NCBI GenBank assembly: GCA_016191555.1
Contig: JACPVX010000017.1
Span: forward strand, 55,706-119,705
Length of the DNA: 64,000 bases
DNA from: Bacteroidota bacterium
GTDB lineage: Bacteria; Bacteroidota; Bacteroidia; Cytophagales; Cyclobacteriaceae
Direction: 5' to 3'
Under the pieces are notes generated by a model, which saw nothing but the letters and a program-made list of their open reading frames with translations, ran no database searches and was not told where the DNA came from. Below are positions 1 to 64,000 of the stretch, piece after piece; position 1 is the first letter of the stretch; every line of letters starts with the position of its first letter. The translations under genes were made by a program, and so were the position numbers.

Positions 1-356
1 GAACTGCTGTTGCTAACTCCACCTTCTCTAATTTGGCTGCGGGCACCTATTCTATTAAGGTGATAGATGGAGCCGGATGTTCTGCATCGCAAGGCAGCAT
101 TAAAGTTTTGACAGGAACCAAGTACAGTACCCAAATAAAGACCATCTTAGAGACCAATTGTACGGGAAGTAGTTGCCACTCCAATGGAGGAGCAGCTCCT
201 TATTCTGTGTTTAGCTTTTCGGCTGTGCAAAGCCGCGCGGCTGATATCAAAGCCAGAACGGCTAGTGGTAATATGCCTAAGGGTGGCACTAAATTGCCGC
301 AGGCGCAACTGGATCTGATTGCTTGCTGGGTAGATGATGGTGCTCTGGACAACTAA
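1..356 (+). CDS. C-terminal end of a large secreted protein with SprB/Ig-like repeat remnant and a cytochrome-c-like CH motif domain (5' truncated by window)
   Basis: Frame stays open to the window edge (TAVANSTFSNLAAGTYSIKVIDGAGC...); NCTGSSCHSNG motif and terminal LIACWVDDGA typical of Bacteroidota c-type-cytochrome-like domains. Confidence 0.6.
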   Translation, partial: TAVANSTFSNLAAGTYSIKVIDGAGCSASQGSIKVLTGTKYSTQIKTILETNCTGSSCHSNGGAAPYSVFSFSAVQSRAADIKARTASGNMPKGGTKLPQAQLDLIACWVDDGALDN

Positions 357-373
357 GTAGTAGACATCAGAAT

Positions 374-414
374 AAAGTCCGGGAAAGGTTGATCTCAATT
401 TTTTCCGGACTTTT
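374..414 (+). terminator. Rho-independent terminator-like hairpin
   Basis: AAAGTCCGG ... CCGGACTTTT inverted repeat followed by T-rich tract. Confidence 0.6.
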
Positions 415-467
415 CTGTTTTTAATCGGGCAGTTATTTAGCTTTAACTTTTATAACCTGCTACCGAA

Positions 468-1835
468 TTGCTCTTTGCTGCCATTATTGCTTACTTATTG
501 TTCACCATTCTGATCGGATACTGGGCATCGCGCAGGGTGAAGACATCTGGTGATTTTTTGTTAGCAGGCCGCAGTCTTCCTATTCTTTTAAGCTCCTCTG
601 CACTTTTTGCTACATGGTTCGGATCTGAGACTGTATTTGGCGCCTCTTCTGAATTTTTGAAAGGAGGCCTTTATTCTGTAATTGAAGATCCCTTTGGCGC
701 TGCTCTTTGTCTTGTCTTATTCGGACTTTTTTTTGCCCGAAAGCTCTACCGAATGAATCTGCTCACACTGGGTGATTTTTTTGAAGTTCGCTTCGGCAAA
801 CGTACGGAGTTGGTAGCTAGTATTTTTTTAGCACCGCCCTATGTCGGATACATTGCTGCCCAACTGGTGGCGATGGGTTTGATCTTGAATGTGGTGGTAG
901 GATTGGAAGTTTGGGAAGGCGTAGTAATCTCGTCAGTGGTCGTTACCTTTTATACCTACATCGGAGGGATGTGGGCCATATCAATTACCGATTTTATTCA
1001 AAGCATAATTATCATCGCTGGTTTGTTGGCATTGGCCATTATTCTTATTGCAAAAGCCGGAGGAATAGCGCCCATTCTAACTGAAGTACATCCTACCACG
1101 TTTCGTTTTTTACCAGGTTGGAATTTTAAAGAGATCATGCTCTACCTTGCAGCCTGGTCGGTGTTGGGGCTTGGTTCAATTCCATCACAAGATGTTTTCC
1201 AACGGGTCATGTCTTCAGGTTCTGAAAAGATTGCCATGCGTTCTTGCTTCATTGGAGCTGGGCTCTATCTTACTATAGCTATGCTTCCGTTGTTCATCAG
1301 TCTTTGTGCCAAGCATTTGTACCCGCAGCTGGCCAATGGAGACACACAATTGGCATTACCCAATATGGTTTTGGCACATACGCCATTGATAATTCAAGTG
1401 TTGTTTTTCGGTTCGCTCTTATCAGCCATTATGAGTACCACCAGTTCTGCTATTTTAGCACCGGCCGCTATCTTTTCTGAAAACTTGATTAAACCTTTAA
1501 TGAAGAATAAGCTGGCCGATGATCGCTTACTGTTAATAACGCGATTGTGTGTGCTTATCTTTGCTGGTTTGGCAACCGTAATGGCTTGCCTACGCTCGAA
1601 CATTTATGAGTTGGTAGGTGAATCGTCTGTGCTAAGTCTAGTTTCGTTATTTGCGCCTCTGGTGCTGGGTTTATATTGGAAAAGGGCCACGGGCACTGGA
1701 GCGCTGTTATCGATGGTGCTAGGTATATCTACGTGGCTCTTGTTTCCATATTTAAATTTGGATTGGCCTAGTCTAATACCTGCTACGATAGTTAGTTTTG
1801 TAGCCATGATTTTGGGAAGTTTGTTGAGCAAATAA
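468..1835 (+). CDS. Sodium:solute symporter (SSS) family transporter
   Basis: 455 aa polytopic protein, GDFLLAGRSLP...FATWFGSETVFGAS motif; TTG start in ORF track. Confidence 0.85.
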   Translation: MLFAAIIAYLLFTILIGYWASRRVKTSGDFLLAGRSLPILLSSSALFATWFGSETVFGASSEFLKGGLYSVIEDPFGAALCLVLFGLFFARKLYRMNLLTLGDFFEVRFGKRTELVASIFLAPPYVGYIAAQLVAMGLILNVVVGLEVWEGVVISSVVVTFYTYIGGMWAISITDFIQSIIIIAGLLALAIILIAKAGGIAPILTEVHPTTFRFLPGWNFKEIMLYLAAWSVLGLGSIPSQDVFQRVMSSGSEKIAMRSCFIGAGLYLTIAMLPLFISLCAKHLYPQLANGDTQLALPNMVLAHTPLIIQVLFFGSLLSAIMSTTSSAILAPAAIFSENLIKPLMKNKLADDRLLLITRLCVLIFAGLATVMACLRSNIYELVGESSVLSLVSLFAPLVLGLYWKRATGTGALLSMVLGISTWLLFPYLNLDWPSLIPATIVSFVAMILGSLLSK

Positions 1836-1847
1836 AAAAAGTAGCAT

Positions 1848-2270
1848 ATGGTTAAAGTAGAATTGAGCCGGTTGGATAACGATTTGAAAATGGAGGCCGT
1901 AAACGACATGGGCAATAAAGTGGTGATGGATGGATCTCCTGCGGATGGCGGTCATGACGAAGGCTTCCGCCCGATGCAAATGTTGTTAGCCGCTATGGGT
2001 GGGTGTAGTGCCGTAGATGTTGTTTCGATTTTGCGCAAGCAACGAATTGAACTAAAGGATTTGAAGATTACCGTAACCGGTGAACGCGAAAAAGGAGCCG
2101 TGCCTTCTTTGTACACGGAAGTACATGCACATTTTAAACTATTTGGAGATATTGATTTGGACAAAGCAAAACGTGCAGTAGAACTCTCTGTAAGTAAGTA
2201 CTGTTCGGTCGCAAAGACGCTGGAGAAAAATGCCCAAGTCACATATAGTGTAGAAGTCATCACTGATTAA
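1848..2270 (+). CDS. OsmC family protein
   Basis: MQMLLAAMGGCSAVDVVSILRKQR ... KYCSVAKTL OsmC-like motifs. Confidence 0.85.
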   Translation: MVKVELSRLDNDLKMEAVNDMGNKVVMDGSPADGGHDEGFRPMQMLLAAMGGCSAVDVVSILRKQRIELKDLKITVTGEREKGAVPSLYTEVHAHFKLFGDIDLDKAKRAVELSVSKYCSVAKTLEKNAQVTYSVEVITD

Positions 2271-2273
2271 ATC

Positions 2274-3449
2274 ATGGAAGAAAGAAATTTTGAAACGGAT
2301 GCCATTCGGGCGCAAAGCGAACGCACTGACTACCGCGAGCACTCGGTGCCATTGTATCTCACTTCAAGTTTTGTATTTGACGATGCCGAGCAGGCCAGGG
2401 CTTTGTTTGCCGATGAGGTTCCGGGTAACATTTACACCCGTTTTTCAAATCCAAACAATACTGAACTGATTGAGAAGCTTTGTTTGTTGGAAGGCACTGA
2501 AGATGGAATAGCTACTGCCTCCGGCATGGCGGCTATGTTTTGTAGCATGGCGGCTTTATTGCGAAGTGGCGACCATGTGCTTGCATCGCGGTCAGTATTT
2601 GGCTCTACTCATCAGATTCTAAATATGCTCTTTCCTCGTTTTGGCATTTCGCATACGTATGTGGATGTAGCGAAGCCCGAGACTTGGGAAGCAATGATTC
2701 AGCCCAACACTAAAATGATTTTTGTGGAGACACCCTCCAATCCAGCATTAGATATCATTGACTTAGAGTGGCTGGGTAAATTAGCCAATAAACATCACGT
2801 GATTTTGAATGTGGACAATTGCTTTGCAACTCCCTACTTGCAAAACCCTGCTAAATGGGGTGCCCACATTGTTACCCACTCGGCCACCAAATTTATTGAC
2901 GGACAAGGCCGTGTGATTGGAGGCGCCATTCTAGGTACAAAAGAATTAATTAAAGAGGTGAGATTTTTTGCTCGACATACCGGCCCTTCCATGTCTCCAT
3001 TCAACGCGTGGGTATTATCTAAGAGCTTGGAAACACTGGCTGTTCGCATGGAACGCCATTGTGAAAACGCCATGACCGTGGCGAGCTATCTAGAGAGTCA
3101 TCCGGAAATTGAGTATGTCAAGTATCCGTTTTTGCCTTCACATCCCAATTATTCATTAGCTAAGAAGCAGATGAAACATGGTGGAGGAGTTGTTTCTTTT
3201 GAGGTGAAAGGAGGAATTGATCGCGGACGCAAATTCTTGAATTCATTAAAGATGATTTCGCACTCTGCTAACTTGGGAGATACACGAACAATTGCCACTC
3301 ATCCTGCTTCTACTACGCATTCAAAACTGAGCACCGAAGAGCGGGCCGCGGTTGGAATTTCACCCGGCCTGATAAGAATCTCTACTGGATTGGAGAATGT
3401 ACAGGATATTATAAAAGATATTGAACAGTCACTACTAGCTAGTAACTAG
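2274..3449 (+). CDS. metZ: Trans-sulfuration PLP enzyme, O-succinylhomoserine sulfhydrylase-like
   Basis: Cys/Met metabolism PLP family: YTRFSNPNNTELIEKL, THSATKFIDGQGRVIGGAI, SLGDTRTIATHPASTTHS-like motifs. Confidence 0.8.
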   Translation: MEERNFETDAIRAQSERTDYREHSVPLYLTSSFVFDDAEQARALFADEVPGNIYTRFSNPNNTELIEKLCLLEGTEDGIATASGMAAMFCSMAALLRSGDHVLASRSVFGSTHQILNMLFPRFGISHTYVDVAKPETWEAMIQPNTKMIFVETPSNPALDIIDLEWLGKLANKHHVILNVDNCFATPYLQNPAKWGAHIVTHSATKFIDGQGRVIGGAILGTKELIKEVRFFARHTGPSMSPFNAWVLSKSLETLAVRMERHCENAMTVASYLESHPEIEYVKYPFLPSHPNYSLAKKQMKHGGGVVSFEVKGGIDRGRKFLNSLKMISHSANLGDTRTIATHPASTTHSKLSTEERAAVGISPGLIRISTGLENVQDIIKDIEQSLLASN

Positions 3450-3478
3450 CGAGCTTGAAAAAGAAACGTAGCTAGAAA

Positions 3479-3610
3479 TTAATCTTTCTTCTCAGCCTTC
3501 TTTTCTTTCAAGTAGTCTACATAGCCCATGGCTGCAGCGAATCCAATGATTACAGCCAGAATGATCACAAAAAGATTGGCGCCATCGCCCACGTTTTGAT
3601 TGAAGAACAT
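3479..3610 (-). CDS. Small membrane protein, 43 aa
   Basis: Reverse-strand ORF absent from supplied track: MFFNQNVGDGANLFVIILAVIIGFAAAMGYVDYLKEKKAEKKD*; single hydrophobic helix plus charged tail. Confidence 0.45.
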   Translation of the reverse strand: MFFNQNVGDGANLFVIILAVIIGFAAAMGYVDYLKEKKAEKKD

Positions 3611-3684
3611 ATCGTAGTAATTAGTTCGTCAAAGATAGGGGGAAACCTGAAACTAGAAAACGGATGGGAGTGAAAAATGAAATG

Positions 3685-4224
3685 TTATATGCCTAATTCG
3701 GATCTGTTTTTTCGCAAAACCTCGATGATGAAGGTAATATGATCGGCTAGATCAACCCCCAGTAGTTCCACACCCTTATAAACTTCTTCGCGATCAACTT
3801 TTGCTGCAAACCCCTTGTCTTTCAGTTTTTTAATCACCGATTTGGTTTCCAACGAAGCAATGCCGTCCGGTCGAACCTGACAGCACGCCACAATAAATCC
3901 GGTGAGCTCATCGCAGGCGAGCAGTGCTTTATCTAGCGAATTAGTGTACGGCACATTCCATTTAGTATAATGTGCGGAAATTGCGTGTGCTATTTTCTCT
4001 TCGCCCAATTGGCGCAATTGCTCAACAATGATGTGGGGGTGCTGATCGGGAAATGCCTCGTAGTCGGCATCATGCAAAAGGCCTGTAATCGACCACTCTT
4101 CTTTATTCTCACCCAGCTTTTCTGCATAGGCTTCCATGACCAGTTCCACCGTGCGCATATGACGGAGCAAGCTCTGCCCTTTAGTCATTGAGTGGAGAAT
4201 CTTTTCAGCCTCTTCGTGCCTCAT
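3685..4224 (-). CDS. HD domain-containing protein
   Basis: HSMTKGQSLLRHMRTVE ... GLLHDADYEAFPDQH (HD motif). Confidence 0.8.
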   Translation of the reverse strand: MRHEEAEKILHSMTKGQSLLRHMRTVELVMEAYAEKLGENKEEWSITGLLHDADYEAFPDQHPHIIVEQLRQLGEEKIAHAISAHYTKWNVPYTNSLDKALLACDELTGFIVACCQVRPDGIASLETKSVIKKLKDKGFAAKVDREEVYKGVELLGVDLADHITFIIEVLRKNRSELGI

Positions 4225-5360
4225 GAACGAGTGCCTTTTCGCTTAGTGATGTACACGTTAACCACGGCAAATCCAGCTACAGCCGCTAAAATGATCAACG
4301 TGATAATCATACGCGTATTTTTTAGTTGCAGCGATGTCATCTCCTCTTGACTTTTCAAACGTTCTACCTCCTTTTCTTTCTCTTGCAGATCCAGCACAAT
4401 TTCCATCTGAGCGATTTTGCGCGTACTTTCTTCGCTATTAAGTTTTTCCTTGGCTTGATCGTACAGAACTAGCGTTTCATAGGCTTCGCGCATCTTACCT
4501 TGCTTTGAATAATTAAAGGCAAGGCTTTTTAAAATGGCGGGTTCAAATACATACGCCTGCAATTGTTTGCTCAGCTTGGCTGCACTATCCAGATAGTGCT
4601 CGGCTTTCGTGCTTTGACCTTGGCGAGCAAAGACTTCACCCATGTTCGCCATAATGTTTAGCACGGTCATTTGGTTGTTTTCTTTCTTTGCCAACGCAAT
4701 CGCACGTTCATAGTAGTCAATGGCCTGTTTATAGTTGCCTTGCTTGTAATACAAATTGCCGATGTTGTTGAGAGGGTCAGAATATTGTTTGCCCATCTTC
4801 TCACTCAGTTGAGATGCTTGCGTAAAATACTTCAGCGCTTGTTCGTAGAGCTGCAGTTCGCTGTGCAGACTTCCTAAATTATTCATCGCCACAATTAGCT
4901 TGGGCTGGTCTTTCAATTCGGTGAAATGTTTGTAGGACTCCTCAAAATACTTCATTGCTTGCCCATAATCCTTCTTCATGGAGTAGATGGTGGCAATGTT
5001 GCTTTTGATGGTGGCAATGCCGTCTTGGTTTTTGAGGTTGTCATAAATGCGCATGGAGATGAGGTAATACTCCAGCGATTTATCGAGCGCACCCTGGCTA
5101 CGGTAAGCAACTCCTAAATTGTTATACGAGGCTGCCATGCCTTTTTTATCTTCAATTTCGGTAGCGAGTGTCAAAGCCTCGCGTGTGTAACCAATAGCCT
5201 TAACGGGATCGGAATTAACGTACACCCGGAAAAGTTCATTGAGTGTCTTTACTTTTAGGTCGCCCTTGGCCGTTTTAAGCACATTTTCCAAACTATCAGC
5301 CGGATTAGCAAAAGCGCCAAAGGATAGAAGCAAGAATAAAATAATGGGGTGTTTAGTCAT
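4221..5360 (-). CDS. Tetratricopeptide repeat protein with signal peptide and C-terminal TM helix
   Basis: Repeated NNLGxxYxxQGxxxxAxxYY TPR units. Confidence 0.85.
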   Translation of the reverse strand: MTKHPIILFLLLSFGAFANPADSLENVLKTAKGDLKVKTLNELFRVYVNSDPVKAIGYTREALTLATEIEDKKGMAASYNNLGVAYRSQGALDKSLEYYLISMRIYDNLKNQDGIATIKSNIATIYSMKKDYGQAMKYFEESYKHFTELKDQPKLIVAMNNLGSLHSELQLYEQALKYFTQASQLSEKMGKQYSDPLNNIGNLYYKQGNYKQAIDYYERAIALAKKENNQMTVLNIMANMGEVFARQGQSTKAEHYLDSAAKLSKQLQAYVFEPAILKSLAFNYSKQGKMREAYETLVLYDQAKEKLNSEESTRKIAQMEIVLDLQEKEKEVERLKSQEEMTSLQLKNTRMIITLIILAAVAGFAVVNVYITKRKGTRS

Positions 5361-5483
5361 AAGTGGTTACTTATGGCCGTAAAATTAAGACATTATCGGC
5401 TAATAATAGAATCTTAGACAAACGGGTTTTAGAATCGGAAACTCATCGGTATTTGCGTAAATTTGGTTATAAATTTTAAAGCT

Positions 5484-5729
5484 ATGAATATGGCTGTCAA
5501 AAAGGTAGAGTTGATAGAATGGCTTGTTCAATTGCAGGACGAAAACATGTTGAATCGGATAGAATTGTTAAAACAAGGCGCTGTTGAAGGTTATTACAAA
5601 TCCCGAATGCCAAAGAATGAGCTCGAATTGAAGAAGAAATTAGAAGAATCTGAACGAGACATCGAAGAAGGTAGAACTTATTCCCAACAAGAGGTAGAGA
5701 ATCACTTTTTTTCAAAGTTCAAAAAGTGA
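5484..5729 (+). CDS. Putative antitoxin of type II TA pair
   Basis: Small acidic/charged ORF overlapping downstream ParE-like ORF by 4 bp. Confidence 0.55.
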   Translation: MNMAVKKVELIEWLVQLQDENMLNRIELLKQGAVEGYYKSRMPKNELELKKKLEESERDIEEGRTYSQQEVENHFFSKFKK

Positions 5730-6031
5730 AAGTGATATGGACTGAGGCAGCGATTGCTGATCTCGAAGTTGTTTATGATTTTTTGGCTGAAAAGTCCCCC
5801 AAAGCTGCTCAGCAAACAATTGAATCCATTTTAAAACGAACCGCTCAACTGGAATTGTTTCCTGAATCAGGCATAGTAGTTCAAAGTTTGACTACGAGTG
5901 ATAAGGTATATCGCATGTTGGTAGAAAGTAATTACAAAATTGTTTATCGGTTTCAATCTGAAACAATGGCTGTATTCATTGAAATAGTATTTGATGCCCG
6001 CATGGACCCGGAGAAATTAGATTTGAAGTAA
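5726..6031 (+). CDS. RelE/ParE-family toxin
   Basis: MKVIWTEAAIADLEVVYDFLAEKSPKAAQQ...LELFPESGIVV...YRMLVESNYKIVYRF ParE-like. Confidence 0.8.
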   Translation: MKVIWTEAAIADLEVVYDFLAEKSPKAAQQTIESILKRTAQLELFPESGIVVQSLTTSDKVYRMLVESNYKIVYRFQSETMAVFIEIVFDARMDPEKLDLK

Positions 6032-6081
6032 TCAGACAATTTACTACCTAAGCGGTACATTCTAATTGACACCTACTAGCT

Positions 6082-6573
6082 ATGAAGAAGTATACTTTTG
6101 TTTTTGGCTTTCTTTTGATTTGGATTCCAGCTTTCGCTCAGAATAAAGAAGAACTTTCGGTGCGTCAGCCAATCGATCGGCTTTTTGCAGGAATGAGCGC
6201 AGGAGATAGTGCGATGGTTCACAGCGCTTTTGCCAAACAAGTTACCATGGCTACCATTGGTAAGGATAAAACGGGTCAGTCGTTCATCCGAAATGAATCG
6301 GGGATCGTTGATTTTTTAAAAGCAGTTGGTACTCCCCATCCTGAAACCTGGAATGAACCGATTTGGGATGTGAAGATTTCGATCGATGGCAATTTTGCGC
6401 AGGCATGGGCGAGTTATGCATTTTACATTGGCAAGAAATTCAGCCACTGTGGAGTTGATGCCTTTCATTTGTTTAAACAAGCGGATGGTCAATGGAAGAT
6501 TTTCCATTTAGCGGATACCAGGCAGAAGGAGGGATGTAACATTCCCAAAGAAGTGAGCGATCGGTTTAAATAA
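6082..6573 (+). CDS. Secreted nuclear transport factor 2 / SnoaL-like protein
   Basis: Signal peptide; VRQPIDRLFAGMSAGDSAMVHSAFA ... WKIFHLADTR. Confidence 0.65.
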   Translation: MKKYTFVFGFLLIWIPAFAQNKEELSVRQPIDRLFAGMSAGDSAMVHSAFAKQVTMATIGKDKTGQSFIRNESGIVDFLKAVGTPHPETWNEPIWDVKISIDGNFAQAWASYAFYIGKKFSHCGVDAFHLFKQADGQWKIFHLADTRQKEGCNIPKEVSDRFK

Positions 6574-6607
6574 TTTTTATTGATTTCAGACTTAAAGATA
6601 AACACTC

Positions 6608-7105
6608 ATGAAGCGACTCTTCATTTTAATCATCTTCGCTGCGGCAACGTATCCATGCTTGTCGCAAAACACCATGACTACGTTTATTCTGGTTCGCCAT
6701 GCCGAAAAGATGGCAGATGGTTCGAAAGATCCGGAATTATCAGAAGCAGGAAAGAAGCGAGCCGAAGCATTATCGGTGCTATTGGCACAAACAAAATTGG
6801 ATGCTATCTACTCTACAAAATTCAAGCGCACCGAAATGACCGCTACACCTTTGGCTAAGTCACTTTCTCTTTCTATTCAAAACTATGATGGTGCCAAAAT
6901 GGAAGAGATCGATGCGATGCTTCAAAAACATGCGGGTGGAACAGTGCTTGTTGTGGGGCATTCCAATACCACTCCAGCTATTGTCAATTACCTTACGGGA
7001 AAATCAGAGTATAAAAACTTTGATGATGCGGATTACGGAAACCTGATAATCGTTTCTGTTGTCGAAAAGGGAAAACAGGTGAAGGTGACCTGGCTGCGCT
7101 ATTAG
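6608..7105 (+). CDS. Histidine phosphatase (phosphoglycerate mutase-like/SixA-like), exported
   Basis: FILVRHAEKMADGSKDPELSEAGKKRAEAL ... VLVVGHSNTTP. Confidence 0.85.
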   Translation: MKRLFILIIFAAATYPCLSQNTMTTFILVRHAEKMADGSKDPELSEAGKKRAEALSVLLAQTKLDAIYSTKFKRTEMTATPLAKSLSLSIQNYDGAKMEEIDAMLQKHAGGTVLVVGHSNTTPAIVNYLTGKSEYKNFDDADYGNLIIVSVVEKGKQVKVTWLRY

Positions 7106-7545
7106 ATATTCTTTTTGTATTTCAGCAAAGTGCCCTTCACTTGCTGCCCTTTCTCATATTTCGTTTTACTTCCGAATATTCCCAAAAAGCCTCTACGGCC
7201 ACCGCCACCGGCTGCCGCACCACCGGTTGTGCTGCCGGTAGTAGTAAGTGAGATGTCATCGAATATAATGGCATCGGCACCTTTCTCTTGGGCGCGCTTC
7301 AATAGTTTTTGTTGAATCTTATCCGAGCTTTTTCTTGCCGACATTTCCAGCGTCACTTTCCCCATCACTTCATTGGGCTCCTTCACATCCGATTCACGAA
7401 AATAGATATCTACATTTTGGGTGGGTGTATACGACCGACCATAGTAGATGATCTGGTTGCCACAACTGCTAAGGATCACGAGTAAAAACAGGAAGGGAAG
7501 AAACTTGAACTTCAACATATATGAATGCTTTCCGGAAAAATACAA
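7102..7545 (-). CDS. Lipoprotein of unknown function
   Basis: Lipobox LLVILSSCGN; Gly-rich segment. Confidence 0.5.
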   Translation of the reverse strand: MYFSGKHSYMLKFKFLPFLFLLVILSSCGNQIIYYGRSYTPTQNVDIYFRESDVKEPNEVMGKVTLEMSARKSSDKIQQKLLKRAQEKGADAIIFDDISLTTTGSTTGGAAAGGGGRRGFLGIFGSKTKYEKGQQVKGTLLKYKKNI

Positions 7546-7622
7546 ACAAATTTCACGAAAGTGAATCTTTCGGTATCTTTGATAGAAGCACTCCTTACCT
7601 TTAGCATCAGCTACAGTTTATT

Positions 7623-8036
7623 ATGCGTTTTCTGAATGCCATCCTGATTTTGTTCGTATCGATTTCCTGCTTTGCCCAAAATCAAAACGAGGAAATAAGA
7701 AAGAGCATTTATTTCAATGGAGGTAGCTATTACATTGATCAGGAACAAGCAAGCGATCTGGCCCATTGGCTCGATTCGATTCCCAACTTGTTGGACAAAT
7801 ACGAGATTCAGTTGATCAGCCATACCGACCCAATCGGTGGCAAACGTTTCAATGAATGGCTATCCAAAATGCGAAATCAGGCCGTGTTCGATTTATTACT
7901 TCAGAAGGACATCCCCGAGCGCATTATCCATCTGAAAAATTGGGCGTTTGAAAATCCAGTCTACTCCAACGACTCGCATCGTGGCCGGGCCATGAACAGG
8001 CGTGTGGATGTAATTCTCTTTCCGCTGGTCTTTTGA
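7623..8036 (+). CDS. OmpA-like C-terminal domain protein
   Basis: IQLISHTDPIGGKRFNEWLSKMRNQAVFDLL...RGRAMNRRVDV. Confidence 0.75.
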   Translation: MRFLNAILILFVSISCFAQNQNEEIRKSIYFNGGSYYIDQEQASDLAHWLDSIPNLLDKYEIQLISHTDPIGGKRFNEWLSKMRNQAVFDLLLQKDIPERIIHLKNWAFENPVYSNDSHRGRAMNRRVDVILFPLVF

Positions 8037-8225
8037 CGGTTTCCGCCCAGAATTCCATTCCAACAATCATCCGCTTTCGGACACCTTTTTTCACAAGCGA
8101 ACGCCTGAACTGCAACGAATATCGTTTTTTGCACGTCTAAGGCAGTAAATAACGATTGGCATATTATTCGCCAAGCAAGTGAGTAAAATACTGACAACGG
8201 ATCGAGTTCTACCTTAACCCTTTTT

Positions 8226-8903
8226 ATGATTCAACTCAAAAACATCGACAAGTACATTGATTCTCGGTTTCAGCGCACATTCATTTTGAAGGGAATCGAT
8301 CTGGAAGTAAAGCAAGGCGAATTTTTAACCCTCATGGGGCCCAGTGGAGCGGGCAAGTCTTCGCTGATGAACATCATTGGTATGTTGGATGAACCTTCGG
8401 CAGGAGAGTACTACTTCTTCGATGAGCCAGTGCACAAGATGCGTGAGAAGCAAAAAAGTGAGATGCACAAAAACTACATCGGGTTTATCTTTCAGGCGTA
8501 TCACCTCATTGATGAACTGACGGTTTATGAAAATATTGAAACACCACTTTTGTACAAAGGCGTGAGTGGAGGCCAGCGCAAAAGTATGGTGGCCGAAATG
8601 CTCGACCGCTTTAACATGGTGGCTAAGAAAGATTTGTTTCCGGAACAACTTTCAGGTGGGCAACAGCAATTGGTGGGCATTGCGCGCGCCATTGTGGGAG
8701 AACCCAAACTACTCTTGGCCGATGAGCCTACCGGAAATTTACATTCCGATCAGGGCAAGCAGATCATGGATATTTTTCAGAAGTTGAACGAAGAAGGAAT
8801 TACGATTATTCAAGTTACGCACTCCGAAGAAAATGCGCGAAGAGGTAAGCGCGTAGTGAAAGTGGTGGATGGCGCGATAGAGTCAGATGAATTGGTTAAA
8901 TAA
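8226..8903 (+). CDS. ABC transporter ATP-binding protein (LolD/MacB-like)
   Basis: Walker A GPSGAGKSS, signature LSGGQQQLVGIARAI, Walker B LLLADEPTGNL. Confidence 0.9.
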   Translation: MIQLKNIDKYIDSRFQRTFILKGIDLEVKQGEFLTLMGPSGAGKSSLMNIIGMLDEPSAGEYYFFDEPVHKMREKQKSEMHKNYIGFIFQAYHLIDELTVYENIETPLLYKGVSGGQRKSMVAEMLDRFNMVAKKDLFPEQLSGGQQQLVGIARAIVGEPKLLLADEPTGNLHSDQGKQIMDIFQKLNEEGITIIQVTHSEENARRGKRVVKVVDGAIESDELVK

Positions 8904-8915
8904 AAAACGCAAGCG

Positions 8916-10379
8916 ATGAGGATATTTTTAGCAAGTTGGATTTGTTTGATGAGTGCAAGTGTTTTTGCACAGCAAGAAAGTGTATCGGCAAAACGAGTTT
9001 TAACATTTCAAGAGGCGATCAAAATCGCGTTGAAAAATTCGGTCAATCTTAATCAGCAACGAAATAACCTACAACTCAACCAGACGCAAAAAATTTCAAG
9101 TATTGCCTCTATGGCACCGTCCATTTCGGCATCCACCAGTGCTTCAGTGTTTGATGGAAATTCGTTTAATCAAAATGCTGGTGTGGTTGTCAATGGTATT
9201 CGGGATAACATTTCCGGTTCGATTACTGCACGCCTTAATCTGTTTAATGGCTTCAATCAAATCAACACCATCAAACAATCATCTAGTCAATTAGATGCGC
9301 AGGCAAATTTTGTAAACAGAACCACGCAAGACGTTATCAATAGTGTTTCAACCCAATATCTGCAAGTAATGCTCGATGCTGAATTGCTGCTTGTGGCGAA
9401 GGAAAATTGGAATGCGCTGGCAAAACAACTAGAGCAAACGAAGGAGCAAGTAGCGTTGGGAGCTAAAGCACCGGTGGATGAATACAACCAAGATGCGTTG
9501 GTGAAGGGAGCCGAGCTGCGTTTTGTGCAAGCTGAGATTACTCTGAATAACGATAAGGCTTTCCTGTCTCAAACATTATTGCTGGATGCTTTTGAGGAAT
9601 TTGATGTGGAGCGGCCATCCTGGGATATCAACACATTGGGTTCTGAAAAAATTGATCCCATCGCATTGGCCGATATCGCGAAGCAACACCGGGGCGATTA
9701 TTTAAGGGCAGTAAAAAATGAGGATGCGCAACGATACGCCATGCGTGCTTCAAAAGGCCTGCTGATGCCGTCTCTGGGTGCATTTTTCAACTATGGCTCG
9801 GCCTATAATTTTCAGCGAAATGAACCGGATTCTATTCGAATCACAACTTCTAAAACTTTGGTAATTAATGACAATACACAAGCTTCAGGTTATGGTTTAC
9901 AAACCATAAATACCCCTAAAACAGTCGCTAATGAAAAGCAGCGTTCGTTTAATGATCAGTTTAAGGTCGATAACGTTTACAAGCAATATGGCATTCAATT
10001 GTCAATCCCATTATTTAATGGCTTGCAAAGCAGAACTGCATACATTCAACAGAAGACGCTTTATGAGAATAGCAGATTAACACGAAAGAATGTAGAATTT
10101 CAAATACGGAACGATGTGTTGCGAGCGTATCACAATTATGAAGGGGCAAAAAAGGCTTTTGTAGTGACAGTCGATCAGCTTAAGGCAGCAGAATTGGCCT
10201 ATAACCTCGAATCAGAGCGTTATAACCTAGGAATTACCAATTTCGTGGATTTTGTGAATGCTAACCGAATCTTGGTTCAATCCCAAACGGATAAGGCCCA
10301 AGCAGAATACCGTCTGTTGTTCCAAAAGGTATTGTTGGAGTACGCAGCCGGAACCCTCAAACCAGAGGATTTTCAATAA
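8916..10379 (+). CDS. TolC family outer membrane efflux protein
   Basis: Signal peptide; LTFQEAIKIALKNSVNLNQQRNNLQLNQ; LESERYNLGITNFVDFVNANRILVQSQ. Confidence 0.9.
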   Translation: MRIFLASWICLMSASVFAQQESVSAKRVLTFQEAIKIALKNSVNLNQQRNNLQLNQTQKISSIASMAPSISASTSASVFDGNSFNQNAGVVVNGIRDNISGSITARLNLFNGFNQINTIKQSSSQLDAQANFVNRTTQDVINSVSTQYLQVMLDAELLLVAKENWNALAKQLEQTKEQVALGAKAPVDEYNQDALVKGAELRFVQAEITLNNDKAFLSQTLLLDAFEEFDVERPSWDINTLGSEKIDPIALADIAKQHRGDYLRAVKNEDAQRYAMRASKGLLMPSLGAFFNYGSAYNFQRNEPDSIRITTSKTLVINDNTQASGYGLQTINTPKTVANEKQRSFNDQFKVDNVYKQYGIQLSIPLFNGLQSRTAYIQQKTLYENSRLTRKNVEFQIRNDVLRAYHNYEGAKKAFVVTVDQLKAAELAYNLESERYNLGITNFVDFVNANRILVQSQTDKAQAEYRLLFQKVLLEYAAGTLKPEDFQ

Positions 10380-10400
10380 CCCATAATTCGAAAATTTATT

Positions 10401-10408
10401 TACCTTTG
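10401..10408 (+). promoter_or_regulatory. Bacteroidota-type -7 promoter element TACCTTTG upstream of rpsA
   Basis: Exact match to TAnnTTTG, followed by GCAGCCCC...GGGGCTG inverted repeat (about 10410-10434). Confidence 0.5.
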
Positions 10409-10517
10409 CAGCCCCGCAGCCATCTGTGGGGCTGTTTCATTGGTTTGAAGCAGCACTGTCTAACCAAATTTGTTGTAAGTAGGCCCGCTTGCAGCATGTA
10501 AATCAGGGTCAATTCAA

Positions 10518-12550
10518 ATGGCAAAAGTGTCAAAAGATTCAAAAGAAAGAACAGAAGAGCCCAAAGCAAAGGCAAAGCAAGTCATTGACGATGCTCCTGT
10601 GAAAAAAGCCGTAAAAGGTGCTGCCGCAGAAGAGCTTTTCGAAAAAGACGAGCTTACGGAGCTTAAATTGGAGAAAAAAGCTGCTGAAGAAGAAGGTATC
10701 AGCCGCATGGTGCGCGATGTTACCGCTCGCAGAGCTTCCAATTCCAACGTTTCATTGGAAAGCTTCGATTGGGATGCGTATGATCGCAAAGGCTTTGGCG
10801 AAGGCTACTCTAAAAACGAACGCAATGATTTAGACAAATTGTACGGAGGCACTGTCGCTTCTGTCAATGAGAGCGAAGTGGTAGAAGGTACCGTAGTAGG
10901 TATCAACGACCGCGATGTGATCTTAAATATCGGATTCAAGTCGGATGGTTTAGTGCCATTGGCTGAATTTAAAGACATGGCCAATTTGAAAATTGGTGAT
11001 GTAGTTGACCTCTTCATCGAAGAGCGTGAAAACGCAATGGGTCAATTGGTGCTTTCTCGCAGAAAGGCCAAGTTGGTAAAAGGATGGGATTATGTGCAGC
11101 GCGCATTAGAGAAAGACGAGATCATCGAAGGTTTTGTAAAACGCAGAACAAAGGTGGTTTGATTGTAGATGTATTTGGTATCGAGGCGTTCTTGCCTGGA
11201 TCACAAATCGATGTGAAGCCGATCCGCGATTTCGATATCTATGTAAATAAGTCGATCGAGGTGAAGGTGGTGAAAATCAACAACACCAACGACAACGTAG
11301 TCGTATCGCACAAAGTGTTGATTGAGAAAGACCTTGAGCAACAAAAGGCCGTGATCTTGACCAACCTCGAGAAAGGTCAGGTGTTGGAAGGTGTAATCAA
11401 AAACATGACCAACTTCGGTGTGTTCATCGACTTGGGTGGTGTAGATGGTTTATTGCATATCACCGACATTTCATGGGGACGTATCAGCCATCCGGAAGAG
11501 TTGTTGAAACTCGACCAAACTGTAAAAGTGGTGGTGTTGGATTTCGATGGCGACAAGAAGAGAATTTCTTTAGGTATGAAGCAATTGACGCCTCATCCTT
11601 GGGAATCATTGGCTGCTGATATCGCAATCGGTTCTAAAGTAAAAGGTAAGATTGTAAACGTAGCCGATTACGGTGCTTTCTTGGAATTGCAACCAGGTGT
11701 TGAAGGCTTGATCCACGTAAGTGAAATGAGCTGGTCACAACATTTGCGCAACCCACAAGACTTCATCAAAGTAGGCGATGAGTTAGAAGCTGTGGTATTG
11801 ACCATCGATCGCGATGAGCGTAAGATGTCATTAGGCATTAAGCAATTGTCAGAAGATCCTTGGACACGCCAGGAGATTTTGAGCAAGTATGCCGTAGGTA
11901 CCCGTCACAAAGGTATCGTTCGCAACTTGACCAACTTCGGCTTGTTCATTGAGTTGGAAGAAGGCATTGATGGTTTGGTACACGTATCAGACTTGAGCTG
12001 GACTAAGAAAATCAAGCATCCATCTGAATTCACGAAAGTGGGAGACAGCATTGATGTGCAAGTATTAGAATTAGATTCTGCGAACAGAAGATTGGCGTTG
12101 AGCCACAAGCATTTGGAAGAAAACCCTTGGGATACTTTCGAAACGATCTTCACCGTGGGTTCTGTTCACAAGTGTACCATCATCAGCAAAAATGATAAAG
12201 GTGCATCCTTGGAATTGCCTTACGGAATTGAAGGCTTCTGTTCAGCTAAGAACTTAGCGAAAGAAGACGGAGGTAAAGTAGAAGCAGGTGAAGCACATGA
12301 TTTCAAAGTTCTTGAGTTTTCGAAAGAAGACAGAAGAATTGTGTTGAGCATGAAAGCGATCTGGTCTGCCGAAGAAGCTCCAAAAGCAGCCGCTCCTAAG
12401 AAAGCAGCCGCACCTTCTTCTAAAGGCAAGAGCATCGATAAAATCAATCAGGAAGTAGAGAAATCTACCCTTGGAGATATCGAAGCGTTGAGCGCGTTGA
12501 AAGAAAAGATGAATGCTGCAAAGGCAAAATCAGAAGGAGACGCGAACTAA
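10518..12550 (+). CDS. rpsA: 30S ribosomal protein S1, interrupted by an apparent -1 frameshift near 11150
   Basis: Two overlapping ORFs (10518-11162 and 11084-12550) together give a contiguous S1 protein with multiple S1 domains (GQVLEGVIKNMTNFGVFIDLGGVDGLLHITDISW etc.). Confidence 0.9.
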
Positions 12551-12570
12551 TCGTTGAGGTTATTGAAAAG

Positions 12571-12599
12571 AGGGTGGTTTCGGCCACCTTCTTTTTTTT
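12571..12599 (+). terminator. Rho-independent terminator after rpsA
   Basis: AGGGTGG TTTCGG CCACCTT followed by T-run. Confidence 0.75.
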
Positions 12600-12646
12600 A
12601 CTTCGTTGTATTACCACTGTTTTTTTTAGCTTTGTACTATCAAAAT

Positions 12647-12717
12647 GGTTCCGTGGCCGAGTGGCTAGGCTGAGCTCTGCAAAAGCTCCTACAGCGGTTC
12701 GAATCCGCTCGGAACCT
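12647..12717 (+). tRNA. tRNA-Cys (anticodon GCA)
   Basis: GGTTCCG...CGGAACC acceptor stem, anticodon loop CTGCAAA, GGTTCGAATCC T-loop, discriminator T. Confidence 0.95.
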
Positions 12718-12723
12718 CTCCTA

Positions 12724-12758
12724 AGCCCTGAACTTGAAAAGAAGTTCAGGGCTTTTTT
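12724..12758 (+). terminator. Rho-independent terminator after tRNA-Cys
   Basis: AGCCCTGAACTT GAAAAG AAGTTCAGGGCT TTTTT perfect 12-bp stem. Confidence 0.9.
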
Positions 12759-12772
12759 GTTGCTGAAAGATT

Positions 12773-13795
12773 CTATTTTTCTCCCAATTTCTCTTTACCG
12801 AATTCAATCTGCGATTGCACAAAATGGGTGAGGTCATCCTTAAAAGAAGTTTGTTCATACGTAATGCCCATGGCTTTACGATCCAGGTGATTTTGGTGTA
12901 CTTCCGGAATCAGCACCTTCATGTATTTTACTTTTAAAAGGTGATTGGCTTGAAAAATAGCATCGGGAAAGGGGCCTGCCGGAATGGGTACCGTTTCAGG
13001 CTCTTTAAAGAGTCGATCGATAATATTTCCCAACTGTTCTTTTTCAAATTCATTTTCCTGGCGGGCATTATACATCCGGTAGTAATCCAGCAGTTGGTAA
13101 TCTTCCACTTCGCGGATAAATGGTTCGGTGAGATCCAGATTGCTTTCGATGTGTGGTTTTTTGGGTGGAGGTGTCTCTCGATCGTAGCCATTCCTGTTTC
13201 GCCAGATGGCACGGTATTTATCTTCTATTTCACCCATCGTGTCGGGCAACAGGATCAGACCCTGTGTGCCGAAATGAGTATCATAAAAATGATACCAGTC
13301 CGGATAATAATCGCCTGCACCTATGCCGGTTTCTTCATCTCTAAATTCATAGTGGTTCTGCCATTCGTGGGGTAAATTATCGATATCATGGTAGGTTGCC
13401 GATTCCAGGTATTTAATCAACACATCTATTTCTTCCGGGGTGGCATCTTCAATGAGGGGGCAGCTTTTGATGTTTTCCTCCCAATAAAGAAACTCCCACG
13501 AGTTGATGATCGGAAGGGAAATCTGACCCGCGCGCCACTGGCATTGTAAGTTGAAGAGTTTTTTTTGCGCGATGATCCAATATAGATCCTCCGCCCATTC
13601 GCGGTAATAATCTTCATCATCCCATTTGCGCCAGGTTTCTCCGTGTTCGAGCAGAAGCCGTTTAGTGTTTGCGTAGCTTTCCAGAAAGCTGTCTGCGCTC
13701 TTCTCATCGTAAACGGAAAGAAAGGCAATCGCTTTCGGGTTCGCTTTCAATTCTTCCAAGATCTTTTCTTTTGTCTTTTGATTCTCTTTTGCCAT
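12773..13795 (-). CDS. Hypothetical protein, 340 aa
   Basis: Long ORF, no family recognised. Confidence 0.65.
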   Translation of the reverse strand: MAKENQKTKEKILEELKANPKAIAFLSVYDEKSADSFLESYANTKRLLLEHGETWRKWDDEDYYREWAEDLYWIIAQKKLFNLQCQWRAGQISLPIINSWEFLYWEENIKSCPLIEDATPEEIDVLIKYLESATYHDIDNLPHEWQNHYEFRDEETGIGAGDYYPDWYHFYDTHFGTQGLILLPDTMGEIEDKYRAIWRNRNGYDRETPPPKKPHIESNLDLTEPFIREVEDYQLLDYYRMYNARQENEFEKEQLGNIIDRLFKEPETVPIPAGPFPDAIFQANHLLKVKYMKVLIPEVHQNHLDRKAMGITYEQTSFKDDLTHFVQSQIEFGKEKLGEK

Positions 13796-13998
13796 AAAAG
13801 TTGAGTAGATCTGATTATCAATTTACTGATTTTAAACGCATATAGCCAACATGCAAGGGAAACACCGAATTGCGCAAGGGGAGAATAGTTTATTTGACAT
13901 AACCAATTCTCGTGCCTTCACACGTTGTTTTTAAAATGCGGATTTTACTTGGGGAAGCCCAAAGTTAATGGTTATTTATTAACTGGCAAAAGGATTAA

Positions 13999-15534
13999 TT
14001 AGGCTACCACATCTTCACTCACTAGCGTATCGAGGCCCCACTCAACCATCAGGTCATTGGTAAATACCCGCATGCTCAATGGATCAACCATTACTTTTTT
14101 TCGGGCAGCCAGCCATTCATTTACTTTCTCTGCGGTGTAGAGTGTTCTTACTTTTGGATTGTCAAGTTTTAATAATTTGCCCCAGTGAAATGTGAAGGGA
14201 ATATTTTGCGCGAACAATTCATTCCAAAATAGATCATAGAAACGGTACGACTCATTCGAGAAAACCCCATCTAACTCAACGATGCATGTGATGGGAAATT
14301 TAGTAAAGCCAAGAGTGGCTTGAGTGCCTTTGACGTAACGAAAGGCGATCACTCCGGCAAATGGACCTTTCGTCTTATTTAGTTCCAATAGAATCAACCT
14401 GACCTTGTTTACATAGTTTAATGGTACACCTGTAGCAGAACTCAATACTTTTCCATGCGTATCGGTGTTGCTAAAAATTTCTCCATGCGTTCCCCACACA
14501 TTGCTGTAGGGAGCGTATGCTGAGGAAATCAACGCATTGACGATAGAAGGTACTAACGCGGGAATTGCTTGCGTGATGGCACCGATAAAAGAAGGCCCAT
14601 CATCTCCGGGGGCAAATCCTCCGGTTAGCGCAGGAGGTGTATAGGTAGTATTGTAGGGCCTTTTATACATGGCCGTAAGGTATGCCTGATTCTTACTATC
14701 GTATTGGTTGATGAGCGTTTGAAAGTGATACGGACGCTCATTGCCAAAAGGTAACGCTATGCTGGTGTTACCAAAATCCAATGTTTCCATGAGTTCGTAC
14801 AAATCATCGCCACTCTCCACTTTGAGGCGATAGCTTCTGTATAAAAACAACGGATCGGTTTCGATCAGTACCCCGTGAATGAAGCCGAAGCTGCCGAAAC
14901 TTACCAATGCCGCGTTGAATAGCGAATCATCTTGAATGAGTGTGGCATGTAAATTCGAAACAAAAGATTGCGATACGATGGGGTTGGATTTGCGTTCCAG
15001 CCAAACATGCCTGACGGGGCTAACAATAATATGGAGCCCCACTACGCAGTCTTGAATAGAACCAACATCAATAGCCGAGCCATGGGTGCCGGTAGACATA
15101 GCACCTACAATCGTTTGCCCGTTGCTTGCGCCAGATGTTTTCAGTGAGCGATTTCTTTTTCGCAGGCGATCGCTCAACTCCTTGACCGAGGTGCCGCATT
15201 GTGAAAAATAAAATTCTTCGGGCGATCGGTTGCAGGCGGGCGAGAGATTTTGTTGGCCAATCTTAAAGCTGAGATTCAGTGGTTTGGTGTTCAGCAATAT
15301 TCCATTCGTGGCGGCAATTTTAGTCCACGACCATTCACCTCCCAACACACGGATGGTGGTGCCTGCGTTAATGGCTTGTTGAATGATTCCCTGAATGGAC
15401 GTGGTCGTATCATTATAGTCTGCTAAAACATCACCTGTATCACGATTGGCCAGATCGTATAGATCGCTGATGGGCTGCTCAAACGTTTCGTGCCGATTGA
15501 TCCACTTTTTGTTGCCGGTTTTATGAATGATCAT
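13999..15534 (-). CDS. FAD-binding (FAD_binding_4/PCMH-like) oxidoreductase, aldono-lactone-oxidase-like
   Basis: TTIRVLGGEWSWTKIAATNGILLNT ... VGAMSTGTHGSAIDVGSIQDCVVGL; start set at internal ATG MIIHKTGNKKW. Confidence 0.75.
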   Translation of the reverse strand: MIIHKTGNKKWINRHETFEQPISDLYDLANRDTGDVLADYNDTTTSIQGIIQQAINAGTTIRVLGGEWSWTKIAATNGILLNTKPLNLSFKIGQQNLSPACNRSPEEFYFSQCGTSVKELSDRLRKRNRSLKTSGASNGQTIVGAMSTGTHGSAIDVGSIQDCVVGLHIIVSPVRHVWLERKSNPIVSQSFVSNLHATLIQDDSLFNAALVSFGSFGFIHGVLIETDPLFLYRSYRLKVESGDDLYELMETLDFGNTSIALPFGNERPYHFQTLINQYDSKNQAYLTAMYKRPYNTTYTPPALTGGFAPGDDGPSFIGAITQAIPALVPSIVNALISSAYAPYSNVWGTHGEIFSNTDTHGKVLSSATGVPLNYVNKVRLILLELNKTKGPFAGVIAFRYVKGTQATLGFTKFPITCIVELDGVFSNESYRFYDLFWNELFAQNIPFTFHWGKLLKLDNPKVRTLYTAEKVNEWLAARKKVMVDPLSMRVFTNDLMVEWGLDTLVSEDVVA

Positions 15535-15551
15535 AGTAGGGTTGGTTTGGG

Positions 15552-15911
15552 TTAAGGGATAGAACCTTCTCGTTCGCAGGGCTTCGCGCATTTCCACTCA
15601 ATTTGTATGGGGCACCAGATGCCGAGCGTCACTACCGTGATAAGCGCATACCCATAATTGGTAGTTACTCTTACTTCGTCTATTTTGTTGATGTTGAGAC
15701 TATCGCAATTGGCAGTAACCACATCAATGGCATTGGTTCTTTTTTGCGCGGCACCCCAAAAGAACGAATCCACTCTTTTCTTTTGGTAGTTGGTAGAAGG
15801 ATCGAATTTTGCCGATGCTACCCGATAATGGTAGCAACCTTGGGTGAGTGTCATAGTTAGTAGCAACACTAACATCAGCCCATTTCTTTTGTATTTGACT
15901 TTGTTTTCCAT
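15552..15911 (-). CDS. Bor-like lipoprotein
   Basis: Lipobox LTQGCYHY; VDSFFWGAAQKR...VTTNYGYALITVVTLGIWCPIQIEWKCA resembles lambda Bor (FxxG..QK....GLLGFITLGIYTP..A.VYC). Confidence 0.55.
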   Translation of the reverse strand: MENKVKYKRNGLMLVLLLTMTLTQGCYHYRVASAKFDPSTNYQKKRVDSFFWGAAQKRTNAIDVVTANCDSLNINKIDEVRVTTNYGYALITVVTLGIWCPIQIEWKCAKPCEREGSIP

Positions 15912-16063
15912 AGCGTAATAGATTTGAGTCGCAAATAATTTATTCGTCACAATGATCGTACTGATTACATAACTAAATTTGGGATTAGAATTTTGAAGCT
16001 AGTTAATTGCCTCCTGGCTTTTTCTATCTCAATCACTGTTTCAGAAATGTAAATTTTAATCGA

Positions 16064-17512
16064 TTACTTCCCCTTCCTTGGGGAAGTAGCCTGAATCAAT
16101 TTGCGAAGTTTTTGGTCGCCATTAAAATCCGGACGCTTGATTGGCTTGCCGTTGCTGTCCAACAAGAATGAAAAATCGGCACCCAGATTTTTTTGCGCTA
16201 CGCCATGGCAGCCCTGGCATCCACCCATCGTTAAGAATTTGCCACGGAATAAGAGGTTGGGTTTGCCATCGTGCGGTGTGCCTATGCCACTGCCCCTGAA
16301 ATTCGCCAACGTAGAATCCGATTCCACCACATAGTTGGCTAAGAAAAAGCTAAACGAAGTAGAATCGTTGGTCGGTTTAGATTGCACACCCACCAAATTA
16401 TAGTTAAGCCATACTGAATTCGGATTGATCGTACTTAGTTTTGCATGTACATAATCGGAAGACTGCTTGACGATTTCAGGTATAGCATGTAGCCGAGGAT
16501 AGCCACCATAAAGTTTACCTTCTTCGTCTCCATTTTTATTTAGCAATACATACCCCATGCTATCTTTTTGTACATCCTGATGTTCCCACGTAGCGAATAC
16601 AAAGTCCTCGAAATTTCGGGTCTTATGGATGATATGGATGGCAATGAGTGCATACACCTTGTTATCGTAATACACTTTATTGGTATCTCCGCGGAAGTAC
16701 ACCACCTTTCGCGTAAAGAATTTCGAAGCATCATCTACCGGAGTGAGTTCTCTCCAGGCAGTTTTTACTTCCATGGAACCGGTGGAGCCGCCCGGCAAAT
16801 TGCTGCCGCATGGCAATGAAATGCCTTTGTATCCGGGTGGGACATCGCACGAATTTTTCACATTTGGATAGTAGGCATGAATGGAATCAATCATGCTCTT
16901 GGTATAGTTGCGCGCTGCCGTTAGTTTTTCTTTGGTGGGGTAGTTGTTTAAAACATAATTGTATTCGTCTCGGTTTACCTTGGCCTGATAAAGTACCCGA
17001 TACTCTTTATCGTATAGGTTAACATGCGCATAGATGTCGCATGAGCCAATTTCATTGTTCTCGTCCAACACATCAAATAGTTCGAAGCTGGCATTCGAAT
17101 TGGGGTAAGGAAACAAGGGCTGGCCATAGCTGTAGTGCGGTGGCGCATCGAAGGGTTTCATAATGTCTGAATAGGGGCGTAATTCAGAACGATGTGCGTA
17201 GGTTTCCCAAACAGCCAGATCGGGATAAGCCTCGTCCGCATAGCTCCAGGTTGTATCTGCATGGTCGCGCAAGCCGTCTTTTGCGTAAGACGATTTCCAA
17301 TTCAGCGCAAGAAATTCTTCCCAGGCAAATTCAACCAACTGCTGTGGCGAGGCAGTGCTGTCAGCTAAGTCTTTAGGTGGACTTGTTAAAAACCGAATGG
17401 TAAAATCAGGGGCTGGTGTTGCGATATCTTCTTGCGCAGTTTGCATGCATTGCAAAATGGTGAGCACGATAACGCCAATAAAAAATGCGAGGAGGATGGA
17501 TCTGGTTTTCAT
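16064..17512 (-). CDS. Cytochrome-c-like lipoprotein (CXXCH)
   Basis: Signal/lipobox-like N-terminus; C-terminal MGGCQGCHGVAQKNLGADFSFL. Confidence 0.65.
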   Translation of the reverse strand: MKTRSILLAFFIGVIVLTILQCMQTAQEDIATPAPDFTIRFLTSPPKDLADSTASPQQLVEFAWEEFLALNWKSSYAKDGLRDHADTTWSYADEAYPDLAVWETYAHRSELRPYSDIMKPFDAPPHYSYGQPLFPYPNSNASFELFDVLDENNEIGSCDIYAHVNLYDKEYRVLYQAKVNRDEYNYVLNNYPTKEKLTAARNYTKSMIDSIHAYYPNVKNSCDVPPGYKGISLPCGSNLPGGSTGSMEVKTAWRELTPVDDASKFFTRKVVYFRGDTNKVYYDNKVYALIAIHIIHKTRNFEDFVFATWEHQDVQKDSMGYVLLNKNGDEEGKLYGGYPRLHAIPEIVKQSSDYVHAKLSTINPNSVWLNYNLVGVQSKPTNDSTSFSFFLANYVVESDSTLANFRGSGIGTPHDGKPNLLFRGKFLTMGGCQGCHGVAQKNLGADFSFLLDSNGKPIKRPDFNGDQKLRKLIQATSPRKGK

Positions 17513-17544
17513 TTTGCGGGAGACTATTTAGGTTTTAGAAAAGA

Positions 17545-18954
17545 TTAGTGAGCACGGGTGGGTATCGACCATAGAAAATCTGTTTTCGTTTTCTTTTTGA
17601 ACAAGACCGGATCTGCCGGGTCGATAAAACCATTGGGTATATAATTAGAATTTTTCCACGCAGCCATCCGGTGGCAGCTCATGCAGTTGGAGGTTACTCC
17701 GTACCATTGGATGGGTTTAAGAGACCCAACCTCTGCGGTAAGTGTGCCGGTGAGATTGGTTTCGAGGTACGGGTTAAATTCTACATCGGGTTCGCTATTC
17801 ACCTTTGCGTTGGCAGGCTGCACCATAAAGTAAGCCGCACGCATATTGTAATTGTTCCACGGCTTTTGAATAGCGGCAGGTCGGTCTGCACCGAATACCG
17901 GATTTTGTACATCGGGGCTCCACCAGAAAGTTTGCCATGTCCAGTTGACAATTTCCTTTCCGGTAACGTGCATTGCCGTGAGCAGCGCGTAATTTCCTGC
18001 CTTCACCAATTCGACCACCGAACTAGAGTCACCTTGGTTATGCCGCCCCACATCATCACCCGATGTAGCAGCAAATTCACTAAAGTCTTTTGCTTGTTGC
18101 TCGGTGATTTTTATTGCGTAAAAATCATCTAACGAAACCACCGGCCACGGTTTCGCTGCTTCGCCATTGCAAGAGATGGGTACTTTTGTTCCCGGCTGCA
18201 ATTGTCCGCTTGGGTCAATGACTACACATTGCCGCCACGTGTCGGGAGTGGGGGTAACCAGATTCGTTGTTGTTTGCACAGAAATTCCTGCCCAGTAGGG
18301 AAGAGCGGTTAAGGTATCGCCACTGATAAATTGAAAGACGGGCTTTAGTGCAAACGAAAAAGCATCTACCGAATCTTTGGAAGTAGAAATTTGGCGCTGC
18401 ACAATGGGCGTGCCATTGGCGGTGAATGCCTGGTTGATTGAATCAAGCACCTGAGCACTATTGAATCTTGCTGTGTAAATGTAATCCGCCAAGTTAGGTG
18501 AGAAGCGGTTGAACGAAGTGGGGCGCTCGTTTAGGTTTGGAACAATGGCATTCTGCAAGCCATGAAAAAATTGAGCCGGGTTTTCAAAGTCCTTGACAGC
18601 GTCTCGTTGCTCGAGTTGGTTAGTGGCATTAAACACTTCATAGCCGGAGAACCAATTTTCCCATATCGGTAGACTATCTTGTGCGGTGGTATTGATCGAT
18701 TGCCAGATATCCCACGCATGTGCGCGTATCTTGGATACATCCAAGCTGGCGATCCACGCGTTGATCTCTTCCTTACTGGCCGGATACGTTCGTACAGAGG
18801 GCGGTTGGTAAGCACCTGCATACACGGTATTTTTATCCAACTTTACTTCAGCCGTTTGCAACTTTCGATCACCGCATTGCAACAGCGTAATTGAAAAGAA
18901 TACAATGAGCGCAACGGCTTTACGCGATGCGGAGCTGCTAAAATGATTCATCAT
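17545..18954 (-). CDS. Cytochrome-c-like lipoprotein (CXXCH), possible distant paralog of neighbour
   Basis: Lipobox SITLLQCGDR; C-terminal SNCMSCHRMAAWKN; shared early W-rich layout with 16064-17512. Confidence 0.65.
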   Translation of the reverse strand: MMNHFSSSASRKAVALIVFFSITLLQCGDRKLQTAEVKLDKNTVYAGAYQPPSVRTYPASKEEINAWIASLDVSKIRAHAWDIWQSINTTAQDSLPIWENWFSGYEVFNATNQLEQRDAVKDFENPAQFFHGLQNAIVPNLNERPTSFNRFSPNLADYIYTARFNSAQVLDSINQAFTANGTPIVQRQISTSKDSVDAFSFALKPVFQFISGDTLTALPYWAGISVQTTTNLVTPTPDTWRQCVVIDPSGQLQPGTKVPISCNGEAAKPWPVVSLDDFYAIKITEQQAKDFSEFAATSGDDVGRHNQGDSSSVVELVKAGNYALLTAMHVTGKEIVNWTWQTFWWSPDVQNPVFGADRPAAIQKPWNNYNMRAAYFMVQPANAKVNSEPDVEFNPYLETNLTGTLTAEVGSLKPIQWYGVTSNCMSCHRMAAWKNSNYIPNGFIDPADPVLFKKKTKTDFLWSIPTRAH

Positions 18955-19038
18955 CTGATAGTTTAGTACGATTGGTTAAAAGGTTCTCTGATTGCCTATC
19001 TAAACTTCAATACTAAATTTTGAAGTGTGAGCGAAGGG

Positions 19039-19053
19039 TGGGAGAAAGTCCCA
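19039..19053. promoter_or_regulatory. Inverted repeat TGGGA-GAAAG-TCCCA
   Basis: Member of six-copy palindrome family. Confidence 0.6.
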
Positions 19054-19337
19054 TGTTATTTTGTATTGGTACGGCAGAGAGCAGAGCTGCACATCAGCTG
19101 CTTGAGCACTTGCTTCGGTAAGATATCTGTTACTAATTGATAGGATTTGGAAACAAGGAAACTTGCCCAACTACCTTACTCTATTTTCTTCCCCCCAGCC
19201 CCAATGGGCTACTCCATGATTTAGCGATACAAGCGAGATAAAGAGACCGAAAAGGTTGCCAGAACAATTGGAAGAGGGGAGCTATGTTTTTCATATAGCT
19301 CCTAAAATGTAGACTATCTGCTAAAGTGGAAGCGCAA

Positions 19338-19356
19338 CATAGGAGAAACTCCTATG
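19338..19356. promoter_or_regulatory. Inverted repeat CATAGGA-GAAAC-TCCTATG
   Basis: Perfect 7-5-7 palindrome, member of six-copy family. Confidence 0.65.
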
Positions 19357-19431
19357 CTTTTATCAATCTATTAACTTTTGATTGTTGTTGTTTCCTAAAA
19401 CTCCTAAGCCTGGCCATCTATTCCTTTCTTT

Positions 19432-20004
19432 CTAGTTATATTCGCCCAAGCCAATGTCTTCAGAAAAGACTTTCATTATCTTCAAATAACTCTCTTTAAT
19501 TTTTTGGGGCTCTGTAACTTCTATATTATTGGTGATGAATAACGCATTCCAATTTTTTTCCCACTTATCACCGAATACTTCTTTTCTTCTTTGAATATCT
19601 GTCAAGAGTTTTGCATCATGCCCCCATCCTTGGAATGGTTTAAAACATAAATTAATGAAGGTCATTACCTCGGTAAAAAGACTGCTTGAAAAGAGGGGTG
19701 CTGCAATATGTATTTTCTTGTCAACAACTCTTTTCTTCTGTATAATTTCATGTGGAGTGAAATCTTTCCAACTTCCAACATAGGTATAATAACAAAGCAA
19801 GTCATTGAGCAAAGGCGCGATATCGTCATAGACTGATAATCGTTTCTCTATTAGTTTTTGGTTGCGCCATTGTCTATGCTCAAATCTCTTGAGCATTTTG
19901 TTTAGAAACAGACCAATAACAACTAAGATCAATGGTATTAGCCCAGCAACTAGGAGCTTAACTACTTCCAGAGAGTTCCAAGGATTTGACGTTTGTAATT
20001 GCAT
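19432..20004 (-). CDS. Membrane-anchored hypothetical protein
   Basis: N-terminal TM segment VVKLLVAGLIPLILVVIGLFLN then soluble region. Confidence 0.6.
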   Translation of the reverse strand: MQLQTSNPWNSLEVVKLLVAGLIPLILVVIGLFLNKMLKRFEHRQWRNQKLIEKRLSVYDDIAPLLNDLLCYYTYVGSWKDFTPHEIIQKKRVVDKKIHIAAPLFSSSLFTEVMTFINLCFKPFQGWGHDAKLLTDIQRRKEVFGDKWEKNWNALFITNNIEVTEPQKIKESYLKIMKVFSEDIGLGEYN

Positions 20005-20075
20005 AGTTGTTATGTTTGTTGGAATTATTCAATAGCAACTCATATTTTAGCTAGATAAAATTCTATCGCAATTTA

Positions 20076-20864
20076 TTAGCATGAATTTGAATCAATGTAT
20101 TCTGTTTTACAATCTAAGCCGAAGTGGTTGATTAAATTCAAAATGTTATCATGTAAACTTAGTCGACTCTGTTCGGAAATATCTTGATTGTTAAAAACAA
20201 TGATTTTTGTTATAAAATTTCTAATAGGTATGTCATTAAATTGTTCTATTGTTGGAATATTGTTATGAGAACCAATTTTTACGCCTTCGGCGGTAAGATT
20301 ATAGATCACTCTCCATTCTCTTTGATTGTAGTAATTGTTTTCACCCAATTCTGAACTTCGTTTTCTCTGAGTTGGATAACATATATTGGCTAAAAATTTT
20401 ATTGCTCCGAGCACGTTTTTAATGTCAATATCTTTTGATTGAATTACGTTGTATTTGATAATGTGTTCAAAAATTTGTTGAGCGTCAGCTAGCCTATATA
20501 AAAGTGACACGCCTTTATATTCTTCGGCACTTGCGTCAATATTTAGTGGTGTTGGAACATAGAAAACTGGGAAGCCGCCAATCTGTAAAATAAAGTCAAG
20601 GTTAAATTCCAATCCAATTAATCCGAATTTTATCGAATGTTCTGCAAGTTCCTTTTTGTTTGATATGGCAGTTAAGCAAAATCGAAATTGTTCGGCTTCA
20701 AGCGTCCTTTGTATTTTGCCAATCGCAAACATGTCTTTCCAATTAACTTTTAGAATTTCTTTGCTTAAGTAAAATCCGTGTTCAAATATACTATTGACTA
20801 TAGATATGGTTTTTTCTTCATTCTCAAATTTTCTGGGTAAGAAATGATATAGCTTTTCTCCCAT
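20076..20864 (-). CDS. AbiGi-like / DUF2971-like protein
   Basis: LYHFLPRKF...FRFCLTAISNKKELAEHSIKFGLIGLEFNLDFILQIGGFPVFYV...REWRVIY resembles AbiGi-type pattern. Confidence 0.45.
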   Translation of the reverse strand: MGEKLYHFLPRKFENEEKTISIVNSIFEHGFYLSKEILKVNWKDMFAIGKIQRTLEAEQFRFCLTAISNKKELAEHSIKFGLIGLEFNLDFILQIGGFPVFYVPTPLNIDASAEEYKGVSLLYRLADAQQIFEHIIKYNVIQSKDIDIKNVLGAIKFLANICYPTQRKRSSELGENNYYNQREWRVIYNLTAEGVKIGSHNNIPTIEQFNDIPIRNFITKIIVFNNQDISEQSRLSLHDNILNLINHFGLDCKTEYIDSNSC

Positions 20865-20879
20865 GGCTATTAGACAACG

Positions 20880-22112
20880 TTAGTTTATTGGATACATATT
20901 TATGAACCTTGGTGTTTGGCCCTTCGCTTTTTTTGTTCGAGAATAGTATGAATAAACTCTGATCCATAGTTTTGGGTATTCATTTTTCAAGTATCGAAAA
21001 AAGGAAGCTATCTTGCCAAAGTGTTGCGCATTAGTTACTACACTAATGTTCAAGTTTTTTATTAGATCTTTATTATTTATGTAATAGTTGGTGAATAAGG
21101 AATCTATATCAAATTTATCAGGGTAGTAAAATGATTGTTTTCTATGTAGAAATGTGTAATTAGGTTCTCCATCAATCTTAAGTTTTCTGTCATTTTTATC
21201 GAAGTAGAACTTGTAGTTGGTATTTTCATCATTATATGTATAGTCGCTCCACAGCAATCTTTCAGTATAATTTACAGCGAACAAGCTATCTGATTCCTTT
21301 GAGTAATTTCTAGCAGAATCATCGTAGGAAGGAAAATCATAACCTAATTTTGATTTAAATAGATAGTACAATGAGTAATTTGTTATTTTATGTAGGAACA
21401 GAAATTCATTACTATCTAATTTTTCATGCTGTCTTTGAGAGTTAATAGTTTTCAGCTTTAGATAAATTTCATTAATCGATTTGAGCCTTAAAAATTTCAC
21501 GGAATCATTATATACGTAGATAACTCTTTGTAATGAATCTTTTACCAATTTATACTTTTTAGTTGCCTGCTTATTTTTACTGTAATAAGTTGTGTTGTCA
21601 GCACTAGCTAGCATTATATCCATAAGAAGTAAGGTTTCACCACTTTTGGTATTTCTTAAAGAATCTGCCATCTCAACGTTGAAGAATAAATCCGGTGGAT
21701 ATTTTTTGTCTAGTCTTCGCTCATATTCTTTGTCAGTAAAATTTCCAAACAAATTAACATCACGATACATTGCATTTTTATTTTCTGATTTAACCAACAT
21801 AGCAGCATCTCTCATCAACCACGAAGAATCTGAAAATGAGATGTTAGAATTTGGAGTTTGAAAAAAAATTGTTGATATGCCTTTTGTATCTCCAAAAGAT
21901 ATGTTAGTAAATACAAACAAAGAGTCAGTATATTTTGGTTTAGCTATTCCTTTCAGAACAACACCTCCACCTACGGTGGCATACGCATGACTAGATATTG
22001 ATGCACCCTGGGAGAGAATAAATCCATGAGAATCATAAAATTTATTGAATTGGCCAAATGTATTTTGAGTGAGTGAGATCAAGATAAGCGATTTGAAGAG
22101 TAAATTTTTCAT
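20880..22112 (-). CDS. Secreted hypothetical protein, 410 aa
   Basis: Signal peptide MKNLLFKSLILISLTQNTFGQ; no family recognised. Confidence 0.6.
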   Translation of the reverse strand: MKNLLFKSLILISLTQNTFGQFNKFYDSHGFILSQGASISSHAYATVGGGVVLKGIAKPKYTDSLFVFTNISFGDTKGISTIFFQTPNSNISFSDSSWLMRDAAMLVKSENKNAMYRDVNLFGNFTDKEYERRLDKKYPPDLFFNVEMADSLRNTKSGETLLLMDIMLASADNTTYYSKNKQATKKYKLVKDSLQRVIYVYNDSVKFLRLKSINEIYLKLKTINSQRQHEKLDSNEFLFLHKITNYSLYYLFKSKLGYDFPSYDDSARNYSKESDSLFAVNYTERLLWSDYTYNDENTNYKFYFDKNDRKLKIDGEPNYTFLHRKQSFYYPDKFDIDSLFTNYYINNKDLIKNLNISVVTNAQHFGKIASFFRYLKNEYPKLWIRVYSYYSRTKKAKGQTPRFINMYPIN

Positions 22113-22165
22113 TCGTATTTTTTTTGTTTGTTAATTTTACTTTGGGTTTGAAGGGAATTAGCCTC

Positions 22166-22885
22166 CTAACTCACCCCTATACTTGCCACGTCACTCCACT
22201 GACCTACCAGTTCATCGCTGATGATGTACATGGCGCGGTACTTCCATGTGGCGGCTGTGGTGATGGGTGTTTTGTCGGTGTAGTGGGGGATGGAGTCCAC
22301 CGTCAAAAATTGCCAGCCGGTGCCGGAGTCTTTTTCGATGCGGATCGAGTCCGCCTTGCCCTTCACCCACTGCACTTCTACTTGTCCGCCTTTGATCACC
22401 AGCTTGAGCGCGGGCTTCAGGTCCGTGGTGTCGGTAGATTGTTGTGCGCTGATCACGCCCAGGTCTTTGCCAATGGCTTCGGTATACGTGGGCGTGGACT
22501 TGATGCGCTGCACCAACATCGCCAGGCGCGGAAAAATACCGGGCGCGACTACCGTAGGCGCAGCGATGGCAGGCACCGGCATCGGCAGCATACCTCCGGG
22601 CGCACCGATGGGTCCGTCTTTAATTAAATTTTTATACGTCACACGATTCTCCTTGGCCGTAGTGTGCATTTCTACTTGTGTGACGAGGTAGGTGAACATG
22701 GCCGCATCGTTATTCACGCTGGCCACATCGGCAGGCGAGAGGCCGAGAGTATTAGAGTGGACTGCAAACTTGCTGGCGAAGTGGTTCAGCCAAAGCACGC
22801 GCTCCTTGTCGCCACGGGGTAGGTATCCGGCTTTAGACATGAGCGTGGTGGTTTGGTTGGGCGATGCGCACGAGGTACGGATCAC
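22166..22885 (-). CDS. Hypothetical protein with C-terminal fibronectin-III-like domain
   Basis: VIKGGQVEVQWVKGKADSIRIEKDSGTGWQFLTVDSIPHYTDKTP...WKYRAMYIISDELVGQWSDVASIGVS; true start probably MSKAGYLPRG internal. Confidence 0.65.
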   Translation of the reverse strand: MIRTSCASPNQTTTLMSKAGYLPRGDKERVLWLNHFASKFAVHSNTLGLSPADVASVNNDAAMFTYLVTQVEMHTTAKENRVTYKNLIKDGPIGAPGGMLPMPVPAIAAPTVVAPGIFPRLAMLVQRIKSTPTYTEAIGKDLGVISAQQSTDTTDLKPALKLVIKGGQVEVQWVKGKADSIRIEKDSGTGWQFLTVDSIPHYTDKTPITTAATWKYRAMYIISDELVGQWSDVASIGVS

Positions 22886-22943
22886 GTGCCGGAGACGATG
22901 TGTTCATTCTCCCAAATGCCTTTTCCGCTTTCAAAAATGAGTT

Positions 22944-23216
22944 TTCAATAGCCACCGTTGTTTCGTGGCTTGCCACTGGTGAACGGTGGCATAGAATAAA
23001 TGACTCATTACTACCCACAGCGATGTGGTGGTTAGCCACGGATGTTCGAGGGGTTGCCACGGAATGTCGGTGGCTCTTACAAAATGACCGGGGCATGTGC
23101 ACGAGTGGTTTATGTATGCCCACCGAATCTTGGTGGCTAGCCACGGGCAATCTGTGGCAACCCCTTAGTGATGTGTGGCTATGGCAAAATGACTGGTTAT
23201 ATGGACCGGAAGACTT
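22944..23216. repeat. Degenerate 21-bp tandem repeat, about 13 units
   Basis: Units in exact 21-bp register, consensus near GTGGCTAGCCACGGATGTTCG (e.g. 22965, 23028, 23133) with variant units ending AAAATGACTG (22986, 23070, 23175). Confidence 0.85.
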
Positions 23217-23457
23217 CGTACTACCTCCGGAAATGTTTGGAAGGGCGAGGAGTGATCGGTGTGTATTCACCGCGGGTGCAGTCATCTTCTCCGGACTGCG
23301 ATAGCCGCGCACGGATAGGCGCTTGGCAGTCCCGAATAGTGGGAGAACTGAAAGGTAATTGATCGTACAGCTCATAGGTATTTTTAAAAGTGATTCTCCT
23401 ACTCCGCCCGCTTTGGTGATTCTAAAATCGAAATGAGAAATTAAAAGGAGGGAAGGG

Positions 23458-23476
23458 CATAGGAGAAAGTCCTATG
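23458..23476. promoter_or_regulatory. Inverted repeat CATAGGA-GAAAG-TCCTATG
   Basis: Perfect 7-5-7 palindrome, member of six-copy family. Confidence 0.65.
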
Positions 23477-23699
23477 CGATTTTTGAAAATGGCGGATTTA
23501 TTTTGAAATGGTTTGGATTCAGACTTCCATTGATCGGATGGCAAGCTGCGGCATGGCTCGTCATTTCCCTCCTCAGGTCAGCAAAGAGCAGCATGTATAC
23601 GCTCAGCAGATCATGCGATGTGATCCCTAAAAACCGGAACGAACCAGGGACGGATTTTTTTCCGGGAACGGAGACTAATGCGAAGTGGACTTCTAAAAA

Positions 23700-24098
23700 T
23701 TAAGGATTATTTTCTATCCCGTTATCAGTAGTAATCAGCGGGCAGATCGCACACGCCAATTTTCCTTTTTGAAAATACCAGCGGCAGGTTTTACGAATAC
23801 CGCAAGCAGGTAAGTTTATTTCTGAGTCGTTGATGTCATGTTTCATTGCATCTGTTACCCTTTGAATGACACTGCAGCCGCCAGACTTCCATTGATTACA
23901 ACCGCTCTGCACACAACGCCCCGCAAATCGAAATCGCTGCTCGGGCGACCGGCCCTTTTGAACTTCTTCTACAAAAGCAGCGTCAAGGGTCAGTGGCTTT
24001 TTTAAAATATCAACAATGCCCCCGCTGTTGACCACACCGATGAGTTGCGCTCCTGGTGCGGCAACAGAACTGGGGCATGTTTTCTTTTCGTCTTTCAT
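23700..24098 (-). CDS. Cys-rich hypothetical protein, possible metal/Fe-S binder
   Basis: CVQSGCNQWKSGGC...LPACGIRKTCRWYFQKGKLACAICPLI. Confidence 0.55.
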   Translation of the reverse strand: MKDEKKTCPSSVAAPGAQLIGVVNSGGIVDILKKPLTLDAAFVEEVQKGRSPEQRFRFAGRCVQSGCNQWKSGGCSVIQRVTDAMKHDINDSEINLPACGIRKTCRWYFQKGKLACAICPLITTDNGIENNP

Positions 24099-24104
24099 CC
24101 TTGG

Positions 24105-24329
24105 CTACCGGAATGATTTGAAACTTGATTTTTTTAGCGCTTCAATAGTCGCAAATCGTTTGATCCAAATTCCCATCCATTCCTTTGGAAAGCGGGTGCC
24201 CAAAATTGCTTTGTTATCAATTTTGGCAATGTGTCTGTTTGCTACCGCCTGTAAATCTTTGTTCAGTTCCTTCTGTTGTTTGGCGGTGAGGGGAACATCA
24301 ATAACTACTCTAAATTTTGTTGCTGCCAT
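24105..24329 (-). CDS. Small hypothetical protein (74 aa)
   Basis: ORF directly upstream of and collinear with 24098 gene; shared 33-bp leader repeat. Confidence 0.5.
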   Translation of the reverse strand: MAATKFRVVIDVPLTAKQQKELNKDLQAVANRHIAKIDNKAILGTRFPKEWMGIWIKRFATIEALKKSSFKSFR

Positions 24330-24345
24330 GGTATTTGTATTTAGT

Positions 24346-24378
24346 GCCTACTCTGGGTCGGATTTTCGGCTTCCTCCG
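24346..24378 (-). repeat. 33-bp leader repeat copy 1
   Basis: GCCTACTCTGGGTCGGATTTTCGGCTTCCTCCG. Confidence 0.7.
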
Positions 24379-24399
24379 TTTCTAAATGAATTTGTGTCA

Positions 24400-24861
24400 T
24401 CAATTCGGATCTACTCTAACATTGCCCGAAATAAATGGTCCTGTGCCGTAGGCAATTCGATCGCCATTTCGATCGTGAATGGCAAAGCCTGCCACGCGTG
24501 GCGTTTCACCATTTCCATTGTCGGCAATAAAAAACCAATAGCGTAATCCAACGGGTTGCTTTTTTGAATCGGTCTTCATTTTACCCTGACCCGTAAAGAA
24601 AATGGTGGGATTATGTTTGCCGTGGGAGTTGATCAATTCAATGCTGGTGCTGCTAAATGTTCCTTTGGCAGAATCACTCAAATCTATTTTTAGCTTCAGT
24701 GTTCCGGTAGGATAATCATTCGAAGCAGGATTAAACTGCGCAAAAACATTGAATTCAAAAATGCCGGACGATACCGCGTCTTTGCGCGTACTGATAAAAA
24801 TTTTACCGGTTCCTTCGGCCTGACTTTTTCCGGAAACATGAAATGCGGGGATGGTGGTCAT
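24400..24861 (-). CDS. Hypothetical protein, 153 aa
   Basis: Good ORF in minus-strand cluster, no signal peptide recognised. Confidence 0.55.
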   Translation of the reverse strand: MTTIPAFHVSGKSQAEGTGKIFISTRKDAVSSGIFEFNVFAQFNPASNDYPTGTLKLKIDLSDSAKGTFSSTSIELINSHGKHNPTIFFTGQGKMKTDSKKQPVGLRYWFFIADNGNGETPRVAGFAIHDRNGDRIAYGTGPFISGNVRVDPN

Positions 24862-24879
24862 ACAATTTAAATTTATGCT

Positions 24880-24912
24880 GCCTACTCTTCTTCGGATTTT
24901 CGGCTTCTTCCG
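24880..24912 (-). repeat. 33-bp leader repeat copy 2
   Basis: GCCTACTCTTCTTCGGATTTTCGGCTTCTTCCG. Confidence 0.75.
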
Positions 24913-24921
24913 TGCTGAGTC

Positions 24922-26322
24922 TTATAATGAATTGAAAAAGAGCATGCTCGGTGCGAAGAAGTACTCGCCCCCTTTTAAGTTTACAAACTGCGGAAAGCTC
25001 GCTACTTTATTAGAAGCCGCATCGCCCCACTTCGTAGGGAACGGCCCTGTGCTGGTGTGCGCTGCGCTCTCACCAATAATCGGATCGAGGCCCGCATTGG
25101 CCGATGGGAAATTGGGATTGTTGGCCCATGTCTGTTGTAAAAATTCAAACTGATTGCCAATGCTGGCTTGAAAACTTTGGAATAACAAACCCACGCCACC
25201 TTCGGGCATTAAATCGGTATTTTCAAAAGAGCCTTCTTCACGCGTGCCAAAAGGAATCCCTCTTCGAGCCATAATGTGGCTTGCCTCACTGCCATCGCGG
25301 GGGTTTACTTTTCGGATGTGTGCGTGAAAGGGACATTTCGATCCGGTTACATCGGTCTTTCCATCACCCCGATAATTATTTTTATAGTTGAATGCATTGA
25401 GCGTGCCACTCGCAATCAATCCGGCTTCATCCGATAAGGTCACGGGCGTTCCATCTTCAAAGCGCCCCACCAACATGGCTCCTGCACGTTCTACATCTTC
25501 GCCATGCAAGCCGAGCGTAAGGGCTAATTGTTTTTCGGCTGTTTTAAAGCCTTTCACATTTTGTTCCAGTTTTCTAAATACAAAATAGCTTCCAAACGCA
25601 TCGACCCCCAATGTGGCCGCATTGGGAACAAATGGATCCGCTACCAACACTTGTTTGAGCCCGAGTGGAGCAAGCGGTTCAAATCCGGTTATGCCGGAAT
25701 TATTTTCCCTGAACGTTGCCAACTCGTCTTCAAAGAAAAGAGGTTGGCTGGTGCCATCGACATAGCCAAAATGTTCGATACCATCTTTGTTATCATTTTT
25801 CAGTGCGCTACCAACTTCCGTGGTTAACACGATGGCAATGGAAGAAAGATCAGCGCGAAGTTTGTCAGCGGCATCTTCAAGGGCAGCCTGATCATGAAAG
25901 GCCAATAAGAACACCGCGTCAATTTCACCCTGAAAGGCCGGTTCCCATAAAGCGGGCGCAGGGTCGCCAATATGCGCACCCTTCATTCCTCTTTGAAAGG
26001 AGGGATCGAGTGGTGTAATGGTTTTCCCAATGTATTTAAGTCCGGAGGCAGAAAAATTTACCGTAGCAAAAATTCCTCCCGCTACGTTCTTCGATTTGAA
26101 TAACTCGTTTTCTTTTAGTTGTTGCTTGCACGATGTAATGTTGGCTGCATAGCATCGGAGCCATCTCTTTACCTCATCTGGTACGCCCGTGAACTTTACA
26201 AATATATTCGCGGTATGTTCCCGGCCGTGCCCTTTTAAGATGTTGCCTTGTAAATGAGCAAATAGATTGTCGAGGAGCATGTCCTCGGGTTTTAATGGTA
26301 GTGGGGTGTCAATAGTAGCCAT
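24922..26322 (-). CDS. DyP-type peroxidase
   Basis: LFAHLQGNILKGHGREHTANIFVKF; FGYVDGTSQPLFFEDE (GxxDG motif); RRGIPFGTREEGSFENTDLMPEGGVGLLFQSFQASIGNQFEFLQQTWAN; start MATIDTPLPLKPED. Confidence 0.9.
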   Translation of the reverse strand: MATIDTPLPLKPEDMLLDNLFAHLQGNILKGHGREHTANIFVKFTGVPDEVKRWLRCYAANITSCKQQLKENELFKSKNVAGGIFATVNFSASGLKYIGKTITPLDPSFQRGMKGAHIGDPAPALWEPAFQGEIDAVFLLAFHDQAALEDAADKLRADLSSIAIVLTTEVGSALKNDNKDGIEHFGYVDGTSQPLFFEDELATFRENNSGITGFEPLAPLGLKQVLVADPFVPNAATLGVDAFGSYFVFRKLEQNVKGFKTAEKQLALTLGLHGEDVERAGAMLVGRFEDGTPVTLSDEAGLIASGTLNAFNYKNNYRGDGKTDVTGSKCPFHAHIRKVNPRDGSEASHIMARRGIPFGTREEGSFENTDLMPEGGVGLLFQSFQASIGNQFEFLQQTWANNPNFPSANAGLDPIIGESAAHTSTGPFPTKWGDAASNKVASFPQFVNLKGGEYFFAPSMLFFNSL

Positions 26323-26343
26323 TGTATTTGGTGTTGTTATCGT

Positions 26344-26376
26344 GCCTACTCTTCTTCGGATTTTCGGCTTCCTCCG
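26344..26376 (-). repeat. 33-bp leader repeat copy 3
   Basis: GCCTACTCTTCTTCGGATTTTCGGCTTCCTCCG. Confidence 0.75.
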
Positions 26377-26424
26377 CTTTGGTGTAGTCGAAACTCCTAA
26401 AATGTTTTTGAATGATTCTTTATT

Positions 26425-26443
26425 CATGGGACAAACTCCCATG
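26425..26443. promoter_or_regulatory. Inverted repeat CATGGGA-CAAAC-TCCCATG
   Basis: Perfect 7-5-7 palindrome, member of six-copy family. Confidence 0.65.
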
Positions 26444-26504
26444 TTGATTTCATCTTTTTACATTATCTTTTTACATGATCTTTTTATGAAATCCATGAAT
26501 TCGT

Positions 26505-26521
26505 ATAGGAGATTCTCCTAT
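26505..26521. promoter_or_regulatory. Inverted repeat ATAGGA-GATTC-TCCTAT
   Basis: Perfect 17-bp palindrome around a central T, member of six-copy family; near -33/-7-like TTTG/TAAACTTTA (26542/26562). Confidence 0.65.
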
Positions 26522-26582
26522 TGCTGGCGGCTCTGAATGAGTTTGGATGGGCTTATTAGTGTAAACTTTAAACCCCATCTAT

Positions 26583-26936
26583 ATGGCTTACACATTTAAC
26601 GGAACAGAAGGCGCACCCATTGAGCTGAAAACAGCCAAGGAGTGGGCCGCAAACTATCGGGCCACACTCAAAGACCCGAAGAACGATCGAGTAGCTCACT
26701 TCTTTGGATTTGAAATCATCCAACAGATTTTAGCAGAAGCGGATTGCGTGGGCATTCGCATTTACTACGGCATTGATGACAAAGGCGAAAAGCAACTCAT
26801 GCTGGTAGGTGCCGATAAATCGGGCGAAAACCTATTGCCGACAGAAGAGAAGGCTTTAGCAGGGGGTGGAAACATTGTAGCTGACATGTCTTTCCCTTGT
26901 CCGAGTTATTGTCCGGGCACATCTACTAGCCTTTAA
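26583..26936 (+). CDS. Small hypothetical protein (117 aa), first gene of TCS operon
   Basis: MAYTFNGTEGAPIELKTAKEWAANYRA...; good ORF. Confidence 0.6.
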   Translation: MAYTFNGTEGAPIELKTAKEWAANYRATLKDPKNDRVAHFFGFEIIQQILAEADCVGIRIYYGIDDKGEKQLMLVGADKSGENLLPTEEKALAGGGNIVADMSFPCPSYCPGTSTSL

Positions 26937-26974
26937 CCATTTTTAAGTTAAATTGTATTAAAATTCCCGCTAGG

Positions 26975-27619
26975 ATGGATAGTGTATTGATGATTGCGTA
27001 CAGTTCATTTGGCTCTATCCTTATTCCGATTTTCATTGGGCTGCCTCAAATAAAGAAGTTGACGTTTGCTTTGAAGGGTTTGCTGATTTTATGCTTTGCC
27101 TCCTTTTTAGCGGATGTGATCTGTTTGACATTAATGAAGAATGCAGTCAATAACTGGATTGTTCTAAATGTGTTCTCCATCATTCAGATAACAATCTTTT
27201 TGGTGATCTTAAATTCTGAGTTAAAGATTAAGTTAGGAAATGCAGGGCTGATCCTTCTTAGTTTTGCTTCGATCATCAGCTTATTCTATTTAGGATCTAA
27301 CAATTCATTCAACTACGTCACCAGTTATGTGGGCGGCCTTATTTTAATACTCTTGTGCTTAATCTTTTTATATCGACTGTTGATAGATTTACCAACAGTC
27401 GATATTTTTCATTATCCAATACTGTGGATTGTATTTGCAATTTTGATTTACTATGGCGGAACGCTCTTTTTGTTCCTCTTCAATAATTATCTGTTATCCA
27501 TTAACATTGTTTCGCATAAGTCCATTTGGATTTTACATAACACACTCAACATCATTAAGAATCTATTATTTGCCCTGGCGCTATGGCAACATTACAGGAA
27601 GGTGAGGTTATCTCACTGA
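26975..27619 (+). CDS. Polytopic membrane protein of unknown function
   Basis: Multiple hydrophobic helices; overlaps downstream kinase ORF. Confidence 0.65.
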   Translation: MDSVLMIAYSSFGSILIPIFIGLPQIKKLTFALKGLLILCFASFLADVICLTLMKNAVNNWIVLNVFSIIQITIFLVILNSELKIKLGNAGLILLSFASIISLFYLGSNNSFNYVTSYVGGLILILLCLIFLYRLLIDLPTVDIFHYPILWIVFAILIYYGGTLFLFLFNNYLLSINIVSHKSIWILHNTLNIIKNLLFALALWQHYRKVRLSH

Positions 27620-28377
27620 TTGCTTTAGGTAGCTCAGGAATCCTTCTACTCATTGTGGGCATTGCCGTTTTTTTAATTACCTACCAAAGGCGGATGTTGA
27701 AAGCCCACAGACGCGAAGAGCAAATCGAAAAAGAACACCAACGGGGCATGATTCAAATGGAATTTGAAAGTCAGGAGGCCGAACGCAAGCGCATTGCTGC
27801 CGACTTGCACGATTCGGTGGGCTCGCTTCTATGGGGTGCAAAATTAACGGCTTCCTATATCGAGCGCTCAGCAGAGGTGAACGAAAAAACAAAACAACTG
27901 CACGATGAATTGATGGATATTCTCGATCAATCCATTACCACCGTCAAACAAATTTCGTGGGAGCTCACACCCGAGGCATTTCAGTACTCGGGATTATCCG
28001 CTTCGGTGGAATCGCTTTGTCGCAGACTGGATGGAAAAAATATGCAGGTAATTTTTGAAGAAACCGACACCCACGTGTGGAAAGGCAAACGCGCGCTGGT
28101 GGTGTATCGCATTATTCAGGAATTGGTCAGTAATAGTATTAAACATAGCCAGGCACAATCATTATGGGTGAAACTTGCGTGGACAGCTACCACGCTGGTG
28201 GTAGATGTAGTGGATGACGGAATTGGTTTTACCATTGAAGAAAAACGCAACGGGGTAGGGTGGTGGAATATCCAACACCGCGCAGATTCCATCAACGCCA
28301 CAATTCAGGTAGGAGAAGTTCCTATGGAACACGGGGCACACATAGTACTACAGGTACCTTTGGATTATGAAGAATAG
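27583..28377 (+). CDS. Sensor histidine kinase (HisKA_3/NarX-like)
   Basis: ERKRIAADLHDSVGSLLWGAKL ... VVDVVDDGIGFTIEEKRNGVGWWNIQHRA. Confidence 0.9.
   Translation: MATLQEGEVISLIALGSSGILLLIVGIAVFLITYQRRMLKAHRREEQIEKEHQRGMIQMEFESQEAERKRIAADLHDSVGSLLWGAKLTASYIERSAEVNEKTKQLHDELMDILDQSITTVKQISWELTPEAFQYSGLSASVESLCRRLDGKNMQVIFEETDTHVWKGKRALVVYRIIQELVSNSIKHSQAQSLWVKLAWTATTLVVDVVDDGIGFTIEEKRNGVGWWNIQHRADSINATIQVGEVPMEHGAHIVLQVPLDYEE
28310..28324. promoter_or_regulatory. Inverted repeat TAGGA-GAAGT-TCCTA
   Basis: Perfect 5-5-5 palindrome within kinase 3' end, about 40 bp upstream of the response regulator ATG. Confidence 0.45.
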
Positions 28378-28996
28378 TCTCACTATTTATATTGCGGATG
28401 ACCACACGGTGGTGCGCAACGCCATGACGCGATTATTGAAAACCTTTGAGCGCATTGGCGAAGTGAAAGATGCCGCCAACGGCAAGGACCTGATCAAACT
28501 GGTAAAAGAAAAAACACCCGATGCCGTGGTGCTGGATATTGAAATGCCCGTGATGGGGGGCATCGACACGGCTCAAAATATAATCAGCCACTTTCCGGAT
28601 GTAAAAATATTGATGCTCACCATGCATACCGAAGAAGCGTTCATCAAGCGACTGATTGATTTAGGCGTGAATGGCTTCCTGGCAAAAACCACCGAGCCCG
28701 AAGAAATGGAGCGCGCCATTTATTCTATTGTGGACAATGACTTTTATAAAGGGGATTTATTGAACACGGCTGCGCTCTCTAAAAAAGTGAACGATCCCAC
28801 GCTGGAGAAGCTCAGCAACAGGGAGTTAGAGATATTAATGCTCATCTGCCAGGAGTACACCCCCGGAGAAATCAGCACGCGCCTGAACATCAGCGAAAAA
28901 ACATTCAACAACCACCGCGCCAGCATCATTGCCAAAACCGGGGCCAAGAATAATATCGGATTATATAAGTATGCCGTTCAGCACGGGTATCTGTGA
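28367..28996 (+). CDS. NarL/FixJ-type (LuxR HTH) response regulator
   Basis: Receiver IYIADDHTVVRNAMTRLLKTF...VVLDIEMPVMGGID; HTH LSNRELEILMLICQEYTPGEISTRLNISEKTFNNHRASI. Confidence 0.92.
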   Translation: MKNSLTIYIADDHTVVRNAMTRLLKTFERIGEVKDAANGKDLIKLVKEKTPDAVVLDIEMPVMGGIDTAQNIISHFPDVKILMLTMHTEEAFIKRLIDLGVNGFLAKTTEPEEMERAIYSIVDNDFYKGDLLNTAALSKKVNDPTLEKLSNRELEILMLICQEYTPGEISTRLNISEKTFNNHRASIIAKTGAKNNIGLYKYAVQHGYL

Positions 28997-29000
28997 TGCA

Positions 29001-29105
29001 GTTAGTCGTTAACAGTTAATAGTTAATGGATAATAGTTAATGGTAAATGGTTAGTAGTTAATCGTTAATCGTTAATTGTTAATGGTTGAGAGCTAATCGT
29101 TAATC
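29001..29105. repeat. 7-bp minisatellite, 15 units of GTTAATN
   Basis: Units stay in strict 7-bp register between convergent stop codons. Confidence 0.9.
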
Positions 29106-29107
29106 AG

Positions 29108-30196
29108 TTACGATTTCTTACCAATCGCCTCCCTCACCTTCGGTGCAATTTTTGTTCCGAAGATTTCGATGGACTTCATGAGCATGTCGTGCGATGGTCC
29201 GCCCACATCCATGTGTGCCGAGAAGCGGGTGAGGCCGAACATCTCGTGTAAGTATAAAATTTTATCGATGGCTTCATTCGCATCGCCAAACAGGTAAGCA
29301 CCTTCCATCGTGCGGCCTTGCTCATATTGACTTCGTGAAAAGGGTCCCCAACCACGGCTCGCACCCACGCGGTTCATCTGCGCAGAGTAAACCGGATAAT
29401 AATAATCCGCAGTTGGTTTGCTGTGGTCGCCAAAGAAGCTGTGCATGTGTACGCCCACTTGTAATTTTTTCGGGTCGTGGCCGAAGTGTTCGTACAACTC
29501 TTTATAGTATTTGAACAACGGTTTGAACTGTTCCGGATTACCGCCAATGATGGCGAACATCACGGGCAATTCTAATTTTGCAGCACGCACTACTGATTCG
29601 GGAGTGCCACCCACGGCCACCCAGATATTCAAATGATTGTTGACGGCTCGTGGTAAGATCTGTTGATTCTGTAAGGCCGCGCGGAATTTTCCTTTCCAGG
29701 TGATGGTATCTTCCTGATTGATCTTCAGCAACAACTCGAGCTTTTCTTCGAACAGCTCGTGGTAGTCGTTGAGATTGTATCCGTACAACGGAAATGATTC
29801 GATAAAACTTCCACGCCCCGCCACCAACTCGGCCCGGCCGTTGCTCAGCTGATCGAGTGTGGCAAAACTTTGGTAGATGCGAACGGGATCGGAAGAGCTG
29901 AGTACAGTTACAGCGCTTCCTAGTTTGATTCGTTTGGTGACCGATGCGGCAGCCGCCAGCACGATCTCCGGCACCGACACGGCATAGTCGGGGCGATGGT
30001 GCTCACCAATTCCAAAGAAATCGATGCCCACTTCATCCATCAGCTTCACTTCTTCGATCAATTCGCGCAAGCGGTCGCCTGCGGAAAGAGGTTTCCCTTG
30101 TTCGTCATAGTGGTTATCGCCAAACATGCCAATGCCTAATTCCATACTTGTTTTTTTATCTACACCCGACAAAGTAACAAGATTATTAGTTCCCAC
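29108..30196 (-). CDS. LLM class flavin-dependent oxidoreductase (luciferase-like)
   Basis: MELGIGMFGDNHYDEQG...FFGIGEHHRPDYAVSVPEIVLAAAASVTKRIKLGSAVTVLSSSDPVRIYQSFATLDQLSNGRAEL. Confidence 0.9.
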   Translation of the reverse strand: MGTNNLVTLSGVDKKTSMELGIGMFGDNHYDEQGKPLSAGDRLRELIEEVKLMDEVGIDFFGIGEHHRPDYAVSVPEIVLAAAASVTKRIKLGSAVTVLSSSDPVRIYQSFATLDQLSNGRAELVAGRGSFIESFPLYGYNLNDYHELFEEKLELLLKINQEDTITWKGKFRAALQNQQILPRAVNNHLNIWVAVGGTPESVVRAAKLELPVMFAIIGGNPEQFKPLFKYYKELYEHFGHDPKKLQVGVHMHSFFGDHSKPTADYYYPVYSAQMNRVGASRGWGPFSRSQYEQGRTMEGAYLFGDANEAIDKILYLHEMFGLTRFSAHMDVGGPSHDMLMKSIEIFGTKIAPKVREAIGKKS

Positions 30197-30292
30197 TTCA
30201 AAAGTGAGATTTCAATCGCCCAAGACTTATTCCAAGCCCCCGGGGCGAAAAAAGTATCGTGTTATTTAGTTAGTTTTACGCCCAAATCTGAA

Positions 30293-32737
30293 ATGGCAGA
30301 AAATACCTACAAGTCGAATACATTCAAGAAGCCCGAGAAGGAGAAGAAGCCAAAGGCGGCTAAATCCAAAATGAAGTTCAACTTCTCGTTTTTTCAAGAC
30401 CCTCGCTTCGCTCTGGCATGTGGTTTTTTCCTGATGATTGTGGGCATTTACCTGTTCACCGCGTTTTTCTCCTATTTATTTACCGGCAAGGCCGACCAAA
30501 GTGTGGTAGAGGCCCTGTGGAATTCCAGTCTGATCGAGTCAGGCAAGGAAGCCGAAAACTGGCTGGGATTGTATGGCGCGGTAACCTCGCACTACCTGAT
30601 TTTCAAGTGGATGGGCATCTCTGCCTTTTTCATGCCACCCATTTTATTTTTGCTGGGATTTAAATTGGTTTTCAAGCGCGAGCTGTTGCCGATTTTCTCG
30701 GTATTTATACTCTCGGTTTTTGCCGGACTGTGGTTGAGTTTGCTGTTGGGCTACCTCACGCACATCATGGTAGGCGTAAACGAAGTGAGCTTCTTAAGTG
30801 GTGGTCTTGGCTATGAATTGGCCAAGCTATCGGACGGACTTTTCGGCATCGGCACGTTCCTGATCTTAGTATTATCGCTATTTATCTTTATCATCTACTT
30901 CTTCAACGTTACCGCCATCAACGCTTTTCAGGTGAAAGATCCGAAGCCGATGGGCAACGATGCGTTGGTGCCTCCGGTGCCGGTAGGGGATGATCTCAAA
31001 CCAACGTACACCGATGACCGCGATCATTGGCCCACGCAGGCAGAAGATGAGCCGGAGCCGGTGTTGCTGGTGAAGACGCCCGAAGACGTGAAGCCCGCCA
31101 TTCCGGAAATTCAGTTGGAGGTAGAACCTCCGCATGTAGAGAAGGATGAGCCGCTGTTCACCATCGAAGAACCGAAAGAAGACACCGAAGTATTGGCAGA
31201 GAAGTTGGTGGAAGCACAAGGTCTCTATGATCCTACGTTGGAGTTGAGCCATTATAAGTTTCCGCCCATCGACTTGCTGAATGAATATGAAGTAGGAAAG
31301 GTGCAGGTGTCGCAGGAAGAATTGAATCAGAACAAAGACAAGATTCTGGCTACGCTCACCAACTTTAAGATTGGTATACAAAGTATCAAAGCGACCATCG
31401 GGCCTACCGTAACGCTCTACGAAATTGTTCCTGAAGCCGGTATCAAAATATCGCGCATCAAAAACCTAGAAGACGACATCGCCTTGAGTTTGTCGGCACT
31501 CGGTATTCGTATCATCGCCCCGATCCCCGGCAAGGGTACCATTGGTATTGAGGTGCCAAATAAAAACAGAGAGATGGTGAGCATCCGCTCCGTGCTGGCA
31601 TCCGAGCGATTCCAAAAATCAGATAAAGATTTGCCGATTGCCATCGGAAAGACCATCTCGAATGAGTTGATGGTAATTGACCTGGCGAAAATGCCCCACT
31701 TGCTGGTAGCAGGTGCCACAGGTCAGGGTAAATCAGTAGGATTAAATGTGATCCTGACTTCTTTATTATACAAGATGCATCCGAGCCAACTCAAATTTGT
31801 GTTGGTCGATCCGAAGAAAGTAGAGATGTCGCTGTTCAGCAAAATTGAACGCCATTATCTGGCGAAGTTGCCGAATAGCGAAGAAGCAATTATCACCGAT
31901 ACCAAGAAGGTGGTGTACACACTCAATTCATTATGTATTGAGATGGAAAACCGCTACGAGATTTTGAAAGATGCGGGTGCCCGTAACCTGAAAGAATACA
32001 ACGCCAAATTCATTTCGCGTAAGCTGAATCCGAAAGAGGGCCATCGTTTCCTTCCATACATTGTGTTGGTGATTGATGAGTTGGCCGACTTGATGATGAC
32101 GGCCGGTAAGGAAGTGGAAACACCCATTGCACGCTTGGCGCAGCTGGCGCGCGCGATTGGTATTCACCTGGTGGTGGCTACGCAGCGACCTTCGGTAAAC
32201 GTTATTACCGGTGTGATCAAAGCCAACTTCCCCGCACGCTTGTCGTTCCGCGTGACGTCTAAAGTAGACTCACGTACGATTTTAGATTCGGGCGGTGCCG
32301 ATCAATTGGTGGGCATGGGAGATATGTTGTTGTCGTTGGGTTCGGATGTGATTCGTTTGCAAAGTCCGTTTGTGGATACCCCGGAGATTGAGAAAGTTTG
32401 CGAATATATTGGTTCACAACGCGGCTATGATTCGGCTTATATGCTGCCGGAATTTGAGGGCGAAGACGATGGTGGGGTAAGTTCGGTGGATTTATCGGAG
32501 CGCGATGCCTTGTTTGAGGAGGCTGCCCGCCTGATTGTAATGCACCAGCAGGGAAGTACTTCGCTGATTCAGCGGAAGCTAAAACTGGGCTACAACCGCG
32601 CAGGGCGCTTAATAGACCAATTGGAGGCCGCTAAAATCGTAGGGCCGTTTGAGGGATCGAAAGCCCGTGAAGTTTTAGTGAAGGATGAGATAAGTTTGGA
32701 ACAATTATTGAATGAATTAAAGGAAAGACATAGTTAA
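30293..32737 (+). CDS. ftsK: DNA translocase FtsK
   Basis: 4-TM N-terminus, HLLVAGATGQGKSVGLNVILTSLL, VIDELADLMM, C-terminal gamma winged-helix domain. Confidence 0.93.
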   Translation: MAENTYKSNTFKKPEKEKKPKAAKSKMKFNFSFFQDPRFALACGFFLMIVGIYLFTAFFSYLFTGKADQSVVEALWNSSLIESGKEAENWLGLYGAVTSHYLIFKWMGISAFFMPPILFLLGFKLVFKRELLPIFSVFILSVFAGLWLSLLLGYLTHIMVGVNEVSFLSGGLGYELAKLSDGLFGIGTFLILVLSLFIFIIYFFNVTAINAFQVKDPKPMGNDALVPPVPVGDDLKPTYTDDRDHWPTQAEDEPEPVLLVKTPEDVKPAIPEIQLEVEPPHVEKDEPLFTIEEPKEDTEVLAEKLVEAQGLYDPTLELSHYKFPPIDLLNEYEVGKVQVSQEELNQNKDKILATLTNFKIGIQSIKATIGPTVTLYEIVPEAGIKISRIKNLEDDIALSLSALGIRIIAPIPGKGTIGIEVPNKNREMVSIRSVLASERFQKSDKDLPIAIGKTISNELMVIDLAKMPHLLVAGATGQGKSVGLNVILTSLLYKMHPSQLKFVLVDPKKVEMSLFSKIERHYLAKLPNSEEAIITDTKKVVYTLNSLCIEMENRYEILKDAGARNLKEYNAKFISRKLNPKEGHRFLPYIVLVIDELADLMMTAGKEVETPIARLAQLARAIGIHLVVATQRPSVNVITGVIKANFPARLSFRVTSKVDSRTILDSGGADQLVGMGDMLLSLGSDVIRLQSPFVDTPEIEKVCEYIGSQRGYDSAYMLPEFEGEDDGGVSSVDLSERDALFEEAARLIVMHQQGSTSLIQRKLKLGYNRAGRLIDQLEAAKIVGPFEGSKAREVLVKDEISLEQLLNELKERHS

Positions 32738-32743
32738 TATTTT

Positions 32744-33388
32744 ATGACAATCACGAAAAAATTAGTTTTTGCAGCCCTTTTCAGCTTTGGAACCCTTTCC
32801 GGCTATGCCCAATACGACCCCAACGCGCTGGAAATTTTGGAGGCCATGAGCAAAAAATATAAAGCCATCCCCGCTTTTGAAGCCAACCTGACTTCCACGC
32901 TGGTGAACGAATCAGAAGGCATTAAAGAAGAATTTAAGGGAAAGATCACCGTGAAAGGCGAGAAGTTTAAGCTGGAGCTGGAAGACCAGGTGATTATTAA
33001 TAATGGCACCACGGTGTGGACCTATTTGCCATCCGCGAAAGAAGTGACGATCGATAACTTCGATCCGAAGTCGGATGATATTAATCCCATCAAGATTTTT
33101 GATATCTATAAGAAGGGATTTAAGTATTTATATCTGGGCGACAAGACAGAGCCCGGAAATGATGAGGTGGATTTAGTGCCCGAAAAGAAAAATGCACAGT
33201 ACTTCAAAATCAAGATGATAATTTCAAAGAAAGACAGAAGCATTCAAAGCTGGACGATGTTTGATAAATCGGGCAACCGTTACAAATACATTATCACGAA
33301 GTTCGTGCCCAATGCCAAGGTGGATGATGCATTCTTTAACTTTGATTTAGCAAAACATCCTGGTGTTATTCCAACCGATGTTCGGTAA
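32744..33388 (+). CDS. LolA-like outer membrane lipoprotein carrier
   Basis: Signal peptide; KAIPAFEANLTSTLVNESEGIKEEFKGKITVKGEKFKLELEDQVIINNGTTVWTYLPSAKEVTI. Confidence 0.85.
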   Translation: MTITKKLVFAALFSFGTLSGYAQYDPNALEILEAMSKKYKAIPAFEANLTSTLVNESEGIKEEFKGKITVKGEKFKLELEDQVIINNGTTVWTYLPSAKEVTIDNFDPKSDDINPIKIFDIYKKGFKYLYLGDKTEPGNDEVDLVPEKKNAQYFKIKMIISKKDRSIQSWTMFDKSGNRYKYIITKFVPNAKVDDAFFNFDLAKHPGVIPTDVR

Positions 33389-33415
33389 TAATCGCCACAA
33401 TATTAAGTAACAAAG

Positions 33416-33438
33416 AGTCGGGGCATCCCGACTTTTTT
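33416..33438 (+). terminator. Rho-independent terminator
   Basis: AGTCGGG GCAT CCCGACT TTTTT. Confidence 0.85.
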
Positions 33439-33454
33439 ATTTTAACTTAGCCTC

Positions 33455-34273
33455 ATGACGCGACAACAACTGTTTGAACAAATCCAGAAGAAGCAATCGT
33501 ACTTGTGTGTAGGTCTGGATACAGATTTAGGTAAGATTCCGCCCCACCTGCTATCGACCGAAGATCCGATCTTTGAATTTAACAAGCAGATCATCGATGC
33601 TACCAAAGATTATTGTGTGGCCTACAAACCCAACACCGCTTTTTACGAAGCGCTGGGCGCGAAAGGGTGGGCGAGTTTGGAGCGTACGTTAAACTATATT
33701 CCCAGCGAATGTTTTACTATTGCCGATGCGAAGCGCGGAGATATTGGCAATACTTCGGCCCTGTATGCCAAAGCATTTTTTGAACAAATGAATTTTGATG
33801 CGCTCACCGTGGCCCCGTATATGGGAGAAGATTCGGTGAAACCGTTTTTAGATTTTCAGGATAAGTGGGTGATTTTGTTGGTACACACTTCCAACAGTGG
33901 CAGCCACGATTTTCAATTGTTGGAAACACTGGATGGAAAGTATGTTTTTCAGGAGGTGTTGTATGCCTCACAACGTTGGGCAACAGCGGACCAGATGATG
34001 TATGTGGTAGGAGCTACCCACGCGGATAAAATTGGTGCCATCCGCGGATTGGCGCCCGATCATTTCTTTCTGGTGCCGGGCGTAGGCGCACAAGGGGGTG
34101 ACCTCGAGGCGGTGTCGCATGCCGGAATGAATGCGCAGTGTGGTTTGCTGGTGAATTCATCCCGCGCGATTATCTATGCTTCCTCCGGAAAAGATTTTGC
34201 GGAAGCCGCCGGGCGCGAGGCGCAGAAGATCCAGCAGGAGATGAAAGAGTATTTGCGCAAGTATTTGCACTAG
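33455..34273 (+). CDS. pyrF: Orotidine 5'-phosphate decarboxylase
   Basis: [48 protein letters not shown]. Confidence 0.92.
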
Positions 34274-34393
34274 GTTAACCGTTATAAATTCAGATATTTG
34301 TTTTACAGGCATTTAAATTTCAAAGTTCCCCTCTTGTATTTCTTCGTGCCTTGGTGCCTTTGTGGTTAATAAAAAGCAACTAAGTAGTATACG

Positions 34394-35668
34394 ATGAACG
34401 AATCCTTTCTTCACTACGTATGGCAATTTCAGTACTTCGATAAGAATGATTTGCGCACCGCAGAAGGAGAGGAGCTGACGATTTTTAAAACCGGATCATA
34501 CAATACCGATGCAGGGCCTGATTTTCTGCAGGCAAAAATTAAAATCGATCAACTGGAATGGGCAGGCAGTGTAGAACTGCATATCCAATCTTCGGATTGG
34601 CTGGCGCACCAACATACCGGCGATGGTGCCTATGAGAATGTTATTCTCCACGTGGTGTGGGAAGACAATCAACCCATTATGCGCACGGACGGAACGGCCA
34701 TTCCTACCCTCGAATTAAAACACCGCGTCAGCAAAGAACTGTGGAGCAAATACACGAAGCTGGTGAACAGCACGATGAATATCGCATGTCAGTCTTCGTT
34801 TAGTGATGTAGCGTCTATCACTAAACTTTCCATGCTCGAACAGGCGATGATGAGGCGCTTCGAATGCAAAGCCAATGAAGTAAAAAAACTGCTCCACGAA
34901 AATCAGGGAGATTGGGAAGAAGCCACCTACCAATGGCTGGCCCGCTGTTTTGGGTTTAAGATTAATTCGGAGCCTTTTTTTCTGTTGGCGAAAGCATTGC
35001 CCTATAAAATCATTCGCAAGCATGCGAATAACTTGCTGCAAATAGAAGCTTTGTTGTTTGGCCAGGCCGGCATGCTGGAAACCAAAACAAAGCATGAGTA
35101 TATTACCGCCTTGTTTAAAGAATATCAATTTCTCAGTGCCAAGTATACGCTTGCCGATTCAAAACTGAATCCGGCACAATGGAAATTTTTGCGCTTGCGT
35201 CCTGCTAATTTTCCCACGTTACGAATTGCACAGTTTGCTAATTTGTTGCAAAGCCAAAGCGGATTGTTTTCTCAAATCATAGAAGGCACCAAAGAGCAAT
35301 GGAAATTGTTGCTGGATACCAATCCTTCAGATTATTGGCAAACCCATTATCATTTTGCGAAACCATCCAAGCGACAAGAACATGCTTTGGGCGAAGAGAG
35401 TAAATTCGTGTTGATGATCAACGCGGTGATTCCGATATTGGTAGCCTACGGCAAACAAACCGATAATGATGCGTTGCTGGAGAAAGCCATCCACTGGTTG
35501 CAGGCCCTGCCCGCGGAAAAGAACAAGATCATTTCGTATTGGAATTCATTGGGCTTGCAGGTGGAATCCGCTTTTGATTCGCAGGCGCTGATTGAACAAT
35601 ACAATCATTATTGCACGAATCGACAATGTCTCAACTGTGCGGTAGGCACATCACTGATAAAACCATGA
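34394..35668 (+). CDS. DUF2851 family protein
   Basis: FLHYVWQFQYFDKNDLRTAEGEELTIFKTGSYNTDAGPDFLQAKIKI...GSVELHIQSSDW. Confidence 0.85.
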   Translation: MNESFLHYVWQFQYFDKNDLRTAEGEELTIFKTGSYNTDAGPDFLQAKIKIDQLEWAGSVELHIQSSDWLAHQHTGDGAYENVILHVVWEDNQPIMRTDGTAIPTLELKHRVSKELWSKYTKLVNSTMNIACQSSFSDVASITKLSMLEQAMMRRFECKANEVKKLLHENQGDWEEATYQWLARCFGFKINSEPFFLLAKALPYKIIRKHANNLLQIEALLFGQAGMLETKTKHEYITALFKEYQFLSAKYTLADSKLNPAQWKFLRLRPANFPTLRIAQFANLLQSQSGLFSQIIEGTKEQWKLLLDTNPSDYWQTHYHFAKPSKRQEHALGEESKFVLMINAVIPILVAYGKQTDNDALLEKAIHWLQALPAEKNKIISYWNSLGLQVESAFDSQALIEQYNHYCTNRQCLNCAVGTSLIKP

Positions 35669-36918
35669 TGCTGCTCCACACTATTCTTATTCTAGGCTTC
35701 GTCTACCTTTTCTATAGGCAGTTGGGAAAAGAACAACCCATTTTGTTTTCGTTTGCATTTATCAGCAAGGTGGCAGGCGCTGTCTTGTTAGGTTATTATT
35801 ATTTGCACTACGCTCCGGCCAATGATACGTGGAGTTTTTTTCAAATGGGCTGCGAGGTGGCAGACCTGGCGCGAACAGATCTAAGCGCTTATGTTGATTT
35901 TGTTTTTACCGGTCAGTACAAGGCTACCGTTACACACTGGTTGTACTTTGAAGACCGCACTTCGGCCATGGTCAAGTTCATTAGTTTCTTTTGCTGGATT
36001 GGCGGTAACAACTATTGGGTTTGTGCGCTTTACTTTTCATTGATTTCATTTCTGTCTAGTTGGTACCTCTATTTCCAAATCAAAAATTCAAAAGAAGAAT
36101 ATGCCAATGGAGCAGCTGTAGCTCTTTTCTTTATACCCTCCGTTGTCTTTTGGGGATCTGGAATTGTGAAAGAGACATTGGCATTGGCGGGTCTTCTTTA
36201 TCTCACCGCCCTTTTTGTGCGATGGGCAACGGGCAAAAGATTGGTGTGGTGGCATGGGGCATTGGTTATTCCCGCTTTGTTTTTCACCTGGGTATTTAAA
36301 TACTATTGGCTGGCGGTATTTATGGCGGTACTTATTCCTACGGTGATCTTACTCTTTGTGGCACGGAAAAAAGCGTTGGCTACGTGGCAATGGATCGGTG
36401 GGTGGTCAGTTATTTTTATTGTTCTGGTGGCCATTGGCTCGTTGGCGCATCCTAATTTTTACCTGAGCCGAATCCTATTAGTGGTGGTTGCCAACCACGA
36501 CAAATATGTAGAGTTGTCATCCCCCGATAATGTGATTCACTATTCGAATCTCGAGCCGACTGTAGCGAGTATTTTGAAGAACAGTCCGCTGGCTTTTGTC
36601 TCTGGATTGTTCCGTCCATTCGTTTGGGAGGCAAAAAATCCTTCCGCTTTGATGGCTTCCCTTGAAACCTTCATGATTTTGTTACTCACCATTTCATTTC
36701 TATTCACATTACGAAAGAAAATTAACATTCAGGTAATTTTTCCCTTGCTGGTGTACAGCGCAACCCTTTGCATATTCTTAGCATTGTCTACACCCAACTT
36801 TGGGACGCTTTCCCGCTACCGTATTGGCTTCCTACCTTTCTTTATCTTCGTGGCTGTTCAGGGCAATCCATTCATCGATTATTTTGTAAAACGCATTTCT
36901 TTTTTAAAAAAGAGGTGA
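35665..36918 (+). CDS. Polytopic membrane protein of unknown function
   Basis: About 10 hydrophobic helices; 4-bp overlap with upstream stop. Confidence 0.65.
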   Translation: MMLLHTILILGFVYLFYRQLGKEQPILFSFAFISKVAGAVLLGYYYLHYAPANDTWSFFQMGCEVADLARTDLSAYVDFVFTGQYKATVTHWLYFEDRTSAMVKFISFFCWIGGNNYWVCALYFSLISFLSSWYLYFQIKNSKEEYANGAAVALFFIPSVVFWGSGIVKETLALAGLLYLTALFVRWATGKRLVWWHGALVIPALFFTWVFKYYWLAVFMAVLIPTVILLFVARKKALATWQWIGGWSVIFIVLVAIGSLAHPNFYLSRILLVVVANHDKYVELSSPDNVIHYSNLEPTVASILKNSPLAFVSGLFRPFVWEAKNPSALMASLETFMILLLTISFLFTLRKKINIQVIFPLLVYSATLCIFLALSTPNFGTLSRYRIGFLPFFIFVAVQGNPFIDYFVKRISFLKKR

Positions 36919-36940
36919 GGGCTTTGATTAACTTTGGCCC

Positions 36941-37576
36941 ATGGAGAATCCGGTAATTATTTTTGGTGCCAATGCACTCGGCCGCACGGCTAAAGAGATT
37001 TTTGAAAGCAATGAAGTGGTAGTATATGGTTTCTTAGACGATGACAAGAAACTTCACAAAACCGAATTGGATGAAGTAGTGGTGTTGGGCGATACCGATG
37101 ACGATGGTTTCTTAAAACTAATTGGTAAAAAGTGCGAAGCCTTCATTGCGCTGGATGATATCAAGCTTCGAAAGAACCTGGTGAACATGCTGAAAGAAGT
37201 GCGCCATGTGCAGCCGGTCAACGCCATTCACGCGAAGACCACCATTTCCGCTCGCGCTTCATTGGGTCATGGCAACTTTATTGATTACGGCAGTTACCTC
37301 GGAGCGGGCACCACCATCGGAAGTTATTGCCTTATCCACGCGAATGTTATTCTTGGTGCCGAGGCAAAATTGGGCGATCATGTGCAAGTGGGTGTGGGCA
37401 GCAACATCAATTCGAATGTGACTATTGAAGACGAAGTGTTTATTGGATCGGGCGTAACCATTGTATCGGGTGTTACCATTGGCAAGGGAGCACGCGTGGG
37501 AGCCGGATCGGTTGTGATTGCTCCGGTGAAAGCAGGAGAAACTGTTTTTGGAAACCCCGCCCAAAAGATAAAATAA
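36941..37576 (+). CDS. NeuD-type sugar O-acyltransferase (left-handed beta-helix)
   Basis: VIIFGANALGRTAKEIFE; hexapeptide repeats GHGNFIDYGSYLGAGTTIGSYCLIHANVILGAEAKLGDHVQVG. Confidence 0.85.
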   Translation: MENPVIIFGANALGRTAKEIFESNEVVVYGFLDDDKKLHKTELDEVVVLGDTDDDGFLKLIGKKCEAFIALDDIKLRKNLVNMLKEVRHVQPVNAIHAKTTISARASLGHGNFIDYGSYLGAGTTIGSYCLIHANVILGAEAKLGDHVQVGVGSNINSNVTIEDEVFIGSGVTIVSGVTIGKGARVGAGSVVIAPVKAGETVFGNPAQKIK

Positions 37577-38434
37577 ATGCCCAAAATTTCTGAAACCGAT
37601 CTGATCTTAAACAGCGATGGAAGTGTTTATCACTTAAATCTGTTGCCCAAACATATCTCCGACACGATTATTGCGGTGGGAGATCCGAGTCGGGTGTACA
37701 TGGTCAGTCAGTTTTTTGATGAGGTAGAATTTGAAATGAATAAGCGTGAGTTCATCACGCACGTGGGCAAATACAATGGCAAACGGATTACGGTTATCAG
37801 CACGGGCATCGGCACTGATAATGTTGAAATCTTCTTTACGGAATTAGATGCGCTGGCCAACATCGATTTAAAAACAAGAGAGATCAAGCCCCGCAAGAAG
37901 AAGTTGAAAGTGGTGCGGATTGGTACATCGGGTTCGCTACAAGATGATGTGCCGGTGGGTGCACACTTGGTTTCAGATTATGCCGTTGGCCTGGATAATC
38001 TCATGAACTTCTACGATCTGCCCATGAATGATTTTGAGACAGGTTTGGCGCACGACATTCAAAAGAAGACCGGCATACCATTTATGCCCTATGTGGTGCA
38101 AGGATCGGAAGTATTACGCAATCAGCTTGGAGCAGATATGATTGTGGGCAACACGGTTACTTGTCCGGGGTTCTATGCGCCTCAAGGAAGAGAATTACGC
38201 TTGCCCATTCGCTTTCCGAAATTACTCGAAGATTTGAACTACTACCACAAAGGCGATTTCTGGCTCACTAATTTTGAGATGGAAACAGCAGGCTATTACG
38301 CGCTCGGGCGAATGCTAGGCCATGAAGTATTGAGCGTCAACGCCATCATCGCCAACCGGATGAAGAATAAGTTTTCGAAGAATCCCACCAAAGTGGTAGA
38401 ATCCCTGATCGAAAAGGTCCTCGACCGAATCTAA
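37577..38434 (+). CDS. Nucleoside phosphorylase (uridine phosphorylase-like)
   Basis: IIAVGDPSRVYMVSQFFD...VISTGIGTDNVEIFFTEL...FEMETAGYYALG. Confidence 0.85.
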   Translation: MPKISETDLILNSDGSVYHLNLLPKHISDTIIAVGDPSRVYMVSQFFDEVEFEMNKREFITHVGKYNGKRITVISTGIGTDNVEIFFTELDALANIDLKTREIKPRKKKLKVVRIGTSGSLQDDVPVGAHLVSDYAVGLDNLMNFYDLPMNDFETGLAHDIQKKTGIPFMPYVVQGSEVLRNQLGADMIVGNTVTCPGFYAPQGRELRLPIRFPKLLEDLNYYHKGDFWLTNFEMETAGYYALGRMLGHEVLSVNAIIANRMKNKFSKNPTKVVESLIEKVLDRI

Positions 38435-38436
38435 CC

Positions 38437-38685
38437 TTAAAAGGTAGCGCTGTCCATCTTTACAATTTGCTTTCCGGCCCGGAAAGGCTCGTTGTTATAG
38501 AAGCCGGAAAGAATGCGGTGCGCAATTTGTTCGATCACCAACTCATCTTCGGTTTTACCTTCCTTACCCCACCAATATACACGCTGCGGATGTTTCTTCA
38601 TGTCTTCCACATACGAGCGCGCATGTTGGTACTGATCTTCCGTGAAGGTGATGGTAAAGCAGGTTTTAACTTTTTGTGTTTCCAT
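38437..38685 (-). CDS. Small hypothetical protein (82 aa)
   Basis: ORF with ATG, minus strand between two plus-strand genes. Confidence 0.5.
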   Translation of the reverse strand: METQKVKTCFTITFTEDQYQHARSYVEDMKKHPQRVYWWGKEGKTEDELVIEQIAHRILSGFYNNEPFRAGKQIVKMDSATF

Positions 38686-38833
38686 AGTGCAGTTACAATT
38701 ACAAGTGTAGTGCCAAGAATTATACCGCTAGTTTATTCAATTTCATTGGTAAGGTCAAAACGCTTGCCCGAAGGTGGGCAACCCTGCCCGAAGTTGGGAC
38801 GTGCCATTACCACACAATCATTACCTTTGCTGC

Positions 38834-40066
38834 ATGAGAGAATACGGAATTTATACGCTGAAGAATGGTATTCGGGTAGTCCACAATCAGGTTACTACAA
38901 CCAAGATTGTGCATTGCGGCATTATGCTCGACATCGGCAGCCGCGATGAAGACGAAAGCAATCAGGGCATTGCCCATTTCTGGGAACACATGGCTTTCAA
39001 AGGCACCAAGAAGCGCAAGTCGTTTCATATTTTAAATCGGTTGGAATCGTTGGGTGGCGAACTCAACGCCTTCACCGATAAGGAGAAAATACTTTTCTAT
39101 GCTTCCCTGCGCGATGAATACACCGAGCGTGCGGTAGAGTTGCTGGCCGACATTACCTTCGAGTCCATTTTTCCCAAGGCGCAAATCGAAAAAGAGCGTC
39201 AGGTGATTTTGGAAGAGATGTCCATGTACTACGATGATCCCGAAGATTCTATACAAGACGAATTTGATGCCACCATTTTCTCGGGGCATTCGTTGGGGAT
39301 GAATACCCTCGGCACCGAAAAAACCGTGAAGTCTTTCTCTCGCAATGATTTCTTACGATTTGTGAAGCAGCACCTCGATACCCGAAAGATTGTTTTCACT
39401 TGCGTGGGAAACATTTCATTTGATCGTGTGGTACAATTGGCTGAAAAATACTTAGGTCACATTCCCAAGATGACCTCAGATAAGCGAAGAAAGAAGTTCA
39501 CCAACTATAAACCCAAAGAAGTAGAACTGAGACGCGAAATCAAACAGGCACGCTGCGCCATGGGCAGAACGGCCTACAAGCTTTCGGATGAAAAAAGAAC
39601 TCCCTTTTACATGCTCACCAATATTTTGGGCGGCTCGGGTATGAACTCCCGCTTGAATTTAGTACTCCGCGAAAAGCACGGATATGTGTATTCCATCGGT
39701 TCGCAGTTTGTTCCCTTTACCGATAGCGGTTTGTTTGTGATTTCGTTTGGCACCGATCCTTCGCAGTTGAAGAAAAGCATTTCGCTCGTCAAAGTAGAAC
39801 TATCCAAAATGCGCCACGAGCGATTAGGCATCAAGCAGCTTTCTGCGAGCAAAGAACAATTACTGGGGCACCTCGCCATGGCGCAGGAAAGCAACATTAG
39901 CTACATGATTATGATGGCCCGCAACCTGCTCGACATGGGGCGCATCTCTTCGTTCGAAGAAATTCAAGAAAGGATCAAAGAGACAACCGCCATTCAACTG
40001 CAAGAGCTTGCCAATGAAATGTTTGTCGAGCGCGACTTGAGTTGCCTGGTGATGTTACCGAAATAA
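38834..40066 (+). CDS. M16 family zinc metallopeptidase
   Basis: YTLKNGIRVVHNQ...GIAHFWEHMAFKGTKKR (HxxEH-type: HFWEH), typical M16; start set at MREYGIY. Confidence 0.9.
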   Translation: MREYGIYTLKNGIRVVHNQVTTTKIVHCGIMLDIGSRDEDESNQGIAHFWEHMAFKGTKKRKSFHILNRLESLGGELNAFTDKEKILFYASLRDEYTERAVELLADITFESIFPKAQIEKERQVILEEMSMYYDDPEDSIQDEFDATIFSGHSLGMNTLGTEKTVKSFSRNDFLRFVKQHLDTRKIVFTCVGNISFDRVVQLAEKYLGHIPKMTSDKRRKKFTNYKPKEVELRREIKQARCAMGRTAYKLSDEKRTPFYMLTNILGGSGMNSRLNLVLREKHGYVYSIGSQFVPFTDSGLFVISFGTDPSQLKKSISLVKVELSKMRHERLGIKQLSASKEQLLGHLAMAQESNISYMIMMARNLLDMGRISSFEEIQERIKETTAIQLQELANEMFVERDLSCLVMLPK

Positions 40067-40069
40067 AAC

Positions 40070-40705
40070 ATGGAGTTTATACCTGAATCTATAGACAACT
40101 ATTGCCGCGATCACACATCTGCGGAAAGTGCGCTGCTGAAAAAGATCAATCGCGATACCCATGCCGAAGTTTTAATGCCGCGCATGGTCTCCGGTCACTT
40201 GCAGGGTCGGTTTTTGTCATTGATTAGCAAGATGATGAAGCCACAACGCATTTTAGAAATCGGCACCTACACCGGTTACTCGGCCATTTGTTTAGCCGAG
40301 GGTCTAAATCCGACAGGCAAACTGATTACGATCGATATCAACGAAGAATTAGAAACCCGCGTCCGGGGATATTTCAAAGAGGTCGGATTAGAAAGTCAAA
40401 TCGATTACCGCATTGGCGATGCTGCCGAAATCATTCCCACACTCAACGAAACATTCGATCTCGTTTTTATCGATGCCGACAAAGAGAATTATCAGCGTTA
40501 TTACGATCTGGTGTTTGACAAAGTAGCAACCGGTGGAGTCATCATGGCCGACAATGTGTTGTGGAGTGGCAAGGTGGTAGGAGAGAAGAAAGATAAAGAC
40601 ACCCGCGCCATCATGGCCTTCAACGACTTTGTCACAAACGACCCCCGCGTGGAAAACATGCTGTTGCCACTGCGCGATGGAATTCTGTTAGCGAGAAAAT
40701 TATAA
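40070..40705 (+). CDS. O-methyltransferase (class I SAM, caffeoyl-CoA OMT type)
   Basis: RILEIGTYTGYSAICLAEGL, DLVFIDADKENYQRYYDL, GGVIMADNVLWSGKV. Confidence 0.9.
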   Translation: MEFIPESIDNYCRDHTSAESALLKKINRDTHAEVLMPRMVSGHLQGRFLSLISKMMKPQRILEIGTYTGYSAICLAEGLNPTGKLITIDINEELETRVRGYFKEVGLESQIDYRIGDAAEIIPTLNETFDLVFIDADKENYQRYYDLVFDKVATGGVIMADNVLWSGKVVGEKKDKDTRAIMAFNDFVTNDPRVENMLLPLRDGILLARKL

Positions 40706-40726
40706 TTTTCTCTATCTTTACAGCCG

Positions 40727-42490
40727 ATGAGATTTTTTGCAGTAGCACTCATTTTTTTCGGAACTGCTGCCTCACACGCCCAGTCTCCTGAAGTGCCCCA
40801 TAAAATGCATTTCGCCAACATGACACTCACTATCCGTGATGATGCCAAACGCGAAATTCAAAAAGATGTGGACGCCATGACTCGCCACGCCAAATACTTC
40901 AATGTAACGGCCGAGCGTGCTCGCATGTATTTTCCACTGATCTCCAAAATATTTGCAGAAGAAGGCTTGCCCGATGACTTCAAATATCTGGCGTTACAAG
41001 AAAGTTCGCTCGTAGCCGATGCGGTTTCTGTTTCAGATGCCGTGGGCTTTTGGCAATTCAAAGATTTCACCGCGCTCAGCGTAGGCTTGCGTGTCGATCG
41101 TGAAGTAGATGAGCGCATGAATATTGCTTCCGCATCGCGCGGGGCAGCTCTTTATCTGAAAAAGAACAATGAACAATTTGATAATTGGGTTTTGGCCTTG
41201 CAAGCTTATCAAATGGGAGCCGGTGGAGTGAAACGATCCGTAGGAGAAGCGCACAATGGCAAGCGTCATTTTGAAGTTACCTCCGAAACATACTGGTACA
41301 TCAAGAAATTTCTGGCACACAAAGTCGCGTTTGAGAAAGCCATTGGCAAGGAATCGGCTATCAAAGCCAATTTTGTGCAGATCAATAAACGCAAATCATT
41401 AGCTGAATTAGCAAAAGAAGTAGAGGTAGACGAGCAACTGCTCAAGCAATACAACAAGTGGGCGCTGAAGGGATTTATCCCGGAAGACAAAGTGTACATA
41501 GTAGTCGTGCCCAACGGCAAAATAGAAGACGCACTTCCGGTCATGGCGATGTCGTCAACCAAAGCATCCAAAGCCAAGCCGATGGGTAAGAAATCGGTGC
41601 CCGCCAATCCAACCTTAGAAACCACAACCATCAACGGGCTGATGGCGATCAAACCAACGGCAGGAGAATCGATGGTGGCGTTGTCGAATCGCGCGGGTAT
41701 TTCGTTGTCGAAATTTCTCAAGTACAACGAGATGCAGATCGACCATTCATTGGAGAGTTCGCGCTATTATTTTCTGCAAAAAAAGAAAACAACTGCAAGC
41801 GTGGCACAGCACAAGGTAGCAGTTGGAGATGACTGGTGGTCGATCAGCCAGCAATATGGTGTTCAGGTAAAGAAATTAAAGAAGTGGAATAAGGAGATAA
41901 TTGATCAGCAGTTAAAGGTGGGCTCGACCGTGTGGTTAAGTGCCAACCACGCTCAGCCACTTCCGGAAAAGCAGATGCTGTTTAGTGATCAGGAGGTGAT
42001 TGCCCTTGCCAATGAAACATTTAATTGGGATGCGAAGCCCGAAAATACCACTTCGAGTCCACCGAAACCGATTGAAGTGAGTGCACCGACTACCGAAGAT
42101 GTACAACCCGTCAGTACGGAAGCAATTCCCAATGAAAATGATTCAGCCGTTGTTCATTCTGTGATAAAAGGAGAGACCTTTTACTCGATTGCGAAAATTT
42201 ACCAGGTGTCGGTGGTGGATTTGATTGAGTGGAATAAACTTACAGCGCAAAGTAAATTGTATACCGGGCAAAAGCTGAACCTGTTTGTTCGCAAATCGAT
42301 GCAAACAGTACATGCCGACAGTGTAAAAGTCGGTTCAACAACAGAGACCTACCATGTGGTGAAGGAAAGTGACACACTCTACGCCATCGCCCGGCAATAT
42401 GGTGTGACAATCAAAGATTTAATGACCTGGAACGACAAGAAAGAATTAACTGTGAAAGAGGGCGAAAAACTAAAAATTCGTAAGAAGTAA
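40727..42490 (+). CDS. LysM lytic transglycosylase (MltD-like)
   Basis: FKYLALQESSLVADAVSVSDAVGFWQFK; several LysM repeats HSVIKGETFYSIAKIYQVSVVDLIEWN, YHVVKESDTLYAIARQYGVTIKDLMTWN. Confidence 0.9.
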   Translation: MRFFAVALIFFGTAASHAQSPEVPHKMHFANMTLTIRDDAKREIQKDVDAMTRHAKYFNVTAERARMYFPLISKIFAEEGLPDDFKYLALQESSLVADAVSVSDAVGFWQFKDFTALSVGLRVDREVDERMNIASASRGAALYLKKNNEQFDNWVLALQAYQMGAGGVKRSVGEAHNGKRHFEVTSETYWYIKKFLAHKVAFEKAIGKESAIKANFVQINKRKSLAELAKEVEVDEQLLKQYNKWALKGFIPEDKVYIVVVPNGKIEDALPVMAMSSTKASKAKPMGKKSVPANPTLETTTINGLMAIKPTAGESMVALSNRAGISLSKFLKYNEMQIDHSLESSRYYFLQKKKTTASVAQHKVAVGDDWWSISQQYGVQVKKLKKWNKEIIDQQLKVGSTVWLSANHAQPLPEKQMLFSDQEVIALANETFNWDAKPENTTSSPPKPIEVSAPTTEDVQPVSTEAIPNENDSAVVHSVIKGETFYSIAKIYQVSVVDLIEWNKLTAQSKLYTGQKLNLFVRKSMQTVHADSVKVGSTTETYHVVKESDTLYAIARQYGVTIKDLMTWNDKKELTVKEGEKLKIRKK

Positions 42491-42627
42491 CCATCTTTTT
42501 TATATTTTAGTGTATCAAATTCTTACTTAGATGGGTTCTTCGCTTACTGGCCCGATGTGGTATGGATTTAATAGCTTATTTTTGAATAATTGTTTTAGTT
42601 TGTTGGTACTTAGAAAACGAAAATAGA

Positions 42628-43047
42628 ATGTTGACTGAAACGTCTGCCAAAGTGCTTGATCTTGTGATGTTAGTGGATGATAATGACACTGATAATTTTA
42701 TCAGTAAGCGCATTATTGAGATCACTAAATTTGCAAAGAGAGTGGAAGTGAAGAGTTCGGGAAAAGGTGCTTTGGATTATTTGAAGGAATTCGAAAAAGA
42801 TGCCGAGAATCTACCCAGCATTATCTTCTTAGATATCAATATGCCCATTGTAGATGGGTTTGTATTTCTCTACGAATTCGAAAAGTTTGGCGAGTTGGTA
42901 CGAAACAAGTGCAAAGTCATCATCCTGTCCAGCTCGGATAACAAGCGCGACATCGACAAAATCGTCAATAATAACTTTGTCATTAAGTTTATTACCAAGC
43001 CACTCACCGAAGTAGCGTTGGATGAGATCAAACTTAGCAATCTTTAA
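42628..43047 (+). CDS. Stand-alone receiver-domain response regulator
   Basis: VMLVDDNDTDNFISKRIIE...IIFLDINMPIVDGFVFL...VIILSSS. Confidence 0.9.
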   Translation: MLTETSAKVLDLVMLVDDNDTDNFISKRIIEITKFAKRVEVKSSGKGALDYLKEFEKDAENLPSIIFLDINMPIVDGFVFLYEFEKFGELVRNKCKVIILSSSDNKRDIDKIVNNNFVIKFITKPLTEVALDEIKLSNL

Positions 43048-43104
43048 CATTAGCCTTAATAACTAAGGTTTGCTATTTTGCGCTAGTTTTCAAATTAACT
43101 AGCC

Positions 43105-44031
43105 ATGAGAAAAATCCCCACCCAAGCTGCCTTAGTCCTAGCTTTCATTTTAGTCCTTTTTACATCCGCGCAAGCGCAGGTAGTAAAAGTCGACACCATT
43201 ACCCATTGGAAGAAAGCCTTTAAAGCCGGCCTCAATCTGAATCAAGCTACTTTCTCTTCCAATTGGAAGGCGGGTGGTGTCAATTCCATTGGCTTTACCG
43301 CCATGCTCAATTACAAAGCCAATTATAAGAAGGATAAAGTCTCCTGGGACAATGAAATCGACCTTTCCTATGGTATGGTGAACAACCAGGGCCAGGGCTA
43401 TCGCAAAACCATCGACCGCATCTTTTTAGATACAAAGTATGGCCATTCACTCAGCGAACATTGGGACCTTTCCGCATCCGCCAACTTCCAGTCGCAGTTT
43501 GCTGGTGGTTATACCTATATCAAAGATGCCAACGGAGTGGAGCAGCCTAAACTGATCTCCGATATCCTCGCACCCGCTTATATTACCGCAGCCTTGGGTT
43601 TTGAATATCATCCGGCCGATTACTTTAAATTACGCTTGTCGCCATTTTCTCCTCGTCTTACCATCGTAAAAGAAGTCGGAAGTTATTACGATCCGGTTAC
43701 CAACCCAACGCCATTCGGTGTAAACCCGAACGAGTCTACCCGCTTTCAGTGGTTGGCTTTTCAAATGTTGGCAGAATACAACAAAGACATTGCTGAAAAC
43801 ATTAACCTGAAATGGAGATACATTCTCTTCATGGATTACGAGAAGATTGATGTCAACAAAATTGACCATCGTTTAGATCTGAACCTCACCGCCAAGGTGA
43901 ACAAGTTTGTGAATGTAAGCTTAGGAGGCATTTTGATGTACTTCTATGCGCAAGACAAAGATGTGCAATTGAGTCAGGCACTTTCGCTGGGCGTGATGTA
44001 CACCTTCCAGAACTACGAAGAGAAAAAGTAA
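43105..44031 (+). CDS. DUF3078 family outer membrane protein
   Basis: Signal peptide; WKKAFKAGLNLNQATFSSNWKAGGVNSIGFTAMLNYKANYKKDKVSWDNEIDLSYG. Confidence 0.85.
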   Translation: MRKIPTQAALVLAFILVLFTSAQAQVVKVDTITHWKKAFKAGLNLNQATFSSNWKAGGVNSIGFTAMLNYKANYKKDKVSWDNEIDLSYGMVNNQGQGYRKTIDRIFLDTKYGHSLSEHWDLSASANFQSQFAGGYTYIKDANGVEQPKLISDILAPAYITAALGFEYHPADYFKLRLSPFSPRLTIVKEVGSYYDPVTNPTPFGVNPNESTRFQWLAFQMLAEYNKDIAENINLKWRYILFMDYEKIDVNKIDHRLDLNLTAKVNKFVNVSLGGILMYFYAQDKDVQLSQALSLGVMYTFQNYEEKK

Positions 44032-44048
44032 TACCAGTTCCTAAAAGC

Positions 44049-44573
44049 ATGGATGCGGTGATTGTTCGAGAGGCCACGAAAGAAGACTTGCCGTCCATTC
44101 TGCAAGTCGCCATCGCATCGTATGAGCATACCTTCGCGGCATTCAACACGCGTGAGAACATGGATGCTTTTTATGCGGAGAATTACACGCTTGACAAGTT
44201 CATCGCTGAATTCGATGAGCCGAACTCTATATTATTTGTCTCTTGCCGAAACCATCAGGTGGTAGGGTTTATTCGCTTGCGCATCAGCCACGAAGCAGAC
44301 GAGCATCTGGATGGAAAAGCAATCGAACTGCAACGCTTGTACATTCACCCCGATCATCAGGGCATCCGGGCGGGGGCATTGTTGATGCAGCGCGCGCTGG
44401 ATTATGCAGTCGAGCATCGGTTTGATTGGATTTGGCTAGGTGTGTGGGAACGCAACTATAAAGCACAAGCATTTTATGCAAAGCACGGGTTCATGCGCTT
44501 CAGCGAACACGTGTTTCAAATGGGAGACGATCCACAAATTGATTGGTTATTAAAACGAAAATTATCCAACTAG
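44049..44573 (+). CDS. GNAT N-acetyltransferase
   Basis: IELQRLYIHPDHQGIRAGALLMQRALDYA...WLGVWERNYKAQAFYAKHGF. Confidence 0.88.
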   Translation: MDAVIVREATKEDLPSILQVAIASYEHTFAAFNTRENMDAFYAENYTLDKFIAEFDEPNSILFVSCRNHQVVGFIRLRISHEADEHLDGKAIELQRLYIHPDHQGIRAGALLMQRALDYAVEHRFDWIWLGVWERNYKAQAFYAKHGFMRFSEHVFQMGDDPQIDWLLKRKLSN

Positions 44574-44574
44574 T

Positions 44575-46131
44575 ATGTCAAAAGAATCATTTATCAGTGC
44601 GATCAGTGCATCGTATAATTTTGCAGGTCCCCGTATTTTTCTGGGAGCCGGTGTAGTAGAAGGCCAGATTGTGGCGGAAGCTCCGGTGCACCTCTCATTG
44701 AAAATGATGAACCGACACGGGTTGGTTACAGGCGCTACGGGCTCCGGTAAAACGCGCACGCTGCAATTGATGGCCGAGCAACTTTCGGCAGCAGGCGTGC
44801 CTGTGTTTATGCCTGATATGAAAGGCGATGTTTCGGGATTGGCGAAAGAAGGAACCACCAACGATAAAATCAATGAACGCGTCAAAGCGCTGAACATATC
44901 CGGCTACGCGCCTGCTGGTTTTCCAGTAGAGTTGTATTCCCTTAGTGGGAAGGTGGGAGCACAGATGCGCGCTACGGTGAGCGAGTTCGGGCCGGTGTTG
45001 CTCGGTAAAGTATTGGAGCTAAACGAAGTGCAGTCGGGTGTGCTGATGATTATCTTCAAATATGCCGATGATAAAAAACTCCCCATCGTTGATTTAAACG
45101 ATTTGAAGAAAGTGTTAAACTTCCTTTCGGAAGGAGAGGGCGCAAAGGAAATCAAAGAAGCTTACGGCAAAATATCTCCCGCTACCGCCAGCACCATGCT
45201 GCGCAAGATCGTTGCCTTAGAGCAGCAAGGCGTCAACCAGTTGTTTGGCGAGAAATCGTTTGACATAGAAGATCTGATGGAGAAAGTAGATGGTCGCGGA
45301 GTGATCAGTTTGCTCAACGTTTCGGATGTGCAGGGACAACCAGCGATCTTCTCAACGTTCATGTTATCGTTGCTGGCAGAGTTGTATCAACGACTGCCGG
45401 AAGCCGGGGACCTCGATAAGCCGAAACTGATTTTCTTTTTAGATGAAGCGCACTTGCTGTTTAAAGATGCGCCCAAGGCATTCATGGATCAGATCGAGCA
45501 AGTCATCCGATTGATCCGCTCAAAAGGCGTGGGGATATTCTTTTGTACACAGTTAGTACAAGATGTGCCGCCATCGGTTTTATCCCAGCTGGGAAACCGG
45601 GTGAGCCACGTGATCCGCGCCTTTACACCTAATGATGTGAAGGCGTTGAAAGAGACGGTGAAGACATTCCCGAAGTCGACCTTCTATGATTTGGAACAAC
45701 AGTTTACGCAATTGGGAATAGGGCAGGCGTTCATCACGGTGTTGAATGAAAAAGGCATTCCTACTGAAACCGTATTGACCCATTTGGCACCACCGGCTTC
45801 GTTGATGGGCCCGTTGACCGAAGCGGAATACAAAGCGCACTTGAGTCAGTCGGAGCTATACAAGAAATACCAGGAGACGATCGATCCGCAAAGCGCCTTC
45901 GAGATGCTGAACGAACGCATTCAGGCGACAGAACAAAAAGAAGAGGCGGAGAAAGAGGAGAAAGCGGCAGCCGCCCCGGCACCTAAATCCGGCCGCGCAG
46001 AAAAGAGCACGTTTGAAGAAGTGATTAATTCGCCCATCACGAAGCAAATTGGCAAAGAGTTGGTGCGTGGGGTGTTTGGGATGCTCTTCGGCACTGCGCC
46101 AAGAAGGACTACGTCCCGGAGGAGGTGGTAG
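44575..46131 (+). CDS. HerA-like helicase / DUF853 ATPase
   Basis: GLVTGATGSGKTRTLQLMAEQLS, VFMPDMKGDVSGLAKEG, KLIFFLDEAHLLFKDAPKAFMDQIEQVIRLIRSKGVGIFFCTQ. Confidence 0.9.
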   Translation: MSKESFISAISASYNFAGPRIFLGAGVVEGQIVAEAPVHLSLKMMNRHGLVTGATGSGKTRTLQLMAEQLSAAGVPVFMPDMKGDVSGLAKEGTTNDKINERVKALNISGYAPAGFPVELYSLSGKVGAQMRATVSEFGPVLLGKVLELNEVQSGVLMIIFKYADDKKLPIVDLNDLKKVLNFLSEGEGAKEIKEAYGKISPATASTMLRKIVALEQQGVNQLFGEKSFDIEDLMEKVDGRGVISLLNVSDVQGQPAIFSTFMLSLLAELYQRLPEAGDLDKPKLIFFLDEAHLLFKDAPKAFMDQIEQVIRLIRSKGVGIFFCTQLVQDVPPSVLSQLGNRVSHVIRAFTPNDVKALKETVKTFPKSTFYDLEQQFTQLGIGQAFITVLNEKGIPTETVLTHLAPPASLMGPLTEAEYKAHLSQSELYKKYQETIDPQSAFEMLNERIQATEQKEEAEKEEKAAAAPAPKSGRAEKSTFEEVINSPITKQIGKELVRGVFGMLFGTAPRRTTSRRRW

Positions 46132-46174
46132 AAACAATTTTCTCTTCTAAACGCAATTAAAGTTTATTCAATCC

Positions 46175-46744
46175 ATGTCCATCGAAGAGAAGGTAAAGTT
46201 GGTAGAGGGTGTGTTCGATCAACTGGACCAGCAGATTGCAGCGTTTCAAAGTGCTTCGTCCTTGCATTGCAAATGGGGCTGTGGCAAATGCTGCTACAAA
46301 GCCGATATTGAAGCGACCATTCTGGAGTTTTTGCCTTTCGCGCTTTTTCTGCATCAACAAAATCAGGCAGAAGAGTGGCTCAACAATCTGCAAGAAACCG
46401 ATTCTTCGATCTGCCTTATATTAAATCCCACACAAAATGGGGCCGGCCTCTGCTCTCAATACAAACATCGCGGATTGATCTGCCGCCTCTTTGGCTATTC
46501 GGCCCGCACTACCAAATATGGTAAGCCCGAGTTGGTCACCTGCCAGATCATTAAAACAGAACAACAGGAAAACTTTGTGAAAGCGGAAGCAGCCATTGAA
46601 CAAGGGCTGGACGTGCCGGTGATGAGCAACTTCTATATGCAGTTGCACAGCATCGATTTTGAATTGACTCGTGAGTTTTTTCCGATTAACGTGGCCATGC
46701 GCAAGGCCATCGAAACGGTGCTGCAGTATTACGCCTATCGGTGA
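46175..46744 (+). CDS. YkgJ-type Cys-cluster protein
   Basis: CKWGCGKCCYKADIEAT...CSQYKHRGLICRLFGYSART. Confidence 0.8.
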   Translation: MSIEEKVKLVEGVFDQLDQQIAAFQSASSLHCKWGCGKCCYKADIEATILEFLPFALFLHQQNQAEEWLNNLQETDSSICLILNPTQNGAGLCSQYKHRGLICRLFGYSARTTKYGKPELVTCQIIKTEQQENFVKAEAAIEQGLDVPVMSNFYMQLHSIDFELTREFFPINVAMRKAIETVLQYYAYR

Positions 46745-46941
46745 AGAAGATGTAACAGCGTTTGGCCGATTTTAGGTAGCTCCTGTAAACGCTGTTCAAG
46801 ACCCTTTAGCTTCGCCAAGGGCAGAGAGGCAGAAATATCCATGCTTCCACCCACTAAAATGGTTAGACTGATCATTGCCACTCCTAATCCTAGCCCCAGC
46901 ATCCAGTTTTTATTGATCTTCATACCTCGTTTTCGCTTCAT
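46735..46941 (-). CDS. Small membrane protein, hypothetical
   Basis: One TM helix WMLGLGLGVAMISLTILVGGS. Confidence 0.4.
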   Translation of the reverse strand: MKRKRGMKINKNWMLGLGLGVAMISLTILVGGSMDISASLPLAKLKGLEQRLQELPKIGQTLLHLLHR

Positions 46942-47127
46942 TTGGCGTTTTTAAATCGCAGGAACTTATTCTTCAGCCCTTTCGTATCTAATTACTCGGC
47001 TATCGGCCAAAGGTTACAATTTTGCCTTTTTAGCCATCCAACCGAGATTGGATAATTTCTGGTAGATTTGTTGCTGTAGATGCTCTAGAATTACAAAACT
47101 GATCCGATTTTTTTAAACAACTGGATT

Positions 47128-47697
47128 ATGATGAAGCTAAGATGGTTCACTCTTTTGTTTTTGGCAGTTGCGGTCACATCTCTGCATGCGCAAGAGGGTG
47201 GCCCTGTGAAGTGGATGACTTTTGAGGAGGCCGTGGCCAAAGCCAAGGTGGAGAAAAGAAAGCTATTTATTGATGTTTACACGGATTGGTGTGGCTGGTG
47301 CAAGGTGATGGATAAGAATACCTTTTCCGACCCCGTCATTGCCAAATTGTTAAATGAAAATTTCTATCCCGTAAAGTTGGATGCCGAACAAACAGCAGAC
47401 ATCGTATTCAATGGCACTACTTTTAAGTTCGTTCCTTACGGGAATAAGGGGACTCATCAATTAGCGGCTGCTTTGCTGAATAATCAATTAAGCTACCCGA
47501 CTGTTACTTTCTTAGAAGACGATTTCTCGGCCGTGTATCCTGTTCCCGGCTACCGCAAGCCAGACGAGTTTCATCCGTTGTTGGTTTTCTTTGCCGAAAA
47601 CCACCACAAAAAAGGGGCTAATCAATATGCGGAGTTCTTAAAAACGTATAAGTCACCTTACAATACCGTTCCTGCCGCTGCTGGTCCGGGAAAGTAA
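47128..47697 (+). CDS. Exported thioredoxin-fold protein
   Basis: KLFIDVYTDWCGWCKVMDKNTFSDPVIAKLLNENFYPVKLDAE (WCGWC). Confidence 0.88.
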   Translation: MMKLRWFTLLFLAVAVTSLHAQEGGPVKWMTFEEAVAKAKVEKRKLFIDVYTDWCGWCKVMDKNTFSDPVIAKLLNENFYPVKLDAEQTADIVFNGTTFKFVPYGNKGTHQLAAALLNNQLSYPTVTFLEDDFSAVYPVPGYRKPDEFHPLLVFFAENHHKKGANQYAEFLKTYKSPYNTVPAAAGPGK

Positions 47698-47820
47698 GAG
47701 TTTGATTAGTTCGCTCCTCAAAAAAAGAACGCCTAAAACTCACAAATTGATCTTAGATTTGTTTCGCAGATAGTTTGGCACAAATATGGTTTACTATCTA
47801 CTGATCCAAATCCATTGATT

Positions 47821-49194
47821 GTGAAAAGATACGTTATCCTCCTTCTGTTAGCCGCAGCCTGTAGCCCGGCTGCCAAAGCACCCAGCAAAACCGATCCTAA
47901 AAATGTGAAGCCGGAATGGCTTACTTACAAGCCCGATCAATCCTTCTATTACATTGGGATAGGCAAAAGCACCAAAAACGGCACCAACAACTATTTGCAA
48001 GAAGCGAAGAAAAGTGCGCTTGAAGACTTAGTGTCTGAGATTAAAGTCAACGTATCATCGTCATCGGTGCTGAGTCAGATCGATGCCAATAAAGAATTCA
48101 AAGAGAAGTACGAGCAGATCATTCAAACCACGGCAGCCGATGAAATTGAAGAGTTTGAGCAGGTAGACTCGTGGCAAGATGAGCGCAACTACTGGGTGTA
48201 CTACCGCCTGTCGAAGCAGCGCTATAAAGAAATTAAAGACGAACAAAAGCGCAATGCCGTATCGATCAGCTTGGATTTTTTCAGCAAAGCCAAACAAGCG
48301 GAGCGCAATGGCGAGTTGGTGTTGGCGCTGGGCTTTTATTATCAAGGCTTCCGCGCGATTCAAAAATATTTAGGCGAACCTATCCGCATCGACTTTGAAG
48401 GCAAAGAGATTCTCCTTACCAGCGAAGTGGTGGCCAGCATGCAAATGGTGTTAGATAAAATGGACGTATCGGTAGCACCCACTGAAATAGCATTAAACCG
48501 AAGAGTGTCGGTGAGCGAGCAATCCATTGTGGCCAAAGTAATCGAGAAGGCCACCAAAAAAGCCATTGCCGATTTGCCGTTACGTGCCGATTTTGAGAAA
48601 GGATCAGGCAACGTATTCCCAACGTATAAAACCGATGCAGGTGGTGCCGCTAAGATTTTGTTAACGAAGATTAGCTCACGCGATTTGGAGCAGACCGTTT
48701 CCATCAAAGTGAATCCACTCAGTTTTGCAGGCCCATCCGCAACCAAGATTGATTCGCTCGTGGCGTTGAAGATGGTGGTGCCGCGCGCTACATTATTATT
48801 GAAGGTGCAGCGCCCATTGGTTTTTCTGTCTGCCGATGAGAAGAGCTTAGGAGTCAATAAGAACAGCTTACAGATTTCGAATCGCATCAGAAACTATATG
48901 ACCAATGCCGGTTTTGAGTTTACTGATGATAAGAAAAAGGCAGAGCTTTCGTTGAGTGTGGAGGCCAATTCAGAGAAGGGTGCCGTATCAGGAAGCATAT
49001 ATATTACGTACGTGACAGCCGTTATTCGGGTAGCAGCCGCGAAGGACAATAAAGAAATCTACGCTACTACCTTAGATCGGATCAAAGGATTTAGCCTAGA
49101 CTACGAACGCTCCAGCCAGGAAGCATATAATAAGTCGCTGGAAGTGCTTGAGAAAGAGAAGTTGCCGGAGCTATTAAACTCGATTTTGCAATAA
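47821..49194 (+). CDS. LPP20-like lipoprotein
   Basis: Lipobox LLAAACSPA; YYIGIGKSTKN...YLQEAKKSALEDLVSEIKVNVSSSSVLSQ; GTG start. Confidence 0.7.
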   Translation: MKRYVILLLLAAACSPAAKAPSKTDPKNVKPEWLTYKPDQSFYYIGIGKSTKNGTNNYLQEAKKSALEDLVSEIKVNVSSSSVLSQIDANKEFKEKYEQIIQTTAADEIEEFEQVDSWQDERNYWVYYRLSKQRYKEIKDEQKRNAVSISLDFFSKAKQAERNGELVLALGFYYQGFRAIQKYLGEPIRIDFEGKEILLTSEVVASMQMVLDKMDVSVAPTEIALNRRVSVSEQSIVAKVIEKATKKAIADLPLRADFEKGSGNVFPTYKTDAGGAAKILLTKISSRDLEQTVSIKVNPLSFAGPSATKIDSLVALKMVVPRATLLLKVQRPLVFLSADEKSLGVNKNSLQISNRIRNYMTNAGFEFTDDKKKAELSLSVEANSEKGAVSGSIYITYVTAVIRVAAAKDNKEIYATTLDRIKGFSLDYERSSQEAYNKSLEVLEKEKLPELLNSILQ

Positions 49195-49294
49195 ATAGGC
49201 ACTTTTTGAAAAAAAAGTGGCTGATAAAAAGTAAATAAAAGAGACTGGCCTATTAATTGCATTGATTATCTTGCTAACCAAATTAATAATTGAT

Positions 49295-49867
49295 ATGAAA
49301 AGAATCGCGAATCTTTCCCTTGTTTTAGTAGCTGTGGCTGCTGCCTTTATCGGAGGATGTAAAAGTAAAACTCCTCCTACACCAGATGGAGAGAAAGAAG
49401 TGGTAGTTCCTTGCTCAGGTCCTGACTTCTTTACCAATGCAAAGGTGTTTCGTGCCAACTCCATTGGCGAAAGCATGGATCAGGTAACGTCTAAGAAGAA
49501 AGCATTGACCAACGCACGCAACGAACTGGCGCAAGCTATTCAAACGACTGTAAAAACAGTAACGGATAACTATACCAACTCTCGCTCTATGAATCGTAAA
49601 GAGGAATTAGAGCAAAAGTTTGAGAGCTTAAACCGCGAGGTGGTAGAACAAACATTGCAAGGTGTAAGAACCATTTGCGAGAAGTTAGTTCAAACAAAAG
49701 ATGGTAACTACAAAACGTACATTGCTATCGAACTTTCTGCTGATGAATTGGTAAAACAATACAACCAACGTCTTTCTACCGATGATCGCTTGAAAATCGA
49801 CTACGATTACGAAAAATTCAAGGATACCTTCAACCAAGAGATGGAGAAAAGAAAAAGCGGTAACTAA
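49295..49867 (+). CDS. LPP20-like lipoprotein
   Basis: Lipobox AAFIGGCKSK; RANSIGESMDQVTSKKKALTNARNELAQAIQTTVKTV. Confidence 0.65.
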   Translation: MKRIANLSLVLVAVAAAFIGGCKSKTPPTPDGEKEVVVPCSGPDFFTNAKVFRANSIGESMDQVTSKKKALTNARNELAQAIQTTVKTVTDNYTNSRSMNRKEELEQKFESLNREVVEQTLQGVRTICEKLVQTKDGNYKTYIAIELSADELVKQYNQRLSTDDRLKIDYDYEKFKDTFNQEMEKRKSGN

Positions 49868-49888
49868 TCGCTGAATAAATCAAAATGA

Positions 49889-49922
49889 AAATCCCGATCA
49901 ATAAAATGGTCGGGATTTTTTA
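49889..49922 (+). terminator. Rho-independent terminator-like hairpin
   Basis: AAATCCCGA ... TCGGGATTTTTT. Confidence 0.7.
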
Positions 49923-49931
49923 TTTTTGACT

Positions 49932-50336
49932 ATGGCTGGATATTCAGGTACACCTCTGCAGAAAAAGCTTGGCATCAAAGCCGGAAAGGCATACATATCT
50001 GCTGAACCAACCACGTATTGGGATGCTGTTGCCCCATTACCCGATGGTTTTGTAAGAAGTGCTAAACCCGCCAAAGAAAGCCTCGATTTTGCGCATGTAT
50101 TTGTCAAAGAAAAAAGCGTGTTTGAAAAGGAATTCCTGAAAGTGAAAGGCTACCTGAAGAAAGATGGCACCTTCTGGGTATCATGGCCGAAACGAGCCTC
50201 GAAAGTCGTAACCGATCTGGATGAAAACATCATCCGCGATTTCGGGCTTGCCAATGGTCTGGTAGATGTTAAAGTCTGTGCCGTAGATGAGGTTTGGTCG
50301 GGCCTTAAATTTATGTTTCGACTGAAAGATCGCTAA
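49932..50336 (+). CDS. DUF3052 family protein
   Basis: GYSGTPLQKKLGIKAG...DFAHVFVKEKSVFEKEF...DGTFWVSWPKRASKVVTDLDENIIRDFGLANGLVDVKVCAVDEVWSGLKFMFR. Confidence 0.85.
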   Translation: MAGYSGTPLQKKLGIKAGKAYISAEPTTYWDAVAPLPDGFVRSAKPAKESLDFAHVFVKEKSVFEKEFLKVKGYLKKDGTFWVSWPKRASKVVTDLDENIIRDFGLANGLVDVKVCAVDEVWSGLKFMFRLKDR

Positions 50337-50342
50337 CGCGAA

Positions 50343-50990
50343 CTACTTCCAGTTGGCGGGATCCAATCGCCACGATTTTACATAAATCAATTGTTGCTCG
50401 TCCAGCGTGTTTTTATCGACAGCCTCTTGCAACAAATGATTGAAATCGCTCAGGCAAACCAACGAAACATTTTCTTCGGCAAAGCTCACTTCGCTTTGTT
50501 CAAAGCCATAGGTAAAAATGGCCACCATGCCGCTGATATGAAAACCTGCTTCGCGCATGGCTTGTGCCGCTTTCAGAGAGCTGCCTCCGGTAGATATTAA
50601 ATCTTCCACCAGCACGGCTTTCTGGTTCTTTACAACCTTGCCTTCAATCAGGTTGCCCATGCCGTGTTCTTTGGGCTTAGGGCGCACATATACGAAGGGA
50701 AGACCCAGCGCTTCTGCGACCAAAGCACCCTGTGGAATGCCCGCAGTAGCTACTCCGGCGATGCATTCGGCCTCCGGAAAATTCTCTTTAATGGCTTGCG
50801 CCAAACGCTCTTTAATAAAGGTGCGAATGGTGGGGTAGGAGAGCGCCAAACGATTATCACAATAGATAGGCGATTTCCAGCCGGAACTCCATGTAAAGGG
50901 ATTTTTATGATTAAGTTTGATGGCTCCTATTTCCAACAATTTAGAAGCAACCATACGTGCCGTACTCTCTTGAATTTTAATCTTACTCAT
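50343..50990 (-). CDS. pyrE: Orotate phosphoribosyltransferase
   Basis: LLEIGAIKLNHKNPFTWSSGWKSPIYCDNR...GVATAGIPQGALVAE...AVLVEDLISTGGSS. Confidence 0.92.
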   Translation of the reverse strand: MSKIKIQESTARMVASKLLEIGAIKLNHKNPFTWSSGWKSPIYCDNRLALSYPTIRTFIKERLAQAIKENFPEAECIAGVATAGIPQGALVAEALGLPFVYVRPKPKEHGMGNLIEGKVVKNQKAVLVEDLISTGGSSLKAAQAMREAGFHISGMVAIFTYGFEQSEVSFAEENVSLVCLSDFNHLLQEAVDKNTLDEQQLIYVKSWRLDPANWK

Positions 50991-51137
50991 GCGGCAATTT
51001 AACCACGATTGCCCAAAACCTAACAACGCATGTCGAAAAAAGGGTGTATTCAGTTTTTGTTGCCACGGCAGTTGGCAGATTGCAAATTATTTATGTTTTT
51101 GCCGAAGGAATCTCAGCTTTAAATCCAGTTTTGCGTA

Positions 51138-51806
51138 ATGAATCTCTTTGTTAACGATATTCCCGTTCAGATTTTAAAGGATGGGGAAAAGCCTGAGCCG
51201 GGTCATTTCAATTTGCAGATCAACGCTGCCACGGAGCCCATTACCAAAGCCAAGTTAATCAACCACGTGTGGCTCGATCAGGCCACCCCACGCGATATGG
51301 ATGTGGTGTTTGATTTGATCAACTCGAAGGTGCCGATGAACCTTCTGTCGTTAACCGTATCGGTAAAAGATTACGAAGCATTTAAAGCATATCTAAAATC
51401 AAAATTTAAAATCATACACGCGGCAGGTGGGCTTATTCTTAAGAAGGACAAGTTTTTGATGATTTATCGGATGAAGAAGTGGGATCTGCCGAAAGGCAAA
51501 CGCGAAACGGGAGAGAAGTACAAAGAAACAGCCGTGCGGGAAGTAGAAGAAGAGTGCAATGTGCGGGTGAAGTTAGGAAAAAAGATATGCACTACCTGGC
51601 ATACCTATACCATGAACAAAAACAGCATGCTGAAGAAAACGAAGTGGTATGAAATGAGCCTGGTAGACGATAGCAACAGCAGACCCAGCTTAGAAGAAGA
51701 TATTGAAGAATTGCGGTGGATGACGCAGAAAGAAGTGTATCACGCTTTGGAGAATTCGTACAATTCAATCCGATTTGTGTTCGAAGAATACTACCGTCAG
51801 AAATAA
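51138..51806 (+). CDS. NUDIX hydrolase
   Basis: KWDLPKGKRETGEKYKETAVREVEEECNV Nudix box. Confidence 0.9.
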   Translation: MNLFVNDIPVQILKDGEKPEPGHFNLQINAATEPITKAKLINHVWLDQATPRDMDVVFDLINSKVPMNLLSLTVSVKDYEAFKAYLKSKFKIIHAAGGLILKKDKFLMIYRMKKWDLPKGKRETGEKYKETAVREVEEECNVRVKLGKKICTTWHTYTMNKNSMLKKTKWYEMSLVDDSNSRPSLEEDIEELRWMTQKEVYHALENSYNSIRFVFEEYYRQK

Positions 51807-51808
51807 AG

Positions 51809-52267
51809 TTAGTCGAGGCGATAGGGGAGCATCCCCGAAACATCACCATTATATTTATGCACCTCGCGTATAATGGACGAGCTGATAGAAGCTAACATCG
51901 GAGAGGTAATCAGAAAAACCGATTCAAGGTTGGCATTGAGGTGTTTGTTCACCTGAGCAATGCTGTTTTCATATTCAAAGTCGGTGGTGTTGCGCAAGCC
52001 GCGCAGCAAGTATTTGGCACCGTTTTTCTTCGCGAATTCTGCTGTTAGTTCAGCATACGTTTCCACTTTTACATCCGGGTAGTTGGCAAACGTTTCGCGG
52101 ATTTTGCCGACCATAAAATCAATGGGGAAGTATCGTTTAGATTTCCCGCTGTTATAGCCGATGCTGATAATGATTTCATCAAACAGTTGGCGGCCACGCA
52201 GCACAATGTCCTCGTGTCCTTTGGTAAACGGATCAAACGATCCGGGAAATAGTGCTACACGCTTCAC
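51809..52267 (-). CDS. coaD: Phosphopantetheine adenylyltransferase
   Basis: ALFPGSFDPFTKGHEDIVLRG; LLRGLRNTTDFEYENSIAQVNKHL; ISSSIIREV. Confidence 0.95.
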   Translation of the reverse strand: MKRVALFPGSFDPFTKGHEDIVLRGRQLFDEIIISIGYNSGKSKRYFPIDFMVGKIRETFANYPDVKVETYAELTAEFAKKNGAKYLLRGLRNTTDFEYENSIAQVNKHLNANLESVFLITSPMLASISSSIIREVHKYNGDVSGMLPYRLD

Positions 52268-53151
52268 TAGGCAGTTAATAAGTCAGTGGAATAGAGGTCA
52301 AAGAAATGATGCTCTTGCAATTCGTCAAAAAGATAACCAAAGGTGAGATGGTGCGGGCGTTCGCCAAAGCTCACGTTGCGAATGTATTTGACAAACTCTA
52401 AATAATGCGGTGAGTTTTTACCGATATATCCCCACAGCACTACTTCGCTGGTATGCTGATCCATGTTCAGGTTCTTCATCACCAGCATAATGTATTTTAC
52501 ATAGTCGGAGAATTGCTTGATCGCGAATTGATTATAAAATAGCAATTGCCCTCCCTGAAAAGCCAGGATGTGCAGCTTGAAGCGATCCACATAAATATAA
52601 AGCGGATGTCCTTTCTTGTGGACATTGGCGGCTACGCCCTGAATGAGTGCGGATGACTGATGGTGAAAGGTAAGTTTGGTATTCTGATACATGGCCTGCA
52701 ACCAGTTCACCAATTCTTTTTGGGCGGCAAAAACAGTCGTGATGTTTAATGACAGATTTTCGCAGTGCAACACGAGTTCAGTAGCGCTATCAATGGTAGC
52801 GTTGAATTTTAAATATTCGGTAGTTGAATTGGCCAGGAAAAGGGTGGTGGGAAGTTGAATGAACTTGTTATTCTTGATGGAGAACTTCACCTCTTTCCAA
52901 AAACCTGCTTGTAGTACGGAGTGGGCTTCAAAAAGTCCTTTTATAACGACCAGTTGCTCGTCATACGAATTCAAGTCATTCAGAATATAGTCTTCAAAAA
53001 AAAGTAGCCGTTGATCGCTCTCGGCAACAACGGCTACTTGAAAATCTCTAACTCCTATTTGAACCAACAACCTGTATTGATGAAGCTTTTCTTCATCAAA
53101 ACGATCATCCTTGATCTTTTTTAAAAGCTTATAATTAGCATTTAATGACAC
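52267..53151 (-). CDS. DUF3822 family protein
   Basis: YRLLVQIGVRDFQVAVV...; position directly upstream of coaD as in Bacteroidota. Confidence 0.75.
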   Translation of the reverse strand: MSLNANYKLLKKIKDDRFDEEKLHQYRLLVQIGVRDFQVAVVAESDQRLLFFEDYILNDLNSYDEQLVVIKGLFEAHSVLQAGFWKEVKFSIKNNKFIQLPTTLFLANSTTEYLKFNATIDSATELVLHCENLSLNITTVFAAQKELVNWLQAMYQNTKLTFHHQSSALIQGVAANVHKKGHPLYIYVDRFKLHILAFQGGQLLFYNQFAIKQFSDYVKYIMLVMKNLNMDQHTSEVVLWGYIGKNSPHYLEFVKYIRNVSFGERPHHLTFGYLFDELQEHHFFDLYSTDLLTA

Positions 53152-53162
53152 TCAGGAATATT

Positions 53163-53978
53163 TTATTGGGATTCCCAATTACCTGATGTAGTTACATCTG
53201 TTTTAGAACCAAAGTGCAGAGGCTTTCTGTTTTTGGCATCGTTGCTATCTTTTCTGGCAGGGTTAATTGGTTTCGGATCTTTTACTTCGATCACTTGTAC
53301 CAACACACCATTTTTATCAACTTTTCCTACGCTGATATCAAATTTATAACCATCACCACCCGGTACTTCTGCCAACTTCTTAAGGTCGGTGTTAGGATCG
53401 AATGTATAATCCCAGAAGCTCACCATAATATCTCCTTTCTTAACTTCATCGCCAGCAGCAAAAGCACCCAATTTGGTAATCACCCCTTGATCTTGGAATG
53501 GAGGATCTTGCACTTTGCCGTCAATCTTAATCAAATATGCCTTTTGGTTTTTAATGATGCGATCGCCTTCTTTCACTTTAAAGCTCATGAAAATACCGTT
53601 GTCGGCAGCATTTAAAGTAAAGTTCTTTTTAAAGATTTTGTCTTTGGCAGGGGTAAAACCAAGAGTGTCAAAAAACACTTTAATTTCTTCTTGACCGTAT
53701 CCTACTTGCTTAATTTCTTCTCTGCGCTGAATGTTAGGTACTTTACCGTTTTCAATAAAGTTGATCAGTGAATCCCAGTTTGAGGTATAACGTCTGTTAG
53801 CTTCCTGAAAAACAATTTCAGCTTCTCGTATTAATTTGAGGCGCGCAATCACGGCATCCTCGGTGGTTTTTATCAATTCACGCTCTTCGATCGTGCCTTG
53901 AACACCTCTGTAAAGGCGATAGGCGAAGTAAGCACTAACGGCTAGTAAGACAATAGTTAGGATTCTGTTCAAGTTCAT
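53163..53978 (-). CDS. Conserved Bacteroidota membrane-anchored protein of unknown function
   Basis: N-terminal TM helix, RLKLIREAEIVFQEANRRYTSNWDSLINFI. Confidence 0.7.
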   Translation of the reverse strand: MNLNRILTIVLLAVSAYFAYRLYRGVQGTIEERELIKTTEDAVIARLKLIREAEIVFQEANRRYTSNWDSLINFIENGKVPNIQRREEIKQVGYGQEEIKVFFDTLGFTPAKDKIFKKNFTLNAADNGIFMSFKVKEGDRIIKNQKAYLIKIDGKVQDPPFQDQGVITKLGAFAAGDEVKKGDIMVSFWDYTFDPNTDLKKLAEVPGGDGYKFDISVGKVDKNGVLVQVIEVKDPKPINPARKDSNDAKNRKPLHFGSKTDVTTSGNWESQ

Positions 53979-54034
53979 GCGGTTACAGGTTTAGCTTGCA
54001 ATTATAGATATTTTATATGGTTAAAAGCAATCAA

Positions 54035-54508
54035 TTATAATTTAAAATAGCCGCTCAACAGGCTTATTTCACACTTTTCTTTGGGAATCTGAAAAATCCC
54101 ATGAATCTCTTCCTTCTTCAACTCATCCAGACGCGACCAAGTCAGAAAAGCCACTTCTGTAATGATCTGATCCGAGCCTGATTCCGGATCGGTGCCTTTC
54201 TGCAATTCCCCGCCCACTACTTTCACACTAAAAAAGAGTTCAATGGCATGGAGCGGCCCATGTATGAATTCGCAGGCGAACAAAAAGTCACAAACCTCCA
54301 CTTCCAGGCCTGTCTCTTCTTTAAACTCCCGCACGAGGCAGTCATAGGCGCTTTCGCCAAATTCAATGCCTCCACCGGGAGGTGCCCAAAAGTGATGGTC
54401 CGAAATTCCCGTATGATTTACCAGCAGAATGGCGTCATCGTTTACACAAATGCCACAGACTCTTACCCGCAATCGATGACCGTAAATATTTTGAACCGAT
54501 TCTTTCAT
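54035..54508 (-). CDS. NUDIX hydrolase
   Basis: HFWAPPGGGIEFGESAYDCLVREFKEETGLEVE. Confidence 0.9.
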   Translation of the reverse strand: MKESVQNIYGHRLRVRVCGICVNDDAILLVNHTGISDHHFWAPPGGGIEFGESAYDCLVREFKEETGLEVEVCDFLFACEFIHGPLHAIELFFSVKVVGGELQKGTDPESGSDQIITEVAFLTWSRLDELKKEEIHGIFQIPKEKCEISLLSGYFKL

Positions 54509-54553
54509 AACTGCGTATTAAACTCGATTATCTGATTTAGATTTGAGTATCAA

Positions 54554-54967
54554 ATGAAAGCAAGTTTACTCTTTATTTGTTTTATTTTCTCGTTCGCTCT
54601 TGGGGTTGGTTCCTTACACGCACAATCGGATGATCCCTCCAAGGGTGCCATCATCACCTGGGATGTTACCTCTTTCGAATTCGGTGATATCTACAAAGGT
54701 GACAAAGTACAGCACACGTATAAATTTACCAACACGGGCACATTGCCACTCATTATCACCAATGTGGAAGTTACGTGTGGTTGTACCATTCCGAAAGGCT
54801 GGCCCAGAGACCCGATCATGCCCGGTAACCGAGGCGAGTTGCAAGTTCAGTTTGATAGTTCCGGCAAGTTTGGAAGACAAAATAAGGTGGTGACGGTAGT
54901 TTCCAATTCCCGGTATGGAAATAGCCAGATCACTTTCTCAGCCAATGTGTTAGAGAAAAAAAATTAG
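54554..54967 (+). CDS. DUF1573 family exported protein
   Basis: FEFGDIYKGDKVQHTYKFTNTGTLPLIITNVEVTCGCTIPKGWPRDPIMPGNRGELQVQFDSSGKFGRQNK. Confidence 0.9.
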   Translation: MKASLLFICFIFSFALGVGSLHAQSDDPSKGAIITWDVTSFEFGDIYKGDKVQHTYKFTNTGTLPLIITNVEVTCGCTIPKGWPRDPIMPGNRGELQVQFDSSGKFGRQNKVVTVVSNSRYGNSQITFSANVLEKKN

Positions 54968-55353
54968 TCCTTCCAATCGGCTTTCGCTACAGCCATCACA
55001 AACATAGCCCATCCGGTTAAAAAGCAGACACCGCCCAATGGTGTAATCAAGGCGACTTTAGTGGTATTAAAAACAGCCATCACATATAAGCTTCCGCTGA
55101 ATAATAAGATGCCCAGCAAAAACATCCAGGCGCTCCTGCGCCACCAGTTAGATTGAGCTTTGGGATAAAGAACACCAACTATTAGCACAGCGAATGCATG
55201 ATAAAAATGATAACGTGTGGCTAACTCAAAGGTATCGATCCGACCGTTTTGAGTCAGCAACGCTTTCAGCGCGTGCGCACCAAAAGCGCCCAAGGCTACT
55301 GCCAGGCCGGCCAGCACTCCGCCAATAATCAAAATTCGTTTTTGTGTTAACAT
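54964..55353 (-). CDS. DUF423 family membrane protein
   Basis: GVLAGLAVALGAFGAHALKALL...RYHFYHAFAVLIVG. Confidence 0.88.
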   Translation of the reverse strand: MLTQKRILIIGGVLAGLAVALGAFGAHALKALLTQNGRIDTFELATRYHFYHAFAVLIVGVLYPKAQSNWWRRSAWMFLLGILLFSGSLYVMAVFNTTKVALITPLGGVCFLTGWAMFVMAVAKADWKD

Positions 55354-55360
55354 AAGCTTC

Positions 55361-56035
55361 CTATTGAGGAGAATAATTTCGTTCGCCAAAGATGGTGGAG
55401 CCAACACGCACCAACGTACTACCCTCCGCCATTGCCAGTTGATAATCAGCACTCATCCCCATCGATAATTCTTTCATTATTATAGAGGGTGGCAATGCCT
55501 GCTGGCTAAGTTGGTCGAAGAGGTTTTTCAGACTTTTAAATTCGGCTCGGATTTGATCTTGATTGTCGGTGAGTGTGGCCATGCCCATCAAACCCTGAAT
55601 GGAAACATGGGTAAAGTGATTGGGAAAATGGTTGACTAGATCCAACACTTCCTCTTCGTTCAGTCCGAACTTGGTTTCTTCTTTGGCAATATAGACTTGT
55701 AACAGACAGGGAATCACCCGATTGATCTTCTTGCCTTGCTTGTTGATTTCTTCCAGAAGCTTTACACTATCTACCGAATGAATGAGTGCCACAAACGGGG
55801 CGATGTATTTTACCTTATTGCTTTGCAAGTGCCCGATCATGTGCCACTCTATATCTTTGGGCAGCGACTGATACTTTGCCTCCAACTCCTGCACTTTGTT
55901 TTCACCAAATAACCGTTGCCCGGCCTCATAGGCTTCCAGCAATTGCTCGTTGGGCTTGGTCTTGCTCACCGCAATGAGTCGGCAACCTTTTTGAAGGCTG
56001 TCGTTTACTAACTTTATATTACTTTTAATGCTCAT
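55361..56035 (-). CDS. YggS family PLP-binding protein
   Basis: LIAVSKTKPNEQLLEAYEAGQRLFGENKVQELEAK...WHMIGHLQSNKVKYIAP...LSMGMSADYQLAMAEGSTLVRVGSTIFGER. Confidence 0.93.
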   Translation of the reverse strand: MSIKSNIKLVNDSLQKGCRLIAVSKTKPNEQLLEAYEAGQRLFGENKVQELEAKYQSLPKDIEWHMIGHLQSNKVKYIAPFVALIHSVDSVKLLEEINKQGKKINRVIPCLLQVYIAKEETKFGLNEEEVLDLVNHFPNHFTHVSIQGLMGMATLTDNQDQIRAEFKSLKNLFDQLSQQALPPSIIMKELSMGMSADYQLAMAEGSTLVRVGSTIFGERNYSPQ

Positions 56036-56086
56036 TGTTTAACTTGGTTCGCGAATTAGCGCACCCCATCAATTTAGTGTAAAGTT

Positions 56087-57619
56087 ATGGCCATACTTGG
56101 AACGTTGCTCAAAAAAGGAATAAAACTTCGCGAAACACTACAGCAGGAGTATTCATCGCCTTTGGAATTACAAAAGAATGAATTGAAAGAATTGATGATC
56201 GCGGCCAGCGGCACGGAGTTTGGCAAGTACTACGATTTCCCGAAGATCCTTTCAAAGTTTAAAAAAAGTGGACATTCATTTTACACATCCTACAAATCAT
56301 CGGTGCCCATTCATGATTACAATAAAATTTATAAAGACTGGTGGCAGCTTTCGCTGAAAGGCGCCAAAAATATTGCGTGGCCCGGTCGTATCAAGTATTT
56401 CGCGCTAAGCTCGGGAACTTCCGAGTCGGCTTCGAAGCATATTCCTGTTACCAAAGAAATGACGAAGGCGATTCAGAAGACCAGCATTCGTCAGATTATT
56501 TCCCTTTCGAAATATGATTTGCCTCCACGTCTTTTTGAGGCGGGTATTTTAATGATAGGTGGAAGCACGCATCTCAACAAACGTGGCAATTATTTTGAAG
56601 GCGATTTGAGCGGCATTCAGGCGGCCCGTTTACCCTTTTGGTTTCAGCATTTTTACAAGCCTGGAAAGAAGATTGCGAAAAGCAGAAATTGGGATGGTAA
56701 GCTGGATGAGATTGTAGCCAAAGCCAAAGACTGGGACATTGGAATTATTGTGGGTGTGCCTGCTTGGATTCAAATTTTATTGGAGCGAATTCTAAAGCAT
56801 TACCAAGTGCAAAACATCCACGACATCTGGCCTAATCTGTTGGTTTATGTTCATGGAGGCGTGTCGATTGATCCGTATCGCAAAGGCTTAGAGAAACTAA
56901 TGGGTCGCCCGATTTATTTCATTGAAACTTATTTGGCTTCCGAGGGATTCATCGCCTACCAAGCAGTGCCCAAGCACAAGTCGATGCGGCTGGTGATGAA
57001 CAATGGTATTTTCTATGAGTTTGTCCCTTTTGAAGACAAGAACTTTTTCCCTTCCGGGGATATCAAGCCCGATGCGGAAGCCGTTTTGATTGATGATGTG
57101 GAGGAAGGCAGGGAGTATGCATTGCTCCTTTCTACCTGTGCCGGAGCGTGGCGCTATTTGATTGGTGATGTGATCAAATTTACCTCGATCGAAGAATCTG
57201 AAATTGTCATCACGGGACGCACGAAGCATTTTCTGAGTTTGTGTGGCGAACATCTTTCGGTAGATAACATGAACAAAGCGCTGGAACTTGTTTCCAATGA
57301 ACTGAACATTGAAATCAAAGAGTTTACCGTAGCTGGTATTCCGCACGGTACGTTATTTGCGCACCAGTGGTATGTGGGCACCGATGATAAAGTAGATGCG
57401 AATGTATTAAAAGAGCGAATTGATTTTCATCTCAAAGAACTGAATGACGATTATGCAGTGGAGCGTAGCGCTGCGCTGAAGGAAGTATTTGTACAACCAT
57501 TGCCGTTGCACAAGTTTTACGACTGGATGGAATCGAAGGGAAAAGTAGGAGGGCAGAATAAATTTCCACGGGTGATGAAAAATGCACAGTTGGAAGAGTG
57601 GAAAAACTTTATTGCCTAA
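56087..57619 (+). CDS. GH3 auxin-responsive promoter family protein
   Basis: ALSSGTSESASKHIPVTKEM ... YFIETYLASEGFIAYQ ... YRYLIGDVIKFTS-like motif (WRYLIGDVIKFTS). Confidence 0.9.
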   Translation: MAILGTLLKKGIKLRETLQQEYSSPLELQKNELKELMIAASGTEFGKYYDFPKILSKFKKSGHSFYTSYKSSVPIHDYNKIYKDWWQLSLKGAKNIAWPGRIKYFALSSGTSESASKHIPVTKEMTKAIQKTSIRQIISLSKYDLPPRLFEAGILMIGGSTHLNKRGNYFEGDLSGIQAARLPFWFQHFYKPGKKIAKSRNWDGKLDEIVAKAKDWDIGIIVGVPAWIQILLERILKHYQVQNIHDIWPNLLVYVHGGVSIDPYRKGLEKLMGRPIYFIETYLASEGFIAYQAVPKHKSMRLVMNNGIFYEFVPFEDKNFFPSGDIKPDAEAVLIDDVEEGREYALLLSTCAGAWRYLIGDVIKFTSIEESEIVITGRTKHFLSLCGEHLSVDNMNKALELVSNELNIEIKEFTVAGIPHGTLFAHQWYVGTDDKVDANVLKERIDFHLKELNDDYAVERSAALKEVFVQPLPLHKFYDWMESKGKVGGQNKFPRVMKNAQLEEWKNFIA

Positions 57620-57624
57620 TCGGA

Positions 57625-58059
57625 ATGGAGATTGTCTTTAATGGAATAAAATTTGGCGTTGTACTCGCCTTTTTGATTGGTCCTGTTTTTTTTACCATCA
57701 TTCAAACGAGCATTGAGCGAGGTTTTTGGAAAGGCGCTCTGGTTGCACTCGGAGTGTCTGTCAGCGACGTGATCAATGGGATTTCGCCCATGGTGCTGAT
57801 TTTTTGGGTGGCCACCTTAAGCATGGCAACTGTAGAGATGGGCTACTCTGGTGGATTTGAATTGGTGATCTTCTTTATCGCTTTGCTTTTTACGGTGCTC
57901 GCTACGGATCTGATCAAAGCGTATCTGGCCGACAAATTACGGTCGTTAATTACACATCGGTTTTTGATTATTATGAATGTGTTGGTGGGGGTTTTCCTGA
58001 TCATCTTCGGCATTCAATTATTGCTGAAAGCCAAAACGGCCTTTAATATGCTGCATTAG
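57625..58059 (+). CDS. LysE family translocator, apparently internally deleted
   Basis: FGVVLAFLIGPVFFTIIQTSIERGFWKGALVALGVSVSD | VINGISPMVLIFWVATLS...FATDLIKAYLADKLR; LysE N- and C-terminal halves with the middle missing. Confidence 0.7.
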   Translation: MEIVFNGIKFGVVLAFLIGPVFFTIIQTSIERGFWKGALVALGVSVSDVINGISPMVLIFWVATLSMATVEMGYSGGFELVIFFIALLFTVLATDLIKAYLADKLRSLITHRFLIIMNVLVGVFLIIFGIQLLLKAKTAFNMLH

Positions 58060-58192
58060 TTTGTTAATAGCCTGTTAAGGAAATACCGGCTATCCGCAAT
58101 CGCACACTAAAAACGCAGGAATTCTCTTGCGTGAGCTCAAATCGCTTCGCTTGCTGCAACTTTCTAACCGGGAATAGAGTTATATTTGCATC

Positions 58193-58594
58193 GTGAGGAA
58201 AATAGGCTCCATATTCATTTTGTCGGTTTATCTGCTGCTTTCAGTAGGCATAGCTAAATCCACACATTTCTGCATGGGCCGCGAGCACCATTCTTCCCTC
58301 TTTTCATTTGAATCAAAAAAATGTGCCTGCTCTATTTATCAAAGCGCCAAGATTAAAACTTGCTGCGAAGATGAAACGGAGCTGGTGAAGATTGAGAATG
58401 ATCAGGTTCATTCTTCGGCCGGTGACATGCCTAAAGCAGATTTTATTTATTTGCCGGTAGTTTCAATGGAATTGAAGAAACTGGATGCTTCAGAAATTTC
58501 TACTATTCAGGTTGTTTCTTACGATCTGCCTCCTCCCAAAGTGCCTATTTACCAACTCGGTTGCAGTTGGAAAGTGGATGATTTGATGGCGTAA
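58193..58594 (+). CDS. HYC_CC_PP family protein
   Basis: KSTHFCMGREHHSSLFSFESKKCACSIYQSAKIKTCCEDETELVKIENDQ. Confidence 0.75.
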   Translation: MRKIGSIFILSVYLLLSVGIAKSTHFCMGREHHSSLFSFESKKCACSIYQSAKIKTCCEDETELVKIENDQVHSSAGDMPKADFIYLPVVSMELKKLDASEISTIQVVSYDLPPPKVPIYQLGCSWKVDDLMA

Positions 58595-58660
58595 TTTTCT
58601 CCTGGGTTTTTTCAATAAAACCTATCGAAACTTATTGTCTCACATCAAATTTAGAAACAC

Positions 58661-59011
58661 ATGAAATTCAAAATGATTTTAATCGGCTGCATCGCCTTAT
58701 TTTCTATCAGCGCGTTGGCGCAATCAAAAGTAGTTACTGCTACCATCAAGGTGTATGGCAATTGCATCATGTGCAAAAAGCGCATCGAAACCGCCTTGGA
58801 TTACAAAGGAATTAAAAAAGCAGAATGGAGTACTAAAACCAAAGAGTTGGTGGTAGTTTACAATTCGGATAAGATCACCGAAAAGAAAATTCATGAATTG
58901 GTGGCTTCGGCCGGCCATGATACCGATCAGGTGAAAGCCAAGGAAGAAACCTATGCATCACTTCCATTTTGTTGCCTATACCGCGATCACGATCACGCAG
59001 GTAATCATTGA
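58661..59011 (+). CDS. Exported heavy-metal-associated (HMA) domain protein
   Basis: Signal peptide; VYGNCIMCKKRIETALDYKGIKKAEWSTKTKELVVVYN. Confidence 0.85.
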   Translation: MKFKMILIGCIALFSISALAQSKVVTATIKVYGNCIMCKKRIETALDYKGIKKAEWSTKTKELVVVYNSDKITEKKIHELVASAGHDTDQVKAKEETYASLPFCCLYRDHDHAGNH

Positions 59012-61278
59012 TCAGTGTTATGAAATCAAAAATAATCGGAGCCATCTTAATGGCGTTCACCATTTCGTTTTCATCCTATTCCCAACGGTTGATGGGGGTG
59101 GTGGTGGAAAAAGACAATCAGGGAAAAGATCAGCCGGTGGCCGGTGCCAATGTGTATTGGCTTGGTACTACGAAAGGAGTTTCGACCAAAGAGAATGGCG
59201 TCTTCCTGATTGACCGTACATCCGAATCCAAAAAGTTGGTCATTAGCTTCGTGGGGTATCGTTCGGATACCATTGAAGTAAGCGACCAGCAGAATAATGT
59301 TAAGGTAGAATTGCAAACCGATCAGTACTTGCAAGAAGTGGTGGTAGAAGGTTGGAAACCCTCAAGCAACGTCAATCTTGCTTCGGGTATCAACGTGATT
59401 GAAATGAATGAGAAGGAGCTATTCAAAGCGGCTTGTTGCAATCTCTCGGAGAGCTTCGAAACCAATCCATCAGTCGATGTTGCTTTTACCGATGCCATTA
59501 CTGGCACGCGTCAAATTCAAATGCTGGGATTATCCGGACCTAATACCATGATCTCATTAGAGAACATGCCGGGCGTGCGAGGTTTGGCATCGAGTCAGGG
59601 TATACAGTTCATACCGGGCACGTGGATCAACTCCATTCAGGTAACGAAAGGAGTGGGCTCTGTGGTGAATGGATATGAAAGCATTGCCGGGCAAATCAAT
59701 GTAGAGTTGAAGAAGCCGCAGGAGAGTGACAAACTCTATGTGAATGGGTATATCAACCAATCCGCTCGCATGGAGACGAATGTGATCGTTACATCGCAAG
59801 TCACTAAAAAATGGGCAACCACATTTCTAGTTCATGGAAGTGCCCGGCCGCTGGAGATGGATCAGAATAATGATTCGTTTCTCGATTTCCCGAAAGGCAA
59901 TCAGGTGAATCTAATCAATCGCTGGGTGTATAATTCCGGCAACGGTTGGTTGGGACAATTTAGTTTGAAGTACCTCACTGATTTGAAGCAAGGAGGGCAA
60001 ACTAATTTTGATCCGAAGAAAGATAAGTTCACAACCAATCGCTACGGATTTGAAATCAATACCGATCGCTACGAATTCACCGGAAAACTCGGCTATCAAT
60101 TTCCTGGTAAGCCCTACAAAAGTTTCGGATTACAGGTAAATGCACTTACGCATCAGCACCGCAGCTATTTTGGATTAACACAACACAATGCCGATGAAAA
60201 CTATGGCTATGCAAATTTCATTTATCAATCCATCATTGGCGATACATTTCACAAATTTAAAATGGGCGTGAGTTTGTTGTATGATGAATACAAAGAAACA
60301 CTCGGTCGGGTTGATTTTATAGGCACGCCTTTTCAATTCAATCGAACAGAGGTGGTGCCGAGCGTATTTTATGAATACTCCTATGATGATTTGAAAAAGT
60401 TTTCGCTCATTGCCGGCATTCGGGTAGACCAACACAATTTGTTTGGCAGCATCGTTACACCACGCCTTCATTTAAAATATAATTTGACGGAGACTACCAC
60501 GCTGCGAGCTTCTGCAGGATCGGGTACACGCGTAGCGAATATCATTACTGAAAATTCAGGCTTCCTGGCTTCCAGTCGCAGTTTGGTTTTGTTGAATAGT
60601 CAGACAGATAAGGCGTATGGCTTTAAGCCGGATCAGGCATGGGTGTATGGATTTAATTTCAATCAGGAATTTACACTGGACTATCGCCCCGGAAATTTTA
60701 GCCTTGATTATTTCTTTACTGATTTTCAAAATCAGGCCGTGGTCGACTGGGATATTGATCCCGGCAAAATCAAGTTTTACTCACTTAGCGGTAAATCGTT
60801 TTCGCACAGTTTACAAGCACAAGTGGATTACCAAGTGGCGCGAAGATTTGATGTGCGTCTGGCGTATCGCTGGCTGAATGTGGAGACCGATTATTTGAAT
60901 GGAAGAATGCAACGCCCTTTGGTGCCGCGCGATCGTGCATTTATCAATCTGGCTTATAAAACAAAAAATGGTTGGGCGTTTGATTATACCGTAACGCGTA
61001 TTGGCGAACAGCGAATACCAAATACTACTTCTAATCCACCCGGCTATCAGCTTCCTGCTTATTCTTCACCTTACGTGATGATGAACACCCAAGCGACCAA
61101 AGACTTTGGTGATCGGTGGAGCGTTTATCTGGGTATTGAGAATTTGACTGACTTCAGTTTGGCCAATCCCATTGTTTCGGCCAGCGAACCATTTAACCAA
61201 TACTTTGATAGCTCGATGGTGTGGGGGCCTGTGTTTGGACGAATGTGGTATGCCGGTTTTCGCTACCGCGTGAAATAG
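59008..61278 (+). CDS. TonB-dependent receptor with carboxypeptidase-regulatory-like N-terminus
   Basis: VAGANVYWLGTTKGVSTKENGVFLI; plug domain LSGPNTMISLENMPGVRGLASSQGIQFIPGTWINSIQVTKGVGSVVNGYESIAGQINVEL. Confidence 0.93.
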   Translation: MISVMKSKIIGAILMAFTISFSSYSQRLMGVVVEKDNQGKDQPVAGANVYWLGTTKGVSTKENGVFLIDRTSESKKLVISFVGYRSDTIEVSDQQNNVKVELQTDQYLQEVVVEGWKPSSNVNLASGINVIEMNEKELFKAACCNLSESFETNPSVDVAFTDAITGTRQIQMLGLSGPNTMISLENMPGVRGLASSQGIQFIPGTWINSIQVTKGVGSVVNGYESIAGQINVELKKPQESDKLYVNGYINQSARMETNVIVTSQVTKKWATTFLVHGSARPLEMDQNNDSFLDFPKGNQVNLINRWVYNSGNGWLGQFSLKYLTDLKQGGQTNFDPKKDKFTTNRYGFEINTDRYEFTGKLGYQFPGKPYKSFGLQVNALTHQHRSYFGLTQHNADENYGYANFIYQSIIGDTFHKFKMGVSLLYDEYKETLGRVDFIGTPFQFNRTEVVPSVFYEYSYDDLKKFSLIAGIRVDQHNLFGSIVTPRLHLKYNLTETTTLRASAGSGTRVANIITENSGFLASSRSLVLLNSQTDKAYGFKPDQAWVYGFNFNQEFTLDYRPGNFSLDYFFTDFQNQAVVDWDIDPGKIKFYSLSGKSFSHSLQAQVDYQVARRFDVRLAYRWLNVETDYLNGRMQRPLVPRDRAFINLAYKTKNGWAFDYTVTRIGEQRIPNTTSNPPGYQLPAYSSPYVMMNTQATKDFGDRWSVYLGIENLTDFSLANPIVSASEPFNQYFDSSMVWGPVFGRMWYAGFRYRVK

Positions 61279-62322
61279 TTAGTCTTGTAAGATATTGCTG
61301 AGGAACGATGACTTGAGCAGCAACCAGAACAAGAAGAGAACCAAGGCCCATTTCAAATAGATAAAGTAGAAATCAGAGGTGTCTTTAAAACGACTTTCTT
61401 TGATTTCTGCTTTTTCATATTGATCGATCCGCTTGAATACGTTCACTAGTGCTTCGTTATCGGTTACGCGGAAGAATTCACCCTTACCGATTTCAGCGAT
61501 TTTGCGCATGGTTGTTTCATCTACAGAGTTTTCTACCATCTGTGGGCGACCGAAAAAATCTTTTCCAAAAGGCACCATTCCTTCTTTCCCCACTACAATG
61601 GTGTAGATTTTGATATTATAAGCATCCGCCAATTCAGCAGCGGTGATGGGGTCGATATTCCCGGCCGTGTTATCACCATCGCTTATTAAAATGCAAACTT
61701 TGGATTTTGATTCAGACTCGCGCATGCGGTTAGTGACCACGGCCATGGCGCTGCCAATAGCTGTGCCCCGAGATTCAATCATCTCAAAGGAAATATCATT
61801 GAGATACGATTGTAATAAATCGTAATCGGTAGTCAATGGCGCTAACGAGAATGCATCACCGGAAAATACGACAAGCCCAATGCGATCTTGTTTCCTGCCT
61901 TTGATGAAATCGCGTGCCACATCTTTGGCGGCTTCCAACCGATTGGGTTTAAAGTCTTCTATTTGCATGGATTGTGAAATATCCAATGCAATCATGATAT
62001 CGATACCTTCCGTCCACTGTTCTACTTTTTCATTTGTTTTTTGCGGACGGGCTAAAGCCACCAACATCAGCGCCAGCACAAGTGCCAGAACGAATTCGGG
62101 TAACAGCCGAACTAAATTGGTAGGCGAACTCTTTAAATCACTTTTAGTCAATGCCACCGGTAACTTCTGATTGAAGTAGTAGCGCGTTAACCAGCGGACG
62201 ATGAAAAGAACCGGAATGGCATACAAACCATACAGCACCATCTGATTCTCCCAGGTAAAACCTTTTAGAACTGTAGGTGTAAACCATTCAGTCGAGTACC
62301 ACGGATCGATCAGGCTATCCAT
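61279..62322 (-). CDS. VWA domain protein (BatA-like)
   Basis: IDIMIALDISQSMQIEDFKPNRLEAAKDVARDFIKGRKQDRIGLVVFSGDAF (MIDAS DISQS). Confidence 0.9.
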   Translation of the reverse strand: MDSLIDPWYSTEWFTPTVLKGFTWENQMVLYGLYAIPVLFIVRWLTRYYFNQKLPVALTKSDLKSSPTNLVRLLPEFVLALVLALMLVALARPQKTNEKVEQWTEGIDIMIALDISQSMQIEDFKPNRLEAAKDVARDFIKGRKQDRIGLVVFSGDAFSLAPLTTDYDLLQSYLNDISFEMIESRGTAIGSAMAVVTNRMRESESKSKVCILISDGDNTAGNIDPITAAELADAYNIKIYTIVVGKEGMVPFGKDFFGRPQMVENSVDETTMRKIAEIGKGEFFRVTDNEALVNVFKRIDQYEKAEIKESRFKDTSDFYFIYLKWALVLFLFWLLLKSSFLSNILQD

Positions 62323-63214
62323 TTTTTATTTCCTCTAGTTTCTTAAAATACTGATCTTCAGAATAGCTTTTCAAATGGGCAAACAGACCTTTCCCTTGGG
62401 ATTGCTGCGCATAAATCATCCGGTCAATCGCCCAAAGCGATTCAATCAAACGCTGATCGGATTCGTATTGGCTGATCTCTTTGGTAGTGAATTTGGTATA
62501 AGGTCTTCCGATCAAATCTTCCACATATTTTTTCCAAATGAAAAGTGCGGTTTCTGTTGATTTTGCAGCGCCATCCGTTTCACTTCGTTCCACCCATTGA
62601 TTGAAAGTCTCTAAGAAGGCAAGGTGTTTCTTTTCCAATCGCTTTCGCTGATAGTACTGCCGTATTCTCCGACCAAATACCAGCCATGCAATGACCAGTA
62701 AAATGATCATGACACCACCGATGATCGAAAGCAACGGATAATTCAACAACCAGGAAACATTCCAGTAATTCGTGTTAGTCTTCAATGGAATTTTTGCCAA
62801 CTGCGTGGAGTCGGGAAGATTTTCAACCACCTTATCGAAAATAACGGTGTCAGTAATCGCTGTTACGCGCGTGCAGTCTTGCTCTTCGACTACAAAAACC
62901 GGAAGGCTTAATAGTTGAAGACTGTCTATTTCGAATGTGGTGAGCGTATAGATGACGCTGTCATAGCTGATGCCTTCTTTGGTGACGGTAGGGACGTAGC
63001 TCTTTTTTTGAAATTCGAACGGTGCGAAGGAATAGCTCGAATCCGGAAACAACACTGTTTTCTTTTGCGGGTAGCGAGCGCTGAGGTAGTAGGAGATCGA
63101 CTTCCCGATTTGAATGCTGTCGGCAGAAAAATGTCCACGCACCTTTTCTTCCTGTGCGGAAGAAAAGAAAGACACCAACAGGCACAAACTTAAAACGAGT
63201 ATTCTGTCAAACAC
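62315..63214 (-). CDS. BatD-like/unknown exported membrane protein
   Basis: Signal peptide, single TM, position between DUF58 and BatA-like genes. Confidence 0.65.
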   Translation of the reverse strand: MFDRILVLSLCLLVSFFSSAQEEKVRGHFSADSIQIGKSISYYLSARYPQKKTVLFPDSSYSFAPFEFQKKSYVPTVTKEGISYDSVIYTLTTFEIDSLQLLSLPVFVVEEQDCTRVTAITDTVIFDKVVENLPDSTQLAKIPLKTNTNYWNVSWLLNYPLLSIIGGVMIILLVIAWLVFGRRIRQYYQRKRLEKKHLAFLETFNQWVERSETDGAAKSTETALFIWKKYVEDLIGRPYTKFTTKEISQYESDQRLIESLWAIDRMIYAQQSQGKGLFAHLKSYSEDQYFKKLEEIKNG

Positions 63215-64000
63215 TTTTAAACGATTTATTCCTCATCTTAAATAACTTCAACAGCTTGGGAACATAGTCCTCATTGGTGTCAATCGAAATGAAATTGATT
63301 TGATGCTTACGACTAAAGTTGGCCAACTCCGTTTGGCGTAAGCCGTGGTGCGTGGCGATGGCTTCGCGAAAACCTCCAAAAGATGTATTCACCCACATGG
63401 TTTTCTGACTCTCTTTATCCAACACGGGGATAATCCCCAACTTCGGCAATTGTGTTTCGCGCTTGTCGCTGATTTTAATAATAACCAGATCATGCCTGCG
63501 CGCCAGCGACTTCAAATTATGATAATAGCCTTCGTCAATAAAATCAGAGATCATCACAATCACACTTCTTCGTTTGATCGAATTGAGTGCAAAGGAAATC
63601 GCCTTGCTCAAATTAGTCTTTAATGATTTTGGTTGCAGCTTGACGATGTTGTAAATAATGTCATATGCCTGCTGCATTCCTTTTTTGGGCTTGATGAATT
63701 TCTCCCGTTCATCTGAAAAGCAAATCAACCCGATTTGGCTGGATTCTTTCGCACCCGACAATGCCAATACTCCACACACTTCTTTGCCAATATCTACTTT
63801 GGTTTTGCCGGGGCTTCCAATTTCTTCGGAAGCACTTACATCCAGAATAAAGAAAATGGTTTGCTCTTTTTCTTCTTTGAAGGTTTTTACGAAGGTGCCA
63901 TGCCCTTTGGCCGACACATTCCAGTCGATGGTGCGGATATCATCGCCATACTGATAGGGGCGAACATCATCAAACTCGAGTCCGGTGCCCTTAAAGATCG
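63207..64000 (-). CDS. DUF58 domain protein (5' end beyond window)
   Basis: Frame open to window end: IFKGTGLEFDDVRPYQYGDDIRTIDWNVSAKGHGTFVKTFKEEKEQTIFFILDVSASEEIG. Confidence 0.9.
   Translation of the reverse strand, partial: IFKGTGLEFDDVRPYQYGDDIRTIDWNVSAKGHGTFVKTFKEEKEQTIFFILDVSASEEIGSPGKTKVDIGKEVCGVLALSGAKESSQIGLICFSDEREKFIKPKKGMQQAYDIIYNIVKLQPKSLKTNLSKAISFALNSIKRRSVIVMISDFIDEGYYHNLKSLARRHDLVIIKISDKRETQLPKLGIIPVLDKESQKTMWVNTSFGGFREAIATHHGLRQTELANFSRKHQINFISIDTNEDYVPKLLKLFKMRNKSFKSV

Follow-up and report, generated by a model that had tools for sequence, protein, structure and literature searches.

DUF805b candidate RNA motif in front of consecutive Bacteroidota genes: a predicted pseudoknot with a probable role in translation

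The closest described counterpart of the element treated here is the DUF805b RNA (RF02914), held in Rfam as a candidate motif of cis-regulatory type in clan CL00115. The motif was reportedly described by Weinberg et al. in 2017, and we know of no function on record for it; a literature search returned no mention of DUF805b, and the DUF805 papers found concern, by title, other subjects. Ribosomes of Bacteroidota start translation without Shine-Dalgarno pairing, and for that reason a structured element that is widespread and keeps a fixed distance to the ATG would offer a handle on translation control in this phylum.

Identity of the leader copies

The DNA analysed is a 64,000-nt stretch of a Bacteroidota genome, hereafter the window. 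An initial annotation had described in it three copies of a 33-bp sequence with few mismatches, and all three were recovered (Table 1), as against no match in 100 dinucleotide shuffles of the window. The sense strand of every copy is the minus strand. Scored with the Rfam covariance model, the copies align over the full 35 positions of RF02914 and exceed its gathering score of 35.6; membership is established by these scores, and the window element is therefore an already catalogued candidate motif. The CGGA/UCCG helix of RF02914, S1, is present in all three (in two by the model alignments, in the third by sequence), and the sense orientation 5' of protein-coding genes that characterizes the motif was found in the window and in the relatives. 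The association with DUF805 genes from which the name derives was not seen in the window: a Pfam search found no DUF805 gene among the window genes, and the domain was absent among the commonest 25 of 73 Pfam families in 150 proteins encoded downstream of copies. The structure line of the search model holds S1 only, whereas here a second, pseudoknot helix covaries too. This helix, together with a link to exported and RiPP-type proteins, may be an addition to the known motif. The Rfam match, the second helix, three further copies in the same genome and the occurrence across the phylum all go beyond the initial annotation.

Table 1. Leader elements, their parts and the genes behind them.
Feature	Position	Strand	Basis or remark
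Leader element W3, 5' of DyP gene	26343..26377	-	RF02914, 44.5 bits; 33-mer at 26344-26376, 0 mismatches
W3 RNA (read from 26376 down), S1 5' strand CGGA	26376-26373	-	helices by covariation
W3 RNA, L1	26372-26369	-	
W3 RNA, S2 5' strand GCC	26368-26366	-	helices by covariation
W3 RNA, loop GAAAA	26365-26361	-	
W3 RNA, S1 3' strand UCCG	26360-26357	-	helices by covariation
W3 RNA, L3	26356-26347	-	ends in GAGUA
W3 RNA, S2 3' strand GGC	26346-26344	-	helices by covariation
A-rich spacer to DyP ATG, 21 nt	26323..26343	-	sequence
Dye-decolourising peroxidase (DyP), 466 aa	24922..26322	-	Pfam DyP_N 4.7e-12, Dyp_perox_C 5.3e-7
Leader element W2, between DyP and 153-aa genes	24879..24913	-	RF02914, 44.9 bits; 33-mer at 24880-24912, 1 mismatch
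W2 helix S1	24912-24909/24896-24893	-	
W2 helix S2	24904-24902/24882-24880	-	
A/T-rich spacer to 153-aa gene ATG, 18 nt	24862..24879	-	sequence
153-aa protein, ATG 24861	24400..24861	-	no Pfam family
Leader element W1, between 153-aa and 74-aa genes	24345..24379	-	RF02914, 42.3 bits; 33-mer at 24346-24378, 3 mismatches
W1 helix S1	24378-24375/24362-24359	-	
W1 helix S2	24370-24368/24348-24346	-	
A-rich spacer to 74-aa gene ATG, 16 nt	24330..24345	-	sequence
74-aa protein, ATG 24329	24105..24329	-	no Pfam family
132-aa ORF, ATG 6 nt past 74-aa stop	23700..24098	-	no element of its own
Further DUF805b copies, same genome	G000:C32 9878-9912, 10964-10997, 15841-15875		

Genes behind the leaders

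The genes for DyP and the 153-, 74- and 132-aa proteins probably form, in this order, one operon, with W1 and W2 in its short intergenic gaps and W3 at its head. The distance of 16-21 nt from copy to ATG given by the initial annotation agreed with the 16, 18 and 21 nt read from the sequence. The DyP protein matched the DyP2 structure 4g2c at 1e-95 (phmmer), and its start at 26322 is supported by structural homologues, whose alignments begin at residue 20 of the protein so read; a longer ORF of 506 aa is a read-through of the leader. The leader was also considered by eye as coding sequence and rejected, since readable frames differ among the copies and are interrupted by stops. The 132-aa ORF probably shares the leader of the 74-aa gene, to which it would be coupled. 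The 153-aa protein had no convincing homologue in 62 congeners and, used as a query, gave no match in a search of genome contigs.

One conserved cargo gene was rejected as an explanation of the copies: DyP homologues were found in 4 of 63 genus genomes, its own included, and the 153-aa protein convincingly in its own genome only. In three congeners (G031, G070 and G081, the last by a weak, partial match) a DyP homologue lies about 4-6 kb 3' of a same-strand element, with a P450-like ORF in G031 and G070 and a FAD-oxidase-like ORF in G031 (names by eye); DyP, element and such neighbours may form a recurring type of cluster. Divergent from the DyP gene of the window, positions 26583-28996 of the plus strand hold, by eye, a 117-aa gene, a membrane protein and a histidine-kinase-like/response-regulator-like pair, and a similar arrangement adjoins the G031 element. 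A degenerate 7-nt tandem repeat (AGTTAAT-like) lies at 29000-29097, between the response-regulator-like and a monooxygenase-like gene, and two 43-nt arms with 74% complementarity form an inverted repeat around GTGGCTA/TAGCCAC units at 23033-23181, within a short minus-strand ORF.

No family is shared by the 150 downstream proteins, the commonest Pfam family (TM2) having five members; NCBIfam models matched seven rSAM-modified RiPP precursors (TIGR04149) and three class I lanthipeptide leaders. By simple ad hoc rules, signal-peptide-like N-termini were called in 54 of 101 downstream proteins of at least 100 aa and in 178 of 776 neighbouring ORFs (53% vs 23%; p ~1e-9), and double-glycine leaders in 18 of 65 short downstream proteins and 16 of 599 neighbours (p ~4e-11). 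Defence and phage libraries gave scattered matches with no single theme among the downstream proteins, and nothing in the gene set pointed metabolically to a ligand. At G206:C59 2547-6654 and in G141, short peptides with double-glycine leaders are encoded in arrays in which every gene has an element to itself and a similar promoter-like sequence 5' of it. Some short proteins after elements have N-termini of similar look by eye: MATFRVSIS... (G035:C46), MPTYRVYLAY... (G141) and MAATKFRVVID... (window 24105-24329).

Position relative to start codons, and distribution

Position was scored in 198 copies, of which 104 come from the genus and 94 from 15 genomes elsewhere in the order; a start was counted where an ATG opens an ORF of 45 codons or more. 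Such a start lay 8-32 nt downstream of 164/198 copies in the sense orientation and of 5/198 in the antisense orientation, and of 8.2% of random flank positions. The distance from the last S2 nucleotide to the ATG had a median of 22 nt (IQR 19-25); some copies had no obvious ATG within 70 nt. These figures support the proposal in the initial annotation of a shared 5'-leader element at a near-constant distance from the ATG; the random placement or unbiased scars that a search of the genome and relatives might have revealed were looked for and not found. The pooled spacers are A-rich, with peaks of A at -3, -6, -12 and -13. A at these positions raises initiation in Flavobacterium johnsoniae (PMC6847099).

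A same-strand ORF ends at most 80 nt upstream of 45 of the 104 genus copies, and many elements thus lie inside operons and serve internal genes; other copies are isolated and adjoin divergent genes. A promoter-like motif, TAnnTTTG, occurs 30-39 nt upstream of 14/195 copies, above the neighbouring bins, most of them preceding double-glycine peptide genes. With this motif upstream of it, the element would be transcribed, at least in those copies.

The genome itself holds six copies: those of the window and three on contig C32 (Table 1), which precede genes for proteins of 201, 253 and 748 aa and sit in a cluster with amidase, FAD-binding oxidase, lipase-like and amidohydrolase genes. The RF02914 model matched 40 of 63 genus genomes (23 were without a detected copy), 167 of the 292 sampled in the order and 119 of 396 in the phylum, with no match in 14 control genomes. 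Copies nearly identical to the window subtype were found in Cyclobacteriaceae, Cytophagales, gut Paludibacteraceae and other Bacteroidales, with unrelated genes behind them and mostly 13-26 nt before an ATG. A phage origin was rejected, as two search patterns gave one viral contig alone. A DUF805b-like copy lies on an IMG/VR contig classed as viral (L372, 12387-12422), with an ATG 22 nt on.

Predicted pseudoknot and mode of action

The copies were aligned on the letters [CT]GAAAA and GAGTA, not on pairing, which gave 165 distinct ungapped rows. The three inner pairs of S1 were standard in 95.2% of cells (63.8% when shuffled), in 139 cells both sides had changed, as against a mean of 41 and a maximum of 53 after shuffling, and CG, AU, GC and UA were all common at the innermost pair. 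S1 is part of the model by which the copies had been found, and its pairing is on that account partly selected for. S2, which joins the three nucleotides before GAAAA with the three after GAGUA, is absent from the Rfam structure line and is thus the cleaner test, not favoured by the model. Its pairs were standard in 95.2% (79.0% when shuffled), 75 cells had changed, where shuffling gave 22 on average and at most 33, and GC, UA, AU and CG are all present at the outer pair. A slide of one column lowered pairing to 40-55%. In 40 copies chosen for diversity the covariation score was 0.602 (0.164 shuffled), a value reached by 0/500 shuffles, and all slid versions failed. Both helices are short, and in one copy of the genome (on C32, before the 748-aa gene) S2 contains a C-A mismatch.

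Comparison of the copies shows the predicted element to be a compact H-type pseudoknot, with S1 of 3-4 bp and S2 of 3 bp (NCY/RGN), because the strands interleave in the order S1, S2, S1', S2'. The CGGA/UCCG hairpin of the initial annotation is accordingly present as S1, although not as a simple hairpin, S1 being only part of the pseudoknot. Of the loops, L1 is mostly 4 nt, GAAAA is 5 nt, and L3 is variable and ends in GAGUA; the stretch from GAAAA to GAGTA varies in length, measuring 6-12 nt in almost every copy. Folding of single leader strands was no better than for shuffled sequence, with programs that cannot form pseudoknots, and the evidence for the structure is therefore comparative.

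We consider it likely that the element is a cis RNA leader through which a shared trans factor exerts translation-level control of the next gene. The DUF805b leader probably tunes translation of the genes behind it, and a shared factor probably reads the elements. Each copy would be a cis-acting RNA in the leader of the gene behind it, or in the intergenic gap before that gene, its 3' edge followed by about 15-25 nt of A-rich spacer and then the start codon. The pseudoknot would so be placed at the upstream edge of the initiation region occupied by the 30S subunit, from where it would control translation initiation of that one gene and not transcription. Less certainly, the constant loops may be read by one trans factor, be it a protein regulator that binds RNA or a small signalling molecule, in which case the unrelated genes that bear the element would make up one regulon, mostly of exported accessory proteins, with double-glycine-leader peptides, lipoproteins, secreted enzymes and DyP as its cargo. 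In the window, DyP, the 153-aa protein and the 74/132-aa pair would each be controlled separately inside one probable operon. An RNA rather than a DNA element is indicated, because the stem letters change freely with pairing kept. As the element often serves internal operon genes, and a terminator would not fit in the A-rich spacer of 15-25 nt, translation control appears to be the most economical reading.

A constitutive translation enhancer or mRNA-stability element without ligand or partner, which would open the ribosome-binding region or block 5' nucleases where an exported protein is expressed at a high level, explains the position, the structure and the unrelated genes without a regulator. 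We nevertheless hold it unlikely: [CT]GAAAA and a GAGTA-like stretch occur in 100/104 genus copies, and loop letters so nearly invariant exceed the needs of a simple barrier, while the 23/63 genus genomes without a detected copy suggest a dispensable system. Binding of a transcription factor or a sigma factor to the DNA itself, as operator or promoter, would suit the high conservation of the 33 bp in the window subtype and the fixed distance to the gene, but is very improbable given the variable length of the GAAAA-GAGTA stretch and the separate promoter motif 30-39 nt upstream in a subset, and was rejected on the compensatory changes that vary the stem letters and keep their pairing. Slightly less credible again is a recombination or cassette-insertion site that folds as a single strand, like attC, and is intergenic because genes insert there. 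Folded-strand covariation is also a feature of attC and so agrees with such a site, as do the presence of one element before unrelated accessory genes and its tandem arrays (window; G206:C59); the tight ATG spacing with its translation-initiation pattern and the solitary copies beside divergent genes speak against it. A recent, functionless local duplication scar of this genome, for which a slight likeness of the window copies beyond the 33-mer might be cited, may be dismissed: the relatives contradict it, since in genus, order and phylum alike the element has compensatory changes and keeps its distance from the start codon.

A wider version of translation-level control by a shared factor is put forward tentatively, as a possibility to which we give less than even weight: a Bacteroidota-wide DUF805b translational regulon of exported and competition-related proteins, in which one trans factor or signal would act via GAAAA and GAGUA and which accessory genes would join by acquiring a leader of about 55 nt. 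If true, RiPP/double-glycine peptides, lipoproteins and secreted enzymes would be its cargo; the enrichment of exported peptides and secreted proteins makes this a concrete regulon hypothesis with testable targets.

Among known RNA elements, the preQ1-I, SAM-II and SAM-V riboswitches resemble the predicted DUF805b pseudoknot in strand order (S1, S2, S1', S2'), in small size and in their place beside the start region; in SAM-V, translation is controlled by an H-type pseudoknot (PMC6061858). The Rfam models of these three gave no match to the window copies up to E = 5 to 10. Unlike them, the DUF805b pseudoknot contains no Shine-Dalgarno sequence, and its genes have no matching metabolic theme. 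In the operator of phage T4 gene 32 mRNA, an upstream pseudoknot is followed by an unstructured A/U-rich initiation region, and the bound protein represses translation. The DUF805b leaders are similarly composed of a predicted 5' pseudoknot and an A-rich initiation region, a likeness that may extend to mechanism by analogy only; gene 32 is a case of self-regulation of one gene, whereas the DUF805b element stands before many unrelated genes.
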